A stretch of DNA of 64,000 nucleotides from the NCBI GenBank assembly GCA_902617825.1, contig CACMYE010000004.1:1-64000 (forward strand). Reading direction: 5' to 3'. This document shows positions 1-64,000 of the stretch, one piece after another. Source of the stretch: an uncultured Pelagibacteraceae bacterium. GTDB taxonomy: Bacteria; Pseudomonadota; Alphaproteobacteria; Pelagibacterales; Pelagibacteraceae. Both the position numbers and the translations under genes were made by a program. Numbering within the stretch: position 1 is the first letter of the stretch; every line of letters begins with the position of its first letter. The notes under the pieces were generated by a model. It was not told the origin of the DNA, did no database searches, and saw nothing but the letters and a program-made list of their open reading frames with translations.

Positions 1-1454
1 AAAGTATAATTGGCTCAATATCTTTAAAGGGAGCTGCAATAGATGATCTAACTTTTAAAGAATATAATGTGGTTTTAAATAGTAATGAAAAAGTAAACTT
101 ATTAGCACCAAGAAATTCTAGAGAAGGATACTTAATAGAGAGTGGATTTATAACAACTGATAAAAATGTTAAAATACCTAATTCAAATTCTATTTGGTCA
201 GTATCAGGTAATAATAAACTTACTGCACAATCTCCAATAAAGTTAACTTGGGCTAATGATCAAGGAATAACATTCGAAAAAGAAATATCTATTGATGATA
301 AGTTCTTGTTTACAGTCAAACAACGCGTAATTAATTCTACTGATAATAAATATGATTTTTATTCATATGGCCAAATTATTAGAAATGAGGCTCCTGAGAT
401 AACGAATTTTTATATACTTCATGAGGGTTTAGTTGCAACACTTGATGATGAGCTTATTGAGGAAGATTATGACGACATTGAAGAAAAAAAATTCGCGAGA
501 ACTGCTCAAAAAGGATGGCTTGGTATTGGAGATAAGTACTGGATCACTTCATTAATTCCTCCAAAAGGAAAAGAATTTAAAACTACATTCGATTATAAAA
601 ATAAATTTAGAGCAAACTTTGTAAGTACAGAGCCGCTTGAATTAAATAGTAATTCTTCAATAGAAGATAAAATGCAGATTATAGTAGCTGCTAAAAGAGT
701 AGATGTTATTGATGGATATGCGGAGTCTCTGAAAATAGATAAATTTGATCTAACAATAGATTGGGGTTTTTTATATTTTATCACCAAACCATTATTTTTT
801 GGAATAGACTACTTCTTTAAACTGCTTGGAAATTATGGTTTAGCAATCATAGCGATTACTATATGTATAAGATTGGTATTTTTCCCTTTAGCAAATTTCT
901 CATTCAGAAGTATGGCTAAAATGAAGGCTTTAACTCCGGAAATGACAAGACTTAAAGAACTTCATAAAGATGACAAGATGAAATTACAGCAAGCAATGAT
1001 GGCACTATATAAAAAGGAAAAAGTTAACCCCATGTCAGGATGTTTGCCAATTCTAGTTCAAATCCCAGTTTTTTTTGCTTTATATAAAGTATTATTTGTG
1101 ACTATAGAAATGAGACACATGCCATTCTATGGTTGGATACAAGATTTATCAGAAAGAGATCCAACTTCATTGTTTAATCTATTTGGTTTATTGCCTTATG
1201 ACGTACCTTCTTTTTTAGTTATAGGAGCGTGGCCAATAGCAATGGGTGTAAGCATGTTTGTACAGATGAAACTTAATCCAGCACCAACAGATCCAATGCA
1301 GGCAAAAATATTCATGTTCTTTCCACTTTTCTTAACAATAATATTAGCTCCATTCCCTGCAGGATTAGTAATTTACTGGACAGTTAATAATATTTTAACT
1401 ATGGCACAACAGGTCTTCATCATGAAGCGTACAACGGTTAAAACTGCAACCTAA
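1..1454 (+). CDS. yidC: Membrane protein insertase YidC (5'-truncated by window edge)
   Basis: Frame stays open upstream of the listed Met (SIIGSISLKGAAIDDLTFKEYN...) to the window edge; C-terminal YidC/Oxa1 motifs (NYGLAIIAITICIRLVFFPL, NPMSGCLPILVQIPVFFALYKVL, IYWTVNNILTMAQQ). Confidence 0.95.
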   Translation, partial: SIIGSISLKGAAIDDLTFKEYNVVLNSNEKVNLLAPRNSREGYLIESGFITTDKNVKIPNSNSIWSVSGNNKLTAQSPIKLTWANDQGITFEKEISIDDKFLFTVKQRVINSTDNKYDFYSYGQIIRNEAPEITNFYILHEGLVATLDDELIEEDYDDIEEKKFARTAQKGWLGIGDKYWITSLIPPKGKEFKTTFDYKNKFRANFVSTEPLELNSNSSIEDKMQIIVAAKRVDVIDGYAESLKIDKFDLTIDWGFLYFITKPLFFGIDYFFKLLGNYGLAIIAITICIRLVFFPLANFSFRSMAKMKALTPEMTRLKELHKDDKMKLQQAMMALYKKEKVNPMSGCLPILVQIPVFFALYKVLFVTIEMRHMPFYGWIQDLSERDPTSLFNLFGLLPYDVPSFLVIGAWPIAMGVSMFVQMKLNPAPTDPMQAKIFMFFPLFLTIILAPFPAGLVIYWTVNNILTMAQQVFIMKRTTVKTAT

Positions 1455-1477
1455 TAATCTTAAATAGTTAAGAACAC

Positions 1478-2326
1478 ATGGATTTAAAAAATATACTGCC
1501 AGAAGACGGTCCACCTTTAAGTGAAGTAAATAAATATATTGAAAAATATAAAAATGATTTGATTGTAATTAAATATGGGGGAAATGTTTTAATTGATAGA
1601 AGTGTATTTAATAATTTCATAACAGATCTATTTATTTTAAATAAATTAGGTCTTTCTACAGTAGTTGTTCATGGTGGTGGACCAAGAATTAAAAGAGAAT
1701 TAGAGAAGTCCAATATTCAATCAAAATTTATTAGAGGCTTAAGAGTTACTGATAAAAGTATAATAAATATTGTAGAGTCTGTTTTAATAGATTTTAACGA
1801 TGATATTCTTCATAATTTAAAAAAAAAGGGCTCTGAAGGTATTTCGGTACACACAAAAAATAATAATATAATAGAAGTTATGCCCGAAGCAAAAGAACTA
1901 GGCTTTGTGGGTATACCAACCAAAATTAATAACGATACAATATTAAATATGCTAAAACAAAATAAAATTCCAATCGTGTCACCATTAGGCTTAGACAAAA
2001 ATAATCAGACCTACAATGTCAATGGTGATACCGCTGCTATGGCAATAGCTAAATCTTTAAAAGCAAGAAGATTATTACTAATGACAAATGTTGATGGTGT
2101 ACTTGATAAACAAAAAAAGCTTATAGAAGAAATATCTTCCTCAGAAATTTTAGAAATGATTAAAAATGAGACTATAACTGAAGGCATGATACCTAAAATT
2201 AAAGCGTGTTTAGATGCTATAAATAACGGAGTAACTGCAGTTGGTATAATTAATGGGACAAAAAAACATTCGTGCTTATGGGAAATATTCTCTGACAAAG
2301 GTGCGGGTACGTTAATTAGAAGATGA
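1478..2326 (+). CDS. argB: Acetylglutamate kinase
   Basis: Amino-acid kinase fold motifs IVIKYGGNVL, VVVHGGGPRI, YNVNGDTAAMAIAKSL, LLLMTNVDGVLD. Confidence 0.95.
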   Translation: MDLKNILPEDGPPLSEVNKYIEKYKNDLIVIKYGGNVLIDRSVFNNFITDLFILNKLGLSTVVVHGGGPRIKRELEKSNIQSKFIRGLRVTDKSIINIVESVLIDFNDDILHNLKKKGSEGISVHTKNNNIIEVMPEAKELGFVGIPTKINNDTILNMLKQNKIPIVSPLGLDKNNQTYNVNGDTAAMAIAKSLKARRLLLMTNVDGVLDKQKKLIEEISSSEILEMIKNETITEGMIPKIKACLDAINNGVTAVGIINGTKKHSCLWEIFSDKGAGTLIRR

Positions 2327-2994
2327 TGAAATTAAGGAATATTAAAAATATACTTTTTGATTGTGATGGAGTTTTATATCAAGATCTAGAAGCAGTTTTC
2401 GGTCAGGTAAGTAAAAAAATGACTGAATATATATCTAAAAAATTAAATTTAGATTTAAAAGTGGCTAAAGAATTACAGAGAAGTTATTTTCATAAATATG
2501 ACACCAGTCTTAATGGTTTAATGATTCATCATAATATCCCACCAAAAGAATTTTTAGATTATGTCCATGATATTGATTTATCTTTCTTGGAGAAAGATAA
2601 AACTTTAAGAAAAGAGCTTGAAAGCACAAATTTAAGAAAATTTGTTTTTACTAATGGAAGCAAAGAACATGTTAAAAACATAACCACATCACTTGGAATT
2701 GATGATCAATTTGAGAATGTTTTTGACATAGTAGACGCCAAATATAATCCTAAACCCGCAGCAAAAGCTTTTGATCTGATGTTAGAAAAATTCAAAATTG
2801 ATCCAAAAGAAACACTTTATATTGAAGATATTGCAAAAAATTTATCCATTGGAAAGGAAAGAGGAACAACAACTGCATGGTTAATCAATGACGAATACTG
2901 GGGTAAAAAAGAATCAGATAAAGAATACATTGATTATAAAATAGAAAATCTTTCTTTATTTTTAAAAGAAATAAGGTTATTAAAAAACACGTAA
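2323..2994 (+). CDS. HAD-family hydrolase (pyrimidine 5'-nucleotidase-like)
   Basis: LFDCDGVLY HAD motif I, FVFTNGSKEH motif II, LYIEDIAKNL motif IV; 4-nt overlap with argB. Confidence 0.85.
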   Translation: MMKLRNIKNILFDCDGVLYQDLEAVFGQVSKKMTEYISKKLNLDLKVAKELQRSYFHKYDTSLNGLMIHHNIPPKEFLDYVHDIDLSFLEKDKTLRKELESTNLRKFVFTNGSKEHVKNITTSLGIDDQFENVFDIVDAKYNPKPAAKAFDLMLEKFKIDPKETLYIEDIAKNLSIGKERGTTTAWLINDEYWGKKESDKEYIDYKIENLSLFLKEIRLLKNT

Positions 2995-2998
2995 AATT

Positions 2999-3826
2999 AT
3001 GAGTATAGAAAATATTATTAATGAAGCATGGGAAAAAAGAGATCAAATAACCCCTGGTTCAGATGAAAATTTAAAGAATACTGTAAATCAAATTATTGAC
3101 GATTTAGATAGTGGTAAAGTCAGGGTTGCTGAAAAAATTAATGGTGAATGGACAACTCATCAATATCTAAAAAAAGCAATCATGTTAAGTTTTAGAATGT
3201 ACCCAATGGAAAATTTAAATGGTCCATATAGTAGTTGGTATGACAAAGCTCATCTTTTAAAAGGAAAAACAGCAGGATGGAGTAAAGAAGATCACGAGAA
3301 TGCTGGTTTTAGAATGGTACCAAATTCACCAGTAAGAAAAGGATCTTACGTTGGCAAAAATGCAGTATTGATGCCATGCTATATTAATATTGGTGCATAC
3401 ATAGATGAAGGCACTATGATTGATACTTTTGCAAGAGCTGGAAGTTGTAGTCAAATTGGAAAAAATTGTCATATTTCAGCTGGCTCAGGTGTTGGAGGTG
3501 TGTTGGAGCCTGCCCAAGCACTTCCCACGATAATTGAAGACAATGTTTTCATTGGTGCAATGTCAGAGGTTGTTGAAGGTGTAATAGTTGGAGAAGGGTC
3601 TGTATTAAGTATGGGAATGTATATCGGTCAATCAACAAAAATAGTTGATAGAAAAACTGGTGGAATTACTTATGGAAAAATACCACCTTATTCAGTTGTT
3701 GTACCTGGATCTTTGCCTGATAAGAATAATCTTGCAGCACCATCACTTTATTGTGCAGTAATTATTAAACAGGTTGATGAAAAAACTAGATCAAAAACTT
3801 CAGTAAACGATCTTTTGAGAGAATAA
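2999..3826 (+). CDS. dapD: 2,3,4,5-tetrahydropyridine-2,6-dicarboxylate N-succinyltransferase
   Basis: Hexapeptide-repeat acyltransferase with DapD-type sequence (MIDTFARAGSCSQIGKNCHISAGSGVGGVLEP); next to dapE. Confidence 0.95.
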   Translation: MSIENIINEAWEKRDQITPGSDENLKNTVNQIIDDLDSGKVRVAEKINGEWTTHQYLKKAIMLSFRMYPMENLNGPYSSWYDKAHLLKGKTAGWSKEDHENAGFRMVPNSPVRKGSYVGKNAVLMPCYINIGAYIDEGTMIDTFARAGSCSQIGKNCHISAGSGVGGVLEPAQALPTIIEDNVFIGAMSEVVEGVIVGEGSVLSMGMYIGQSTKIVDRKTGGITYGKIPPYSVVVPGSLPDKNNLAAPSLYCAVIIKQVDEKTRSKTSVNDLLRE

Positions 3827-3828
3827 AA

Positions 3829-4986
3829 ATGCGAAAAATCAACGAAGTTCAATTAGCTAAAGAGCTAATTAGGTTTCCATCGGTAACTCCTGTTGATGCA
3901 GGAGTAATAGCTTTTTTAGAAAAAAAACTAAAACAACTTGGTTTTAAAACTAAAGTGCTTGAGTTTAGAGAAAAGAACAGTAAACCAGTAAAAAATCTTT
4001 ATGCAAGGCTTGGTGATAAAAGTCCTAACTTTTGTTATGCGGGTCATTTAGATGTGGTGCCTGCTGGAAATCTTAAAGACTGGACAGTTAATCCATTTAA
4101 ACCCTCAATTAAAAAAGGACATTTAATTGGAAGAGGTGCAAATGATATGAAAAGCTCTATAGCAGCTTTCGTTTCAGCAATTAGTGATTTTATTGAAAAT
4201 TACTCTAATTTCAGAGGCTCAATTAGTCTTTTAATTACTGGAGATGAAGAAGGTGCTGCTATTAATGGGACCAAAAAGGTTGTGGAGTATTTGAAAAAAA
4301 GAAAAGAGAAAATTGATTTTTGTTTAGTAGGTGAACCAACAAACCCAAGTAAACTAGGTGAAATGATTAAAATTGGGCGAAGAGGAAGTATGAACGGTAG
4401 ACTAACCATCACTGGAGTGCAAGGCCACGTAGCTTATCCTCATCGAGCAAATAATCCTTCAACAGCACTTGTACAAATTCTTAAGTTAATAAAAGATATC
4501 AAATTCGATAAAGGAAATAAAGATTTTCAACCAACTAACTTAGAAATAACGAAAATAAACATTAATAACACCGCTGATAATGTAATTCCAGGGGTTGCAA
4601 CAGCTACATTTAATATTAGATTTAATAATAAACATTCCTCTTCCTCACTTAAGAAGAAGATAAATAATGTTATTAAAAAAATATCAGTAAAAAATAAATC
4701 TAAATATAATATTGAATATAGTGTATCTGGGGAAGCTTTTTTAACAAAACCTAATAAAACAACCTTTATGATACAAAATATAATTAAGAGAATTACAAAA
4801 ATTAAACCTAAACTTTCTACAACAGGAGGAACTTCGGATGCTAGGTTTATTAGGAAAATTACCCCTTGTTTAGAATTTGGGTTAGTTGGTAAAACGATGC
4901 ATAAAGTAGATGAAGCAGTTTCACTGTCAGATCTAAAAAAATTGACCTTAATTTATTTAAATATATTGAAAAATTATTTTAAGTGA
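3829..4986 (+). CDS. dapE: Succinyl-diaminopimelate desuccinylase
   Basis: M20 peptidase motifs (FCYAGHLDVVPAG, GRGANDMKSSIAAF, ITGDEEG, LSTTGGTSDARFI). Confidence 0.95.
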   Translation: MRKINEVQLAKELIRFPSVTPVDAGVIAFLEKKLKQLGFKTKVLEFREKNSKPVKNLYARLGDKSPNFCYAGHLDVVPAGNLKDWTVNPFKPSIKKGHLIGRGANDMKSSIAAFVSAISDFIENYSNFRGSISLLITGDEEGAAINGTKKVVEYLKKRKEKIDFCLVGEPTNPSKLGEMIKIGRRGSMNGRLTITGVQGHVAYPHRANNPSTALVQILKLIKDIKFDKGNKDFQPTNLEITKININNTADNVIPGVATATFNIRFNNKHSSSSLKKKINNVIKKISVKNKSKYNIEYSVSGEAFLTKPNKTTFMIQNIIKRITKIKPKLSTTGGTSDARFIRKITPCLEFGLVGKTMHKVDEAVSLSDLKKLTLIYLNILKNYFK

Positions 4987-5912
4987 AAACAGGTTTAATT
5001 ACATCAGATACATATCAAAATCATAATACTGGGGATGGACATCCCGAAAAAATAGATAGAGTTACTGCTGTAATAGATAATTTTAAAAAATTAGACAATA
5101 AAAACCTCATTTGGAAGAAACCCAATAAATTTGAGAATTCTTTGTTAATTAAAACACATACCTCAAATTATATAGATCAAGTGAATAAATCTTTTCCAAA
5201 AAAAGGATATAATTTTCTTGATGGCGACACCATAGTTTCTCCTGGTAGTAAAGATGCCTCTAAGGATGCTGTAGGATCAATTATTACTGCAATTGATGGA
5301 GTGCAGAAAAAAGAGTTCAAAAATGCATTTTGTGCAGTAAGACCTCCAGGGCACCATGCAGAGAAAGAGAAGGCAATGGGTTTTTGTATCTATAATAATG
5401 TTGCTGTTGGTACAAATTACTTAATCGAAAAATACAAATATAATAAAATCGCAATTATTGATTTTGATGTTCACCATGGAAATGGCACTCAAGACATTTT
5501 TTATAATAACGAAAAAGTTTTATTTATTTCTACTCATCAATACCCTTACTATCCAGGATCTGGCTCTGAAAAAGAAAAAGGTCATTTTAATAACGTATTA
5601 AATATCCCTCTTGAAGCCGGAACATCAGCAGAAAAGTATTTAAACGCTTACGAAAATGTTTTAAATAAAGTGAAAGAGTTTAAGCCTGAATTCTTGTTGT
5701 TTTCTGCAGGTTTTGATGCACACATTGATGATCCTTTGGCCCAACTGCAACTTAGTTCTGAGGATTTTTATAAAATTACAAAAAGAACATTAGAGATCTC
5801 AAAATCATTTTGTAATGGAAATGTTGTTTCAATACTTGAGGGTGGATATGATCTTAAAGCTTTACAACAAAGCACCAAAAGACATGTTGATGCTCTCATA
5901 GAATTTAATTGA
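4983..5912 (+). CDS. Histone deacetylase-family / acetylpolyamine amidohydrolase-like protein
   Basis: HDAC catalytic motifs RPPGHHAEKEKAMGFCIYNNVAVG, IIDFDVHHGNGTQDIFY, LLFSAGFDAHIDDPLAQL, SILEGGYDLKAL. Confidence 0.92.
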   Translation: MKTGLITSDTYQNHNTGDGHPEKIDRVTAVIDNFKKLDNKNLIWKKPNKFENSLLIKTHTSNYIDQVNKSFPKKGYNFLDGDTIVSPGSKDASKDAVGSIITAIDGVQKKEFKNAFCAVRPPGHHAEKEKAMGFCIYNNVAVGTNYLIEKYKYNKIAIIDFDVHHGNGTQDIFYNNEKVLFISTHQYPYYPGSGSEKEKGHFNNVLNIPLEAGTSAEKYLNAYENVLNKVKEFKPEFLLFSAGFDAHIDDPLAQLQLSSEDFYKITKRTLEISKSFCNGNVVSILEGGYDLKALQQSTKRHVDALIEFN

Positions 5913-5944
5913 TAATTTAATATAACTATCTAAACACAATCTAA

Positions 5945-6418
5945 ATGAAACTGTACAGAATTAAAAAGTCAGCCATAGATAAAAAAGGGAGAGGACTTTA
6001 CGCAACAAAAGATATTAAAGCAGGAACTAAGGTAATTGATTATATCGGTAAATTAATCACAAAAAAACAAACTGAAGAATCTGATAAATACGATAATGGT
6101 AAACCCATTTATTTATTTACCATAAATAAAAGATACGATCTTGATGGAGATTTTTCGTGGAATACTGCAGGTTTAATAAATCATTCATGTGATAACAATT
6201 GCGACTATGATGGTAAAGGACTAAAAATTTGGGTTAAAGCAATAAGAGATATTAAAAAAGGTGAAGAATTTACTTGCGATTACGGATTTGGTTACGATGA
6301 AAATTACAAACAATTTCCATGTAAATGCAAATCTAAAAACTGTTGTGGCTATATAGTGAGAGCTGAGTCTAGATGGAGAATAAATAAAAAGTTTGCAATG
6401 CGTAATAATAAAAATTAA
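5945..6418 (+). CDS. SET-domain protein (putative lysine methyltransferase)
   Basis: SET motifs KGRGLYATKDIKAGTKVIDYIG, GLINHSCDNNCDYDG, IRDIKKGEEFTCDYGF, plus post-SET-like CKCKSKNCCGYI. Confidence 0.9.
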   Translation: MKLYRIKKSAIDKKGRGLYATKDIKAGTKVIDYIGKLITKKQTEESDKYDNGKPIYLFTINKRYDLDGDFSWNTAGLINHSCDNNCDYDGKGLKIWVKAIRDIKKGEEFTCDYGFGYDENYKQFPCKCKSKNCCGYIVRAESRWRINKKFAMRNNKN

Positions 6419-7155
6419 TAAATAACTCTATACAAAAAAAGCCCTTCAGGTGGTGCTGGTGGAGCACACAATACTCTTTTTTTAGATTTAAATACTTTGT
6501 CAAAAGTTTTTAGATCCCATTTCTTCTCACCCAAATATTTTAGACAACCTACCATCGATCTTACTTGCTGTTGTAAAAATGATTGTGACTTAAATTCTAT
6601 TACAATTTTATTTTTTAATGCTCTTATTTTAATTGATTTAATTGTTCTAATTGGACTTTTAGCGTGACAACTTGATGATCTAAACGTGGAATAGTCATTC
6701 GTCCCTAATAATTTTTTTGCCCCCTTTTTTATTAAATCAACATCTAGTATTTTTCTCACATGCCACCCTCTTCCATTTTCAATTACAGGAGCACTTATTT
6801 GGTTAAAAATTATATATCTATAAATTCTTTGTTTTGCAGAAAATCGTGAATGAAATTTTTCACTTCTTTTTTTAATTTGAGTAATTGCTATACCCTTGTT
6901 GTTAAGAAAATGATTAATTGATTTTAAAAATTTTGTTAAATCTAAAATTTTTTTTTGACAATCAAAGTGAGCTGACTGAGCGTAAGCATGTACACCCGCA
7001 TCTGTTCTGCCAGATCCATTTAGAATTATTTTTTCTTTTAAAAGTTTTGATAAATGTTGTTGAATTAATCCTTGAATAGTAGAGCCTTTTTTTTGAATCT
7101 GCCAGCCTCTAAAACTTGTTCCAACATATTCAATAAGAACTTGATACCTCGCCAT
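6415..7155 (-). CDS. truA: tRNA pseudouridine(38-40) synthase
   Basis: YVGTSFRGWQIQKKGSTIQG, LNGSGRTDAGVHAYAQSAHFD, QQQVRSMVGCL. Confidence 0.95.
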   Translation of the reverse strand: MARYQVLIEYVGTSFRGWQIQKKGSTIQGLIQQHLSKLLKEKIILNGSGRTDAGVHAYAQSAHFDCQKKILDLTKFLKSINHFLNNKGIAITQIKKRSEKFHSRFSAKQRIYRYIIFNQISAPVIENGRGWHVRKILDVDLIKKGAKKLLGTNDYSTFRSSSCHAKSPIRTIKSIKIRALKNKIVIEFKSQSFLQQQVRSMVGCLKYLGEKKWDLKTFDKVFKSKKRVLCAPPAPPEGLFLYRVIY

Positions 7156-8079
7156 TTAAATCTGATGGCCTTTTCTTATTCTTGAACCAAGCATAAATTC
7201 ACCAATATTTTGAGGTCTTTTTCCTTGTCTTTGTATCTCCGTGACTTTAATTGATTGCTTATCTCCACAAGCAATTTCTAAATAATCATTAAGAACCTGT
7301 CCTGGATTTCCAATCCCATTGCTGATTTCTGCTTTTAAAATTTTATATCTCTCACCACTTGATATAAAAAAAGCACCTGGTATCGGATATAAACCATTTA
7401 TTTTCCCTATAATATTTTCTGCATCACACGTCCAATCAATTAAACCTTCGGTCTTTTGAATTTTTGGAGCATAAGTTGCTTTAGAATGATCTTGAGCCAC
7501 AAAAGTTGCTCTGTCTTCAAGTATATCATCAATATTATCTAAAATTTTTTCTGCAGCAATAAAAGATAACTTTTCAGCAATTTCAGTAGAATTAAAATTA
7601 TTCTCCATATTGATCTTATAGATATTGCAAACTGGTCCTGTATCTAATTTTTCTTCTATTTTCATAATACTGATCCCAGTTTCTTTGTCTAAATTCATTA
7701 TAGATCTTTGTATAGGTGCCGCTCCCCTCCAATTGGGTAGGATAGATGCATGTATATTTATAAACCCTTTTTTTGTTAAACTTAAAAATTCTTTAGGTAT
7801 AATTTGTCCATAAGCTACAACAATTGCTAAATCTGCATTTGCTGATTTAAAAAATTCATATTCTTCTTTATTTTCTTTTAAAAATGATGGTGCCCTGTAC
7901 TCTAAATTTAAAGTTTCAGAAATTCCTTGAACAGGAGATTTATTAATTTTTTGTCCACGATGTGATTTTTGTGGAGGTTGAGTATAAACGCATGTCACAG
8001 GATATCCATTTTGATAAAGAGATTTTAAAATTGGTACAGCAAACATGGGTGTACCCATAAATATAATTTTCTTAGCCAT
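7156..8079 (-). CDS. fmt: Methionyl-tRNA formyltransferase
   Basis: IIFMGTPMFAVPIL, AYGQIIPKEFL, NIHASILPNWRGAAPIQRSI; between truA and def. Confidence 0.96.
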   Translation of the reverse strand: MAKKIIFMGTPMFAVPILKSLYQNGYPVTCVYTQPPQKSHRGQKINKSPVQGISETLNLEYRAPSFLKENKEEYEFFKSANADLAIVVAYGQIIPKEFLSLTKKGFINIHASILPNWRGAAPIQRSIMNLDKETGISIMKIEEKLDTGPVCNIYKINMENNFNSTEIAEKLSFIAAEKILDNIDDILEDRATFVAQDHSKATYAPKIQKTEGLIDWTCDAENIIGKINGLYPIPGAFFISSGERYKILKAEISNGIGNPGQVLNDYLEIACGDKQSIKVTEIQRQGKRPQNIGEFMLGSRIRKGHQI

Positions 8080-8082
8080 GAA

Positions 8083-8601
8083 TTAAACTTCAGCTGTAAT
8101 TGATTTTAATTTTGATAATTTTTTGATTATCATCGATCTTTTTAATTTTGAGAGATAATCTATAAATAATATGCCCTCAAGGTGATCCATTTCATGTTGA
8201 ATGCATGTAGCAAGTAAACCTTCAGCCTTTAATAATTGTTTTTGTCCATTATAATCTAAATACTCTACTTCACATTTACTTGGTCTATCTATATCAGCAA
8301 ATTGGTTTGGAACCGAAAGGCATCCTTCTTCATAAGTTGCTTTTAAAGGGTCCTTATTTTTAATTATAGGATTTACAAAATATCTTGGCTCTTTTTTATT
8401 TTCTTCCTTACAAATATCCATGACTATAATCCTTTGTGGTATTCCAACTTGTATTGCGGCAAGACCAATTCCGTTGGCAGCATACATGGTCTCCAACATG
8501 TCTTTCATTAGTTTCTGCTCTTCCTTTCCAACTTTACTTACTGGTTTTGAGACTTGTCTCAGTAGTTTATTTGGTTCTGTAATGATAGTTCTTATAGTCA
8601 T
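8083..8601 (-). CDS. def: Peptide deformylase
   Basis: GIGLAAIQVG, EEGCLSVPN, QHEMDHLEGILF. Confidence 0.96.
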   Translation of the reverse strand: MTIRTIITEPNKLLRQVSKPVSKVGKEEQKLMKDMLETMYAANGIGLAAIQVGIPQRIIVMDICKEENKKEPRYFVNPIIKNKDPLKATYEEGCLSVPNQFADIDRPSKCEVEYLDYNGQKQLLKAEGLLATCIQHEMDHLEGILFIDYLSKLKRSMIIKKLSKLKSITAEV

Positions 8602-8626
8602 GTTTTAATTTATTTTATTATAAATT

Positions 8627-10390
8627 TTATACTTTTAAAGGTAGAACTTTTAACAAAAGTTTATTTCTAATCAAATCAACATTTAGCTGATTGAGTGTAT
8701 TGATAATAAAATAAACTGTATCTTCATCTAGATTTTCAATTTTTTCTGGTCCAATAACTTCAATTACTCTTAGCAATGCAGCGCCAATTTCATTGTTTTC
8801 AATCATAAACTGAATATCAGCAGGCATTTCTGAGCTTTTAATCTCATATAGGCTATCATATTTTTTTGAGATTTGTATTCCATCAGATTTCAATGCTTCT
8901 AAGAAAATTATATCTTTTTTGGATAAAAAATATTTTTTATCTTTTTTGATTTTCTTTAAAAATTTTTCAAGATCTTGTTCGATCTGGGATTTAGCGTAGT
9001 CCCCATTAAAATAATTCACTAATTTAGATTGATGCAAAACTTTATTGTTAAATTTAATTTTTTTATCTCTTACTTTCTCAGTTTTAGAATAGCTATTATA
9101 AAAAGTTGTATAATTTGAAGGTACATCATCTTCTGAAATTTGATCTAAAAGACTTTTTAATTCTTCATCAAAAGCATTGCCAATTTCATCCTTATTAAAA
9201 ACATCTTTTAATGTTCTCATTAGCTCTAACTTTAAATTTGGCTCCTCTGTTAAAAGTATTCGTTGGTACAAGAGTGCTCTCCCTTCTATAGGTGGCAAGG
9301 ATTTATAAACTTCCTGTACGTTTAAGAATTGACTAATATTAAATTGAAACTTTTTATAAAATTCAAATAAATCTTTTTCTGAATAATTTTTATCATGGAC
9401 TGCTTTTTCAATAATAGAAATTTTATCTATTTCAGTAATTTCTAAATCTTTAATATTAAAGAGAAGATTTGATGCAGATAAATATTGCCAAATAAATTTT
9501 GGGGTATCCACGTTTGGCTCAAATGAAAATTCAAGATCAGTTCTATGTGCTAAATGAAAATCTAAAATAGAGTTTTCAGAAATTGTTTTATCTGCTTCCT
9601 CTACATATCCGAATAAGTAACTTATTTTATTTTCATAGTAATCATCTTGAAAACCAAGTTCTTTTTTCAAATCTAAAATTAATTGAGCCTCTTCATTTTT
9701 ACCATAATTAACTAAACAATATAAATTGAACTTGGACAAATATTCATCCTCGATTGGTATAGTAAAATTAGAAAAAATTTCACATGATTTTTTTATGTTT
9801 GAGTCAGATAAATAAGTATCAACTAAAAACCTAGTTAGCTCAGGGTGTAGGTTAATAGTCTGATTTTTTATCAAATATTCTTCAATTAGGTCTAGATTGG
9901 AGTTTTTAATTAACCAATCAGATTTAAATTTCAAAAACTCTTGCTCACTTATATTTTGATTTGGATAGTAAGCATTGGTTAACATGGAAATATTCATTAT
10001 TTCTGAAGCATCTTGTGAAAGATTATATTTATTAATGTTTTCAAAAAGAATTTTTAATTTAGAACCGTCAGAATTTGACCACATATCGATACTTAGTCCA
10101 TATTCGGCTGGATCATATAATCCCGCAATTTTAATTTCTTTCGACGCAACATCTTGGTCTATTTTAATTGGATCAATTTTCTTGTTTGATTGTATGTTAT
10201 AAATACTGCTTCCAGTGCTATTGTTTTGATTTTGATCAGAAATATTGGTTTCTACAACAATATCCGTTTTTTTTTTTTCTAAATTCCAAATATCAACTGG
10301 TTTATCTTCTGCGAACGTATTTGTAGATGATAATAAATAAAATATTAAAATTGAAAAATATTTATTATTTAACAATTTTAAAATTTTCAT
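8627..10390 (-). CDS. Uncharacterized exported protein (signal-peptide-like N-terminus, largely alpha-helical)
   Basis: 587-aa ORF with N-terminal MKILKLLNNKYFSILIFYLLSSTNTFAEDKP signal-like segment; no family recognised. Confidence 0.75.
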   Translation of the reverse strand: MKILKLLNNKYFSILIFYLLSSTNTFAEDKPVDIWNLEKKKTDIVVETNISDQNQNNSTGSSIYNIQSNKKIDPIKIDQDVASKEIKIAGLYDPAEYGLSIDMWSNSDGSKLKILFENINKYNLSQDASEIMNISMLTNAYYPNQNISEQEFLKFKSDWLIKNSNLDLIEEYLIKNQTINLHPELTRFLVDTYLSDSNIKKSCEIFSNFTIPIEDEYLSKFNLYCLVNYGKNEEAQLILDLKKELGFQDDYYENKISYLFGYVEEADKTISENSILDFHLAHRTDLEFSFEPNVDTPKFIWQYLSASNLLFNIKDLEITEIDKISIIEKAVHDKNYSEKDLFEFYKKFQFNISQFLNVQEVYKSLPPIEGRALLYQRILLTEEPNLKLELMRTLKDVFNKDEIGNAFDEELKSLLDQISEDDVPSNYTTFYNSYSKTEKVRDKKIKFNNKVLHQSKLVNYFNGDYAKSQIEQDLEKFLKKIKKDKKYFLSKKDIIFLEALKSDGIQISKKYDSLYEIKSSEMPADIQFMIENNEIGAALLRVIEVIGPEKIENLDEDTVYFIINTLNQLNVDLIRNKLLLKVLPLKV

Positions 10391-10547
10391 TTGGAATTAT
10401 TTTTTCTATTTCTTTTTTAGGTGCAGGGAAATCTAATGAGTTTATAAAAAATACAATTCCTATAACAACAATCAATCCAAGTGTTAATTTAATTAGGATT
10501 CCTGTAATACTAGCTTTGCCTGAACTTGTGTTTTTAGTAAATTGCAT
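10365..10547 (-). CDS. Small single-TM protein of unknown function
   Basis: 60-aa ORF with one hydrophobic helix (GILIKLTLGLIVVIGIVFFINSL); overlaps the start of the 8627..10390 CDS by 26 bp in the same orientation. Confidence 0.5.
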   Translation of the reverse strand: MQFTKNTSSGKASITGILIKLTLGLIVVIGIVFFINSLDFPAPKKEIEKIIPNENFKIVK

Positions 10548-10604
10548 ATAACTTTAGATAATTTCAAATTAAGACATATTTGTGTTTTTTCAATAAAGAA
10601 ACTT

Positions 10605-11117
10605 ATGAAATCAAAAGAAAATCTTGTGTTTTTAGGAATGATGGGATCTGGAAAGAGTTCTATAGGTTTGCTGGTCGCAAAAAAACTAAAATTAAATTTT
10701 ATAGATATAGATAATGAGATTGAAAATAAAGTGGGCACAACCATAAGCAAAATGTTTGAGGATAAGGGCGAAGATTTTTTTAGAAAAGTTGAAGAGAAAG
10801 TAACACTAAAAAATTTAAAACTACACTCCTCTGTGATTTCTCTTGGTGGTGGAGCTTTCATGAATGAAAATATTAGAAAAGAAGTTTTAAAAAGTCATAT
10901 ATCTTTTTGGCTAAACTGGAATAATAATATTTTGTTAGGAAGAATAAAAAATAGTAAAAAAAGGCCTCTTGCGATAACCTCATCAGATGATCAAATAATT
11001 GATTTAATTCAAAAACGCTCTAACGTCTATGCAAAAGCTTTATTTGAGATTAAATGTGATAACTTAACTAAAAATGAAGTAGTTAATAAAATAATTAAAA
11101 TTTATGAATCAAATTAA
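10605..11117 (+). CDS. aroK: Shikimate kinase
   Basis: FLGMMGSGKSSIGLLVAKKL P-loop, FIDIDNEIE, VISLGGGAFM; internal ATG at 10605 preferred over the listed 10542 start because homology begins there; aroB follows. Confidence 0.93.
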   Translation: MKSKENLVFLGMMGSGKSSIGLLVAKKLKLNFIDIDNEIENKVGTTISKMFEDKGEDFFRKVEEKVTLKNLKLHSSVISLGGGAFMNENIRKEVLKSHISFWLNWNNNILLGRIKNSKKRPLAITSSDDQIIDLIQKRSNVYAKALFEIKCDNLTKNEVVNKIIKIYESN

Positions 11118-12210
11118 ATTAAATATAGAAACAAAGACACAGAAATATCCCATCTATATTGGAAAAAAAATATCTGCGAATATTTCTCAAATTACAAAAT
11201 CTAATTCAATTAAATTTAATAGATGTCTTTTAGTTATAGATAGTAATGTTCCTAAAAAATTTGTTTCAATAATTAAAAAATCTTTAAAAAATAAAATGAG
11301 TTATATACATTATTTTAAAGCCAATGAATTAAATAAGAATATGAATAGTACTAATAAGATTTTAGAAATATTGTTAAATAAAAATTTTTCAAGAGATGAC
11401 TGTTTGATATCCATTGGAGGAGGTGTTACAGGAGATATAAGTGGTTTTGCTGCAAGTCTTTTCAAAAGGGGGCTTAAGTTTATAAACATACCAACTACTC
11501 TTTTGTCTCAAGTTGACTCGTCTATTGGTGGTAAGACTGGTATAAATACTAAGTATGGTAAAAATCTAGTTGGGAGTTTTTACCAGCCCAATCTTGTTAT
11601 TTCTGATACTGAATTTTTAAAAACATTACCTAAGAGAGAGATAGTTTGTGGATATGGAGAAATTTTAAAACATTCAATTATTGGGAATAAAAAATTTTAT
11701 AATTTTTTAAATATCCATAAAAACAAAATTTTAAAGCTTACTTCTCCGTTTCTTGAAAAAGCTATTCATGAAAGTTGTAAAATTAAAAAAGCTGTAGTTC
11801 AAAAAGACGAAAAAGAAAAGGGTTTAAGAAAAATTTTAAATTTTGGTCATTCGTTTGCGCATGCTTATGAAGCAACATTAGGATTTAGCAAAAAACTAAA
11901 TCATGGAGAAGCTGTAATACTTGGAATGAAAACTGCACTAAATTTTAGTCTTAAGACAAAATTTATGAATAAAAGAGAGTATTATTCCATCATAGATCAT
12001 ATCGATAATTCTGATTTACCATCTTCTGTAAGTAAATTTTTTAGTCAAAAAGATATCAACAAAATTTTAAGTTTTATGGCAAAAGATAAAAAAAATAGAT
12101 CAAATAATATTAATTTGGTCTTACTCAAAAAAATTGGAGCCCCAATAATTAATAAAGAATATTCTAAAAAAAAAATAGGTTTATTTTTAAAAATTTTTTT
12201 ACGAAATTAA
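11104..12210 (+). CDS. aroB: 3-dehydroquinate synthase
   Basis: SIGGGVTGDISGFAASLFKRGL, IPTTLLSQVDSSIGGKTGIN, LNFGHSFAHAYEA, LNHGEAVILGM. Confidence 0.96.
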   Translation: MNQIKLNIETKTQKYPIYIGKKISANISQITKSNSIKFNRCLLVIDSNVPKKFVSIIKKSLKNKMSYIHYFKANELNKNMNSTNKILEILLNKNFSRDDCLISIGGGVTGDISGFAASLFKRGLKFINIPTTLLSQVDSSIGGKTGINTKYGKNLVGSFYQPNLVISDTEFLKTLPKREIVCGYGEILKHSIIGNKKFYNFLNIHKNKILKLTSPFLEKAIHESCKIKKAVVQKDEKEKGLRKILNFGHSFAHAYEATLGFSKKLNHGEAVILGMKTALNFSLKTKFMNKREYYSIIDHIDNSDLPSSVSKFFSQKDINKILSFMAKDKKNRSNNINLVLLKKIGAPIINKEYSKKKIGLFLKIFLRN

Positions 12211-12459
12211 GATTTGTATTGAGTGAATAAACTCTTTCATCTCCTTATCTAAAATTTTATAAATTTTCTTATTACTTTCTATCTTATTCATGGTCTTGAG
12301 TTCATTTGAAATTAAACTTATTTTCAAATGAAATTTTCCTTCTTGATTGCCAGCGTGATTTTTATGAAGAAAAGATTTGTCCTCAATTTTAATATTTTCA
12401 ATGTTTATCTGATTTTGTAATTTTTTTTTTACAATTGCAATTAAGTCATTTATATCCAT
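12199..12459 (-). CDS. BolA/IbaG-family protein
   Basis: BolA-like fold pattern (EDKSFLHKNHAGNQEGKFHLKISLISNEL... MNKIESNKKIYKIL); position beside dnaJ-like/cobS. Confidence 0.8.
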   Translation of the reverse strand: MDINDLIAIVKKKLQNQINIENIKIEDKSFLHKNHAGNQEGKFHLKISLISNELKTMNKIESNKKIYKILDKEMKEFIHSIQILIS

Positions 12460-12480
12460 AAGTATAACTTATTATATAGC

Positions 12481-13014
12481 ATGAAAAATATTTGTGATTG
12501 GAATAATTGTAATAAAATTGGTGAATATAAAGCACCAGTTGAAAAAGATAATAGTAAAAAATTTAGAATGCTTTGTCTTGAGCATGTCAAGGAATTCAAC
12601 AAGAATTGGAATTACTTTTCCGGTATGAATGATGACCAAGTAATGGATTTTTTAAAGTCAGACATGATATGGCATAAGCCTACTCAAAGTTTTAGCTCTT
12701 CAGATAATTTTTTTAAGGTTCTTTGGAATACAACTTTAAAAGATGAATTAGATAAAGATAAAATAAATGGTGATTATAATCATATGCGTCAATTTAAATT
12801 TGATCACAAAGATATCAAAGCGTTTGGTATTCTTGGTATTTCCGTAGGCCTAAAGTGGAAGAAAATACAGGACAGATTCAAAGTGCTTGTGAAAAAATTC
12901 CACCCTGATATGAATTCTGGAAATAAAAAACACGAGGAAAAACTTAAATTAATAACTTTAGCTTATACTCAGCTTAAAAATACATATAGAGATAAAATTG
13001 ACACCAAATCTTGA
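12481..13014 (+). CDS. DnaJ-domain protein
   Basis: C-terminal J-domain ([53 protein letters not shown]) with HPD motif. Confidence 0.88.
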
Positions 13015-13972
13015 CATAAAACCAGATATCAAAGTTTCTTTAAAACAAACGTTTGGAATAGATTCAGAGATGGAAGTTGACGCATTTTCAAAAAAAAATG
13101 ATTACGTACCTGAAATTGATAAAAGTTATAAGTTTGACAGAGACACTACACTAGCAATCATTTCTGGATTTTCATTTAATAAAAGGGTTTTAGTTCAAGG
13201 ATATCACGGCACAGGTAAATCTACTCATATTGAACAGATAGCTGCAAGACTAAATTGGCCATGTATTCGTGTAAACTTAGATAGCCATGTTAGCCGAATA
13301 GATTTAATTGGAAAAGATGCAATTGTCTTAAAAGAGGGCAAACAAGTTACTCAATTTAATGAGGGTATCTTACCATGGTCTATTCAAAATCCAGTTGCTC
13401 TTGTGTTTGACGAATATGATGCAGGAAGGCCTGATGTTATGTTTGTGATTCAGAGAGTTTTAGAAGCTGAAGGTAATTTTACGCTACTAGATAAAAATAA
13501 AGTAATAAAGCAAAATAAGTTTTTTAGATTATTTGCAACTTCAAACACTGTAGGCTTAGGAGATACTAGTGGTCTTTATCATGGTACCCAGCAAATAAAC
13601 CAAGGTCAAATGGACAGATGGAATATAGTAACTACGCTGAATTACCTTAGTCTTGATAGGGAAATGGATATTGTGTTAGCAAAAAATAAAAATTTAAATA
13701 ATTCAAAAGGAAAAGAAGTTGTTTCCAACATGATCAAAGTAGCCTCTTTAACACGTAAAGGATTTATTGCAGGTGATATTTCAACAGTAATGAGTCCAAG
13801 AACTGTCATGCACTGGGCAGAAAATTCAGAGATCTTTAAAGATATTGGTTACGCCTTCAGAGTAACTTTTCTAAATAAATGTGATGATATAGAGAAAAAT
13901 ACTATCGCTGAGTATTATCAAAGATGTTTTGGTGAAGAATTACCTGAGTCATTGATAAATATTCAAATTTAA
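12998..13972 (+). CDS. cobS: CobS-like AAA+ ATPase (cobaltochelatase subunit family)
   Basis: Walker [24 protein letters not shown], Walker [53 protein letters not shown]. Confidence 0.93.
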
Positions 13973-15769
13973 ATGAGTAGCAGAGAAAATAACTTAAAAG
14001 AAAAGTTCAGAATTGCATTAACGTCTACAGCAAAAGTTATTTCTGATGACTTTGATTTAAGTAAAAAAGTTTCTGAGAAAAATAAGTCAAAAGATAAAAG
14101 TCCTATAGAAATTGATAGTATAAATAGTCCAAGTGATTTTATAAAATTAAGAGCGGAGACAGACTCATCAGCTTTAAAGAAAAAATTTTCTAATGATGCT
14201 ATCTATCAAAAAAATTTACCAGGAAATAATTCTTCAAGATCACTTTACAATATCGCAGAAAAAATAAGGTATGAAGCTTTAGGAGGTCAAATGTTAAAAG
14301 GAATTGAAAAAAATTTTCATGAAAACTATTCTCAGATAATTAACCAAAAGCGAAGAGATCAATTAAAAACTAAAGAGGATGTTAGTGTTACTGAAGCATT
14401 TGAACTCTACATGCTAAAAAATTTTCATAAAGTAAAACTCAATCCATTAACCTCAAAAATGCTTGATTTTTGGGAAAAAGATTTTGAAAAATCTATAGAG
14501 AAACACAAAAAGTTTTTAATTGATAATCTTGAAGATCAAAATACTTATAGCTCTCGTTTTTCACAAATTTTACAGGAGATGGATATTTTTCAAAGTGAAG
14601 AAGACCAAACTAATGAGGAGAATCAAGATCAAGGGCAAGATAATCCATCAAACGATGACCAAAATAATGACAATGAAGATAGTAAAGATGAAAATAAAGA
14701 TCAGGAAACACAAGCTACTTTGGATGCAGATTATGAGGTTGACGAGTTTAATTTAGATGAACAACTATCAGAATTAGATACAGAAGAACAAAGTACAGAA
14801 CAAATTTTAAAAAAGAATATCGGTAATCTTGATCTTGATTATAAAATCTTTACTTCACAATTTGATGAAATTGTTAAAGCTGAAAATTTAGAAAATGCAG
14901 ATGAGGCGACTAAATTAAGAAAAAGCTTGGACCAGCAACTAATAGGTTTTCAAGATGTTATTACGAAACTAGCCAATAAGTTACAAAGACAGTTGCTAGC
15001 AAAACAAAACAGGGCGTGGGAATTTGATTTAGAGGAAGGATTGCTTGATAGCTCAAAACTACCAAGAATAATAATGGATCCTTATAATTCTTTATCATTT
15101 AAAAAAGAAAAAGATTTAGATTTTAAAGATACTGTTGTCACTTTGTTAATAGATAACTCAGGTTCAATGAGAGGAAGACCTATTACAATAGCTGCTATAT
15201 GTGCAGATATTTTATCAAGAACTCTTGAAAGATGTTCTGTTAAAGTCGAAATTTTAGGCTTTACTACTAAAAACTGGAAAGGTGGTCAGTCAAGAGAACT
15301 ATGGGCTAAAAATTCAAAACCAAAAACTCCTGGAAGATTAAATGATTTAAGACATATAATTTACAAAGGTGCAGATACTCACTGGCGACAGGCAAAAAAT
15401 AACTTGGGGCTGATGCTTAAAGAAGGTCTGCTAAAAGAAAATATTGATGGAGAAGCAATATCTTGGGCATACGGTAGAATTAAAAAGAGAAAAGAAGAAA
15501 GAAAAATTTTAATGGTTATTTCAGATGGAGCTCCAGTCGATGACTCAACTCTTTCTGTTAACTCAGGTGATTTCCTTGAAAAACACCTAAAAAAAATAGT
15601 TAAATATATTGAAAATAAATCTGATATTGAAGTTTTAGCAATTGGAATAGGTCATGATGTATCTAGATATTATGATAAAGCGATTAAGATAACAGATGTT
15701 AATGAGTTAGGAGACGTAATGATTTCACAATTAAGTTCTCTTTTTGATACCAAAAAAAAATATCACTAG
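13973..15769 (+). CDS. cobT: CobT-like VWA-domain protein (cobaltochelatase subunit family)
   Basis: Acidic central region and C-terminal VWA/MIDAS domain ([37 protein letters not shown]); directly after cobS. Confidence 0.93.
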
Positions 15770-17046
15770 ATATTAAATAAATCTGAATTCCGCCAACTAA
15801 TTACAACTTCTGCTCCACTTCTCGTTTTGGAGTTTCTAAATTTTAATGAAGCAAAATTTTTTTCTAATAAAGTTTTACCAATAAATAATCCAAGTCCTAA
15901 ACCTGTTTTAGATTTTTCTTCTGAATTACTTGTTTTTAAATAAGGCTCTCCAATTTTAGGCAGAATATCTCTAGGATATCCATCCCCGTCATCTTCAATT
16001 ATAATTTCTGTCGTTTCACTATCACTTTTCAAATTTATAAAAATTTTATCCCTTGAAAACTTATTTGCATTCCCAATAAAATTTCTTAATCCATAAACAA
16101 TCTCAATTGACTTGGTTATTTTTTTTTGATTTGAATCTTGATCAAAGTTAAACACAAAGTTTTTGTTACTTATTTCTCTAAAAGACGAAATAATTTCTGA
16201 CAAATATTCTCTTACAGTTAGATCTTTATCTATAAAATCATCTTCCTCAACCGGGTTTAAACTCAAACGTTTTAGAATTTCATTGCATCTTTCTACCTGA
16301 CTATTTAATAATTCAAAATCTTTCTCAAATTCTTTGTTATTCTCTAATTGTTTTGCTAAGTCTTGAGTAATTATTTTGATTGTGGAAAGTGGAGTACCAA
16401 AAGAGTGTGCAGCAGCTGCAGCTTGACCACCCAATGATAATAATTCGTGCTCTTGTGCCATTACTTTTTCCATTTTTGATAAAGCATCTTTTCTTAAACG
16501 AGATTGAGATCCAAATGTCATTGCAAAATAATTTAAAAAAACTAAAGCAACAATTAAAGCAATAGGTATAGAAAAATAATAATAGGGGCTTACATGAAAA
16601 TGATCACTCAAAGGTGATGGTAAATCTGTAGAATAAAAAGTAAGAATTATAATGGCAATACCCGTTAAACCTACTAGTAATGAGTTAGTTTTAAAACTTA
16701 AGTTCGATGAAGAAAATACACTTGGAATTAGTAAAAATATAACAAAAGGATTAGCAATACCACCTGTCAAATAAAGTAAAGTGCTTAATTGAATTATATC
16801 AAGTAATAAAAAGATAAAAGCAGACCTATCTGATAGTTGAGTTTTTTTATAAACATAAATTAAATAAAAATTACTAAAAACACCAAAAATTATTATTAGA
16901 TTTGATAATAAATAATTAAATTTAAAATTTAAAATTAAATATACAAAGTTTACAGCTGTGAGTTGGCCAAAAATTCCAATCCATCTTAAATTTATATAGG
17001 TTGATTTCTTAAAAGAGTATTGTTTGGAAGTTTCAAAAAACTTCAT
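15766..17046 (-). CDS. Sensor histidine kinase, RegB/PrrB/ActS-like
   Basis: N-terminal multi-TM segment with GGIANPF heptad, H-box [19 protein letters not shown] boxes [31 protein letters not shown]. Confidence 0.85.
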
Positions 17047-17048
17047 TT

Positions 17049-19112
<2,064 letters not shown>

Positions 19113-19141
19113 TTATTGGAAAAAAATAATTATAACATTTT

Positions 19142-19197
19142 TTAAAAAAAATTGCTGATTTATCTTTATTAAAAAAATATAAAAAATGTAAATCAGT
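19142..19197 (-). terminator. Putative Rho-independent terminator after tRNA-Ser (minus strand), long loop
   Basis: Minus strand CTGATTTA...TAAATCAG 8-bp stem (19155..19162 / 19189..19196, 26-nt AT-rich loop) followed by CAATTTTTTTT; lies between tRNA-Ser and gyrB. Confidence 0.45.
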
Positions 19198-19220
19198 ATT
19201 GATAATTATGACTTTTTTAC

Positions 19221-19310
19221 TGGCGGAGAGAATGGGATTCGAACCCATGATAGAGTTTCCCCTATACACGCTTTCCAAGCGTGCGCCTTCAACCACTCGG
19301 CCATCTCTCC
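19221..19310 (-). tRNA. tRNA-Ser(GGA), CCA encoded
   Basis: Minus strand GGAGAGATGGCCGAGTGGTTGAAGGCGCACGCTTGGAAAGCGTGTATAGGGGAAACTCTATCATGGGTTCGAATCCCATTCTCTCCGCCA; class II long variable arm; anticodon loop TTGGAAA. Confidence 0.96.
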
Positions 19311-19352
19311 AATGTTTTTTTCATATTTTTATAATATATTAAAGAATAGAAT

Positions 19353-20501
19353 ATGAACTTAGAAAAATTTAAAAAAACACTTACATATAAAAATTATAGT
19401 AATTTTAAAATATTTCTTAGATACATCGAATATATATTAAAAAATTTTTTTATAAATTTAATTGTTAAATTAAATTTTGTCGTGAGAAAACCTAAGTATT
19501 GGATTGACTTAGGGTCATTTAAAGATAACAGATATATTAATTTTATTGTATATGCGCTAAAAGATGATTTTATTTTTCTTTATAAAAATGATGAAAATAC
19601 AAAAAAACTTTTTCATAGAATAGGTTTTTTAAATTTTTTTAAACATACAGGCCCAAATACAAAATTTGATAATTACAAAAAAACAAGTTTTTTAGGAGAT
19701 AATGAAACAAAAAATCTAAATAAAGTTTTTTTTAATACTGATTATTTTAAATATTTTTCTAAAAATTACAAAATAAAAAAAGAACAAGTAATAATGCCGT
19801 ACTACATGTATCCTCGAATATATAATTCTTTTTATAAAAAAATTTATCCCAAAAAAAAACCAAATTTTAATTTAAGAATTTTTTTTTCTGGTTCGGTGTA
19901 TAATGAAGTATACGGCAATTTTCATTGGAAAAATGAACCAAAAAAATTTCCAAATAGAATTAAAGTAATTAATAATATTATTAAAGAGTTTAAAAATGAA
20001 ATATTTTTTATAAATTCAAAAAAAGATATTCGATCAAACGATATTTTTAAAAAGAAAATTGTTTTTTGTCTTCATGATAAAATGGTAAAAAAATCCTCCT
20101 ATATTTTAAATTTTAAAAATAATTTTAATTTTTATAAAAGCTCATGTTTCCATTTGAGTTGTCCAGGTGCGGTTATGCCATTATGTCATCATCTAATAGA
20201 AGGTATAAAGGTCGGTTCTATTCCAATTACAAATTGTGAAAAACTTATGTTTCCAAATTTAGATTTAAACATGTCATTGCATTATTCAAATATTGAAGAA
20301 CTTAATGATCAAATTAAAAAAGCATTGGATATGAAAGAAGACGAGATAATTTACATGAGAGAGAAAGTTCTTGATTATTATGAACAATATTTAAGTCCTG
20401 AAAATTTTAAATTAAAAATTATTCAGGCTATTAATCAAAAAAATAATGAAATAATTTGTTGTGATGATCATCGTAGCGTAGAAAAAATGAATAATAATTA
20501 A
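19353..20501 (+). CDS. Putative glycosyltransferase (exostosin/GT47-like or related)
   Basis: C-terminal FHLSCPGAVMPLCHHLIEGIKVGSIPITNCEKLMFPNLDLN...YSNIEELNDQIKKAL pattern resembles exostosin-type glycosyltransferases; strongly Asn/Lys/Phe-biased. Confidence 0.5.
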   Translation: MNLEKFKKTLTYKNYSNFKIFLRYIEYILKNFFINLIVKLNFVVRKPKYWIDLGSFKDNRYINFIVYALKDDFIFLYKNDENTKKLFHRIGFLNFFKHTGPNTKFDNYKKTSFLGDNETKNLNKVFFNTDYFKYFSKNYKIKKEQVIMPYYMYPRIYNSFYKKIYPKKKPNFNLRIFFSGSVYNEVYGNFHWKNEPKKFPNRIKVINNIIKEFKNEIFFINSKKDIRSNDIFKKKIVFCLHDKMVKKSSYILNFKNNFNFYKSSCFHLSCPGAVMPLCHHLIEGIKVGSIPITNCEKLMFPNLDLNMSLHYSNIEELNDQIKKALDMKEDEIIYMREKVLDYYEQYLSPENFKLKIIQAINQKNNEIICCDDHRSVEKMNNN

Positions 20502-20534
20502 ATTTAAATTAGTAGTAAATGCCTAAATTATTTT

Positions 20535-21236
20535 TTATATATTATTTCTAATAAGAATAAGGCAATTGTTTACTATGTTTTTTTTATGGTAAATGTCTAC
20601 AATTGAAAAATTGTAATCTGAATTGTTAAAATAATTTATAAACCTTTGTTTATCTTTATAATACACATCTTCTATAATATAAATTCCTGAATCACTTAAA
20701 AATTTTATTGAATTTTCAAATAGACAAATATTTGCATTATAATCATGTAATCCATCGTCTAATATTACGTCAAACTTACTTATTCCAATATTTTTAAACA
20801 ACAACTCAATAGTTTTTGGATCAGTTTGATCTACAAAATATGTTTTAATTCTCTCATAGTTTTTTAATATTTTTTTATCTATATCTGCACCATAAATATT
20901 TGCATTTTCAAAGTAATCTCTCCACGCTTTCACAGAGGCAAGAGGAATACCTTTTTCACCCATGTTACTAAGTATATTTACATCGTTAGTTCCAAGACCA
21001 ATTTCAAGAAAATTTTTTATATTTTTTCTTTTGTTAAAAAATAATTCTGAATAATATTCGCTATAATTATGATGATTATTGCTTCCTCCTTTGTCACTTC
21101 CATAAAAATTCATTAATTCTGTAAGTTTTGAATTTGAAGAGGAATTTACTACATAATTTAATTTTATTTTTTTATTTTTAGATAAAAATTTTATATTATA
21201 TTTAAATTTTCTGATGATCTCTCTTAAAATCTTCAT
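20535..21236 (-). CDS. Class I SAM-dependent methyltransferase-like protein
   Basis: NFLEIGLGT, IYGADIDKKIL, FDVILDDGLHDYNANICLFENSIKFLSDSGIYIIEDVY. Confidence 0.7.
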   Translation of the reverse strand: MKILREIIRKFKYNIKFLSKNKKIKLNYVVNSSSNSKLTELMNFYGSDKGGSNNHHNYSEYYSELFFNKRKNIKNFLEIGLGTNDVNILSNMGEKGIPLASVKAWRDYFENANIYGADIDKKILKNYERIKTYFVDQTDPKTIELLFKNIGISKFDVILDDGLHDYNANICLFENSIKFLSDSGIYIIEDVYYKDKQRFINYFNNSDYNFSIVDIYHKKNIVNNCLILIRNNI

Positions 21237-21241
21237 AAAAA

Positions 21242-23053
21242 TTATTTTTCGTTATTTATTTTTAAAACTCCAATAAATGCCTCTTGAGGTATTTCAACAC
21301 GTCCAAATTGTTTTGAACGAGCTTTTCCCTTTTTTTGTTTTTCTAAAAGTTTTCTTTTTCTGTCAGTAGCACCACCACCATGAATTTTTGTCAAAACATC
21401 TTTTTTAAAACCCTTAATAGTTTCTCTTGCAATAATTTTTCCTCCAATTGCAGCTTGGACTGGGATCATAAAATTGTGTCTCGGTATTAGATCTTTCAGT
21501 TTTTCACAAACTTCTCTACCAGTTCTTTGTGCAAAATTTTTATGTATCATCATTGCTAAAGCATCAACAGGCTCAGCATTTACCAAAATACCTAATTTTA
21601 CCAAATCTCCCTCTCGATGTTCAATTATTTCATAATCAAAACTGGCATAACCACTGGTCATTGATTTAAGACGATCGTTAAAATCAAAAACTACCTCATT
21701 TAAAGGAAGTTCATAATTTATAACTGCTCTACTTCCTGAATAACTTAAATTTGTTTGTATTCCTCTTTTATCCTGACACATTTTGATTATAGATCCTAAA
21801 TACTGATCTGGAGTTATAATTGTAGCTTTAATCCAAGGCTCTTCGATCATTTTTATTAATGTTGGATCTGGCAAACTGGACGGATTTTGCAAATCTACTA
21901 TAGTTCCATTATTAAGATACACTTTGTAAACAACTCCTGGGGTGGTGGTTAATAAGTTAACCTCAAATTCTCTCTCTAATCTTTCAGTTACAATCTCAAG
22001 ATGTAGCAAGCCCAAAAATCCACACCTGAAACCTAGACCTAGAGCTGAAGATGACTCTGGTTCAAATGAAAAACTAGCGTCATTTAATTGAAGTTTAGCT
22101 AATCCATCTTTTAGTTTTTGATACTCTGAACTATCAACTGGAAACAAACCACAAAACACAACTGGCTTGCTAGGTTTAAATCCTGGCAAAGCATTATTTA
22201 ATGGTTTTGTTGCGTCACAAATAGTGTCACCAACTTTTGTGTCTGACAGGACTTTAATTCCAGTTGTTATAAAGCCTATTTCGCCAGTATTTAACTCATT
22301 TATATCTGTTGGTTTAGGAGTGAAAACTCCAACTTTTTCTACAATATATTCTTGGTTAGTTGACATCATTTTAATTTTCATATTTTTTGATAATTTGCCA
22401 TCAATTACTCTAACTAAAATTACCACACCTAAATAAGTGTCATACCAACTATCAACAAGTAAACATTTTAAATCTGATGTGCTTTCTCCCTTAGGTGCAG
22501 GAAGAGTAGTTATTATTTGCTCTAAAATATCCTCGATACCTTCACCAGTTTTACCAGAACATGGAATGGCATTTTCAGTGTCGATACCAATAACATCCTC
22601 AATTTGTTTTTTTGTTTTTTCCAAATCAGATGCAGGTAAATCAACCTTATTTAATACTGGAACAATTTCATGGTTCGTATCTAAAGCTTGATAAACATTT
22701 GCTAAAGTCTGAGCCTCAACGCCTTGGGTACTATCGACAATAAGAATTGAGCCTTCACATGCATAAAGCGACCTACTTACTTCATAGCTAAAATCTACAT
22801 GACCGGGTGTGTCTATGATGTTTAGAACATATTTTTTACCATCTTTCGCCTTATAATTTAATTTTACAGTTTGAGCTTTAATTGTAATTCCTCTTTCTCT
22901 TTCAATATCCATAGAGTCAAGAACTTGAGCTTTCATCTCTCGTTCTGTTAGTCCCCCACAACTATGAATTATACGATCAGCAATAGTAGATTTGCCATGG
23001 TCAATATGTGCAATAATTGCAAAATTTCTTATATTATCAATTTCACTAGGCAT
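21242..23053 (-). CDS. lepA: Elongation factor 4 (LepA)
   Basis: [38 protein letters not shown]-terminal [44 protein letters not shown]. Confidence 0.97.
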
Positions 23054-25462
23054 TTAGGATCTAATTTTCGCACCTGATTTGGTCTCAACAGTTGAAATTA
23101 TTAATTTATTAATTTTTTCAAGATCGCTTTCTTCTAATGTTTTTTCGGAAGATTGAATTGTTACATTGAGTGCTATAGACTTTTTATCTTTAGGAATATT
23201 TTCACCTTCATAGACATCAAATATTTTAACTGACTTAATTAAGTTTTGATCAATTGAGGATATGATTTCTATTAAATCTTGAGCTTTAAAATGTTTGTCA
23301 ACTACAAAAGCAAAGTCTCTGTCTGATTTTTGATAGTCTGAGAACTTAAATTGAGATTTTAAGTCTTTGAGTTTAAGTTTGTTATCTTTTAGGTAATCTA
23401 GATAAATTTCAAAACCAACTAGAGCTTCGGTTTTTATATCGAGTTCTTTTATAATATTTGGATGAATTTCTCCAAAATAAGCCACTGGATCAATATCGTC
23501 TTTATCCAGATACACAGAGCCAGATTTACCAGGATGATAATAAGAAGGAGATTTTTCTCTTATAAATAGATTGTGTCTATCATATCCAGCTTCGATTAAG
23601 GTCTGAATTGTATCTTTTTTTGCATCAAAAACGTCTACCAATCTGTTTTGTTCAATCCAGTTTAATCTTGATATTCTTCCTGATTTTATCCCACCGATTA
23701 CTGTTAATTGATCTCCAGGTTTGTTGTCTTTAAAAATTGGCCCTATTTCATAAAGAGAAATATCTCTAAATCCTCTATCTAAATTTTTCTTTAGATAGAA
23801 TGCCAAATTAGGAAATATTGAATTTCTTAAAACATCTAAGTCTGAACTTATTGGATTTACTATTTTTATTTCTTTGTAATTTTCTTTGAAAAGATCGTTT
23901 ATTTTTGAGTCTGTAAATGACCAAGTTACCGTCTCATAATAGCCTTTTGATGCTACAGAACGTTGTAAAAAATGAAAAAGTTTTTGTTGTTTATTAAGTG
24001 TGTCTTTAATTCTATTTTTTTGTGGTTCGATAATTTCTATATTATTGAAACCTTTTATTCTTACTATCTCCTCTACTATATCTATAGGTTGAGTGATATC
24101 GGGTCTCCATGTAGGAATTGTTAATTCTAATTCAGATTTCTTTTTAGAAACTTTAAAACCTAAATCTATTAAGATCTTTATGACCTCTTTATCTTTTATT
24201 TTAAAGCCTGTAATTTTTTCAAACAAAAATATTTTAAATTTGATTTTATTTTTTTTAACATTCCTAATGCTTTGAACATCGAACTTACTAACTTTTCCTC
24301 CACAAATTTTAGTTATTAATTGTGCAGCTTTATCTAAGCCTATTTTAATAGATTGAGGATCAATACCCCTTTCAAATCTAAATTTAGCGTCAGTATCAAT
24401 GTTCAACAACTTTGAAGTTTTTCTAATAGATCTAGGCAAAAAATATGCAGATTCTAACAAAATATTTTTAGTATTAAACTCAGTACCTGAGCGTGTACCT
24501 CCTATTATTCCACCCAAACCTAATACGCCAGACTTATCAGAGATAACACACATACTATTATCTAATTTATACTCTTTGTTATCAAGACCTTCGAATGTTT
24601 CACCTTTTTCTGAATTTCTTACAATAATTTCCTTATCAATTTTGTCTGAATCATATGCATGAAGCGGTCTATTTAAATCCAGCATCACATAATTAGTTAT
24701 ATCTACAATTGCTGAAATAGGCTTCTGACCTAGAGATATGATTTTATCCTTCAGCCACTTTGGACTTTCTTTGTTTGTAACATCTTTAATTAAACAACTA
24801 CCAAATATCGTACAACCTTGATTTTTATCTTTTGTAATAGAAACTTTAATTTTTTGAGGCCCACTATTTTTAATTTTAATATTAGAAATATTTTTTAATT
24901 TACCAACTCCCGCTGCTGCAAGATCTCTTGCTACTCCTCTTACACCTAAACAATCAGGTCGATTAGGAGTGACGGATAAATCAATAACTTTTTCACTATT
25001 ATTTTTAAAAAAATTTTTACCTACTTTGTCAGAGTAATTATTTGACTTTAGTTCTGTTATTCCATCACTTTCATCAGATAAATTTAATTCTGACTCTGAG
25101 CACAACATCCCATATGAAGTTACACCCCTTATTTTGCTAACTGTGAGTTTCATGTTATTTTTTGGAATCACTGATCCAGGTCCGGCATAAACGGTTAGAA
25201 GGTCTTTCTTGGCATTAGGTGCTCCACATACAACTTTTACAGTATTTTGTTCCCCTATATCAACATCACATACTTTTAACTTGTCTGCATTTGGGTGTTG
25301 CTCAGCATTAATAATTTTTGCTACTTTAAAATTATCTAAGTCAGAACTAACTTTTTCAAAGCTCTCAACTTCAAGCCCAATATCTGTCAGCTTCTCAATT
25401 ATTTGATTATCCTTGAACTTAGTATCAAGATGTTCTTTAAGCCAGCTTATTGTAAATTTCAT
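23054..25462 (-). CDS. pheT: Phenylalanyl-tRNA synthetase beta subunit
   Basis: [37 protein letters not shown]; directly downstream of pheS. Confidence 0.97.
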
Positions 25463-26526
25463 CGACTAAGGCCTCTGTAATTTGATGGTACATCTAATGG
25501 ATCAAACCCAAAGTGACTCAGCCACCTATAGTCAGTCTCAAAAAAAGCCCTTAGATCATTTATTCCATACTTAAGCATGGCTAATCTATCTATACCAATC
25601 CCAAATGCGTAACCTTGATACTTGTCTGGATTTATTTTTACATTTTTAAGTACATTTGGATGTACCATCCCGCAACCTAAAATCTCCAACCATTTATCTC
25701 CTTCACCGATGACTATTTTGCCATCTTTCAGTTCATAACCAATGTCAACTTCAGCCGATGGCTCTGTAAAGGGGAAGTGACTTGGTCTAAATCTCATTTT
25801 GATTTTATCAACTTCAAAGAAGGATTTTATAAAATAATTTAAGCAACCTTTTAAATGTCCCATGTTTATATTTTTATCAATATGAAGTCCCTCAACTTGA
25901 TGAAACATTGGAGCATGAGTTTGATCACTGTCAGATCTATATGTTCTACCAGGAGCAATGATTTTAAAAGGTGGTTTCCCTTTTAGCATTGTTCTTACTT
26001 GAACTGGAGATGTATGAGTTCTTAAAAGTAATTCTTTTTTATCATCTAAATAAAAAGTATCATGCATGTCTCTTGCCGGATGGTTGTCTGGGGTATTTAA
26101 TGCAGTAAAATTGTAATGCTCATTCTCTACATCTGGTCCTTCTTCAACGCTAAAACCAATTTCAGAAAATATAGAGGAAATTTCATCTATAACTTGAGAA
26201 ACAGGATGGATCTTACCTTGAACAATATTTCTTTCAGGCAGAGTCACATCTACTTTTTCATTCTCTAGCCTAGAATTTATTTCTTTAGTTTCTATTTCTT
26301 TAATTTTTTTATTAATTTTTTCTTGTAATTCATCTTTTACAAAATTTAAATCCGATGCAAATTTTTTCCGTTCTTCAGCTGGTAAAGATCCAAGATTTTT
26401 AAAATGATTAGAAATTTTACCCTTCTTACCAAATAACTCAGATTTTATTTGATTTATACTTTCAATGTTTAAATCAGTATTTAATTTGTGTAAGAATTCA
26501 TCTTTTATTTTTTTAATATCAGACAT
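25459..26526 (-). CDS. pheS: Phenylalanyl-tRNA synthetase alpha subunit
   Basis: [49 protein letters not shown]. Confidence 0.97.
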
Positions 26527-26569
26527 ATTTGTAGAATATTTGTTAACCTTAGAAAAACAACAATGAAAA

Positions 26570-26926
26570 TTAATTCAATGCTGATTGGGCTTTTTGTACA
26601 ATTGTTTTGAATGCCTCTGGGCTATCATAAGCAATTTCAGCAAGAATCTTTCTATCTATTGCAATACCACATTTACTTAATCCGTTTATGAATTTAGAAT
26701 ATGTCATTCCTTCAGCTCTGACACCTGCGTTGATTCTTTGTATCCATAAAGATTTGAAATCTCTTTTTTTGTTTCTTCTGTCTCTATAAGCATATTGCAT
26801 TGATTTTTCCATTGCCTGCTTTGCAACTCTAATAGTATTTTTTCTTCTGCCCCATTGGCCTTTTACAGCTTTTAAGACTTTTTTATGCTTAGCTCTACTT
26901 GTTACGCCTCTTTTAACTCTCGCCAT
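26570..26926 (-). CDS. rplT: 50S ribosomal protein L20
   Basis: [67 protein letters not shown]. Confidence 0.98.
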
Positions 26927-26928
26927 TA

Positions 26929-27135
26929 TTAACCTCTTAAACTGTAGGGCATGTATGATTTGACAATTTTTCCATCTTGCTTGGACATTGTTGTAGTGCC
27001 TCTTAATTTTCTAATTTGAGAATTTGTTCTTTTAATCATGCCGTGCCTCTTTCCTGCTTGGGCTGTCATCACTTTCCCCTTTGCTGAAATCTTAAATCTT
27101 TTTTTTGCTGAGCTTTTTGTTTTTAATTTAGGCAT
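26929..27135 (-). CDS. rpmI: 50S ribosomal protein L35
   Basis: [22 protein letters not shown]... AGKRHGM. Confidence 0.97.
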
Positions 27136-27188
27136 AATTCTGCGGACTTATACAAAGAATGGTATAATTTTACAACCTCTATTAAACC

Positions 27189-27734
27189 CTATAAAGGTTG
27201 GATAACCATAATCATTTGCTTACCATCAAATTTTGGATGGAGTTCTACCTTACCAATATCTTTCATGTCTTCCTTGATTTTGCCCATTAACTCATTTCCT
27301 AAGTGTGAGTGTTGTAGTTCTCTACCTTTAAATCTAATTGTGAATTTTACCTTATCTCCTTTAGCGATAAATTTTTTTGCATTTTTAACTTTAAAATCAT
27401 AATCATGCGTTTCTGTTACAGGTCTCATTTTAATTTCTTTTAACAAAACTATTTTTTGTTTTTTTTTTGCAAGATTTGCTTTTTTTTGGGCGTCATATTT
27501 GTACTTACCCATATCCATGATTTTACAAACTGGAGGGTTTGCATTTGGTGCTATTTCAATTAAATCAAGCCCTTGATTTTTTGCCATTGAGATAGCTTCA
27601 TTGGTATTAAGTACACCAAGATTTTCCCCGTCGCTTGCTATAACCTGAACATCAGGAGAGGAGATTCTATTATTAGATCTTGGGCCTCTATCCTTAGTTC
27701 TTCTTTGAAAATAATTTTGTTTAAAATCTGCCAC
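27189..27734 (-). CDS. infC: Translation initiation factor IF-3
   Basis: NQGLDLIEIAPNANPPVCKIMDMGKYKYDAQKK, EIKMRPVTETHDYDFKVKNAKKFI, VKFTIRFKGRE. Confidence 0.97.
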   Translation of the reverse strand: MADFKQNYFQRRTKDRGPRSNNRISSPDVQVIASDGENLGVLNTNEAISMAKNQGLDLIEIAPNANPPVCKIMDMGKYKYDAQKKANLAKKKQKIVLLKEIKMRPVTETHDYDFKVKNAKKFIAKGDKVKFTIRFKGRELQHSHLGNELMGKIKEDMKDIGKVELHPKFDGKQMIMVIQPL

Positions 27735-29651
27735 TTAGTTTGAAGATGCTTTGTTTAAAGCAGAGAAAGTTTTTAAGAATGTGTCTATATCCATATTTTC
27801 TTGTTTGTTAGAGTCTAACCTTCTAATCGTTACAGAATTGGAGTCAACTTCTTTTTTACCACAAATTAATAAAAGAGGGATTTTAGCTAACGAATGATCT
27901 CGTATTTTATAATTTAAATTTTGATTTTTTAAATCAACAGAAGATCTAATACCTACGTTTATAATTTTATTAGATAAATCAATAGCATAATCATTAAATT
28001 CTTCTGAAATAGGAATTACCATTGTTTGTAAAGGCGATATCCAGAACGGAAATTTACCAGCATAATTTTCAATTAAGATTCCAATAAATCTTTCTAAAGA
28101 TCCAAATAGAGCTCTATGAAGCATTACGGGAATTTTCCTACTCCCATCTTTATCAACATATGAAGCACCTAATCTCTCAGGTAAATTTAAATCAACTTGC
28201 AAAGTTCCACATTGCCAATCTCTTCCAATAGCATCCCTTAGAACAAACTCAATTTTAGGACCATAGAATGCACCTTCTCCTTTATTAATACTATATTCTA
28301 ATTTTGAAGCTTTCACTGCCTCTAGTAATGATGCTTCTGCTTTATCCCAAACTTCATCATCACCAACTCTTACCTCTGGTCTATCTGCATATTTTAAAAT
28401 TACATCTTCAAACCCAAGGTCTTTATAAATATCCAAAATTAAATTAGTAACAATTAAACACTCACTTGTAATTTGATCCTCTGAACAAAAAATATGTGCA
28501 TCGTCTTGCGTAAAAGCTCTCACTCTAAGCAAACCATGTAATGCTCCTGATGGTTCATATCTGTGAACTTTTCCAAACTCTGCATAACGCAAAGGAAGAT
28601 CTCGATAACTTTTTAGCCCTTGATTAAATACCTGAACATGTCCTGGACAATTCATTGGTTTTATTGCAAACACCTTCTCATCTGGTGTTTCAGATGTGTA
28701 CATGTTGTCACCATATTTTCCCCAATGTCCTGATTTTTCCCATAATTGTCTATCCAATACTTCAGGTGTATTTATTTCTTTGTAACCAGCTGCATCCTGT
28801 CTATTTCTCATATAGTTAATTAAATTTTGAAATAACGCCCAGCCTCTTTCGTGCCAAAAAACAGATCCTGGACTTTCTTCTCTAAAATGAAATAAATCCA
28901 TTTCTTTTCCTAATTTTCTATGATCTCTCTTTTCTGCTTCTTCTATTCTTTTAAGATGTTCAACTAAATCTTTTTGAGTTGCCCAACTAGTACCATATAT
29001 TCTTTGAAGCATTTCGTTTTTTGAGTCTCCTCTCCAATAAGCACCAGAGACTTTAGTTAGTTTAAAATACTTTCCAATTTTGCCTGTTGAGGACAAATGA
29101 GGACCTCTACAAAGATCATGCCAATCACCATGAAAATAAATTGAGACATCTTCTTTCTCAGGGATAGCTTTAATTAATTCAGATTTATAAATTTCACCTT
29201 TTTTTTTAAAATGATCAATAGCTTTATTTCTATCCCAAACTTCTCTCTTAGTAATTTCATTTCTATCTACAATTTCTTTCATCTTATTTTCAATTTTGAC
29301 TAAATCATCTTCAGTAAAAGGTTCTTTTCTTGCAAAGTCATAGTAAAATCCATTTTCAATAACTGGACCAATTGTAACCTGAGTACCAGGGAATAATTCT
29401 TGAACAGCCATTGCCAATATGTGAGCTGTGTCATGTCTAATTGTTTCCAGCCCTTCTGGATTTTTTGAAGTAAAAATTTCTACAGAGCAGTCTTTTTCTA
29501 TTAAATAATCTAAATCTTTAAGTTCACCATCAACACTTATAACCATTGCTTGTTTTGCTAATGACTTACTTATTTTCTCGGCTACTTCAGCTCCAGTAAC
29601 TTTTTTTTTAAAATTTAGATTATTCCCGTCTGGTAATGTTATTGTAGGCAT
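27735..29651 (-). CDS. thrS: Threonyl-tRNA synthetase
   Basis: TGS domain MPTITLPDGN, RHDTAHILAMAV, KPMNCPGHVQVF, FTQDDAHIFC. Confidence 0.97.
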   Translation of the reverse strand: MPTITLPDGNNLNFKKKVTGAEVAEKISKSLAKQAMVISVDGELKDLDYLIEKDCSVEIFTSKNPEGLETIRHDTAHILAMAVQELFPGTQVTIGPVIENGFYYDFARKEPFTEDDLVKIENKMKEIVDRNEITKREVWDRNKAIDHFKKKGEIYKSELIKAIPEKEDVSIYFHGDWHDLCRGPHLSSTGKIGKYFKLTKVSGAYWRGDSKNEMLQRIYGTSWATQKDLVEHLKRIEEAEKRDHRKLGKEMDLFHFREESPGSVFWHERGWALFQNLINYMRNRQDAAGYKEINTPEVLDRQLWEKSGHWGKYGDNMYTSETPDEKVFAIKPMNCPGHVQVFNQGLKSYRDLPLRYAEFGKVHRYEPSGALHGLLRVRAFTQDDAHIFCSEDQITSECLIVTNLILDIYKDLGFEDVILKYADRPEVRVGDDEVWDKAEASLLEAVKASKLEYSINKGEGAFYGPKIEFVLRDAIGRDWQCGTLQVDLNLPERLGASYVDKDGSRKIPVMLHRALFGSLERFIGILIENYAGKFPFWISPLQTMVIPISEEFNDYAIDLSNKIINVGIRSSVDLKNQNLNYKIRDHSLAKIPLLLICGKKEVDSNSVTIRRLDSNKQENMDIDTFLKTFSALNKASSN

Positions 29652-30806
29652 TTAATTTAATAGTCTTTTATACTCTGAATAAGTAGAAAAACACATTTTT
29701 TCAACATTAAATCTTTGAGTAACGTTTTTTCTTGCCTCTATTCCCATCATTTTTAGAGATGTTTCATCCATATTAAGAACTCTTAAAATCTGTTTACTTA
29801 AAGATTTGGCATTGTTTGACTCAAATAAAAAACCTGTTTTTTCATCAATGACTGTTTCATTAGATCCACCGATATTGCTAGCTACTATAGGTTTTCCCAT
29901 AGATTGGGCTTCCACTGACACTCTTCCAAAAGCTTCTGGTTCATTTGAGGCTGAAACAATTATATCTGAAACTTTGTATGCTAAAGCCATATTTTTACAA
30001 TGATCTATAAATCGTATTTGTTTTGACATCCTGTATTGTTCTGAGAGTCTAATTAATTTTTTTTTAAAGAGTTCACGACCTTGGTCACTACCAAGAATGA
30101 CTGTGTAGAATGCTTCATATCCAAGTTCTATATTAATTAAATTGACTGCTTCAATAAATACTTCCTGACCCTTCCATGAAGTTAGTCTGCCTGGCAAAAG
30201 TATAATTTTTTTGTCTTTGTCAATATCCCATTGTTTCAATAATTTTTTTTCATCATTTTCAAGAGTTGTAGATGAATCAAAATAATCAACATTAATACCT
30301 CTAAAAATTACCAAGAATTTTTTTTTATAATTTAAATACATAGAATAATTTTCTTTAATATGAGAAAAAATAAAATTTGATCCTGCAATAATTAAATCAG
30401 ATCTTACCATTACCGAATTATAAAATTTTTTCAAATTAGTTTTAAAATTGTAAGTGCCATGAAAAGTTGTCACAAATTTTCTTCCAGTAATTTTTGAGGC
30501 TATCAGACAAGACCATGCAGGTGCTCGACTTCGAGCATGAACTATCGAAATATTATTTAATAAAATAATTCCAATTAAAATAATTGAGTTAATAAAAATT
30601 AATAAAGGATTTTTACTCTGCACAGGTAGCTTAAAAATTTTTACCTTTTTTTTATCAACAAACTTAAGCAATTCACCACCACTAGTTACAATAAATGATT
30701 CGCAATTATTTTCAGGCAAATAATGGGCTATATCAAAGCAGCCTGTTTCCGCTCCTCCATATCCTAATTTGGGAATGACTTGTAAAACTTTTAAATTAGT
30801 TGCCAT
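29652..30806 (-). CDS. Glycosyltransferase, GT4-like
   Basis: LGYGGAETGCFDIA, ILLPGRLTSWKGQEVFIEA, SASNEPEAFGRVSVEAQSMGKPIVASNIGGSNETV. Confidence 0.88.
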   Translation of the reverse strand: MATNLKVLQVIPKLGYGGAETGCFDIAHYLPENNCESFIVTSGGELLKFVDKKKVKIFKLPVQSKNPLLIFINSIILIGIILLNNISIVHARSRAPAWSCLIASKITGRKFVTTFHGTYNFKTNLKKFYNSVMVRSDLIIAGSNFIFSHIKENYSMYLNYKKKFLVIFRGINVDYFDSSTTLENDEKKLLKQWDIDKDKKIILLPGRLTSWKGQEVFIEAVNLINIELGYEAFYTVILGSDQGRELFKKKLIRLSEQYRMSKQIRFIDHCKNMALAYKVSDIIVSASNEPEAFGRVSVEAQSMGKPIVASNIGGSNETVIDEKTGFLFESNNAKSLSKQILRVLNMDETSLKMMGIEARKNVTQRFNVEKMCFSTYSEYKRLLN

Positions 30807-30846
30807 TTGATAAACTTATATATTATTAGACAAAATATATAAACAA

Positions 30847-31590
30847 ATGACAAATTTCAGATATCACGAGATCTCAAAAACCAAGAAAATTAGATATATT
30901 TCTAGAATTTATAAAAATAATTTGTCTTTAGTTTTTCTCCATGGATTTATGTCAGATCTTGAAGGAGAGAAGCCTAAAGCATTATTAAATTTTGCAAAGA
31001 AAAATAAAATCAACTTCCTAGCACTTGAATATTCTGGACATGGTAAATCTTCAGGAAAATTTACAAAAGGTAATATTTCAAAATGGAGTGATGAAACTTC
31101 AAAATTAGTAAAAAAATATGCAAAAGACCGAAAAATAATATTTATAGGTTCAAGTATGGGTGCTTGGATTGCTTTAAAACAATTTAAAATTTTTAAAAAT
31201 CAAATTGTTGGTTTTTTAGGAATTGGGTCAGCTCCTGAATTTTTAGAAAATATTATGTGGAAAAAATTTTCCACAAAAATGAAAAAAGAAACGATTACAA
31301 AAGGAATTTATAATTTAAAACATGGAAATTATGATTATCCTATAACATATCAACTAATTAAAGATGGAAGAAAAAACAAAGTTTTAAATAAAAAAATTAA
31401 TTTAAAAATTAAGGTTACTATGGTTCATGGAGAAAAAGATGAGGCTGTTGAAGTTTCTTACTCTAGAAAAGTTTTAAGACTTTTTACAAATGCAAAGAAA
31501 AAGTTAAATATAGTCAAAAATGGTGATCATAGTTTGTCTAGTAAGAAAGGTCTAAAAATAATACTTAAAGAGTTGAAACTATTAATCTAA
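30847..31590 (+). CDS. Alpha/beta hydrolase
   Basis: LVFLHGFMSDLEG, ALEYSGHGKSSG, FIGSSMGAWIAL (GxSxG), MVHGEKDEAV. Confidence 0.85.
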   Translation: MTNFRYHEISKTKKIRYISRIYKNNLSLVFLHGFMSDLEGEKPKALLNFAKKNKINFLALEYSGHGKSSGKFTKGNISKWSDETSKLVKKYAKDRKIIFIGSSMGAWIALKQFKIFKNQIVGFLGIGSAPEFLENIMWKKFSTKMKKETITKGIYNLKHGNYDYPITYQLIKDGRKNKVLNKKINLKIKVTMVHGEKDEAVEVSYSRKVLRLFTNAKKKLNIVKNGDHSLSSKKGLKIILKELKLLI

Positions 31591-34500
31591 CTAACTTTTT
31601 TAATGCCTTTAAGAGTTATTGGGTTATCTAGTTTATCTAACATTTCTTTAGGACAAACTTGAACAAAATTAATTAACTCCTTGTCATAATTTTTAATTAT
31701 ATTTTTTGAAAATTCAGATCCTGTTTCCTTAGAATGTTCAGATATTAAATTCTTTAAAATTTCTTTCCAATAATCTGTTTCTACAGTTTGCCAAACAACT
31801 GAATCGGGGTTTACTTTTTTTGTAAATTGATGGGATTTATCGTAAATAAAAGCCATACCACCTGTCATTCCTGCTGCAAAATTATCTCCTACCTCTCCTA
31901 AAATTACTACCATTCCACCAGTCATATATTCGCAACCATTTGAATCACATCCCTCGATCACTGTTGTAGCTCCAGAATTTCTTACAGCAAATCTTTCACC
32001 TGCTTGACCTGCAGCAAAAAGTTTACCAGAAGTAGCACCATAAAGAACTGTATTTCCTAAAATTGTATTTTCATTAGAAACTAAATTACTTTCCTCTGGC
32101 AATCTAATTGAAATTGTTGCACCTGATAAACCTTTTCCAACATAGTCGTTAGCATCTCCCTTAAGAACTAATTTTAAACCTTTAGAAGAAAATGCTCCAA
32201 AAGATTGTCCAGCAGAGCCTTTAAAATTTAAAATTAAAAAATCATCATTAAGTTTTTCATATCCATATTTTTTGTAGAGATGATGAGAGATTCTTGTTCC
32301 AACAGCTCTATGTGTATTTTGTATTGGATAAACCTTTTCAATTTTTTCTGAACTATCTAATGACTTTTCTATTTCAGGCCAAATCTTTTGATCCAAAGTA
32401 TCAGGAACACTATTTATTGCTGGAAAATCACAATACCTTTTATTATTTCCATTATCAGCTTGAACAAATAGTGGATTTAAATCTAAATCATCTAAATTTG
32501 GAGATCCTTTACTAACCTGTCTTAATAAATCGGTTCTACCAATTATATCATTTAAAGATTTAAATCCTAGTTTTGCTAATATTTCTCTTACTTCAGTTCC
32601 AATGAATGTGAAAAGATTGACTATCTTTTCTGGTGTACCAGTAAATTTTTCTCTCAATTTTTCATCTTGGGTACAAACACCAACTGGACAAGTATTCGAA
32701 TGACATTGTCTTACCATAATGCAGCCCATTGCCACCAATGCTGTAGTAGCAACACCATACTCTTCAGCTCCCATCATGGCTGCAATAACAACATCTCTTC
32801 CAGTTTTTATTCCTCCGTCTGTTCTTAAAGTAACTTTGTGTCTAAGGTTATTTAAAGTTAAAACTTGGTTGGCTTCAGTCAAACCCATTTCCCATGGAAT
32901 TCCAACATACTTAACACTTGTTTGAGGTGTTGCTCCAGTTCCACCATTGTGGCCTGATATCAAAATAATATCTGCTTTAGCTTTGGCAACACCAGCTGCA
33001 ATTGTTCCAACACCAGAAGAAGCAACTAGTTTTACTCCTATTCTTGCTTTTGGATTAATTTGTTTCAAATCATAAATTAATTGCGCAAGATCTTCGATTG
33101 AATAAATGTCGTGATGTGGTGGAGGAGAGATTAATGTTACTCCTGGTGTAGAATGTCTAAGTCTTGCAATTTCCTTCGTAATCTTAAATCCTGGAAGCTG
33201 GCCGCCTTCTCCTGGTTTTGCACCTTGTGCAATTTTAATTTCAATTTCGTTACAATTATTTAAGTAGTTAACTGTTACTCCAAATCTTGCAGAGGCTATT
33301 TGTTTTACTCTAGAATTTGCGCTATCTCCATTTTCCAATACCTTAAATCTTTTTTCATCCTCTCCTCCTTCTCCGCTGCAAGAGGCACCTTTAATTCTAT
33401 TCATTCCAGTGGCTAATGTTTCATGAGCTTCTTTTGACAAAGCTCCATGTGACATGCTCCCACTTCCAAATCTTTTTAATATATTTGCTAGAGGCTCCAC
33501 TTCTGAAATATCAATTGATCCTTTTAATTTTTTTGTTCTAAAATCAATTAAATCTCTTAAATTTATTGGTGGTAGATTATAAATACCCTCTGCATATCTT
33601 TTGTAAGCATCATAAGAATTGGAACCTACAGCACTTTGAAGTAAATGAATTAATTTTCCTTGATACTGATGAGTCTCTCCATTTTTTCTATATCTATAGA
33701 TTCCGCCTATGGGGAGAATTGTATCACTGCTTTCAAAAGCTTCTTTGTGTATTTCTCTAATTTTTTTTTCAATTCCTGTTAGTCCTATACCTGAAATTTT
33801 TGATACTACTCCAGGAAAATAGTTTGCAACAATTGTTCTGCTTAAACCAACAGTCTCAAAATTACATCCTCCTCTATAAGAACTTAAGACAGAAATACCC
33901 ATCTTAGACATTATTTTTAGAAGTCCTGCATTTACCGACTTAATATATCTTTCAATACATTCGTCAAAACTAAATTTTCCAAACAATTTCTTTTCATGCC
34001 TTTGATATAAGCTGTCAAAAGCTAGATATGGATTTACTGTAGTTGCACCAACTCCAATTAAAGTTGCAAAAGAGTGAGTATCCATTGCTTCTCCTGACTG
34101 GACATTAATAGAAACATACCCTCTAAGTTTTTTTTCAATTAAAAATGAATTGATTGCACCAACTGCGAGTAACATTGGAATTGGAATCTTTGTACTTGAA
34201 AGCTCTTTGTCACTTAAAATTAATTGTGTAACTCCTTGTCTTACAGCTATTTCTGCTTCTTTTTGAATTCTTTTTATAGACTCATGCAAATTTTCATTGT
34301 CTGAGAAAGTACAATCTATTAAGGAAGAATTTTTACCAAAAAAATTGATGAATTTCTCAAATTGTGAATTTGATAAAATTGGACTGTTTAAAACATAAAT
34401 ATTTTGCTTTGTTAGATTTTCAAAATTGAGAATATTTCCAAGATTTCCAAATCTTGTTTTTAGACTCATCACTTTATTTTCTCTTAAAGAGTCTATCGGA

Positions 34501-36089
34501 GGGTTTGTTACTTGACTGAAGTTTTGTCTAAAAAAATGATATAGGGGTCTGTATCTGTCTGATAATACTGCTAGAGGAGTATCATCCCCCATCGATCCTA
34601 TAGCTTCTTTGGCATCCTCTGCCATTGGATGTAATATCAATTCTAAATCTTCTAGACTAATTCCAAATGCATATTGTCTTCTTCTTAATTCGTCTCCTGA
34701 ATAAGAATTTTTCTCATCAGAAATTGTTAATTTTTCATCTAAGTCAATAATTTGAGAATTAAAATGTTTGTACTCTTTTGCTAGATAATCTTTAATTTGC
34801 TTATTTTTAAAAACTTTTCCTTTTTCAATTCTAACACCAATAATTTCTCCTGGTCCTAATCTACCTTTAGAAAGTATTCTTTTTTCATTAAGTTCAATCA
34901 TGCCAGTCTCTGATCCTGCAAATAATAATTTATCTTTTGTAATTGCATATCTTAATGGTCGTAATCCATTCCTGTCATTAGCAGCAATTACCCATTCGTT
35001 ATCTGTCCCTGCAATAGCTGCTGGGCCGTCCCAAGGTTCCATTGTACTGTTTAAAAAATTAAATAATTTTTGGTGATCTTTAGGTAAAGTTTCATTTTTT
35101 TTTGACCACGCATCTGGAACCAACATTAACTTAGCTAGAGGTGCAGGCTGGCCAGAAATATTGAGCAATTCAAACACGTTATCTAGCGCAGCAGAATCTG
35201 AAGCACCTTGTTGAATTACTGGTTTTAAATTTTCTATATTTTCAAAAAGATTGCTATTCATTTCTTGTTCATGAACTTTCATCCAATTTTTATTTCCCCT
35301 GTATGTATTTATTTCACCATTATGAGCGATTGCCCTAAATGGTTGGGCTAAATTCCAACTTGGGGCCGTGTTCGTCGAAAATCTTTGATGAAAAATTGCA
35401 AATCTTGAAATAAATCTTTCATCTTTTAAATCTAAATAAAAATCTGAAATTGCCTCAGCTAAAAACATACCTTTGTAAATAATTGACTTAGAGCTTAATG
35501 AGCAAATGTAAAAATGATTTAAGGATTTTTTAAATGCCTCATTTTCTATTTTTCTTCTAGTTTCGTATATTTTTCTTTCTAAACCTTTATTTGTAAGTTC
35601 TGGATCATATGATTTAAACAAAACCTGAATGATCTCAGGCATAGTCTGTAGTGCCTTTTCACCTAATACGTTTGGATTAATTGGAACTTGTCTCCAGCCA
35701 TAAATACTAAAACCATTTTTTGTTAATTCACTCTCCACGATTGTTTTGCAGCTTTCTTGAGCTTCGTAATCATTTCTAGGTAAAAAAATCATACCTACGC
35801 CTATTTCAGAGTTATCATGGGTATGACCAGTCACCTCTATTTTTTCAATAAAAAAGTCTTTTGGAATTTCAACATGAATTCCTGCACCATCTCCTGTTTT
35901 TCCATCTGCGTCTACTGCACCTCTGTGCCAAACAGCTTTTAAAGCTTCAATACCGTACTCAACAACTTTACGAGATTTTTTACCTTCAGTGGATGCAATA
36001 ATTCCAACTCCACAAGCATCATGCTCCATATCGTCAGAGTACACATGATTTTGTTTTAATAATTTTTTATTCTTAATGTATTTTTTCAC
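31587..36089 (-). CDS. gltB: Glutamate synthase large subunit
   Basis: N-terminal amidotransferase MEHDACGVGIIAS; GASCSGEGGEDEKRF; ISGHNGGTGATPQTSVKY; QCHSNTCPVGVCTQD; C-terminal GXGXG repeats. Confidence 0.97.
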   Translation of the reverse strand: MKKYIKNKKLLKQNHVYSDDMEHDACGVGIIASTEGKKSRKVVEYGIEALKAVWHRGAVDADGKTGDGAGIHVEIPKDFFIEKIEVTGHTHDNSEIGVGMIFLPRNDYEAQESCKTIVESELTKNGFSIYGWRQVPINPNVLGEKALQTMPEIIQVLFKSYDPELTNKGLERKIYETRRKIENEAFKKSLNHFYICSLSSKSIIYKGMFLAEAISDFYLDLKDERFISRFAIFHQRFSTNTAPSWNLAQPFRAIAHNGEINTYRGNKNWMKVHEQEMNSNLFENIENLKPVIQQGASDSAALDNVFELLNISGQPAPLAKLMLVPDAWSKKNETLPKDHQKLFNFLNSTMEPWDGPAAIAGTDNEWVIAANDRNGLRPLRYAITKDKLLFAGSETGMIELNEKRILSKGRLGPGEIIGVRIEKGKVFKNKQIKDYLAKEYKHFNSQIIDLDEKLTISDEKNSYSGDELRRRQYAFGISLEDLELILHPMAEDAKEAIGSMGDDTPLAVLSDRYRPLYHFFRQNFSQVTNPPIDSLRENKVMSLKTRFGNLGNILNFENLTKQNIYVLNSPILSNSQFEKFINFFGKNSSLIDCTFSDNENLHESIKRIQKEAEIAVRQGVTQLILSDKELSSTKIPIPMLLAVGAINSFLIEKKLRGYVSINVQSGEAMDTHSFATLIGVGATTVNPYLAFDSLYQRHEKKLFGKFSFDECIERYIKSVNAGLLKIMSKMGISVLSSYRGGCNFETVGLSRTIVANYFPGVVSKISGIGLTGIEKKIREIHKEAFESSDTILPIGGIYRYRKNGETHQYQGKLIHLLQSAVGSNSYDAYKRYAEGIYNLPPINLRDLIDFRTKKLKGSIDISEVEPLANILKRFGSGSMSHGALSKEAHETLATGMNRIKGASCSGEGGEDEKRFKVLENGDSANSRVKQIASARFGVTVNYLNNCNEIEIKIAQGAKPGEGGQLPGFKITKEIARLRHSTPGVTLISPPPHHDIYSIEDLAQLIYDLKQINPKARIGVKLVASSGVGTIAAGVAKAKADIILISGHNGGTGATPQTSVKYVGIPWEMGLTEANQVLTLNNLRHKVTLRTDGGIKTGRDVVIAAMMGAEEYGVATTALVAMGCIMVRQCHSNTCPVGVCTQDEKLREKFTGTPEKIVNLFTFIGTEVREILAKLGFKSLNDIIGRTDLLRQVSKGSPNLDDLDLNPLFVQADNGNNKRYCDFPAINSVPDTLDQKIWPEIEKSLDSSEKIEKVYPIQNTHRAVGTRISHHLYKKYGYEKLNDDFLILNFKGSAGQSFGAFSSKGLKLVLKGDANDYVGKGLSGATISIRLPEESNLVSNENTILGNTVLYGATSGKLFAAGQAGERFAVRNSGATTVIEGCDSNGCEYMTGGMVVILGEVGDNFAAGMTGGMAFIYDKSHQFTKKVNPDSVVWQTVETDYWKEILKNLISEHSKETGSEFSKNIIKNYDKELINFVQVCPKEMLDKLDNPITLKGIKKVS

Positions 36090-37528
36090 TAAGCTACTTT
36101 TCTTTCTTTTAAAGACTTACTCTCTAAATAATTTTTAATAGAAGTTGCAGCATCTCTTCCATCTTTAATCGCCCAAACTACTAAAGAAGCACCTCTAATT
36201 ATATCTCCAGCAGCAAATACACCTTTAATATTTGTCTCCATTGTATCAAAATCAGCTTTAATTGTTCCCCATTTTGTTACTTGTAACTCATTTGCTTCAA
36301 ACATTTTTGGTAAATCTTCAGGCTCAAAGCCCAAAGCCTTTATAACCATATCGGCGTTAATTTCATAACTTGAACCTTCCTGAACCTGTGGTTTCCTTCT
36401 TCCACTTTCATCAGGATCACCAAGTTTGATTTGATCTACAACTAATTTTTCAATTTTATTTGTACCTTTAAATTCTTTTGGGCTTGATAGCCAAACAAAT
36501 TGAACTCCTTCTTCTTCGGCATTAGCAACCTCTCTAGCTGAACCAGGCATATTTTCTTTATCCCTTCTATACAAACATTTTACAGATTTTGCTTTTTGTC
36601 TGATAGAGGTCCTTACACAATCCATAGCAGTATCACCACCTCCAATTACGACAACATCTTTACCTTCAGCGTTTAAAATTCCTTTGTCAAATAATTCAAC
36701 TTCATCACCTAAACCTTTTTTATTTGATGCAGTTAAAAAATCCATTGCTGGAAAAATATTATCTAAATCATTTCCTTTTAGCTCAACTTCTCTTGCTTTA
36801 TAAACTCCAGTTGCAATCAAAATTGCATCGTGCTTTTTACGTAATTGATCTAAAGTTGCATCCTTACCAACTTCAAAATTTTGAACAAAATCTATTCCTC
36901 CATCTTTTAAAAGTTTTGTTCTTCTTTCAACAATTTCTTTTTCTAATTTAAAATTTGGAATTCCATATATTAACAAACCACCTGCTCGATCGTATCGATC
37001 ATAAACAGTGACCTTATATCCACTTTTTCTTAATTGCTCTGCAGCTGCTAATCCTGCTGGACCTGCTCCAATAATGCCTACACTTTGATTTTTTTCTTGG
37101 TTAACTTGAATTGGTTTCACCCAGCCCTGTACCCATGCATTATCAGTAATATATTTTTCTACTGAACCAATGGTTACAGTTCCATGGCCAGATTGTTCAA
37201 TGACACAATTTCCTTCACACAGTCTGTCTTGAGGACATATTCTCCCACAAACTTCAGGCATATTATTTGTACTTTGAGACAGCTCATAAGCTTCTTTAAG
37301 TCTTCCTTCAGCAGTAAGCTTTAGCCAATCAGGTATATTGTTGCTTAAAGGACAATGAACTTGACAAAAAGGAACTCCACATTGTGAGCATCTGCTAGAT
37401 TGCTCTTTAGCTTTTTGATTTATATAATCGTCGTAAATCTCGTTAAAATCCTGTTTTCTAGACCCAACTTCCCTTTTAGGTGGTGTTTGTTGACCTATTT
37501 TTACAAATTTTAACATTTTATCAGGCAT
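36089..37528 (-). CDS. gltD: Glutamate synthase small subunit
   Basis: CSQCGVPFCQVHCPLSNNIPDW, CGRICPQDRLCEGNC, VGIIGAGPAGLAAAEQLRKSGY, VVVIGGGDTAMDCVRT. Confidence 0.97.
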   Translation of the reverse strand: MPDKMLKFVKIGQQTPPKREVGSRKQDFNEIYDDYINQKAKEQSSRCSQCGVPFCQVHCPLSNNIPDWLKLTAEGRLKEAYELSQSTNNMPEVCGRICPQDRLCEGNCVIEQSGHGTVTIGSVEKYITDNAWVQGWVKPIQVNQEKNQSVGIIGAGPAGLAAAEQLRKSGYKVTVYDRYDRAGGLLIYGIPNFKLEKEIVERRTKLLKDGGIDFVQNFEVGKDATLDQLRKKHDAILIATGVYKAREVELKGNDLDNIFPAMDFLTASNKKGLGDEVELFDKGILNAEGKDVVVIGGGDTAMDCVRTSIRQKAKSVKCLYRRDKENMPGSAREVANAEEEGVQFVWLSSPKEFKGTNKIEKLVVDQIKLGDPDESGRRKPQVQEGSSYEINADMVIKALGFEPEDLPKMFEANELQVTKWGTIKADFDTMETNIKGVFAAGDIIRGASLVVWAIKDGRDAATSIKNYLESKSLKERKVA

Positions 37529-37576
37529 AATAATTTTATTTTTTTTGGCACGTTATATTATGATTTTATTAAATAA

Positions 37577-37605
37577 AGTATAAAATAGGTCATAAATTAT
37601 GACCT
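37577..37605 (-). promoter_or_regulatory. Putative gltD promoter with palindromic operator-like element
   Basis: Perfect inverted repeat AGGTCATA-AAT-TATGACCT (37587..37605) directly upstream of a minus-strand TATACT -10-like hexamer (37577..37582). Confidence 0.45.
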
Positions 37606-37712
37606 TAATTTGATGACTCCTTAGGAATCTAAACAACTTTCTAATAAATGCATACCTAATATGATCAAATCGAATTGTTTTAAATCGATATTTTATAAGT
37701 TACGAAGAAGCG

Positions 37713-38477
37713 ATGTTTCAAAATATAATAGAAGTATTAATCCTTTCAGTAATTCAAGGTGTATCAGAGTTCTTGCCAGTAAGTTCGTCAGCACACTTAA
37801 TTCTGGTTTCAAGCTTATATGAGTTTAAATCTAATTCATTGTTAATAGATATTAGTCTTCATTTAGGATCTTTGTTAGCAATAATTTATTTTTTCAGAGA
37901 AGAATTATTAGATGTTAATAATAATAAAAAATTATTAAGCTTAATTGCTCTTGGTTCTATTCCATTAATAATTGTTGGATATATTTTATACTCTACAAAT
38001 TTTATTTATGCTCTAAGAGATATAAAAGTAATTGCATGGACTACTCTTGTATTTGCAGTAGTTTTATATATAGCAGACAAAAATAGATTTGATAAGAAAA
38101 TTTCAACTAATTTAAATATTCAAACAATATTCTTTATAGGTTTTTTTCAAATTTTATCACTTGTACCAGGTGTAAGTAGAGCAGGTATTACTATTACTGC
38201 AGCTAGGATTTTAAAATTTAATAGAGTAGACTCCAGTAAAATATCTTTTTTACTTTCTATACCTGCACTTAGCGGAGCAAGCTTTTTAGGTTTGAAAGAT
38301 ATTGTAAATCAACCTATTGAATTAAATTACTTGGTGTTCATTGCAATATTTTCGTCTTTTATATTGTCTTTTATGACAGTCAAATTTTTTTTAATTTATA
38401 TAAATAAATTTTCTATGAATGCTTTTGTAATTTATAGAATACTAATTGCTATAATTTTATTTCTTATTATATATTAG
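37713..38477 (+). CDS. uppP: Undecaprenyl-diphosphatase (BacA/UppP)
   Basis: SVIQGVSEFLPVSSSAHL, LVPGVSRAGITITAARIL. Confidence 0.95.
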   Translation: MFQNIIEVLILSVIQGVSEFLPVSSSAHLILVSSLYEFKSNSLLIDISLHLGSLLAIIYFFREELLDVNNNKKLLSLIALGSIPLIIVGYILYSTNFIYALRDIKVIAWTTLVFAVVLYIADKNRFDKKISTNLNIQTIFFIGFFQILSLVPGVSRAGITITAARILKFNRVDSSKISFLLSIPALSGASFLGLKDIVNQPIELNYLVFIAIFSSFILSFMTVKFFLIYINKFSMNAFVIYRILIAIILFLIIY

Positions 38478-39360
38478 TTTTTTTTATGCTAGGAGCTAAT
38501 TGTGAAAATATGACAGCAATTAAAATTAATACACAGCCTATTATATTGTTAATGTTTAATATCTGATCTAAAATAATCCAAGCAGCCACTACAGCAAAAA
38601 CACCTTCTAAGGAATATATAATTGCTGCTGGTGCCTCCTCTATATTTTTTTGTGCAAACATTTGAAGCGTAAAAGCTAAACCCCCAGATAAAACACCAGC
38701 GTATATTATTGAGGAAGTTTCAAGAAGAATATCTGAAATTATAATTTCTTCAAAAGCATAAGCTGCTAGAGATGATAATGTTGCTACTAAAAATCCCTGA
38801 AGAGCCGCATAGAATATTGGAATATCAAAAGTTTCCATAAATTTTCCAGCAAAAATTATGTGAAGTGCCCAAAATAATGAACATAAAATAACTAAAGCAT
38901 CACCTTTCATAATTTCTGAGTCAGAAAAGTTACTTAATAAATAAACACCATATATACAAAGACCTATTGAAGGCCAAATACTCCAATGGACTTTTTGTGA
39001 ATAAATAAAAAATAATAATATGGGTACTAATGGAACATAAAAAACAGTAAAAAAAGCAGCATTAGCAACATTTGTGTATTGAAGAGATGCTTGTTGTAAA
39101 GATGTCCCTAAAAATAAAGATACACCCATTATTATTAAATATTTAAAAAATTTTCCCCTATTGTTGTCTATCTCAACTATTATTTTTTTTTTTTCATAAA
39201 ATACTGCGAAAGGGAGAATTGTAATAAAACCGACCCAAAAACGTGCAGAATTAAAAGTTAGAGGTCCAATGTTATCCATACCTGTGTCTTGAGCAATGAA
39301 TGCTGTGCCCCATATAAAAGTAGTTACGATTGCACAAATAATCGAAAATGATTTTGTCAT
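38467..39360 (-). CDS. EamA/DMT-family transporter
   Basis: Multi-TM protein with duplicated EamA pattern (WGTAFIAQDTG..., SLEGVFAVVAAWIILDQILNINNIIGCVLILIAV). Confidence 0.88.
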   Translation of the reverse strand: MTKSFSIICAIVTTFIWGTAFIAQDTGMDNIGPLTFNSARFWVGFITILPFAVFYEKKKIIVEIDNNRGKFFKYLIIMGVSLFLGTSLQQASLQYTNVANAAFFTVFYVPLVPILLFFIYSQKVHWSIWPSIGLCIYGVYLLSNFSDSEIMKGDALVILCSLFWALHIIFAGKFMETFDIPIFYAALQGFLVATLSSLAAYAFEEIIISDILLETSSIIYAGVLSGGLAFTLQMFAQKNIEEAPAAIIYSLEGVFAVVAAWIILDQILNINNIIGCVLILIAVIFSQLAPSIKKTNI

Positions 39361-39367
39361 ATATTTT

Positions 39368-40462
39368 TTAATTTATACCATTAACTCTACATGCACTCAC
39401 AAAGTCTTCCATGTTGATATAACAACCAGCCATCTTTCGTTTTCCAAAAAATGAGCCTCTTCCATGTAAAATCCTCCAATTATTGAAAATTAATAATTGT
39501 CCAGGTTTTAAAATATGTCTCCATTGAAATTCAGATTTATTTACTAGATTGTCAAATTTTTTAATTGCTTCGTAAAATCTATGTGTTTGTAATTCATTTA
39601 ATCTAAATTCTGTTCGATCATAATTGTTAAAACTTACTTGAATTAACTCATTGTTATCTAATTTAAAAATAGGTCTTTTAGCCTCTAGGATTACTCCATC
39701 ACCAGTATATTTTCCAGGAACTTGAATGCTTGAAAGTAAATTAAATAATTCTTTATCCTTTTTTTTTATAGTTTGTGCTATTTTAAAACCATCTACTAAT
39801 ATTGACTCCCCTCCTTTTGCTTTGTAATCACAACACAATAGTAATTGCAATCCTGGTGCATCATAGCTGTATGTTGCATCTGTATGCGGTTTAAGTTCCT
39901 CTTGTGTATAAGCACTATCTGCCATATCCTGATTTGATTCAAACTCCCAAAGACCTCCAAAAATAGATTGCCTTACATATCCAATTTTATTTGCAATTAT
40001 TTCAACCGCTTCAAGTTTAGTTTCACAATTATTAATTACGCAAAATCCAAATTTATATATTTTTTTTAAAAAAATTTTAAACCCAATGTCTTTTATTATA
40101 TCTTGATAACTTAAGAATATATCCTCCTTAATTTGATGCTTTTTCCATAAACTAAGCTTAAATTGTTTATTATTATTTTTTAATACATGCTTAAAAAGAT
40201 ATTTTGACGAATAAGTCACTGCGCTTATCGAGTCTGGCCACAAAATTTCTACATTTTGTCCTTCGTTTTTCAATTTTACTTGCTTAATTTTTATATCTAA
40301 ATCTAAAGAAGCTGTATTTGTTTTTCTTTGATTGCTTCTTCTATCCCAATTTTTTTCATCTTTTGCATGATCTCTTAACCAAATATTTGGATAATTTTCT
40401 AAAGTACCATCCTTAAACTTTACACTTAAGCTATTTGTTAAAATTTTAACACTTTTAATCAT
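39368..40462 (-). CDS. TauD-type Fe(II)/2-oxoglutarate dioxygenase, trimethyllysine/gamma-butyrobetaine dioxygenase-like
   Basis: N-terminal DUF971-like segment (LTNSLSVKFKDGTLENYPNIWLRDHA); HTDATYSYDAPGLQLLLC; GGESILVDGF; IFNNWRILHGRGSFFGKRKMAGCYINMEDF. Confidence 0.85.
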   Translation of the reverse strand: MIKSVKILTNSLSVKFKDGTLENYPNIWLRDHAKDEKNWDRRSNQRKTNTASLDLDIKIKQVKLKNEGQNVEILWPDSISAVTYSSKYLFKHVLKNNNKQFKLSLWKKHQIKEDIFLSYQDIIKDIGFKIFLKKIYKFGFCVINNCETKLEAVEIIANKIGYVRQSIFGGLWEFESNQDMADSAYTQEELKPHTDATYSYDAPGLQLLLCCDYKAKGGESILVDGFKIAQTIKKKDKELFNLLSSIQVPGKYTGDGVILEAKRPIFKLDNNELIQVSFNNYDRTEFRLNELQTHRFYEAIKKFDNLVNKSEFQWRHILKPGQLLIFNNWRILHGRGSFFGKRKMAGCYINMEDFVSACRVNGIN

Positions 40463-40492
40463 TGCCTATCTGTAAATAAGTTTTTTGTAAAA

Positions 40493-41749
40493 TTATACTG
40501 CTAATTTGTAGGCAAAATTTTTCCCAAGATTTTCTTTTAAATCATTATTAAATCTAGCTGCTTCGGCACCATCTATAATTCTGTGATCATAAGATAGGGA
40601 AATTGGCAACATTGTTCTTATTTGAAATTTTCCATTAATATAGACATGTTTCTTTTCTGATCTTCCAATCCCTAAAATAGCTACTTCAGGATAATTTATT
40701 ATTGGAGTAAAAAAAGAGCCACCAATTCCTCCTAGACTTGTAATGGTCATCGATCCACCAAATAATTCTTTCTTATCTATTTTTAGGTTTCTACAAAGTT
40801 CGCTAACTTTTCTCAGTTCTTTGCTAATTAATAAAATTTTTTTATTATTTGCATCTCTTATTTTTGGAACCATTAGTCCATTTGGAGTATCAACAGCAAT
40901 TCCAATATGATAATATTTTTTTAAAGTCATTTTTCCACTTTCAATTTCATCTATTGAAGAATTAAAACTTGGAAACTTTTTTAAAGAAGCCACTACTGCT
41001 TTTACAATAAATGCCAAAGGAGTAATTTTTATTTTTTCACCAGTATAAATATCTTTCAATGAACTTCTAAAACTTTCTATTTCAGTTATATCTGCCTCAT
41101 CATGATTAGTTACATGAGGAATAGTTGTCCAAGAATTTGTAAGATAGGTTGAGGCTAATTTCTTTACTCTTGGTATATCTTTAATCTCAACTTTTCCAAA
41201 ATCTGCATGCTCATACTCATTTTTTATTTTACGTGGTTTGATTTCTTTTACTTCATTATTATTTACTGATTTTGAAGAAACAAATTTTTTAATATCATCC
41301 TCTATTACTCTTCCATCTTTTTCACTACCTACCACTTGGTTGATATTAACACCTAGCTCCCTAGCAAATTTTCTAGCTTTTGGACTTGCAGAAGAAATAC
41401 CTGTAACTTTATTTTGGGTTATAGAAATTTGTTCTGATGATTGCTTTGGTTCTATTATTGTTTCAGTTTGTTTTTCAATTTTTTCCTCTTCTTTAAGTTC
41501 GTTTTTATTTGATGTAAGTTCTAATATTAAAATCAAATTACCCTCCGAAACCTTATCTCCAACTTTTAACTTTAAAGATTTAACTTTCCCTTGATAATTT
41601 GATGGAATTTCAACGCTAGATTTATCACTTTCAATTGTTATTAAAGGATCATTTTTATTAATTGACTGGCCTTCGCTAACTAAAATTTCAATTACTTCAA
41701 CGTCTTTAAATTCTCCTATATTCGGAACTTTAATATCAACCTCTGACAT
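40493..41749 (-). CDS. aceF: Pyruvate dehydrogenase E2 (dihydrolipoamide acetyltransferase)
   Basis: N-terminal lipoyl domain (TIESDKSSVEIPS), E3-binding domain (SPKARKFARELGVNINQVVGSEKDGRVIEDDI), catalytic SLSYDHRIIDGAEAARF. Confidence 0.93.
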   Translation of the reverse strand: MSEVDIKVPNIGEFKDVEVIEILVSEGQSINKNDPLITIESDKSSVEIPSNYQGKVKSLKLKVGDKVSEGNLILILELTSNKNELKEEEKIEKQTETIIEPKQSSEQISITQNKVTGISSASPKARKFARELGVNINQVVGSEKDGRVIEDDIKKFVSSKSVNNNEVKEIKPRKIKNEYEHADFGKVEIKDIPRVKKLASTYLTNSWTTIPHVTNHDEADITEIESFRSSLKDIYTGEKIKITPLAFIVKAVVASLKKFPSFNSSIDEIESGKMTLKKYYHIGIAVDTPNGLMVPKIRDANNKKILLISKELRKVSELCRNLKIDKKELFGGSMTITSLGGIGGSFFTPIINYPEVAILGIGRSEKKHVYINGKFQIRTMLPISLSYDHRIIDGAEAARFNNDLKENLGKNFAYKLAV

Positions 41750-41752
41750 TTT

Positions 41753-44700
41753 TTACAATTTTGTAGGCATAGGTTTGTTGCTATCAATATTGTATTTTTT
41801 TATTGCCTCTTTAGCATATTTTGAGGCTATAAGTTGCTCTCTAGATAGTATGCTCAAACCATATACAACTAGATGTTCTCTATCAACTTCAAAAAATTTT
41901 CTTAAATTCTTTCTTGTATCACTTCTTCCAAAACCGTCAGCCCCTAAAGAATAAAAGCTCTTATCAGTATACGGTCTAATTTGATCTGAATTCATTCGCA
42001 TATAATCTGATGCAGCCATTATTGGGCCCTCTGTTTTACTCAAACACTCATCCACATAAGATATTTTTTTTTCTTTATCTGGATTTAATAGATTATATCT
42101 CTCTACCTCCATTCCGTCTTTTCTAAGTTCATTGAAACTTGTTACACTCCAAATATCACTATCAATTTGATAATCTTTTTGCAAAATTTCAGCAGCAGAA
42201 ATCATTTCTCTTAAAATTGTTCCTGAGCCTAAAAGCTGTATTTTTATTTTTTTATATTTATTAAATTCTTTAATTTTATACATCCCTTTTAAAATGCCCT
42301 CTTCAGTATTTTTGTCTTTGGGAATTGCAGGATGAGAATAGTTTTCATTCATTGTTGTGATATAGTAGAAAACATTTTCTCTTTTCTCATGCATTCTTCT
42401 TAAACCTTCTCTAAAAATAACAGCTAATTCATAATGAAATGTAGGATCGTAACTAACACAGTTTGGGATTGTTGAAGCTATCAAATGGCTATGCCCATCC
42501 TGATGTTGTAAACCCTCTCCTGCTAATGTTGTTCTTCCTGCTGTTGCTCCAATCAGAAAACCTCTAGCTTGACTGTCACCTGCTGCCCAAGCAAAGTCTC
42601 CTATTCTTTGAAATCCAAACATAGAATAAAATGTATAGATGGGTATCATCTCAATATCATGATTTGTGTAAGCTGTTCCAGCAGCTATCCATGACGACAT
42701 CGCACCTGCTTCATTTATGCCTTCCTCCAAAACTTGTCCACTTTTTTCTTCCCTATAAGAAGTTAACTGTGCGGCATCTTCAGGCTCATATTTTTGTCCT
42801 TCATGAGCATAAATTCCGATTTTTTGAAAAAATCCTTCCATACCAAATGTTCTTGCTTCGTCAGGAATAATTGGAACTAGTCTAGGTGAAATATTTTTAT
42901 CCCTTAATAAACTAGTTAACATTCTTACTAGTGCCATTGTAGTAGACATTTCTTTTTCCCCTGTTGAAACTTTCATAAATTCAAAAATATCTTTTGATGG
43001 TGCTTTAATAGGTTTTGCAAAGGTTGACCTCTCTGGCAAATATCCTCCTAATTTGAGTCTTCTTTCTTTTATGTATCTAATCTCAGGGGATTTTTCGTCA
43101 GGTCTAAAGTATTCAATATTTCTAACTTGTTCGTCTGTTAGAGGAACATCAAAACGATCTCTATAATACATAAGGTCCTCTACATCTAATTTTTTGGTTT
43201 GATGCGTAGTGTTTACACTTTCACCTGTTTTCCCCATTCCATATCCTTTAATTGTTTTTGCAATTATCACTGTTGGACTTCCTTGATTTTTGGTTGCCTT
43301 ATCATACGCTGCATAAACTTTATGTGGATCATGACCTCCTCGATTTAATCTCCAGATATCTTTATCTGACATATTAGAAACCAATTCTAGAGTATCAGGA
43401 TGTTTTCCAAAAAACTTTTCTCTTACAAAAGCGCCATCTCTTGCTTTAATAGCCTGGTATTCACCATCTACAGTTTCGTTCATGATTTTTACTAATTGAC
43501 CAGTTTTATCATTAGCTATCAATGAGTCCCAATAAGAACCCCAAATAACTTTTATTACATTCCATCCAGATCCTCTGAAGCTTCCTTCAAGTTCTTGAAT
43601 AATTTTTCCATTTCCTCTTACTGGGCCATCAAGTCTTTGGAGGTTGCAATTAATTACAAATATTAAATTATCTAATTTTTCTCTCGCAGCTAAGCCGATT
43701 GCTCCCATAGACTCTGGCTCATCCATTTCACCATCTCCTAAAAAAGCCCATACCTTTCGTCCTTCATCTTTAATTAATCCTCTATTGATTAAATATTTCA
43801 TGTATCTTGCTTGATAAATTGCAAGCATTGGTCCTAATCCCATCGAAACAGTTGGAAACTGCCAAAAATTTGGCATCAACCAAGGGTGAGGGTATGACGA
43901 TAATCCTCCAGGTTTTACTTCCTGTCTAAAACTATCTAATTGTTTCCCACTTAATCTACCCTCTAAAAATGCTCTTGCATACATTCCAGGTGCACTATGA
44001 CCTTGAAAATAAACTAAATCGCCTCCAAATTTATTATTTTTTGCTCTCCAAAAATGATTCATTCCAACATCGTATAAAGTAGCAGCTGATGCAAAGGTTC
44101 CAATGTGTCCACCTAATTCGGGAAACTTTTTGTTAGCTCTAACTACCATTGCAGCTGCATTCCATCTTATTAGAGATCTTATTTTTCTTTCAATGTTTTG
44201 ATCTCCATTTGATTTTACTTCAGCCTCAGGAGGAATAGTATTTATATAAGGTGTATTTTGCGTATAAGGAATATTTGCTCCTTCACGATAGGCCTTATTA
44301 ATTAATTCCTTAATTAAAAAATGAGCTCTTTGATTTCCATCTTTTGTAATTACAGAAGATAAAGATTCTAGCCAATCTTGAGTTTCTAGAGGATCTATAT
44401 CTAATCCATTTGTAACTTGAATTATAGATGGTTTATTTTCTTTAACTGGCTCTGGAACATCTGCCTGCTCCTCTTTATTTGTAGCTATAGTTTCTTCAGC
44501 TTGTTTAATTATATTTTCTGTATCTTTAGGAAGATTACTTTCTGGAAAACTTTTTTTTGAATGGGTCAAACTTAAAAGTAAGTCACCTTTTGAAACTTTA
44601 TCACCTACTTTGACATTAATAGTATCAATCTTTCCTGATGTAGTTGAGGGTATTTCAACACTAGATTTATCACTTTCAATTGTAACTATTGGATCATTTT

Positions 44701-44800
44701 CCTTTATTGTATCTCCAATCTTTACAAGTAATTCTATAACCTCAACGTTCTCAAAATCACCAATATCAGGAACAAATAGTTTTTCGCTCATTATTAACAA
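41753..44800 (-). CDS. aceE: Pyruvate dehydrogenase E1 (homodimeric AceE type) with fused N-terminal lipoyl domain
   Basis: Residues ~1-80 are a lipoyl domain ([22 protein letters not shown]...[13 protein letters not shown]...); remainder AceE-type ([75 protein letters not shown]). Start may be the internal ATG at 44791. Confidence 0.95.
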   Translation of the reverse strand: [1015 protein letters not shown]

Positions 44801-44938
44801 GGCTTATACACTTAAATAAAATATATTTTTATGTTATTTTATCACATTAATTAATCTTTTTGTGCAAAGCTGTGTTTTAATTGAATAAAATTTGTTAATA
44901 AAATCATAGTATATAGTATTTTTAATAAAATTAATTTT

Positions 44939-45015
44939 GGACCGCTGGCCAAATTGGATAAGGCGCTCGGCTACGAACCGGGAGATTCCAGATTCGAGTT
45001 CTGGGCGGTCCACCA
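44939..45015 (+). tRNA. tRNA-Arg(ACG), CCA encoded
   Basis: GGACCGC...CTCGG-CTACGAA-CCGGG...GCGGTCCACCA; 7-bp acceptor stem GGACCGC/GCGGTCC. Confidence 0.96.
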
Positions 45016-45029
45016 TGTAATAAATAAAA

Positions 45030-45779
45030 ATGTTAAGTAATTTTAAAATTTACGTAATCAATTTAAAAAGAGATACCAGAAGATTAAAAAACATAAAAAA
45101 TGAACTAAAAAAGCAAAATATTTCTAATTTTGAGATAATAGAAGGAATTGATGGAAAAAAAATTAAAAATTATCAATTAAATAAATTAATATCTAAAAAC
45201 AATAAATTTATTAATCCAAAAAATACGAATATGAATGCATCCGAGGTTTGCTGCTCCTTAAGTCATATTAAAGTATATAAAAAATTTCTAAAAACAAATT
45301 ACAATTATGCTCTTATAATCGAAGATGATGGAATTTTTGTTAGAAATTTTACTGAAGATTTACAAAAACTAATAATTAAAAATTTTATATATGATAGACA
45401 AATATTTTTTTTAAGTGAACTCTGGGAATTTTTTAAAAACCCTATAGATAAAAGTAAAAACTTTGAAGTTGTAAATGTTGCAAATGTAGTTTTTACTCAT
45501 TCATATTTCATAAATAAAAATGCCGCTAAGTCCTTAATATCGTTTAATTATCCTGTAAAAACTATGCCGGATAATTTTATTGCATTTAAAATTTATTGTG
45601 GAATTAAGCTAACTGGATTAAATCCATATTTAACAAAACAAGATAAAAAACAATTCAAATCTAACATACCTGTTGATAATATGTTAGATAATATATTCTT
45701 ACCTCGAAGATTTATATATAGATTAAGAAATAAATTTTTAAGATTATTAGGACAATTTAAAAGTCACAAAAAAAAGTAA
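45030..45779 (+). CDS. Glycosyltransferase family 25 (LPS biosynthesis)-like
   Basis: KIYVINLKRDTRRLKNIKNELKKQNISNFEIIEGIDGKKI, SEVCCSLSHIKVYKKFL, YALIIEDDGIF. Confidence 0.88.
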   Translation: MLSNFKIYVINLKRDTRRLKNIKNELKKQNISNFEIIEGIDGKKIKNYQLNKLISKNNKFINPKNTNMNASEVCCSLSHIKVYKKFLKTNYNYALIIEDDGIFVRNFTEDLQKLIIKNFIYDRQIFFLSELWEFFKNPIDKSKNFEVVNVANVVFTHSYFINKNAAKSLISFNYPVKTMPDNFIAFKIYCGIKLTGLNPYLTKQDKKQFKSNIPVDNMLDNIFLPRRFIYRLRNKFLRLLGQFKSHKKK

Positions 45780-45781
45780 TA

Positions 45782-45880
45782 ATGATGAAAAATTTAATAA
45801 AGGTTTCTCTTCAAAGATCTGTGATAATTTTTTTTATATTAATTTTAATTTTCATAAGTTTATTAACAATTATATTTTGA
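45782..45880 (+). CDS. Possible 32-aa single-TM micropeptide
   Basis: ATG..TGA reading MMKNLIKVSLQRSVIIFFILILIFISLLTIIF; basic N-terminus then a continuous hydrophobic helix; between GT25 and the thioesterase; absent from the supplied ORF track. Confidence 0.35.
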   Translation: MMKNLIKVSLQRSVIIFFILILIFISLLTIIF

Positions 45881-45884
45881 TTAA

Positions 45885-46286
45885 ATGATTAAAAATTTTG
45901 AACAAATAAGTTTAAAACCTGGGTTCATGAAACATAACGGAGGTGTTTTGTTCAGAAACATTTCTGAAACTGAATTTGAATTTAAGTCTACCATAAATGA
46001 AAGTCATCTAAATGCTGCTGGTATAACCCATGGAGGCTATTTATCTGCTTTAGTTGATGCTGGATCAGGGACAGCAGCACATAGAGCTGCGGGCAATATG
46101 CCGTGTGTTACTATTTCTTTAGACCTAAAATTTATTGGTACTTCAAAAAAAGGCGACGAAATAACTGGTTATACAAAAATTTTAAAAAAAACTAATACCT
46201 TGGTATTTTTATATTGTGAACTTAAATGTGAAGATAAAATAATTACCTCTGCATCAGGGGTATGGAAAATTTTAAAGAATAGGTAA
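45885..46286 (+). CDS. PaaI-family hotdog thioesterase
   Basis: LNAAGITHGGYLSALVDAGSGTAAHRA, VTISLDLKFIGTSKKGDEITG. Confidence 0.9.
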   Translation: MIKNFEQISLKPGFMKHNGGVLFRNISETEFEFKSTINESHLNAAGITHGGYLSALVDAGSGTAAHRAAGNMPCVTISLDLKFIGTSKKGDEITGYTKILKKTNTLVFLYCELKCEDKIITSASGVWKILKNR

Positions 46287-46311
46287 AATAATAAAACAAA
46301 AGATTTACAAA

Positions 46312-48273
46312 CTAGTAATTTAGCTCTTTTAAATTTTGAAAATATTTTAAAACTTCTGGATTAATCAAGGCTTCTTTATTCTTAATTTTATTTCCTTCTA
46401 TTGTATTTTTAACAGCTAACTCAACAATCTTTCCACTTTTAGTTCTTGGTATATCTCTTACTTTAATAATTTTACTGGGTACATGTCTGGGAGAAACATT
46501 TTTTCTAATTTGTAACTTTAATTTTGTTAATAATTGCTCTGTTAACAAATACTTTTTATTCATTAATACAAAAAGAACGACTCTAACATCATTATCCCAA
46601 GATTGTCCTACTGCAATAGATTCCTTTATCTCTTTAAATTTTTCTACTTCAGAATAAATCTCTGCAGTTCCTAATCTTACTCCTCCAGGATTTAGTGTGG
46701 TATCTGATCTTCCATAAATAATAAAGCCCCCTGTGTTTTTTACTTCCGCATAATCTCCGTGATACCATATGTTTTTAAATCGATTAAAATAAGCCTCTTT
46801 ATACTTAGTATCATTTTTATCATTCCAAAATTTTAAAGGCATTGATGGAAAAGGATTTTTGCAAACCAATTCTCCTTTTATATTTTTTACTGGCTTACCA
46901 TCATCATCAAATATATCAACATCTAAAGCTAAGCCTTTATTTTGAATTTCTCCTAATTTTACTGATTGATATAAATTCCCAAGCACAAAGCATGAAACTA
47001 TATCTGTACCCCCCGAGATAGATGCTAGATGGACTTTGTCTTTTATATTTTGATAAACATACTTAAATCCATCTTTAGATAATGGTGATCCCGTGGAACA
47101 AATAGTTTTTAAATTGTTAAGTTTAAATTTATACTTCAAATTTGGTTCATATTTTTTAAGTGCATCAATATATTTTGCACTAATACCAAATAAAGTAATT
47201 TTTTCTTTTTCGCAAATCCTCAATAAAAGATCGCTTCTCTTATACATTGGAGAACCATCATATAGCACAATTGATGCTTTAGAAGCTAATACAGATACTA
47301 ACCAATTCCACATCATCCATCCACACGTTGTAAAATAAAATACATTATCTCCTTCCTTAATATCACAATGTAATAGATGCTCTTTTTTATGTTGAATTAA
47401 TACACCACCAGCCCTATGACAAATACACTTTGGTTTACCAGTTGTTCCACTAGAATATAAAATTGCTAACTCACTTTCAAAACTATAATTATTAAAATTT
47501 ATCTTTTGAGGATTTTTTTTCATCAAATTATCCCATTTAAATAATTTTATTTTTTTTAGTTTTTGGTTAGCTTTTAAATACTTTTTGCCTGGATAACTTA
47601 CTATAACAACAACTTTTATAGATGGGATCGATTTAAGTATTTTAGAAAGCCTTTCAATAATATTTATTTTCTTACCATTATAGAAATATTGATCAGTGAT
47701 AAATAATACTTTTGGTGTAATTTGAGAAAATCTTTCAATGATACCATTTGTTCCAAAGTCAGGACTACAAGAAGACCATATCCCCCCAATTGCAGAACTT
47801 GCTATAAATGCCTCCACAGTTTCACTACAATTAGGCATATAAGCTGCAATTCTATCACCCTTAACTATTTTTATCTCTTTAAAAAATCTAATAAGTTTTG
47901 CTGTGTTGAAGTTTAATTGTTTCCATGATTTCTCTTCTCTAAAACCATTCTCACTTATAAATGTTAAGGCTTTTTCATCATTATTTTTTGATAATAAATT
48001 TTGACCAAAGTTTAATCTGGTACCAGGCAAAAATAAATTTTTATGAAATATTTTAGATTTTCTTATTTTTTTTTTACTTTTTGCTCCTTTTATTTTACTA
48101 AAATCCCAAAATTCACTCCAAAATTCTGGATAATTTTTTATACTCCAATCTAATAATTTTTTGTAATTTTTACTAAAATTTAAATTAAATTTATTTGATA
48201 AATATTTTTCAAAAGCAAAAAGATTTGAGTCTTTTATTTTTTGTGAAGAAGCTTGCCATAACTTTTTGGTCAT
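46312..48273 (-). CDS. Acetoacetyl-CoA synthetase (AMP-forming)
   Basis: AILYSSGTTGKPKCICHRAGGVLIQHKKEHLLHCDI, TTCGWMMWNWLVSVLASKASIVLYDGSP, NPGGVRLGTAEIYSEVE, RTKSGKIVELAVKNTIEG. Confidence 0.92.
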   Translation of the reverse strand: MTKKLWQASSQKIKDSNLFAFEKYLSNKFNLNFSKNYKKLLDWSIKNYPEFWSEFWDFSKIKGAKSKKKIRKSKIFHKNLFLPGTRLNFGQNLLSKNNDEKALTFISENGFREEKSWKQLNFNTAKLIRFFKEIKIVKGDRIAAYMPNCSETVEAFIASSAIGGIWSSCSPDFGTNGIIERFSQITPKVLFITDQYFYNGKKINIIERLSKILKSIPSIKVVVIVSYPGKKYLKANQKLKKIKLFKWDNLMKKNPQKINFNNYSFESELAILYSSGTTGKPKCICHRAGGVLIQHKKEHLLHCDIKEGDNVFYFTTCGWMMWNWLVSVLASKASIVLYDGSPMYKRSDLLLRICEKEKITLFGISAKYIDALKKYEPNLKYKFKLNNLKTICSTGSPLSKDGFKYVYQNIKDKVHLASISGGTDIVSCFVLGNLYQSVKLGEIQNKGLALDVDIFDDDGKPVKNIKGELVCKNPFPSMPLKFWNDKNDTKYKEAYFNRFKNIWYHGDYAEVKNTGGFIIYGRSDTTLNPGGVRLGTAEIYSEVEKFKEIKESIAVGQSWDNDVRVVLFVLMNKKYLLTEQLLTKLKLQIRKNVSPRHVPSKIIKVRDIPRTKSGKIVELAVKNTIEGNKIKNKEALINPEVLKYFQNLKELNY

Positions 48274-48446
48274 TTTTTTTAAAAAAATTATTATTATAGA
48301 ATTAATCCTATTTATGATATTCTCACTTAATTTTAAAAGAAAATGAGAACTTTTTATCCTCTGATTCGGTCATGTTTTAGTCTATTTTTGTTCTATAGCT
48401 GCAACAATATCTGGTATGTAAATAAAAAATAATACCAAACATAGAA

Positions 48447-50927
48447 ATGAAAAAAAATAAAATTACTGCAGTCTTGGGGCCTACAAACACAGGAAAAACC
48501 CATCTAGCAATAGAAACTATGCTCTCATTTGAAAGTGGTATGATTGGATTTCCACTTAGATTATTAGCAAGAGAAGTATATGACAAAGTAATCAAGAAAA
48601 TAAGTTTTGATAAAGTTGCATTAATCACTGGAGAAGAAAAAATTATCCCATCAAATGCAAAATATTTCCTATGCACAGTTGAATCTATGCCAATTGACAA
48701 ACATCTAGAGTTTGTTGCGGTAGATGAAATACAAATGTGTGCCGATCATGAAAGAGGTCATATTTTTACTGACAGACTTTTAAATATGAGAGGTGAAAAA
48801 CTTACAATGTTAATGGGATCTAATACTATAAAAAATATTATTACTAAGTTAGATGGCGATATAGAGTTTGTAAATAGAGACAGACTTTCAAAACTTATAT
48901 ATTCAGGTCATAAAAAAATCTCAAGGATAAACAGAAAAACTGCAATCATAGCATTTTCTGCGGAAGAAGTTTATGCAATAGCTGAGCTAATAAGAAGACA
49001 AAAGGGTGGGGCGGCTATAGTAATGGGTTCGCTTAGTCCTAAAACAAGAAATGCCCAAGTAGAATTATATCAGTCGGGGGACGTGGATTTTTTAGTTGCT
49101 ACTGATGCTATTGGAATGGGTATTAATATGGATTTAGAACATGTTTATTTTTCTAATCTTAAAAAATTTGATGGAAGAAAACTAAGAAGACTTAATCTTT
49201 CAGAGATAGGTCAAATAGCTGGAAGAGCTGGAAGGTATTTGAATGACGGTAGTTTTGGTGTAACTGGGGAATGTAAAGAAATAACTGCTGAAGATATAGA
49301 TCTCTTAGAGAATCATAAATTTGAAGAAATAAGAACTTTATATTGGAGAAATTCAAATTTAAATTTTAATAACTCTTCTAGTTTAGTTAAAAGTTTAGAT
49401 GAAAAACCTCAAATGGAATGGTTAAGAAAAATACATGAATGTGAAGATGAAAAAGCCCTTAAGTATTTTTTAAAAGATACTAATTTTATTAATTTAAAAA
49501 TTGATGGGAAAACTCTAAGTCTCCTATGGGAGTGCTGTCAAATTCCTGATTTTGTAAAAAAAACTTATGGTAACCATTATGAAGTTATTGGTAGTGTATT
49601 TAAATTTTTAAGTAGTGATAAAAGAGTAATTTCTAACGATTATATGAGATTACAGCTCTTGAAACTTGACAAATTAGATGGAAATGTTGACTCTTTATCA
49701 AATAGAATTGCAAATGTTAGAACTTGGTCATATGTTTCAAATAAAAATAATTGGGTAGAAAATCAAGATTATTGGATTGAAAAAACTAAAAACTTAGAAG
49801 ATAGACTCTCAGATAGACTTCATGAAGAACTTACTAAAACCTTTATTGATAAAAGAGCAAGTGTTCTTGCAAGAGGACTAAAACAAGACATGGAATTTAA
49901 AACAGAAATCTTGAAAAACAACGAAGTAATGATCGATGAACAATTTATTGGAAGAATCAATGGTTTAAAATTAGAATTAGACTTAAAAAAAGGTGCTTTA
50001 GAGACAGATATCAAATCCTTAAAAAAAGCAGCAAGACAGACTATTGGCCCAGAACTTGAGAGAAGAATTCAGGTAATTATTGATACTGGTTTAATTCAAC
50101 TTCATGAAGATTTTAAAATTTACTGGAATAAATTTCCCATTGCAAAACTTTTTACAGGTACAGATTATCTAAATCCTAATTTTAATTTAATAATAGATGA
50201 TATAATTGATCTAGGACCTAAACAAAAATTAAATGAATATATTTACAAGTGGATTCAAACTAAAATCAATGAGATATTAAAAAGCCTCATTGACCTAAAA
50301 AATATTAAAGAAAATAATCCTACTATAAAAGCTTTAGCATATCAGCTTTATGAAAATAATGGTGTCTTAAAAAGGGATCAGGTGTCTGAATATTTAAAAA
50401 GCTTAGGTCAAAATGATAGGAAAATCCTCAGAGAATTAGGTGTAAAATTTGGACGGTATCATGTGTTTCTACATAAATTAATTAAGCCCGAAGCTGTTTC
50501 TTTAAGAACTCTATTGTGGAAAAATTTTCACCAAAAATTTTATAATTTAAAACCACCCACTTTTGGTCTTAATTTTATAGAGAATAAAGACTTAAAAAAT
50601 CAAAACTTTATGCTTTTATGTGGATTTGAAAAATTTGACGCATTCTTTGTTAGGATAGATATTCTAGAAAGATTGTTTATGTTAATCATTAATTCTAATC
50701 CAAAAGAAAAAAGTGACATTAAAGTGGTTCCTGAAATGTTAAATTTATTAGGATGCAGCAAAGAAAACTTTAAAAAACTCCTAACAAAAATGAATTATAA
50801 AATATTTGAAAAGGAAAAAGAAATATATTTTAAATATAAACCAATTAAAAAATTCAAAAAAACTCCAATTAAAAAAGATTTAAAAAAAAATCCCTTTGAA
50901 GTTTTAAAAAATTTAAACTTAAGATAG
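48447..50927 (+). CDS. SUV3-like DExH RNA helicase
   Basis: VLGPTNTGKTHLAIE, FPLRLLAREVYDK, LCTVESMP, VAVDEIQMCAD, ATDAIGMGINMDLEHVYFSNLKKFDGRKLRRLNLSEIGQIAGRAGR. Confidence 0.93.
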   Translation: MKKNKITAVLGPTNTGKTHLAIETMLSFESGMIGFPLRLLAREVYDKVIKKISFDKVALITGEEKIIPSNAKYFLCTVESMPIDKHLEFVAVDEIQMCADHERGHIFTDRLLNMRGEKLTMLMGSNTIKNIITKLDGDIEFVNRDRLSKLIYSGHKKISRINRKTAIIAFSAEEVYAIAELIRRQKGGAAIVMGSLSPKTRNAQVELYQSGDVDFLVATDAIGMGINMDLEHVYFSNLKKFDGRKLRRLNLSEIGQIAGRAGRYLNDGSFGVTGECKEITAEDIDLLENHKFEEIRTLYWRNSNLNFNNSSSLVKSLDEKPQMEWLRKIHECEDEKALKYFLKDTNFINLKIDGKTLSLLWECCQIPDFVKKTYGNHYEVIGSVFKFLSSDKRVISNDYMRLQLLKLDKLDGNVDSLSNRIANVRTWSYVSNKNNWVENQDYWIEKTKNLEDRLSDRLHEELTKTFIDKRASVLARGLKQDMEFKTEILKNNEVMIDEQFIGRINGLKLELDLKKGALETDIKSLKKAARQTIGPELERRIQVIIDTGLIQLHEDFKIYWNKFPIAKLFTGTDYLNPNFNLIIDDIIDLGPKQKLNEYIYKWIQTKINEILKSLIDLKNIKENNPTIKALAYQLYENNGVLKRDQVSEYLKSLGQNDRKILRELGVKFGRYHVFLHKLIKPEAVSLRTLLWKNFHQKFYNLKPPTFGLNFIENKDLKNQNFMLLCGFEKFDAFFVRIDILERLFMLIINSNPKEKSDIKVVPEMLNLLGCSKENFKKLLTKMNYKIFEKEKEIYFKYKPIKKFKKTPIKKDLKKNPFEVLKNLNLR

Positions 50928-50932
50928 TCATT

Positions 50933-51349
50933 ATGTTTTTTAAAAAAGATGATAAGAAAATTGACGACAGCTTTTTAATTAAAGTCAGTGCTTTGTTAAT
51001 CCATGCAGCTAAGATTGATGAAAATTATACTGATAATGAGGAAGAAATAATAAAAAAAACGCTTTTAAAATTGGGAGCTAAAAAAGAAAATCTCTCTTCC
51101 ACGATTAAGGAAGCAAAAATTATTGAGGAAAATTCAAATCAAATTCTTGAATTTACAAGAGAAGTAAAAAATTTATCTGAAAATAAAAAAATCGAAATAA
51201 TAGAGGCACTCTGGGCTATAATATACTCAAATAATGACGCTGATTTATACGAGACTAATTTAATGAGAAGACTTGCAGGTCTTCTTTACATAAATAGCAA
51301 AGTAATGGGAGATATTAAAAACAAAATTAAAAATGAAAATTTGAAATGA
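50933..51349 (+). CDS. TerB-family protein
   Basis: [27 protein letters not shown]... [28 protein letters not shown] pattern of the TerB fold. Confidence 0.8.
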
Positions 51350-51672
51350 CATATTTGGTGAATGACAAGTGTATTAAATGTAAGCACACAACGTGTGTTG
51401 ATGTTTGCCCTGTTGATTGCTTCTATGAAGGTAAAAATATGCTTGTAATTAAACCTGATGAGTGTATAGATTGTGGCGTTTGCGAACCAGAATGTCCAGT
51501 TGATGCCATTAAAGCTGATACCGAACTTGGAAGTGAAAAATGGTTAGAGATTAACACAAAATATTCTGAGATCTGGCCAAACATAAGTGAAAAAAAAGAT
51601 CCACCACCGGATCATGAGAAATTTAAGGATGAGCAAAATAAGTACGAGAAATATTTTAAAGAAAATCTTTAA
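51346..51672 (+). CDS. fdxA: Ferredoxin FdxA (7Fe-type)
   Basis: [49 protein letters not shown]. Confidence 0.95.
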
Positions 51673-52516
51673 CAGAAAAGCCAAAAAAAAAGTGAAAAAA
51701 AAAGTTACTAAAAAAAAAGTTACTAAAGCTGAAGTAAAAAAAATAAAAAAAATAATTACAAAAAAAATTAAAAAAATTTCAAAAAAAGCACCTGCGAAAT
51801 CTATAAAAAATAAAAAAAATAAAAAAACAGTTTCAACTCTAACGGTACCAAAAGTTGATAACTTAAGAATCTCTAAAACTAACGAAGCAAAACCAGAGAT
51901 AAAGAAAGTAAAAAAACAGGAAACTGAAAAAAGAGAATACAAAATTAAAGATTATATTGTTTATCCTAAACATGGTGTTGGACAAATCACGGAGTTTAAA
52001 AAAATAAATATAGGTGGGATTGACGTTGAGACTTATGTAATAAAATTTGAAAAAGATAAAGCAAATGGAATGGTACCAGTTAATAAGCAGTCTCATTTAA
52101 GACCCTTGGCAACTATTAATCAGGTTAATAAATGTATTTCAATTCTTAAGAGTAAGCCAAAAATTAAAAGATCAATGTGGAGTAGACGGGCACAAGAATA
52201 TGAAGCAAAAATTTCCTCCGGAAAAATTTATGAATTAGCAGAAGTGGTTAGAGATTTAAATAAAGGTGATGATCTAATGGTGGATCAATCTTATAGTGAA
52301 AGGCAACTCTTTGAAAAAGCTTACGAAAGAATTTTATCTGAGTTTCAGATTATTTTAAATTTATCGCTGGAGGATACTCAAAAAAAATTAGATAAAGCCT
52401 TAAAAAGAAACATGGGTAGTCAATCACAAACTGCACCTGTATCAACTAAAGCATCTTCAACAGAACTACAAGTAGAAGAACCACTTCAAGATACTGACGA
52501 ACCTATTGAGGAGTAA
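51587..52516 (+). CDS. CarD/CdnL-family RNA polymerase-binding regulator with lysine-rich N-terminal extension
   Basis: CarD core [50 protein letters not shown]...RPLA; start ambiguous (51587 overlaps fdxA; in-frame ATG 51629 and GTG 51692 also possible). Confidence 0.9.
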
Positions 52517-52557
52517 AAAAACGCCTCTCACACAAATTGTAATGAGAAGCGTTTTTT
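52515..52557. terminator. Bidirectional Rho-independent terminator between carD-like gene and the Lys-rich mini-ORF
   Basis: AAAAAACGCcTCTCA...TGAGAaGCGTTTTTT stem with one mismatch, A-run on the left and T-run on the right, between convergent genes. Confidence 0.85.
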
Positions 52558-52575
52558 GTAAAGAATACTAAGTTA

Positions 52576-52665
52576 CTATCTTCTTCTTTTCTTAGCTTTT
52601 TTCTTAGCTTTTTTCTTAGCTTTTTTCTTAGTTTTCTTTGCCGCTTTTTTTCTTTTCTTAGGCAT
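52576..52665 (-). CDS. 29-aa Lys/Arg/Ala-rich histone-H1-tail-like basic mini-protein
   Basis: Minus-strand ATG CCT AAG AAA AGA ... AGA AGA AGA TAG reads MPKKRKKAAKKTKKKAKKKAKKKAKKRRR; GGGAG Shine-Dalgarno 6 nt before ATG; own promoter-like element and downstream terminator; absent from supplied track (<60 aa). Confidence 0.75.
   Translation of the reverse strand: MPKKRKKAAKKTKKKAKKKAKKKAKKRRR
52591..52626 (-). repeat. 12-bp tandem repeat (3 perfect copies, partial 4th) encoding AKKK units
   Basis: cttagctttttt x3 on the + strand, within the mini-ORF. Confidence 0.9.
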
Positions 52666-52689
52666 CTTTAGCTCCCTTTTTTAGTTAAA

Positions 52690-52706
52690 CGAATCAAAAT
52701 GATTCG
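52690..52706 (-). promoter_or_regulatory. 5'UTR hairpin upstream of the Lys-rich mini-ORF
   Basis: Perfect inverted repeat CGAATCA-AAA-TGATTCG between the promoter-like element and the RBS. Confidence 0.6.
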
Positions 52707-52717
52707 CTCTTACTTTA

Positions 52718-52746
52718 TTTTTATTTTTTTCTATAAGTTATGTCAA
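52718..52746 (-). promoter_or_regulatory. Sigma70-like promoter for the Lys-rich mini-ORF
   Basis: Minus strand TTGACA (52741..52746, consensus -35), 17-nt spacer, TAAAAA (52718..52723) as -10. Confidence 0.55.
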
Positions 52747-52864
52747 ACCTTTAATTAAAATTAAAAATTTGAAAAATTATTTTTTATTTTTTATTTTTTT
52801 TAAATTTTAATCTATTAATTAAGTTAATGTTTATGCGGTTAATAAACCATCTTATAAAAATAAA

Positions 52865-54562
52865 TTAATAAAGATTTTCTAAATGATTTTTATATTTCTG
52901 AATGATTTTATATCTTTTTAATTTTAATGTTGGAGTTATCAGACCATTTTCAATTGTAAATTGATCTTTAACAGCAATAAATTTTTTAATTTTTTCTATT
53001 TTTGATAAATTTTTATTTACTATTTCTAATTCTTTTAGAATTATCTCATTAGGTATGTTAGATTTTTTTTTATTTAAAACTAATAATGCAACCAAATAAG
53101 GTTTGTTATCTCCATATACTAGAGTTTGCTCAACAAAATCAATTTTTAATAGATCATTTTCAATTTTTATTGGCGAAATATTATCTCCTCCAGGAGTAAT
53201 TAAAATATCTTTTTTTCTATCTGTAATTTTTAAGTATTTATTTTCAAAATGACCTATATCACCAGTAGATAACCATCCGTCAATTAAAACTTTTTTAGTT
53301 TCTTCCTCATTATTCCAATAACCTAACATTACATTTTCACCCTTGACCAAGATCTCTCCATCATCTGCTATTTTAACTTCATTTGCAGCAAAAGCAGGTC
53401 CAACAGTATCAATTCTTATATCATCTTTTGGATTACAGCTAACCACTGGAGAGGTCTCTGTTAAACCATATCCCTGTAGTGTGGGTAATCCAATTGCATT
53501 TAAAAATATACCTACATCTTTATCCAAAGCACCACCTCCAGAAATAAATAACTTCAGGGAGCCACCAAATTGTTCTTTTATTTTTTTTCTAACTAATTTT
53601 TCACAAATTATATTTTGTACTTTTTCTAAATTAGATAATTTATTTTTAAATAAAATCTTCTCCCCAAGATAAAGCATTTTGTTAATAAGATATTTTTTAA
53701 GACCTTTGGTTTTATTAAAAGATGCATTTATCTTTTGATACAAATTTTGATAAAACCTTGGGACAGCAGTCATAATATCAGGATTACATTCACTCATATT
53801 TTTTATTAACTTATCTATACTTTCTGCATAAAATACCCTAGCACCAAGTGCTATCTGTACAAATTGAACGGTATGCTCATATGAGTGTGACAGAGGTAAC
53901 CAAGTCAGAAACTTAGTTTTTTTTGAATCAAACTCTTTAAGTAAAAACAAAGCTCCTTCACAATTACTTAATATTCCTCCATGACTTAACATCACACCTT
54001 TGGGATTTCCTTGTGTGCCTGAGGTATAAATTATACAGGCAAGATCTTTTCTGGAAATATCTAAATTTAGAAAATTTTTTTCCTGATATATTTCTTTTTC
54101 AAAAATTTTTTTTGTACAAATAACATCATTTGCATCTTTAATTTCGTCAAAAGATAATATTTTTTTTATAAAAGGTTTAGATTTAACTATATTTTTAATT
54201 TTATTATATTGAAGATGGTCTGAAACAATTATAACTGATGGATTGCAGTCATTAATTAGATATTCGTAATCTCTTTCTACATAGGTCGTATAAGCTGGAA
54301 CAGTGATACCTTTTGATAGCATTATTGCTAAATCTGAGATCATCCATTCAGGCCTGTTTTCTGAAATTATCAAACAACGATCTTTATTCTGGATAAATGA
54401 ACTTAATTCTTGAGACAGTTTCAAAATATTTAAATAGGTTTCTTTCCATGTAAATTCATTTTCTAATTTTTTTAATGATTTCAAAAAAATTTGATTAGGC
54501 TTTTCTTTTAAATATTGTTGATAGAAAAGTTCTAAAAGATTATTTTGTTTTTTTATTTCCAT
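52865..54562 (-). CDS. Long-chain acyl-CoA synthetase (AMP-dependent ligase)
   Basis: ACIIYTSGTQGNPKGVMLSHGGILSN, LQGYGLTETSPVVSCNP, WLSTGDIGHFENKYLKITDRKKDILITPGGDNISP; start moved from 54598 to ATG 54562 because the longer start runs into tRNA-Leu. Confidence 0.93.
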   Translation of the reverse strand: MEIKKQNNLLELFYQQYLKEKPNQIFLKSLKKLENEFTWKETYLNILKLSQELSSFIQNKDRCLIISENRPEWMISDLAIMLSKGITVPAYTTYVERDYEYLINDCNPSVIIVSDHLQYNKIKNIVKSKPFIKKILSFDEIKDANDVICTKKIFEKEIYQEKNFLNLDISRKDLACIIYTSGTQGNPKGVMLSHGGILSNCEGALFLLKEFDSKKTKFLTWLPLSHSYEHTVQFVQIALGARVFYAESIDKLIKNMSECNPDIMTAVPRFYQNLYQKINASFNKTKGLKKYLINKMLYLGEKILFKNKLSNLEKVQNIICEKLVRKKIKEQFGGSLKLFISGGGALDKDVGIFLNAIGLPTLQGYGLTETSPVVSCNPKDDIRIDTVGPAFAANEVKIADDGEILVKGENVMLGYWNNEEETKKVLIDGWLSTGDIGHFENKYLKITDRKKDILITPGGDNISPIKIENDLLKIDFVEQTLVYGDNKPYLVALLVLNKKKSNIPNEIILKELEIVNKNLSKIEKIKKFIAVKDQFTIENGLITPTLKLKRYKIIQKYKNHLENLY

Positions 54563-54568
54563 ATCTTT

Positions 54569-54653
54569 TGGTGGGCGAAGAGAGAATCGAACTCTCACTT
54601 CTTGCGAAACACGATTTTGAGTCGTGCGCGTCTACCAATTCCGCCATTCGCCC
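54569..54653 (-). tRNA. tRNA-Leu(CAA), CCA encoded
   Basis: Minus strand GGGCGAATGGCGGAATTGGTAGACGCGCACGACTCAAAATCGTGTTTCGCAAGAAGTGAGAGTTCGATTCTCTCTTCGCCCACCA; class II variable arm; anticodon loop CTCAAAA. Confidence 0.96.
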
Positions 54654-54715
54654 GTAAATTTGAATTAAATTATATTTAAATAGTATAAGAACTAAAATTA
54701 TATTAAAACCAAAAA

Positions 54716-55321
54716 ATGTTTCAAACTCTTTACAGGAAATGTTTAGATTTAGCGTCTCATAAAAGCTCAAACTTTTATTTGGGTTTAGTCTCATTTATTG
54801 AAAGTTCATTTTTTCCTATACCTCCAGATGTAATGATAGTGCCTATGGTCATTGCAAAGAAAAAAAAATATATAAAGATATTTTTGATAGCTTCAATTTT
54901 TTCAGTTTTAGGAGGTGTTTTTGGATACTTTTTGGGATCATTTTTTTATGACCTAGCTTTTAGTGTGATTGAGTTTTATGGATATGAAAATAAAGTTGAA
55001 AAATTAAAATACAACCTATCTACTGGAGAGGGCTTTATAGCATGGCTAAGTATACTTTTTTTAGCAGGTTTTACTCCTTTGCCTTATAAAGCTTTCACTA
55101 TTGCTAGCGGATTAGTTGGTTTTAATCTATTAATATTTATCATTGTAAGTCTAATTTCTAGAAGTCTCAGGTTTTTTATTATTTCATACTTGTCATATAA
55201 ATTTGGACATTTATTTACCAATTTTATAAATAGACATGGATCAAAATGGTTTACCATTTTGGGGATATTACTTGTTATTATATTCCTAATAATATTTTTA
55301 TTTTATAAATTTAATGTTTAA
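54716..55321 (+). CDS. DedA/YqaA-family (SNARE-associated) membrane protein
   Basis: LGLVSFIESSFFPIPPDVMIVPMVIAKKKKYIKI...GYFLG, FTPLPYKAFTIASGLVGFN. Confidence 0.88.
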   Translation: MFQTLYRKCLDLASHKSSNFYLGLVSFIESSFFPIPPDVMIVPMVIAKKKKYIKIFLIASIFSVLGGVFGYFLGSFFYDLAFSVIEFYGYENKVEKLKYNLSTGEGFIAWLSILFLAGFTPLPYKAFTIASGLVGFNLLIFIIVSLISRSLRFFIISYLSYKFGHLFTNFINRHGSKWFTILGILLVIIFLIIFLFYKFNV

Positions 55322-55799
55322 CCTCAGCAAAAATAAATTATTTACAGTTATATTTTTAATAAGCTTTGTTGCATTAGCATCTGCGTATTTTATAGAATAC
55401 ATCCTTGGTCACCAACCCTGTAATCTTTGTGTATATGAAAGGATCCCATATTTTTTGGCGATACTACTTGTATTAATAAATTATAAATATAACAATCTAG
55501 AAAAGTATCTAATTCTCTCATTGGCTATAATTTTTTTAATAGCAACAATATTGTCTTTATATCACTTAGGAATTGAACAAGGTTTTATTAGAGAGTCTTT
55601 ACTTTGCGATCTTGAAAAAGGAGCAAATATTCTTGATAAAAATGAAATATTAAAGCAATTACAACAAAAAAATATAAGTTGCAAAGATGTAACATTTCAA
55701 ATTTTTGGATTATCACTTACAAGCTACAATATTATAGTTTCTTTATTATTAACTATTACTTTAACAACAACTTACTTTACATATGAAAAGAGTAGATAA
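55314..55799 (+). CDS. Disulfide bond formation protein B-like
   Basis: AYFIEYILGHQPCNLCVYERIPYFLAI (CxxC after TM1), second Cys pair in periplasmic loop (LLCDLEKG...ISCKDV). Confidence 0.88.
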   Translation: MFNLSKNKLFTVIFLISFVALASAYFIEYILGHQPCNLCVYERIPYFLAILLVLINYKYNNLEKYLILSLAIIFLIATILSLYHLGIEQGFIRESLLCDLEKGANILDKNEILKQLQQKNISCKDVTFQIFGLSLTSYNIIVSLLLTITLTTTYFTYEKSR

Positions 55800-56316
55800 A
55801 AAAAAAGTTGAGGAATTTATCAGAGTTGATCACGCTGGCGAAAGAGGTGCTGTCAAAATTTACGAAGGTCAATTACTTGCTTTAAATACATTTGTAAAAA
55901 ACGATAAATTAAAAAAAATAATTGAGGAAATGAAAATTCATGAAAAAGAGCACCGTGATTTTTTTGAAAAAGAAATAAAAAAAAGAAATATAGCTCCAAC
56001 AAAATTTTTACCTCTTTGGGATTTGTTAGGTGTGGGTTTAGGTTTTGGATCAACTTTATTAGGTAAAAAGGCTGCAATGCTTTGTACTGCATCTGTTGAG
56101 GAAGTTATTGATGATCATTATTTAAATCAGATTAACCAACTTGATGATAGTGAAAAAATCTTAAAGAAAAAAATTATCAAATTTAGAGAAGATGAGTTAA
56201 ATCATAAAGACATAGCTTACGAAAAAGGTGCAACCAAAAAAGGACCTTACTCAATTTTAGATAAACTAATAAAAACTGGCTCTAAAATTGCAATAAATAT
56301 ATCTGAAAAAATCTAA
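55783..56316 (+). CDS. coq7: Ubiquinone biosynthesis monooxygenase Coq7
   Basis: IRVDHAGERGAVKIYEGQL, MKIHEKEHRDFFEK, ASVEEVIDDHYLNQI, FREDELNHKDIAYEKGA (di-iron ligand motifs). Confidence 0.95.
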   Translation: MKRVDKKKVEEFIRVDHAGERGAVKIYEGQLLALNTFVKNDKLKKIIEEMKIHEKEHRDFFEKEIKKRNIAPTKFLPLWDLLGVGLGFGSTLLGKKAAMLCTASVEEVIDDHYLNQINQLDDSEKILKKKIIKFREDELNHKDIAYEKGATKKGPYSILDKLIKTGSKIAINISEKI

Positions 56317-56882
56317 GCTTCTAGTTCAACGTCCCAATATAAATAGTCCATCCAACTCTTATGAAGAAAGTTTGGTGGAAAATTTTTTCCATTTTTATGT
56401 AAATCTTCTGTTGAGGGTCTATAAGGATGCTGATGTAACTTCATACCTGAATTTTTTAACAATTTTCCTCCCTTTTTTACATTACATGCAGAACAAGCAG
56501 TAACTACGTTGTCCCAGTTAGTCTCACCCCCTTTTGATCTTGGAAGCAAGTGATCAAAAGTAAGTTCCTCATCACTACCACAATACTGGCAAGAAAATTT
56601 ATCTCTTAAGAATACATTAAACCGTGTAAAGCTAGGTTTTGATTGTGGAACAATATAATCTTTTAGAGCAATAACACTTGGTAATTGCATATTAAATGAA
56701 GGACTTCGAATAACTCTGTCATAGTTACTCACTATGATAACTCTGTCTAAAAAAACTGATTTAACTGTATCTTGCCACGACCACAATGATAAAGGATAAT
56801 AACTTAATGGTCTATAATCGGCGTTTAAAACTAATGCTGGACATTTTTCTAAAGAAACATTTTTTTCAATAAAGTTATTCAT
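56313..56882 (-). CDS. HNH endonuclease-family protein
   Basis: ALVLNADYRPLSYYPLSLWSWQDTVKSVFLDR, FSCQYCGSDEELTFDHLLPRSKGGETNWDNVVTACSACNVKKGG. Confidence 0.9.
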   Translation of the reverse strand: MNNFIEKNVSLEKCPALVLNADYRPLSYYPLSLWSWQDTVKSVFLDRVIIVSNYDRVIRSPSFNMQLPSVIALKDYIVPQSKPSFTRFNVFLRDKFSCQYCGSDEELTFDHLLPRSKGGETNWDNVVTACSACNVKKGGKLLKNSGMKLHQHPYRPSTEDLHKNGKNFPPNFLHKSWMDYLYWDVELEA

Positions 56883-56929
56883 TAATTAATTTTAACTTAG
56901 TTAATCTACTTAATCAACATTAAGAGATA

Positions 56930-57580
56930 TTAAAGTTTCTTTAGGATATAATTAAGTGCTATGCTAGAAGCTTGAATAGGAATGTGATGATCACAATTTT
57001 TAATTAAAAACGTGTCAACTTTTATATTTTTTCTTATTAAAAAATCTTTCGCTTCTAGTAAGTTAATAGATGGGACAATTTGATCCGTATCACCATGGAT
57101 AAGTAAAGTTTCAGTTTTATTTTTGATTCTGCTTTTTAAGTTATCTTGGTCAATAATTTTACCAGAAAAACCAACAATACAAGAAAATTTTTCCTCTGAT
57201 GTTAAGCCAACATTTAATGACATCATACAACCTTGGCTAAAACCAGATAAACATATTTCTTTATTTGATAAATTAAATTCTAATTTAACTTCCTCTATAA
57301 ATTTTTTAATTACATTTTCGGCCTTAATTGATTGCTCTAATATATAAGATGGTTCTTCTTTACTTAGATCAAACCATTGATATCCTGAAGGGTTCATTAC
57401 ACTAGGCTCATGCCCATTAGGACAAATAAAAACAGTATTTGGCATGTGTCTTTTCCAATTTAATGAGAGCGTGCTGATGTCTTTTCCATCTCCGCCATAT
57501 CCATGTAATAAAATAATTGCATTTTTTATTTCACTTCCATTTTCGGGTCTAATAATTACGGAGTTAAGGCAAAATGTCAT
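56930..57580 (-). CDS. Phospholipase/carboxylesterase-family alpha/beta hydrolase
   Basis: IILLHGYGGDGKDI, FICPNGHEP, CLSGFSQGCMMSLNVGL, LLIHGDTDQIVP. Confidence 0.88.
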   Translation of the reverse strand: MTFCLNSVIIRPENGSEIKNAIILLHGYGGDGKDISTLSLNWKRHMPNTVFICPNGHEPSVMNPSGYQWFDLSKEEPSYILEQSIKAENVIKKFIEEVKLEFNLSNKEICLSGFSQGCMMSLNVGLTSEEKFSCIVGFSGKIIDQDNLKSRIKNKTETLLIHGDTDQIVPSINLLEAKDFLIRKNIKVDTFLIKNCDHHIPIQASSIALNYILKKL

Positions 57581-57629
57581 AGTTAATTAATTAAGTGTTT
57601 TATTTCTAAAAACAATTTACAATACAAAA

Positions 57630-57833
57630 ATGTTATCAGAAATAATAGTTAAAGTTCTATCTATTGCCCTTTTAATTGCAGTCGGCGTAGTCTTAATTTT
57701 AGGTATCGGAACTCTTTTCAAGGGTGGAAAAACTAGTAAAAAATATTCTAATAAGCTAATGCAAATGAGAGTTATTTTACAATTTATTGCTATAATTGCT
57801 TTAGTAGGATTTGCTTATTTTTTTAGAGATTAA
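57630..57833 (+). CDS. HIG1-domain-like two-TM protein
   Basis: 67 aa, two TM helices flanking GGKTSKKYSNKLMQMRVILQFIAI, the typical HIG1 QxxMRxRV-like centre. Confidence 0.8.
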   Translation: MLSEIIVKVLSIALLIAVGVVLILGIGTLFKGGKTSKKYSNKLMQMRVILQFIAIIALVGFAYFFRD

Positions 57834-58339
57834 CTTAAATTTTTTAACCAGTTAATAAAGTTTTCATTATTAAAGTCTATTGAACCGATAATTCTTGCAA
57901 ACTCTTCTCCCTCTGAATTTAAAATTATAGTAGTTGGAAGACCTCTTAAAGAAAAAGTTTTCGCTAGAGTAGATGGATTGTCAAAATAAGGCTCTAAATT
58001 ATCTATACCTAATTCGTCAAAAAAATTATTAACCTTATTTCGATTTTCTTTACCAATATTAATTGGGTATATTTTTAAATTCTTTATCTTGTTATTTATT
58101 TGAAGTTTATCTAGAGAGGGCATTTCCTCTTTACATGGTGCACACCAAGTTGCCCAAAAGTTTAATATTATTAGCTGACTATCTAAATTTTGAATATTAA
58201 TTTCTTCATCGGAATTATCTAAAAAAATAACATTATTGTATGTTTTTGGGTTTTTATGAATTATAAGATTTTTTAGATCAGGCAACTCATTTGCAAGAGT
58301 ATTTGTGATTAAAAAGATAAATAATATTAAAATTCTCAT
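57830..58339 (-). CDS. TlpA/ResA-like thioredoxin-family protein (exported)
   Basis: Signal peptide-like N-terminus; LIILNFWATWCAPCKEEMPSLDKLQ; LRGLPTTIILNSEGEEFARIIG. Confidence 0.9.
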   Translation of the reverse strand: MRILILFIFLITNTLANELPDLKNLIIHKNPKTYNNVIFLDNSDEEINIQNLDSQLIILNFWATWCAPCKEEMPSLDKLQINNKIKNLKIYPINIGKENRNKVNNFFDELGIDNLEPYFDNPSTLAKTFSLRGLPTTIILNSEGEEFARIIGSIDFNNENFINWLKNLS

Positions 58340-58363
58340 ATTAAATAGGTATAATTAAATATC

Positions 58364-59755
58364 ATGGCAAAAAATAAAAACAACCAGGCAATATGGAGCA
58401 CACGTATTAAAAAAGATACATCAAGTCTGTTTCAAAAAGTTGGCAATTCTTTAGATGTGGATAAAAAACTTTACAAAGAAGACATCAGAGGATCCATTGT
58501 TCATGTTGAGATGCTTTTTAAGCAAAAAATAATCTCATTCAAAATTAAAAATAAAATAATTTATGGTCTGAATAAGATAGAAAATGAGATTTCCAAAAAA
58601 AAATTTGAGTTTGATAAAAAATATGAAGATATTCATATGAATATTGAAAAAAGACTTTTTCAAATTATTGGTGAAGAGGCTGGGTATGTCCATACAGCAA
58701 GATCAAGAAATGATCAGGTAATCACTGATTTAAAATTGTGGTTAAAATCAGCGACTAACGACATAAACAATAATCTAGATAAAGTTATTAAAACCACAAT
58801 AAAATTAGCTGAAAAAAATATTAAAACTATCATGCCTGGTTTTACTCATTTAAAAAATGCTCAGGCAATTTCTTTTGCACATTATCTAATGTCTTATGTT
58901 GAAATTTTTAATCGAGATAAAAAAAGATTTTCTAACAATCTAGAAAGTTTAAATGAAAATCCACTTGGTGTTGCTGCTTTATCTGGTACCTCATTTAATA
59001 TAGACAGAAACTATACAACCAAAAAACTTGGTTTTAAAAAACCTACAAATAACTCTATTGATACCGTTTCAGATAGGGATTTTGTAATTGATTTTCTTTA
59101 CAGTATATCAGTATGCTCTATGCATATTTCAAGGATTGCAGAGGAATTGATTATATGGAATTCAGATGGATTTAATTTAATTAACTTATCTGATAAGGTT
59201 TTAACTGGATCTTCGATAATGCCTCAAAAAAAAAATCCTGATCTTCTAGAATATTTAAGAGGTAAATCTGGAATTGCCTACGGTAATTTATTTTCTATGC
59301 TGACAATTTTAAAGGGTTTGCCACTATCTTATTTTAAAGATCTTCAGGATGATAAGGAGATTGTGTTTAATTCAAATGATACACTTATAAATTGTCTAAA
59401 AATTTTTGATGAAGTATTAAAAAATTGTAATCCAAATAAAAAAAAAATGGTTGAGCTTGCAAATAGAGGGTACATTACTGCAACAGACTTAGCTGACTAT
59501 CTTGTTAAAAATCATTCAATGTCATTTAGAAAAGCTTATCAAATAACTTCAACTATAGTTAATTTAGCAGAAAAAACAAAAAAAAATTTAAACGAACTAT
59601 CTTTAAATAAACTTAAAAAAATTGAGCCTAAACTTACAGAAGATGTTTTAAAAGTGTTTGATCTAAACAATTCTGTCAACTCAAAAAAGTCTTTTGGTGG
59701 AACATCTTTTGATAATATTAAAAAGATGATAGCTAGTTACAAAAAAAATAAATGA
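58364..59755 (+). CDS. argH: Argininosuccinate lyase
   Basis: HTARSRNDQVITDLKLWL, GFTHLKNAQAISFAHYL, LTGSSIMPQKKNPDLLEYLRGKSG. Confidence 0.96.
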   Translation: MAKNKNNQAIWSTRIKKDTSSLFQKVGNSLDVDKKLYKEDIRGSIVHVEMLFKQKIISFKIKNKIIYGLNKIENEISKKKFEFDKKYEDIHMNIEKRLFQIIGEEAGYVHTARSRNDQVITDLKLWLKSATNDINNNLDKVIKTTIKLAEKNIKTIMPGFTHLKNAQAISFAHYLMSYVEIFNRDKKRFSNNLESLNENPLGVAALSGTSFNIDRNYTTKKLGFKKPTNNSIDTVSDRDFVIDFLYSISVCSMHISRIAEELIIWNSDGFNLINLSDKVLTGSSIMPQKKNPDLLEYLRGKSGIAYGNLFSMLTILKGLPLSYFKDLQDDKEIVFNSNDTLINCLKIFDEVLKNCNPNKKKMVELANRGYITATDLADYLVKNHSMSFRKAYQITSTIVNLAEKTKKNLNELSLNKLKKIEPKLTEDVLKVFDLNNSVNSKKSFGGTSFDNIKKMIASYKKNK

Positions 59756-59874
59756 TAAAAAAAATTATATTTATAATATTAATATCTATATTAATTATAT
59801 CATGTGGAAAAAAAGGTTGTCCAAAAATTAATGAGGCAGATAAATGTAGTGATCAACTAAAACAAATTACATGA
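59752..59874 (+). CDS. LptM-like small lipoprotein (40 aa)
   Basis: ATG..TGA reads MIKKIIFIILISILIISCGKKGCPKINEADKCSDQLKQIT; lipobox-type Cys18 followed by GKKG; 4-nt overlaps with argH and lysA; absent from supplied ORF track. Confidence 0.75.
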   Translation: MIKKIIFIILISILIISCGKKGCPKINEADKCSDQLKQIT

Positions 59875-61085
59875 AATATTTAAATAATAAATTAATGATA
59901 GAAAACATTAATTTTAATAGTCTGGTTAAAAAGTTTGGAACACCTGCTTATTGTTATTCTTACTCAAAGTTAAAAGAAAACATAGATGGTTTTAAAGAAA
60001 ATTTTAAATCTTTTTCTCCATTAATTTGCTTTTCAGTAAAATCAAATACAAATATAAATATAATTAGAGAAATTAAGAAATTTGGTTTAGGAGCTGACGT
60101 TGTTTCAAAAGGAGAACTTATGTTAGCTTTAAAAGCAGGAGTCGATCCTACCAAAATAGTATTTTCAGGAGTAGGTAAAACCAAAGAAGAAATCAAATTC
60201 GCAATTGAAAAAAAAATATTACTTATAAATGCTGAATCAAAAAGTGAGATACAAGAGATTAATAAAATTGCAAAACAAAAAAGAAAAATAGTAAAAATTG
60301 GTATTAGACTAAACCCAAATACTGACGCAAAAACGCTTAAACAGATTTCTACTGGTAAAAGCGAAAATAAATTTGGTGTAAACAGTAAAACGTTTTACGA
60401 ACTAGTAAATTACTGCAAAAACTCAAAAAATATCAGCCTAGAGTGTTTAAGTGTTCATATAGGTAGTCAAATATTAGACTACAAGCCATATGAAAGAATG
60501 CTCAAAGTTATAAGTAATATAATTAATAAAACTAAATACAAATTTAAATTTGTCGATTTAGGTGGAGGAATGGGTATTTCTTACAGTGATAAAATTAAAA
60601 AGCTTAATTATAAAAAGTATAACTTAGCAATTAAATTTTTTTTAAAAAAACACGACACAAAAATTATTTTTGAACCAGGTAGATCAATAATCGGTAATAC
60701 AGGAACTTTAATATCTAAAATTATTTATATCAAAGATGGTGGGGAAAAAAAATTTATTATTTTAGATGCTGCAATGAATGATCTTATGAGACCAGCTTTA
60801 TATGGAGCAATTCATAAAATATTACCTATTAATAAATCGAACAGGATTTCAAGGTGTATTTATGAATTTGTAGGTCCTATTTGTGAAAGTACAGATAAAT
60901 TTGTAACTTTAAAAAAATTTCAAAAACTAAAAGAAAAAGATTATGTAGCTATATGTGATGTGGGTGCCTACGGTATGTCTCTAAGCTCTAACTATAATCT
61001 TAGACCAAAAGCCGTTGAATTATTGGTAAAAGGAAGAAAAATTAAAATAATTAAAAATAGACAAAAGCATAAAGATTTAATTTAG
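59871..61085 (+). CDS. lysA: Diaminopimelate decarboxylase
   Basis: FGTPAYCYSYSKLKENI, CFSVKSNTNINIIREI, LSVHIGSQI, FVDLGGGMGISY, EPGRSIIGN, CESTDKF. Confidence 0.96.
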   Translation: MKYLNNKLMIENINFNSLVKKFGTPAYCYSYSKLKENIDGFKENFKSFSPLICFSVKSNTNINIIREIKKFGLGADVVSKGELMLALKAGVDPTKIVFSGVGKTKEEIKFAIEKKILLINAESKSEIQEINKIAKQKRKIVKIGIRLNPNTDAKTLKQISTGKSENKFGVNSKTFYELVNYCKNSKNISLECLSVHIGSQILDYKPYERMLKVISNIINKTKYKFKFVDLGGGMGISYSDKIKKLNYKKYNLAIKFFLKKHDTKIIFEPGRSIIGNTGTLISKIIYIKDGGEKKFIILDAAMNDLMRPALYGAIHKILPINKSNRISRCIYEFVGPICESTDKFVTLKKFQKLKEKDYVAICDVGAYGMSLSSNYNLRPKAVELLVKGRKIKIIKNRQKHKDLI

Positions 61086-61088
61086 CTT

Positions 61089-61799
61089 TTGATAAAGATG
61101 ATCAGAAATTCATTATTTTCAGTATTTTTTTTTATAGGTATAATTATTATTTCAATAATATTTTTACCTGCATTACTTTTGCCAAAAAAAATTACCTTGC
61201 TTGGAGGAAAATTGATGGGTTATTGGACCGAGGTTTGCCTAAACATTTTTCTATCGGTAAAAATTGTAATTAAAGGTAAGGAAAATATTATAACTGACCA
61301 AAAATTTTTTATTGCTTCCTCACACCAATCTATGTTTGAAACATTTTACTTACAAACTGTTTTCAACTCACCAGTATATATTTTAAAAAAAGAATTATTG
61401 AGAATTCCAATCTTTGGATGGTACTTAAAAAAAATTGGATCTATTTCTATAAATAGAAACAAGGTAAGTAGGGACAATTTAGGATTTTTTAAGGATATTT
61501 TAAGAACAACAAATAGTAGCGATAGACCATTGATAATTTTTCCGCAAGGAACGCGAGTTTTACCTGAGGAACGTCCTCCTTTTAAAAAAGGAGCAACCAG
61601 AATTTATCAAGAGCTAAATATAACTTGCCAACCTGTTGCTGTTAATTCTGGTTATGTATGGCCAAAAAATGGTAGAAAAAATGCTCATAAAACAATAACT
61701 GTTTCTATCTTAACTCCTATTAATGCTGGAATGGATAAAGAGAATTTTTTACAAATTTTAGAAAGTAAGATTTATAATGAACTAAACATATTAAATTAA
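61089..61799 (+). CDS. plsC: 1-acyl-sn-glycerol-3-phosphate acyltransferase
   Basis: FIASSHQSMFETFYLQ (HX4D-like region), FPQGTRVLPEERPPFKKGATRIYQEL. Confidence 0.9.
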   Translation: MIKMIRNSLFSVFFFIGIIIISIIFLPALLLPKKITLLGGKLMGYWTEVCLNIFLSVKIVIKGKENIITDQKFFIASSHQSMFETFYLQTVFNSPVYILKKELLRIPIFGWYLKKIGSISINRNKVSRDNLGFFKDILRTTNSSDRPLIIFPQGTRVLPEERPPFKKGATRIYQELNITCQPVAVNSGYVWPKNGRKNAHKTITVSILTPINAGMDKENFLQILESKIYNELNILN

Positions 61800-62908
61800 C
61801 CTTTCATTGGCATAACAACATAAATACTATCAAAATCACCTGGATCTTTTATTAAAGCTGGAGAACCTGTGTCATTAAAAAATATTTCCACTTTTTCTCC
61901 ATTTAATTGGGAAGCTACATCTATTAAATATCTAGAGTTAAAGCTAATTTCTAAGTCGTGATCAAATTTTGCGTTCAAGGTCTCCTTACCATCACCACTG
62001 TTAGCATTATTAACTGATAAATCTAATATATCTTTTGATAAACTAAATTTTACTCCATCTTTTTTGTCTAATGAAACAGATGCTACCCTATCAACAGAAT
62101 TTAAAAATAATTTTAAATCTATTTCTAATTTTTTTTGATTATTTTTAGGAATTACTTGAATATAATTAGGAAATTTACCATCGATCAGTTTTGATATTAA
62201 TATACTATTATTTAATTCAAATTTAATTTTCGATTTAACATTTGAAACCTTTACGTCACCATCATAGCTATCCAAAAGAGAACATAGCTGAAATATTGTT
62301 TTTTTGGGTAATATTATTGGATCAAAATCAATTTTTTCATCTAATCTTACTTTAGAAATAGACATCCGATGACTGTCCGTTGCGACAGCTGTAAGATAAT
62401 TTTTTTCATCTACCTCTGTTTGGTGAAAATAAATTCCACTTAAATAATGTCTTGTTTCATCATTAGAAATTGAAAATTTACATTTATTTAATAATTTTAA
62501 AAGTTGTTTAGATTTAATGATAAATTCATTTTGATTAAAATTTTCGTCTGTGAGAGGAAACTCTAATGGACTGAGACAATTTAAATTAAAAATAGATTTC
62601 TCAGATTCTAAATGAAGTTTACTTTTTTCATTCAAAGTTAAATTAATTTTTTTACCAGAAGATAACTTTCTGACAATATCATATATTGTAGATGATACAG
62701 TTGTAGTTTTTCCTTCCTCTAATACTTCCACATTGTTTATTTTATGAATAAAAATTAAATCTAAATCTGTCGCAGTTATTATTAAGTTTGAATTATTTGC
62801 GTCTATTAAAATATTAGATAAAATTGGTAAAGTACTTCTCTTTTCTATAACTCCCTGGCAATAATTGAGGGCTTGCTGAAGGTCTTGTTGATTAACATTA
62901 AATTTCAT
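61796..62908 (-). CDS. dnaN: DNA polymerase III beta sliding clamp
   Basis: MKFNVNQQDLQQALNYCQGVIEKRSTLPILSNILIDA, TAVATDSHRMSISKVRL, C-terminal VVMPMKG; after dnaA. Confidence 0.97.
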   Translation of the reverse strand: MKFNVNQQDLQQALNYCQGVIEKRSTLPILSNILIDANNSNLIITATDLDLIFIHKINNVEVLEEGKTTTVSSTIYDIVRKLSSGKKINLTLNEKSKLHLESEKSIFNLNCLSPLEFPLTDENFNQNEFIIKSKQLLKLLNKCKFSISNDETRHYLSGIYFHQTEVDEKNYLTAVATDSHRMSISKVRLDEKIDFDPIILPKKTIFQLCSLLDSYDGDVKVSNVKSKIKFELNNSILISKLIDGKFPNYIQVIPKNNQKKLEIDLKLFLNSVDRVASVSLDKKDGVKFSLSKDILDLSVNNANSGDGKETLNAKFDHDLEISFNSRYLIDVASQLNGEKVEIFFNDTGSPALIKDPGDFDSIYVVMPMKG

Positions 62909-64000
62909 TATCTTTATTATTATATAATATCTGATTTTTTAACTTATTAATATTGACCACCATCTCTGGATCTTTTTCTTTAATTTTTTCAATTGTTTTA
63001 ACGGAATGTATTATTGTTGTATGGTCTCTATTTGAAAATTCTCTCCCAATTTCAGGTAATGATTTAGAAGTAAGAATCTTTGTTAGATATATTGCTGTTT
63101 GTCTAGGTCTAACTAGATACCTTGATCTTCTCGAAGATAACATCTCATTTTTACTAATTTTGAAAAACTTACAAACCACTGTTTGAATTAAATCAATAGT
63201 GACCTTGTTTTCAGATAGATTCAACAAATCCTTAAGGACTACTTTTGTTTCGGATAGATTTGGGACTTTTTCATAAATTCTTGAGAAAGAAACCACTCTA
63301 TTTATTGCTCCAACTAGCTCTCTTATACTGGCTTTGATTTCAATGCTTATAAAATCTTTTATGTCTTTTGAAATCTGCAATTGGTCTGAATATATACTAT
63401 TTAGTTCTTCTGTTTTTTTTTGAACAATTTTTTTTCTTAATTCTAAATCTGGTTTTTGAATATCAACTACTAATCCACCTGAGAATCTAGATTTAATTCT
63501 TTCTTGAATTCTTAATAATTTATTAGGAGGTCTATCAGCAGAGACAATTATCTGTGAACCTTTATCCAATAAGGCATTAAAGGTGTGAAAAAATTCTTCT
63601 TGCATGGCTTCTTTACCACTAATGAATTGAATATCATCAATTAGCAATATGTCAGTATTTCTAAAGTATTCTTTAAACTTTACCATATCATTTGATTTGA
63701 TTGATTTTACAAATTGATACATAAAACGCTCTGCAGAAATAAACATAACTTTATTGTTTTTTTTTAACTCATATCCAATAGAATTTAACAAGTGTGTTTT
63801 GCCCATTCCAACACCACCATAAATATAAAGTGGGTTGTAATGCGAAATATTTTCTGAAACCTTTAGTGATGCCTCATAAGCTAGCCTATTACTTGATCCC
63901 GTTATAAAATTATCAAATCTTTTATTAGGATCAATTCGATTATATTGTAAATAAGAATCTTTAATAAAGGAAACATTCTCTTTTAAATTACCTTCTTCTA
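62898..64000 (-). CDS. dnaA: Chromosomal replication initiator DnaA (N-terminus beyond window edge)
   Basis: Frame continues upstream of the listed Met (YNPLYIYGGVGMGKTHLLNSIGYEL); LLIDDIQFISGKEAMQEEFFHTFN; C-terminal RSRYLVRPRQTAIYLTKILTSKSLPEIGREFSNRDHTTIIHSVKTIEKI. Confidence 0.97.
   Translation of the reverse strand, partial: EEGNLKENVSFIKDSYLQYNRIDPNKRFDNFITGSSNRLAYEASLKVSENISHYNPLYIYGGVGMGKTHLLNSIGYELKKNNKVMFISAERFMYQFVKSIKSNDMVKFKEYFRNTDILLIDDIQFISGKEAMQEEFFHTFNALLDKGSQIIVSADRPPNKLLRIQERIKSRFSGGLVVDIQKPDLELRKKIVQKKTEELNSIYSDQLQISKDIKDFISIEIKASIRELVGAINRVVSFSRIYEKVPNLSETKVVLKDLLNLSENKVTIDLIQTVVCKFFKISKNEMLSSRRSRYLVRPRQTAIYLTKILTSKSLPEIGREFSNRDHTTIIHSVKTIEKIKEKDPEMVVNINKLKNQILYNNKDNEI

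What the first reader, a model, noticed from the sequence alone, without database searches (positions are those of the whole stretch)
52576..52746. Unlisted 29-aa histone-H1-tail-like basic mini-protein gene with a complete expression cassette
The minus strand encodes MPKKRKKAAKKTKKKAKKKAKKKAKKRRR, almost entirely Lys/Arg/Ala. It has a consensus TTGACA -35 with a plausible -10, a perfect 7-bp 5'UTR hairpin, a GGGAG Shine-Dalgarno 6 nt from ATG, and a shared bidirectional terminator 20 nt past the stop. All parts are visible in sequence and argue for a real, perhaps strongly expressed gene below usual ORF-length cutoffs. The composition resembles (AKKK)n tails of bacterial H1-like proteins such as Hc1/HctB and AlgP. 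Inference: a minimal nucleoid- or RNA-binding peptide in a streamlined genome.
Basis: partly seen in the sequence, partly recalled or inferred. Interest (0 to 1): 0.78.

Follow-up and report, generated by a model that had tools for sequence, protein, structure and literature searches.

The report
Conserved histone-tail-like mini-gene in SAR11
The tiny 29-residue, almost purely lysine/arginine/alanine gene is real: every SAR11 ocean bacterium that could be checked has a version of it beside carD, under the same promoter and leader motif, and it most likely makes a stripped-down histone-H1-like peptide that coats DNA (or RNA), though its function is untested.

Summary
All described parts are at the stated coordinates, and such an ORF did not arise in 200 simulated windows. 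The ORF is conserved in frame, convergent to carD, in 108 of 108 assessable loci of its family (six genera; one copy carries a frameshift) and, as a 76-91 aa protein, in 11 of 11 assessable loci of the sister family. Codon evolution is coding-like only in the annotated frame (pN/pS 0.32 against 0.88 and 1.09 in the other frames). The long forms carry (K)KAAPKKK / KRKPAKKK repeats like histone-H1-type bacterial tails (AlgP, PhaF, Hc1/Hc2), so the window's peptide is a minimal, tail-only version. The '5'UTR hairpin' is more than a hairpin. Its 5' arm, CGAATCA, is the most conserved 7-mer of the leader across the order and sits 33-35 nt after TTGAC[AT]. It contains a CcrM site (GANTC), and its reverse complement, TGATTCG, is the published extended GcrA motif. 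The genome encodes CcrM and GcrA. Best reading: a SAR11-wide core gene for a polycationic nucleoid-binding peptide, possibly under CcrM/GcrA control. Gene reality is near certain; DNA binding and cell-cycle control are inferred. An RNA/ribosome or polyphosphate role is not excluded.

The parts
52576..52665 (-). Mini-ORF, 29 aa MPKKRKKAAKKTKKKAKKKAKKKAKKRRR, stop TAG included
   Evidence: conserved in frame in 108/108 assessable family loci, one of them frameshifted; pN/pS 0.32 in this frame only
52672..52676 (-). Shine-Dalgarno GGGAG, 6 nt before ATG
   Evidence: AGGGAGCTAAAG/A directly before ATG in 86 of 102 distinct loci
52690..52706 (-). Inverted repeat / RNA hairpin CGAATCA-TTT-TGATTCG; both arms are GANTC (CcrM) sites and match the GcrA extended motif TGATTCG
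   Evidence: CGAATC in 95/95 distinct f1 leaders and CGAATCA in 10/10 distinct f2 leaders; motif literature
52718..52723 (-). Weak -10-like hexamer TAAAAA (17-nt spacer)
   Evidence: within a conserved AAAAAAATAAAAATA block in relatives
52741..52746 (-). -35 element TTGACA
   Evidence: TTGAC[AT] lies 33-35 nt before CGAATC in 104 of 105 distinct leaders, the other being cut short
52515..52557 (.). Shared bidirectional intrinsic terminator between the mini-gene and carD
   Evidence: conserved in the relatives printed
51587..52516 (+). carD (CarD/TRCF RID and CarD_C domains), convergent neighbour, with a lysine-rich N-terminal tail
   Evidence: the tail is absent in the non-SAR11 alphaproteobacteria examined

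Best explanation
A genuine, vertically inherited core gene of SAR11 (Pelagibacterales) encodes a tail-only, histone-H1-like polycation. Shown: the gene, its frame, RBS, promoter spacing, leader motif, hairpin and terminator are conserved; repeat number varies; the K/R/A(P) composition and C-terminal Arg/Lys cluster are kept; length runs from 21-35 aa (Pelagibacter-type and two sister genera) through 31-58 aa to 76-91 aa (sister family). Inferred: the peptide is disordered or becomes helical on binding, neutralises phosphate charge on DNA by repeated AKKK/KKAAP units, and helps condense or organise the nucleoid as H1 tails, AlgP/PhaF tails and chlamydial Hc proteins do. Inferred, weaker: the invariant CGAATCA (TGATTCG on the other strand) at the 5' end of the transcription unit ties expression to CcrM methylation and GcrA, i.e. 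to replication or the cell cycle, while the hairpin protects the short mRNA's 5' end.
For: ORF in all assessable loci: 108/108 in the family (one frameshifted) and 11/11 in the sister family. pN/pS 0.32 against 0.88 and 1.09 in the other two frames. SD-plus-start pattern in 143/248 order genomes, with no match to the reversed control pattern in any row shown. Only such ORF in the window; 0 in 200 simulated windows. Sister-family proteins such as MEELKVIFAKARKKAKKKAAPKKKRKAAKRKPAKKKAAPKKK... resemble AlgP's KPAA-repeat DNA-binding tail as described in PMC9239181. TTGAC[AT]-N33-35-CGAATC conserved; CGAATCA is the top-ranked conserved 7-mer, in 99%, 100% and 100% of leaders of the three groups. 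CcrM with RAMA domain in the own genome; GcrA in 37/41 relatives including the own genome. GcrA extended motif TGATTCG/YGAKTCK (PMC7987155). SAR11 has a CcrM homologue and conserved promoter GANTC predicts CcrM control (PMC3973325). No same-strand gene follows the terminator, so it is not a leader peptide.
Against: No expression, proteomic or binding data. Low-complexity polycations could equally bind rRNA, mRNA or polyphosphate. No Pfam, NCBIfam or PDB match, although HMMER/BLAST are weak on such sequence. The GANTC site lies near the predicted +1, not between -35 and -10 where GANTC-linked activation was seen in Caulobacter (PMC4287350). Long and short forms are linked by position, leader and composition, not by alignable unique sequence.
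Confidence: 0.6

Rival explanations
1. The peptide is a small ribosome- or RNA-associated basic protein (in the way of bTHX or bS22) that stabilises rRNA or mRNA rather than DNA.
For: Tiny, Arg/Lys-rich, apparently core gene with a strong SD; C-terminal Arg cluster kept.
Against: No Pfam or NCBIfam match to such families, inconclusive for low-complexity sequence. Free variation in repeat number (21 to 91 aa) is unlike a ribosomal protein with fixed contacts. Leader carries CcrM/GcrA-type sites.
Confidence: 0.2
2. The peptide organises polyphosphate or other anionic polymer granules, as the AlgP tail helps to do in Pseudomonas.
For: AlgP, with a KPAA tail, localises to and spaces polyphosphate granules (PMC9239181); the sister-family orthologues have similar repeats.
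Against: No NTD that would dock to granules; no link to polyphosphate genes at the locus.
Confidence: 0.08
3. The locus is primarily an RNA element (sRNA or cis-regulatory hairpin) and the ORF is incidental.
For: Conserved hairpin kept by G-U and by re-paired variants in other genera; strong transcript folding.
Against: Frame-specific purifying selection, in-frame length changes with conserved start and end, conserved SD, long orthologues.
Confidence: 0.03
4. Lys-codon leader peptide controlling a downstream gene by attenuation.
For: Short Lys-rich ORF followed by a terminator.
Against: No same-strand gene lies downstream; the next gene is convergent carD; the sister family has an 80-90 aa version.
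Confidence: 0.01

Closest known systems
AlgP (AlgR3) and PhaF C-terminal KPAA tails, Pseudomonas
   Same: Lys/Ala/Pro tandem repeats, repeat-number variation, H1-tail-like composition (PMC9239181); closest to the 50-91 aa SAR11 forms
   Different: AlgP has a 124-aa helical N-terminal domain; the SAR11 proteins are tail only, and the window's version lacks Pro repeats and is 29 aa
Chlamydial Hc1/Hc2 (HctA/HctB)
   Same: Lys-rich H1-like repeats with size variation in Hc2 (PMC2848022 abstract)
   Different: Hc2 is 165-237 aa; stage-specific in an intracellular pathogen; no sequence link tested
CcrM/GcrA-controlled promoters of Alphaproteobacteria
   Same: Conserved GANTC in the extended form TGATTCG/CGAATCA near a sigma-70 promoter; CcrM and GcrA encoded
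   Different: Site lies at about +1 to +10 rather than between -35 and -10; methylation dependence untested
Unnamed sORFs of SAR11 strain HIMB5 (PMC6429828)
   Same: That study reports at least three SAR11 sORFs of unknown function
   Different: Identity of those sORFs is in a supplement that could not be read; carD is not named in the main text

Membership tests
Bacterial histone-H1-like proteins (AlgP/PhaF tail, Hc1/Hc2 type) | Low-complexity Lys/Ala(/Pro) tandem-repeat tail | tested here: met
   Window peptide has AKKK repeats; sister-family and g7 forms have KKAAP/KRKPA repeats
Bacterial histone-H1-like proteins (AlgP/PhaF tail, Hc1/Hc2 type) | Repeat-number (length) variation with composition kept | tested here: met
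   21-58 aa in the family, 76-91 aa in the sister family
Bacterial histone-H1-like proteins (AlgP/PhaF tail, Hc1/Hc2 type) | Match to a curated family model | tested here: inconclusive
   No match in Pfam, NCBIfam or PDB; these tools are weak on low-complexity sequence and no positive control was run
Bacterial histone-H1-like proteins (AlgP/PhaF tail, Hc1/Hc2 type) | Separate helical N-terminal domain (AlgP type) | tested here: not met
   Absent; sister-family forms have only a short MEELKVIFAKA-type N-terminus
Bacterial histone-H1-like proteins (AlgP/PhaF tail, Hc1/Hc2 type) | DNA binding or nucleoid association | not testable with these tools
   Needs gel shift, ChIP or imaging
CcrM/GcrA-regulated gene | Conserved GANTC, extended TGATTCG, in the promoter region | tested here: met
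   CGAATC in 95/95 distinct f1 leaders and CGAATCA in 10/10 distinct f2 leaders, at fixed spacing to -35
CcrM/GcrA-regulated gene | Organism encodes CcrM and GcrA | tested here: met
   CcrM with RAMA; GcrA
CcrM/GcrA-regulated gene | GANTC between -35 and -10 (the Caulobacter class linked to activation) | tested here: not met
   Site begins 34-35 nt after TTGACA, near the predicted TSS; position rule from PMC4287350
CcrM/GcrA-regulated gene | Expression depends on methylation or GcrA | not testable with these tools
   Needs experiment
Small basic ribosomal proteins (bTHX, bS22, bL36 type) | Sequence match to a ribosomal family | tested here: inconclusive
   No Pfam or NCBIfam match; HMMER bias filters limit this
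Attenuator leader peptide | Same-strand gene downstream of ORF and terminator | tested here: not met
   Next gene is convergent carD

The most novel reading that the evidence does not exclude
SAR11 bacteria carry a universal, replication-coupled (CcrM/GcrA-timed) protamine-like peptide: a histone-H1 tail reduced to as few as 21 residues that condenses the nucleoid of a streamlined free-living cell, with a reductive series from about 90 to about 21 aa preserved across the order.
Probability: 0.22. Interest if true: 0.82.

Novelty: new variant of a known kind. Interest (0 to 1): 0.62.

Why it matters
SAR11 is among the most abundant bacterial groups in the sea (general knowledge), and how its tiny cells pack DNA and time gene expression is poorly known. 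An apparently order-wide core gene for a 21-91 aa polycation, small enough to fall below usual gene-calling limits, would be a minimal natural H1-like peptide and a directly testable candidate nucleoid protein. Its promoter pairs a fixed -35 box with an invariant CcrM/GcrA-type site, offering an entry to cell-cycle control in bacteria for which no ctrA orthologue was found (PMC2877005).

Tried and rejected
(1) Pure RNA element: rejected by the coding signature. (2) Attenuator leader peptide: rejected by gene order. (3) Chance A/T-rich ORF: rejected by simulation and conservation. (4) Synonymous-only polymorphism inside identical-peptide groups is circular and was replaced by pN/pS across peptides of equal length in three frames. 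(5) Class- and family-wide protein searches found nothing but also missed a genome known to carry the gene (G125), so they are uninformative; pattern searches and direct reading of carD loci were used instead. (6) An early scan missed the sister-family orthologues because of its length and composition limits; reading the sequence and a wider scan found them. (7) Non-SAR11 carD loci (L095-L113) show no comparable gene beside carD; the gene elsewhere in those genomes is not excluded. (8) Viral contigs: no match to the start block. (9) Whether TTGAC-N31-37-GAATC is a general promoter module: only this one site in the window, chance expectation 1.1, so no evidence either way. (11) Literature searches found no description of this gene.

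Full report
WHAT WAS CHECKED. The minus strand of the window, 52665-52576, encodes MPKKRKKAAKKTKKKAKKKAKKKAKKRRR. GGGAG lies 6 nt from the ATG, a perfect 7-bp inverted repeat CGAATCA-TTT-TGATTCG at 52706-52690, TTGACA at 52746-52741 with a weak -10, and a strong palindromic terminator about 19 nt past the stop, between this gene and the convergent carD. The window is 28.8% G+C. This is its only ORF of at least 20 aa with at least 70% Lys+Arg, and 200 second-order Markov windows gave none. The sigma-70 match alone is not beyond chance; its conservation is what counts.

IT IS A REAL GENE. The relatives are SAR11 (Pelagibacteraceae / Pelagibacterales contigs). At the carD junction, 93 of 94 loci of the window's genus (L001-L094; the other contig, L089, ends at carD) carry a K/R/A ORF on the same strand, and all 15 loci from five other genera of the family do too: 108 of 108 assessable loci, 102 distinct sequences. 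One copy (L005) is broken by a one-base change in an A-run, which may be a sequencing error. Some loci are the same genome reached by two routes; the count of distinct sequences allows for that. AGGGAGCTAAAG or AGGGAGCTAAAA precedes the ATG in 86 of the 102. In equal-length groups of the genus, pN/pS is 0.32 in the coding frame and 0.88 and 1.09 in the other two (pairwise counts, not independent). A start-block pattern found 143 of 248 genomes of the order, with no match to the reversed control pattern in any row shown.

IT IS OLDER AND WAS, OR BECAME, LONGER. The sister family (f2, loci L161-L172) was first thought to lack it. Reading the sequence showed a gene in the same place and orientation with the same leader motif. 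It encodes 76-91 aa, for example MEELKVIFAKARKKAKKKAAPKKKRKAAKRKPAKKKAAPKKKKRKAAKRKPAKKKAAPKKKKRKAAKKKAAPKKKKKAARRKKRR, in 11 of 11 assessable loci (L167 is cut). Within the window's family the lengths are 22-35 aa (own genus), 21-24 aa in genera g8 and g9, 31 in g6, 36-38 in g5 and 37-58 in g7 (MAKKRKKAAKKKVAKKPAKRKVAKKKPAAKKRKPAAKKKAPAKKRKPAKKKTAKKRKR). The gene looks ancestral to the order. Whether the window's branch shrank or the other grew cannot be decided, because the non-SAR11 alphaproteobacterial carD loci examined have no comparable neighbour. The acyl-CoA ligase neighbour is found in 14 of 15 loci of the other family genera but in none of the sister family's, so the constant partner is carD.

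THE LEADER. TTGAC[AT] lies 33-35 nt before CGAATC in 104 of 105 distinct leaders across both families; the exception is cut short. CGAATC is in 95 of 95 leaders of the window's family, and CGAATCA is the most conserved 7-mer of the leader: 99% in the genus, 100% in the other genera and 100% in the sister family. A hairpin is formed in nearly all leaders. In the window's genus and g8/g9 the arms are CGAATC(A)/(T)GATTCG, with G-U pairs (GATTTG, GGTTCG) that keep an RNA hairpin but break the DNA palindrome. In genera g5-g7 the same CGAATCA stays while a different stem, ATCACTTAAA/TTTAAGTGAT or similar, forms just downstream. So there are two constraints: an invariant sequence motif and a 5'-end hairpin. 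The predicted transcript start (about 52711) would put the hairpin at the mRNA's 5' end, where such stems commonly protect short mRNAs (general knowledge; inference).

CGAATCA contains GANTC, the CcrM methylation site, and its reverse complement TGATTCG is the extended site for which GcrA activation was proposed in Caulobacter (TGATTCG, more broadly YGAKTCK; PMC7987155; Brevundimonas showed no such preference in the same paper). In 68 of 87 distinct leaders of the genus both arms are the exact 7-mer. The own genome encodes an N6 methyltransferase with the RAMA domain, the CcrM architecture, and GcrA is found in 37 of 41 relatives including this genome. GANTC is depleted in the window, 94 against 168-181 expected, as reported for CcrM-bearing alphaproteobacteria (PMC3973325); the same paper notes a CcrM homologue in SAR11 and uses promoter conservation of GANTC as a sign of control. 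Against this, the site lies near +1, not between -35 and -10 where activation-linked sites cluster in Caulobacter (PMC4287350). Cell-cycle control is a serious lead (my estimate about 0.4), not a result.

HOW IT PROBABLY WORKS. The conserved property is charge density with Ala (and Pro in long forms) spacing and a terminal Arg/Lys cluster, not a fold. AlgP's tail of KPAA repeats binds DNA, and repeat peptides do so in vitro (PMC9239181). By analogy the peptide binds DNA non-specifically and condenses or lubricates the nucleoid. RNA or ribosome binding (0.2) and polyphosphate (0.08) remain open. Failing a match to family models says little, because these tools handle low-complexity sequence poorly and no positive control was run; the class-wide BLAST-type search even missed a genome known to carry the gene.

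NOVELTY. I found no description of the gene in the papers searched. The P. ubique survey of intergenic regions lists no recognisable carD junction in its Table 1 (PMC2704228); the window's intergenic region, at 22% G+C, would fall below that survey's 26% cut. The HIMB5 survey reports at least three SAR11 sORFs of unknown function (PMC6429828); one might be this gene, but the supplement could not be read. Public protein annotation could not be checked. I therefore rate it a new variant of a known kind: a tail-only, miniaturised H1-like protein.

Noticed in passing
window 51587-51900: CarD itself carries a long Lys-rich N-terminal tail ([25 protein letters not shown]...), even longer in the sister family, absent in the non-SAR11 alphaproteobacterial CarDs examined.
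   Followed up: partly
L161-L172, leader before the sister-family gene: A conserved CCTCTAACTAAACCC...GGGGGGAG block could pair near and mask the Shine-Dalgarno, suggesting translational control in the sister family.
   Followed up: no
L005 (G092:C21): One copy has an extra A in an A-run that truncates the peptide to 16 aa; sequencing error or real slippage is undecided.
   Followed up: no
L189 and L191: Other SAR11 ORFs (352 and 232 aa open frames) begin with long Lys-rich stretches (MSKKNKKKKTKKTKKKVKKK..., MTKKKKKKIVKKKKK...), hinting at a general habit of polycationic tails in the group.
   Followed up: no
window 52639-52704, + strand: Weak sub-threshold Rfam match to the Pelagibacter rhtB motif (27.3 bits, cut-off 55) overlapping the leader hairpin; probably chance or shared AT-rich hairpin.
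   Followed up: no
window 54572-54653, - strand: A tRNA gene (Rfam 60.1 bits) overlaps the 5' end of the mechanically called acyl-CoA ligase ORF, whose true start must lie further in.
   Followed up: no
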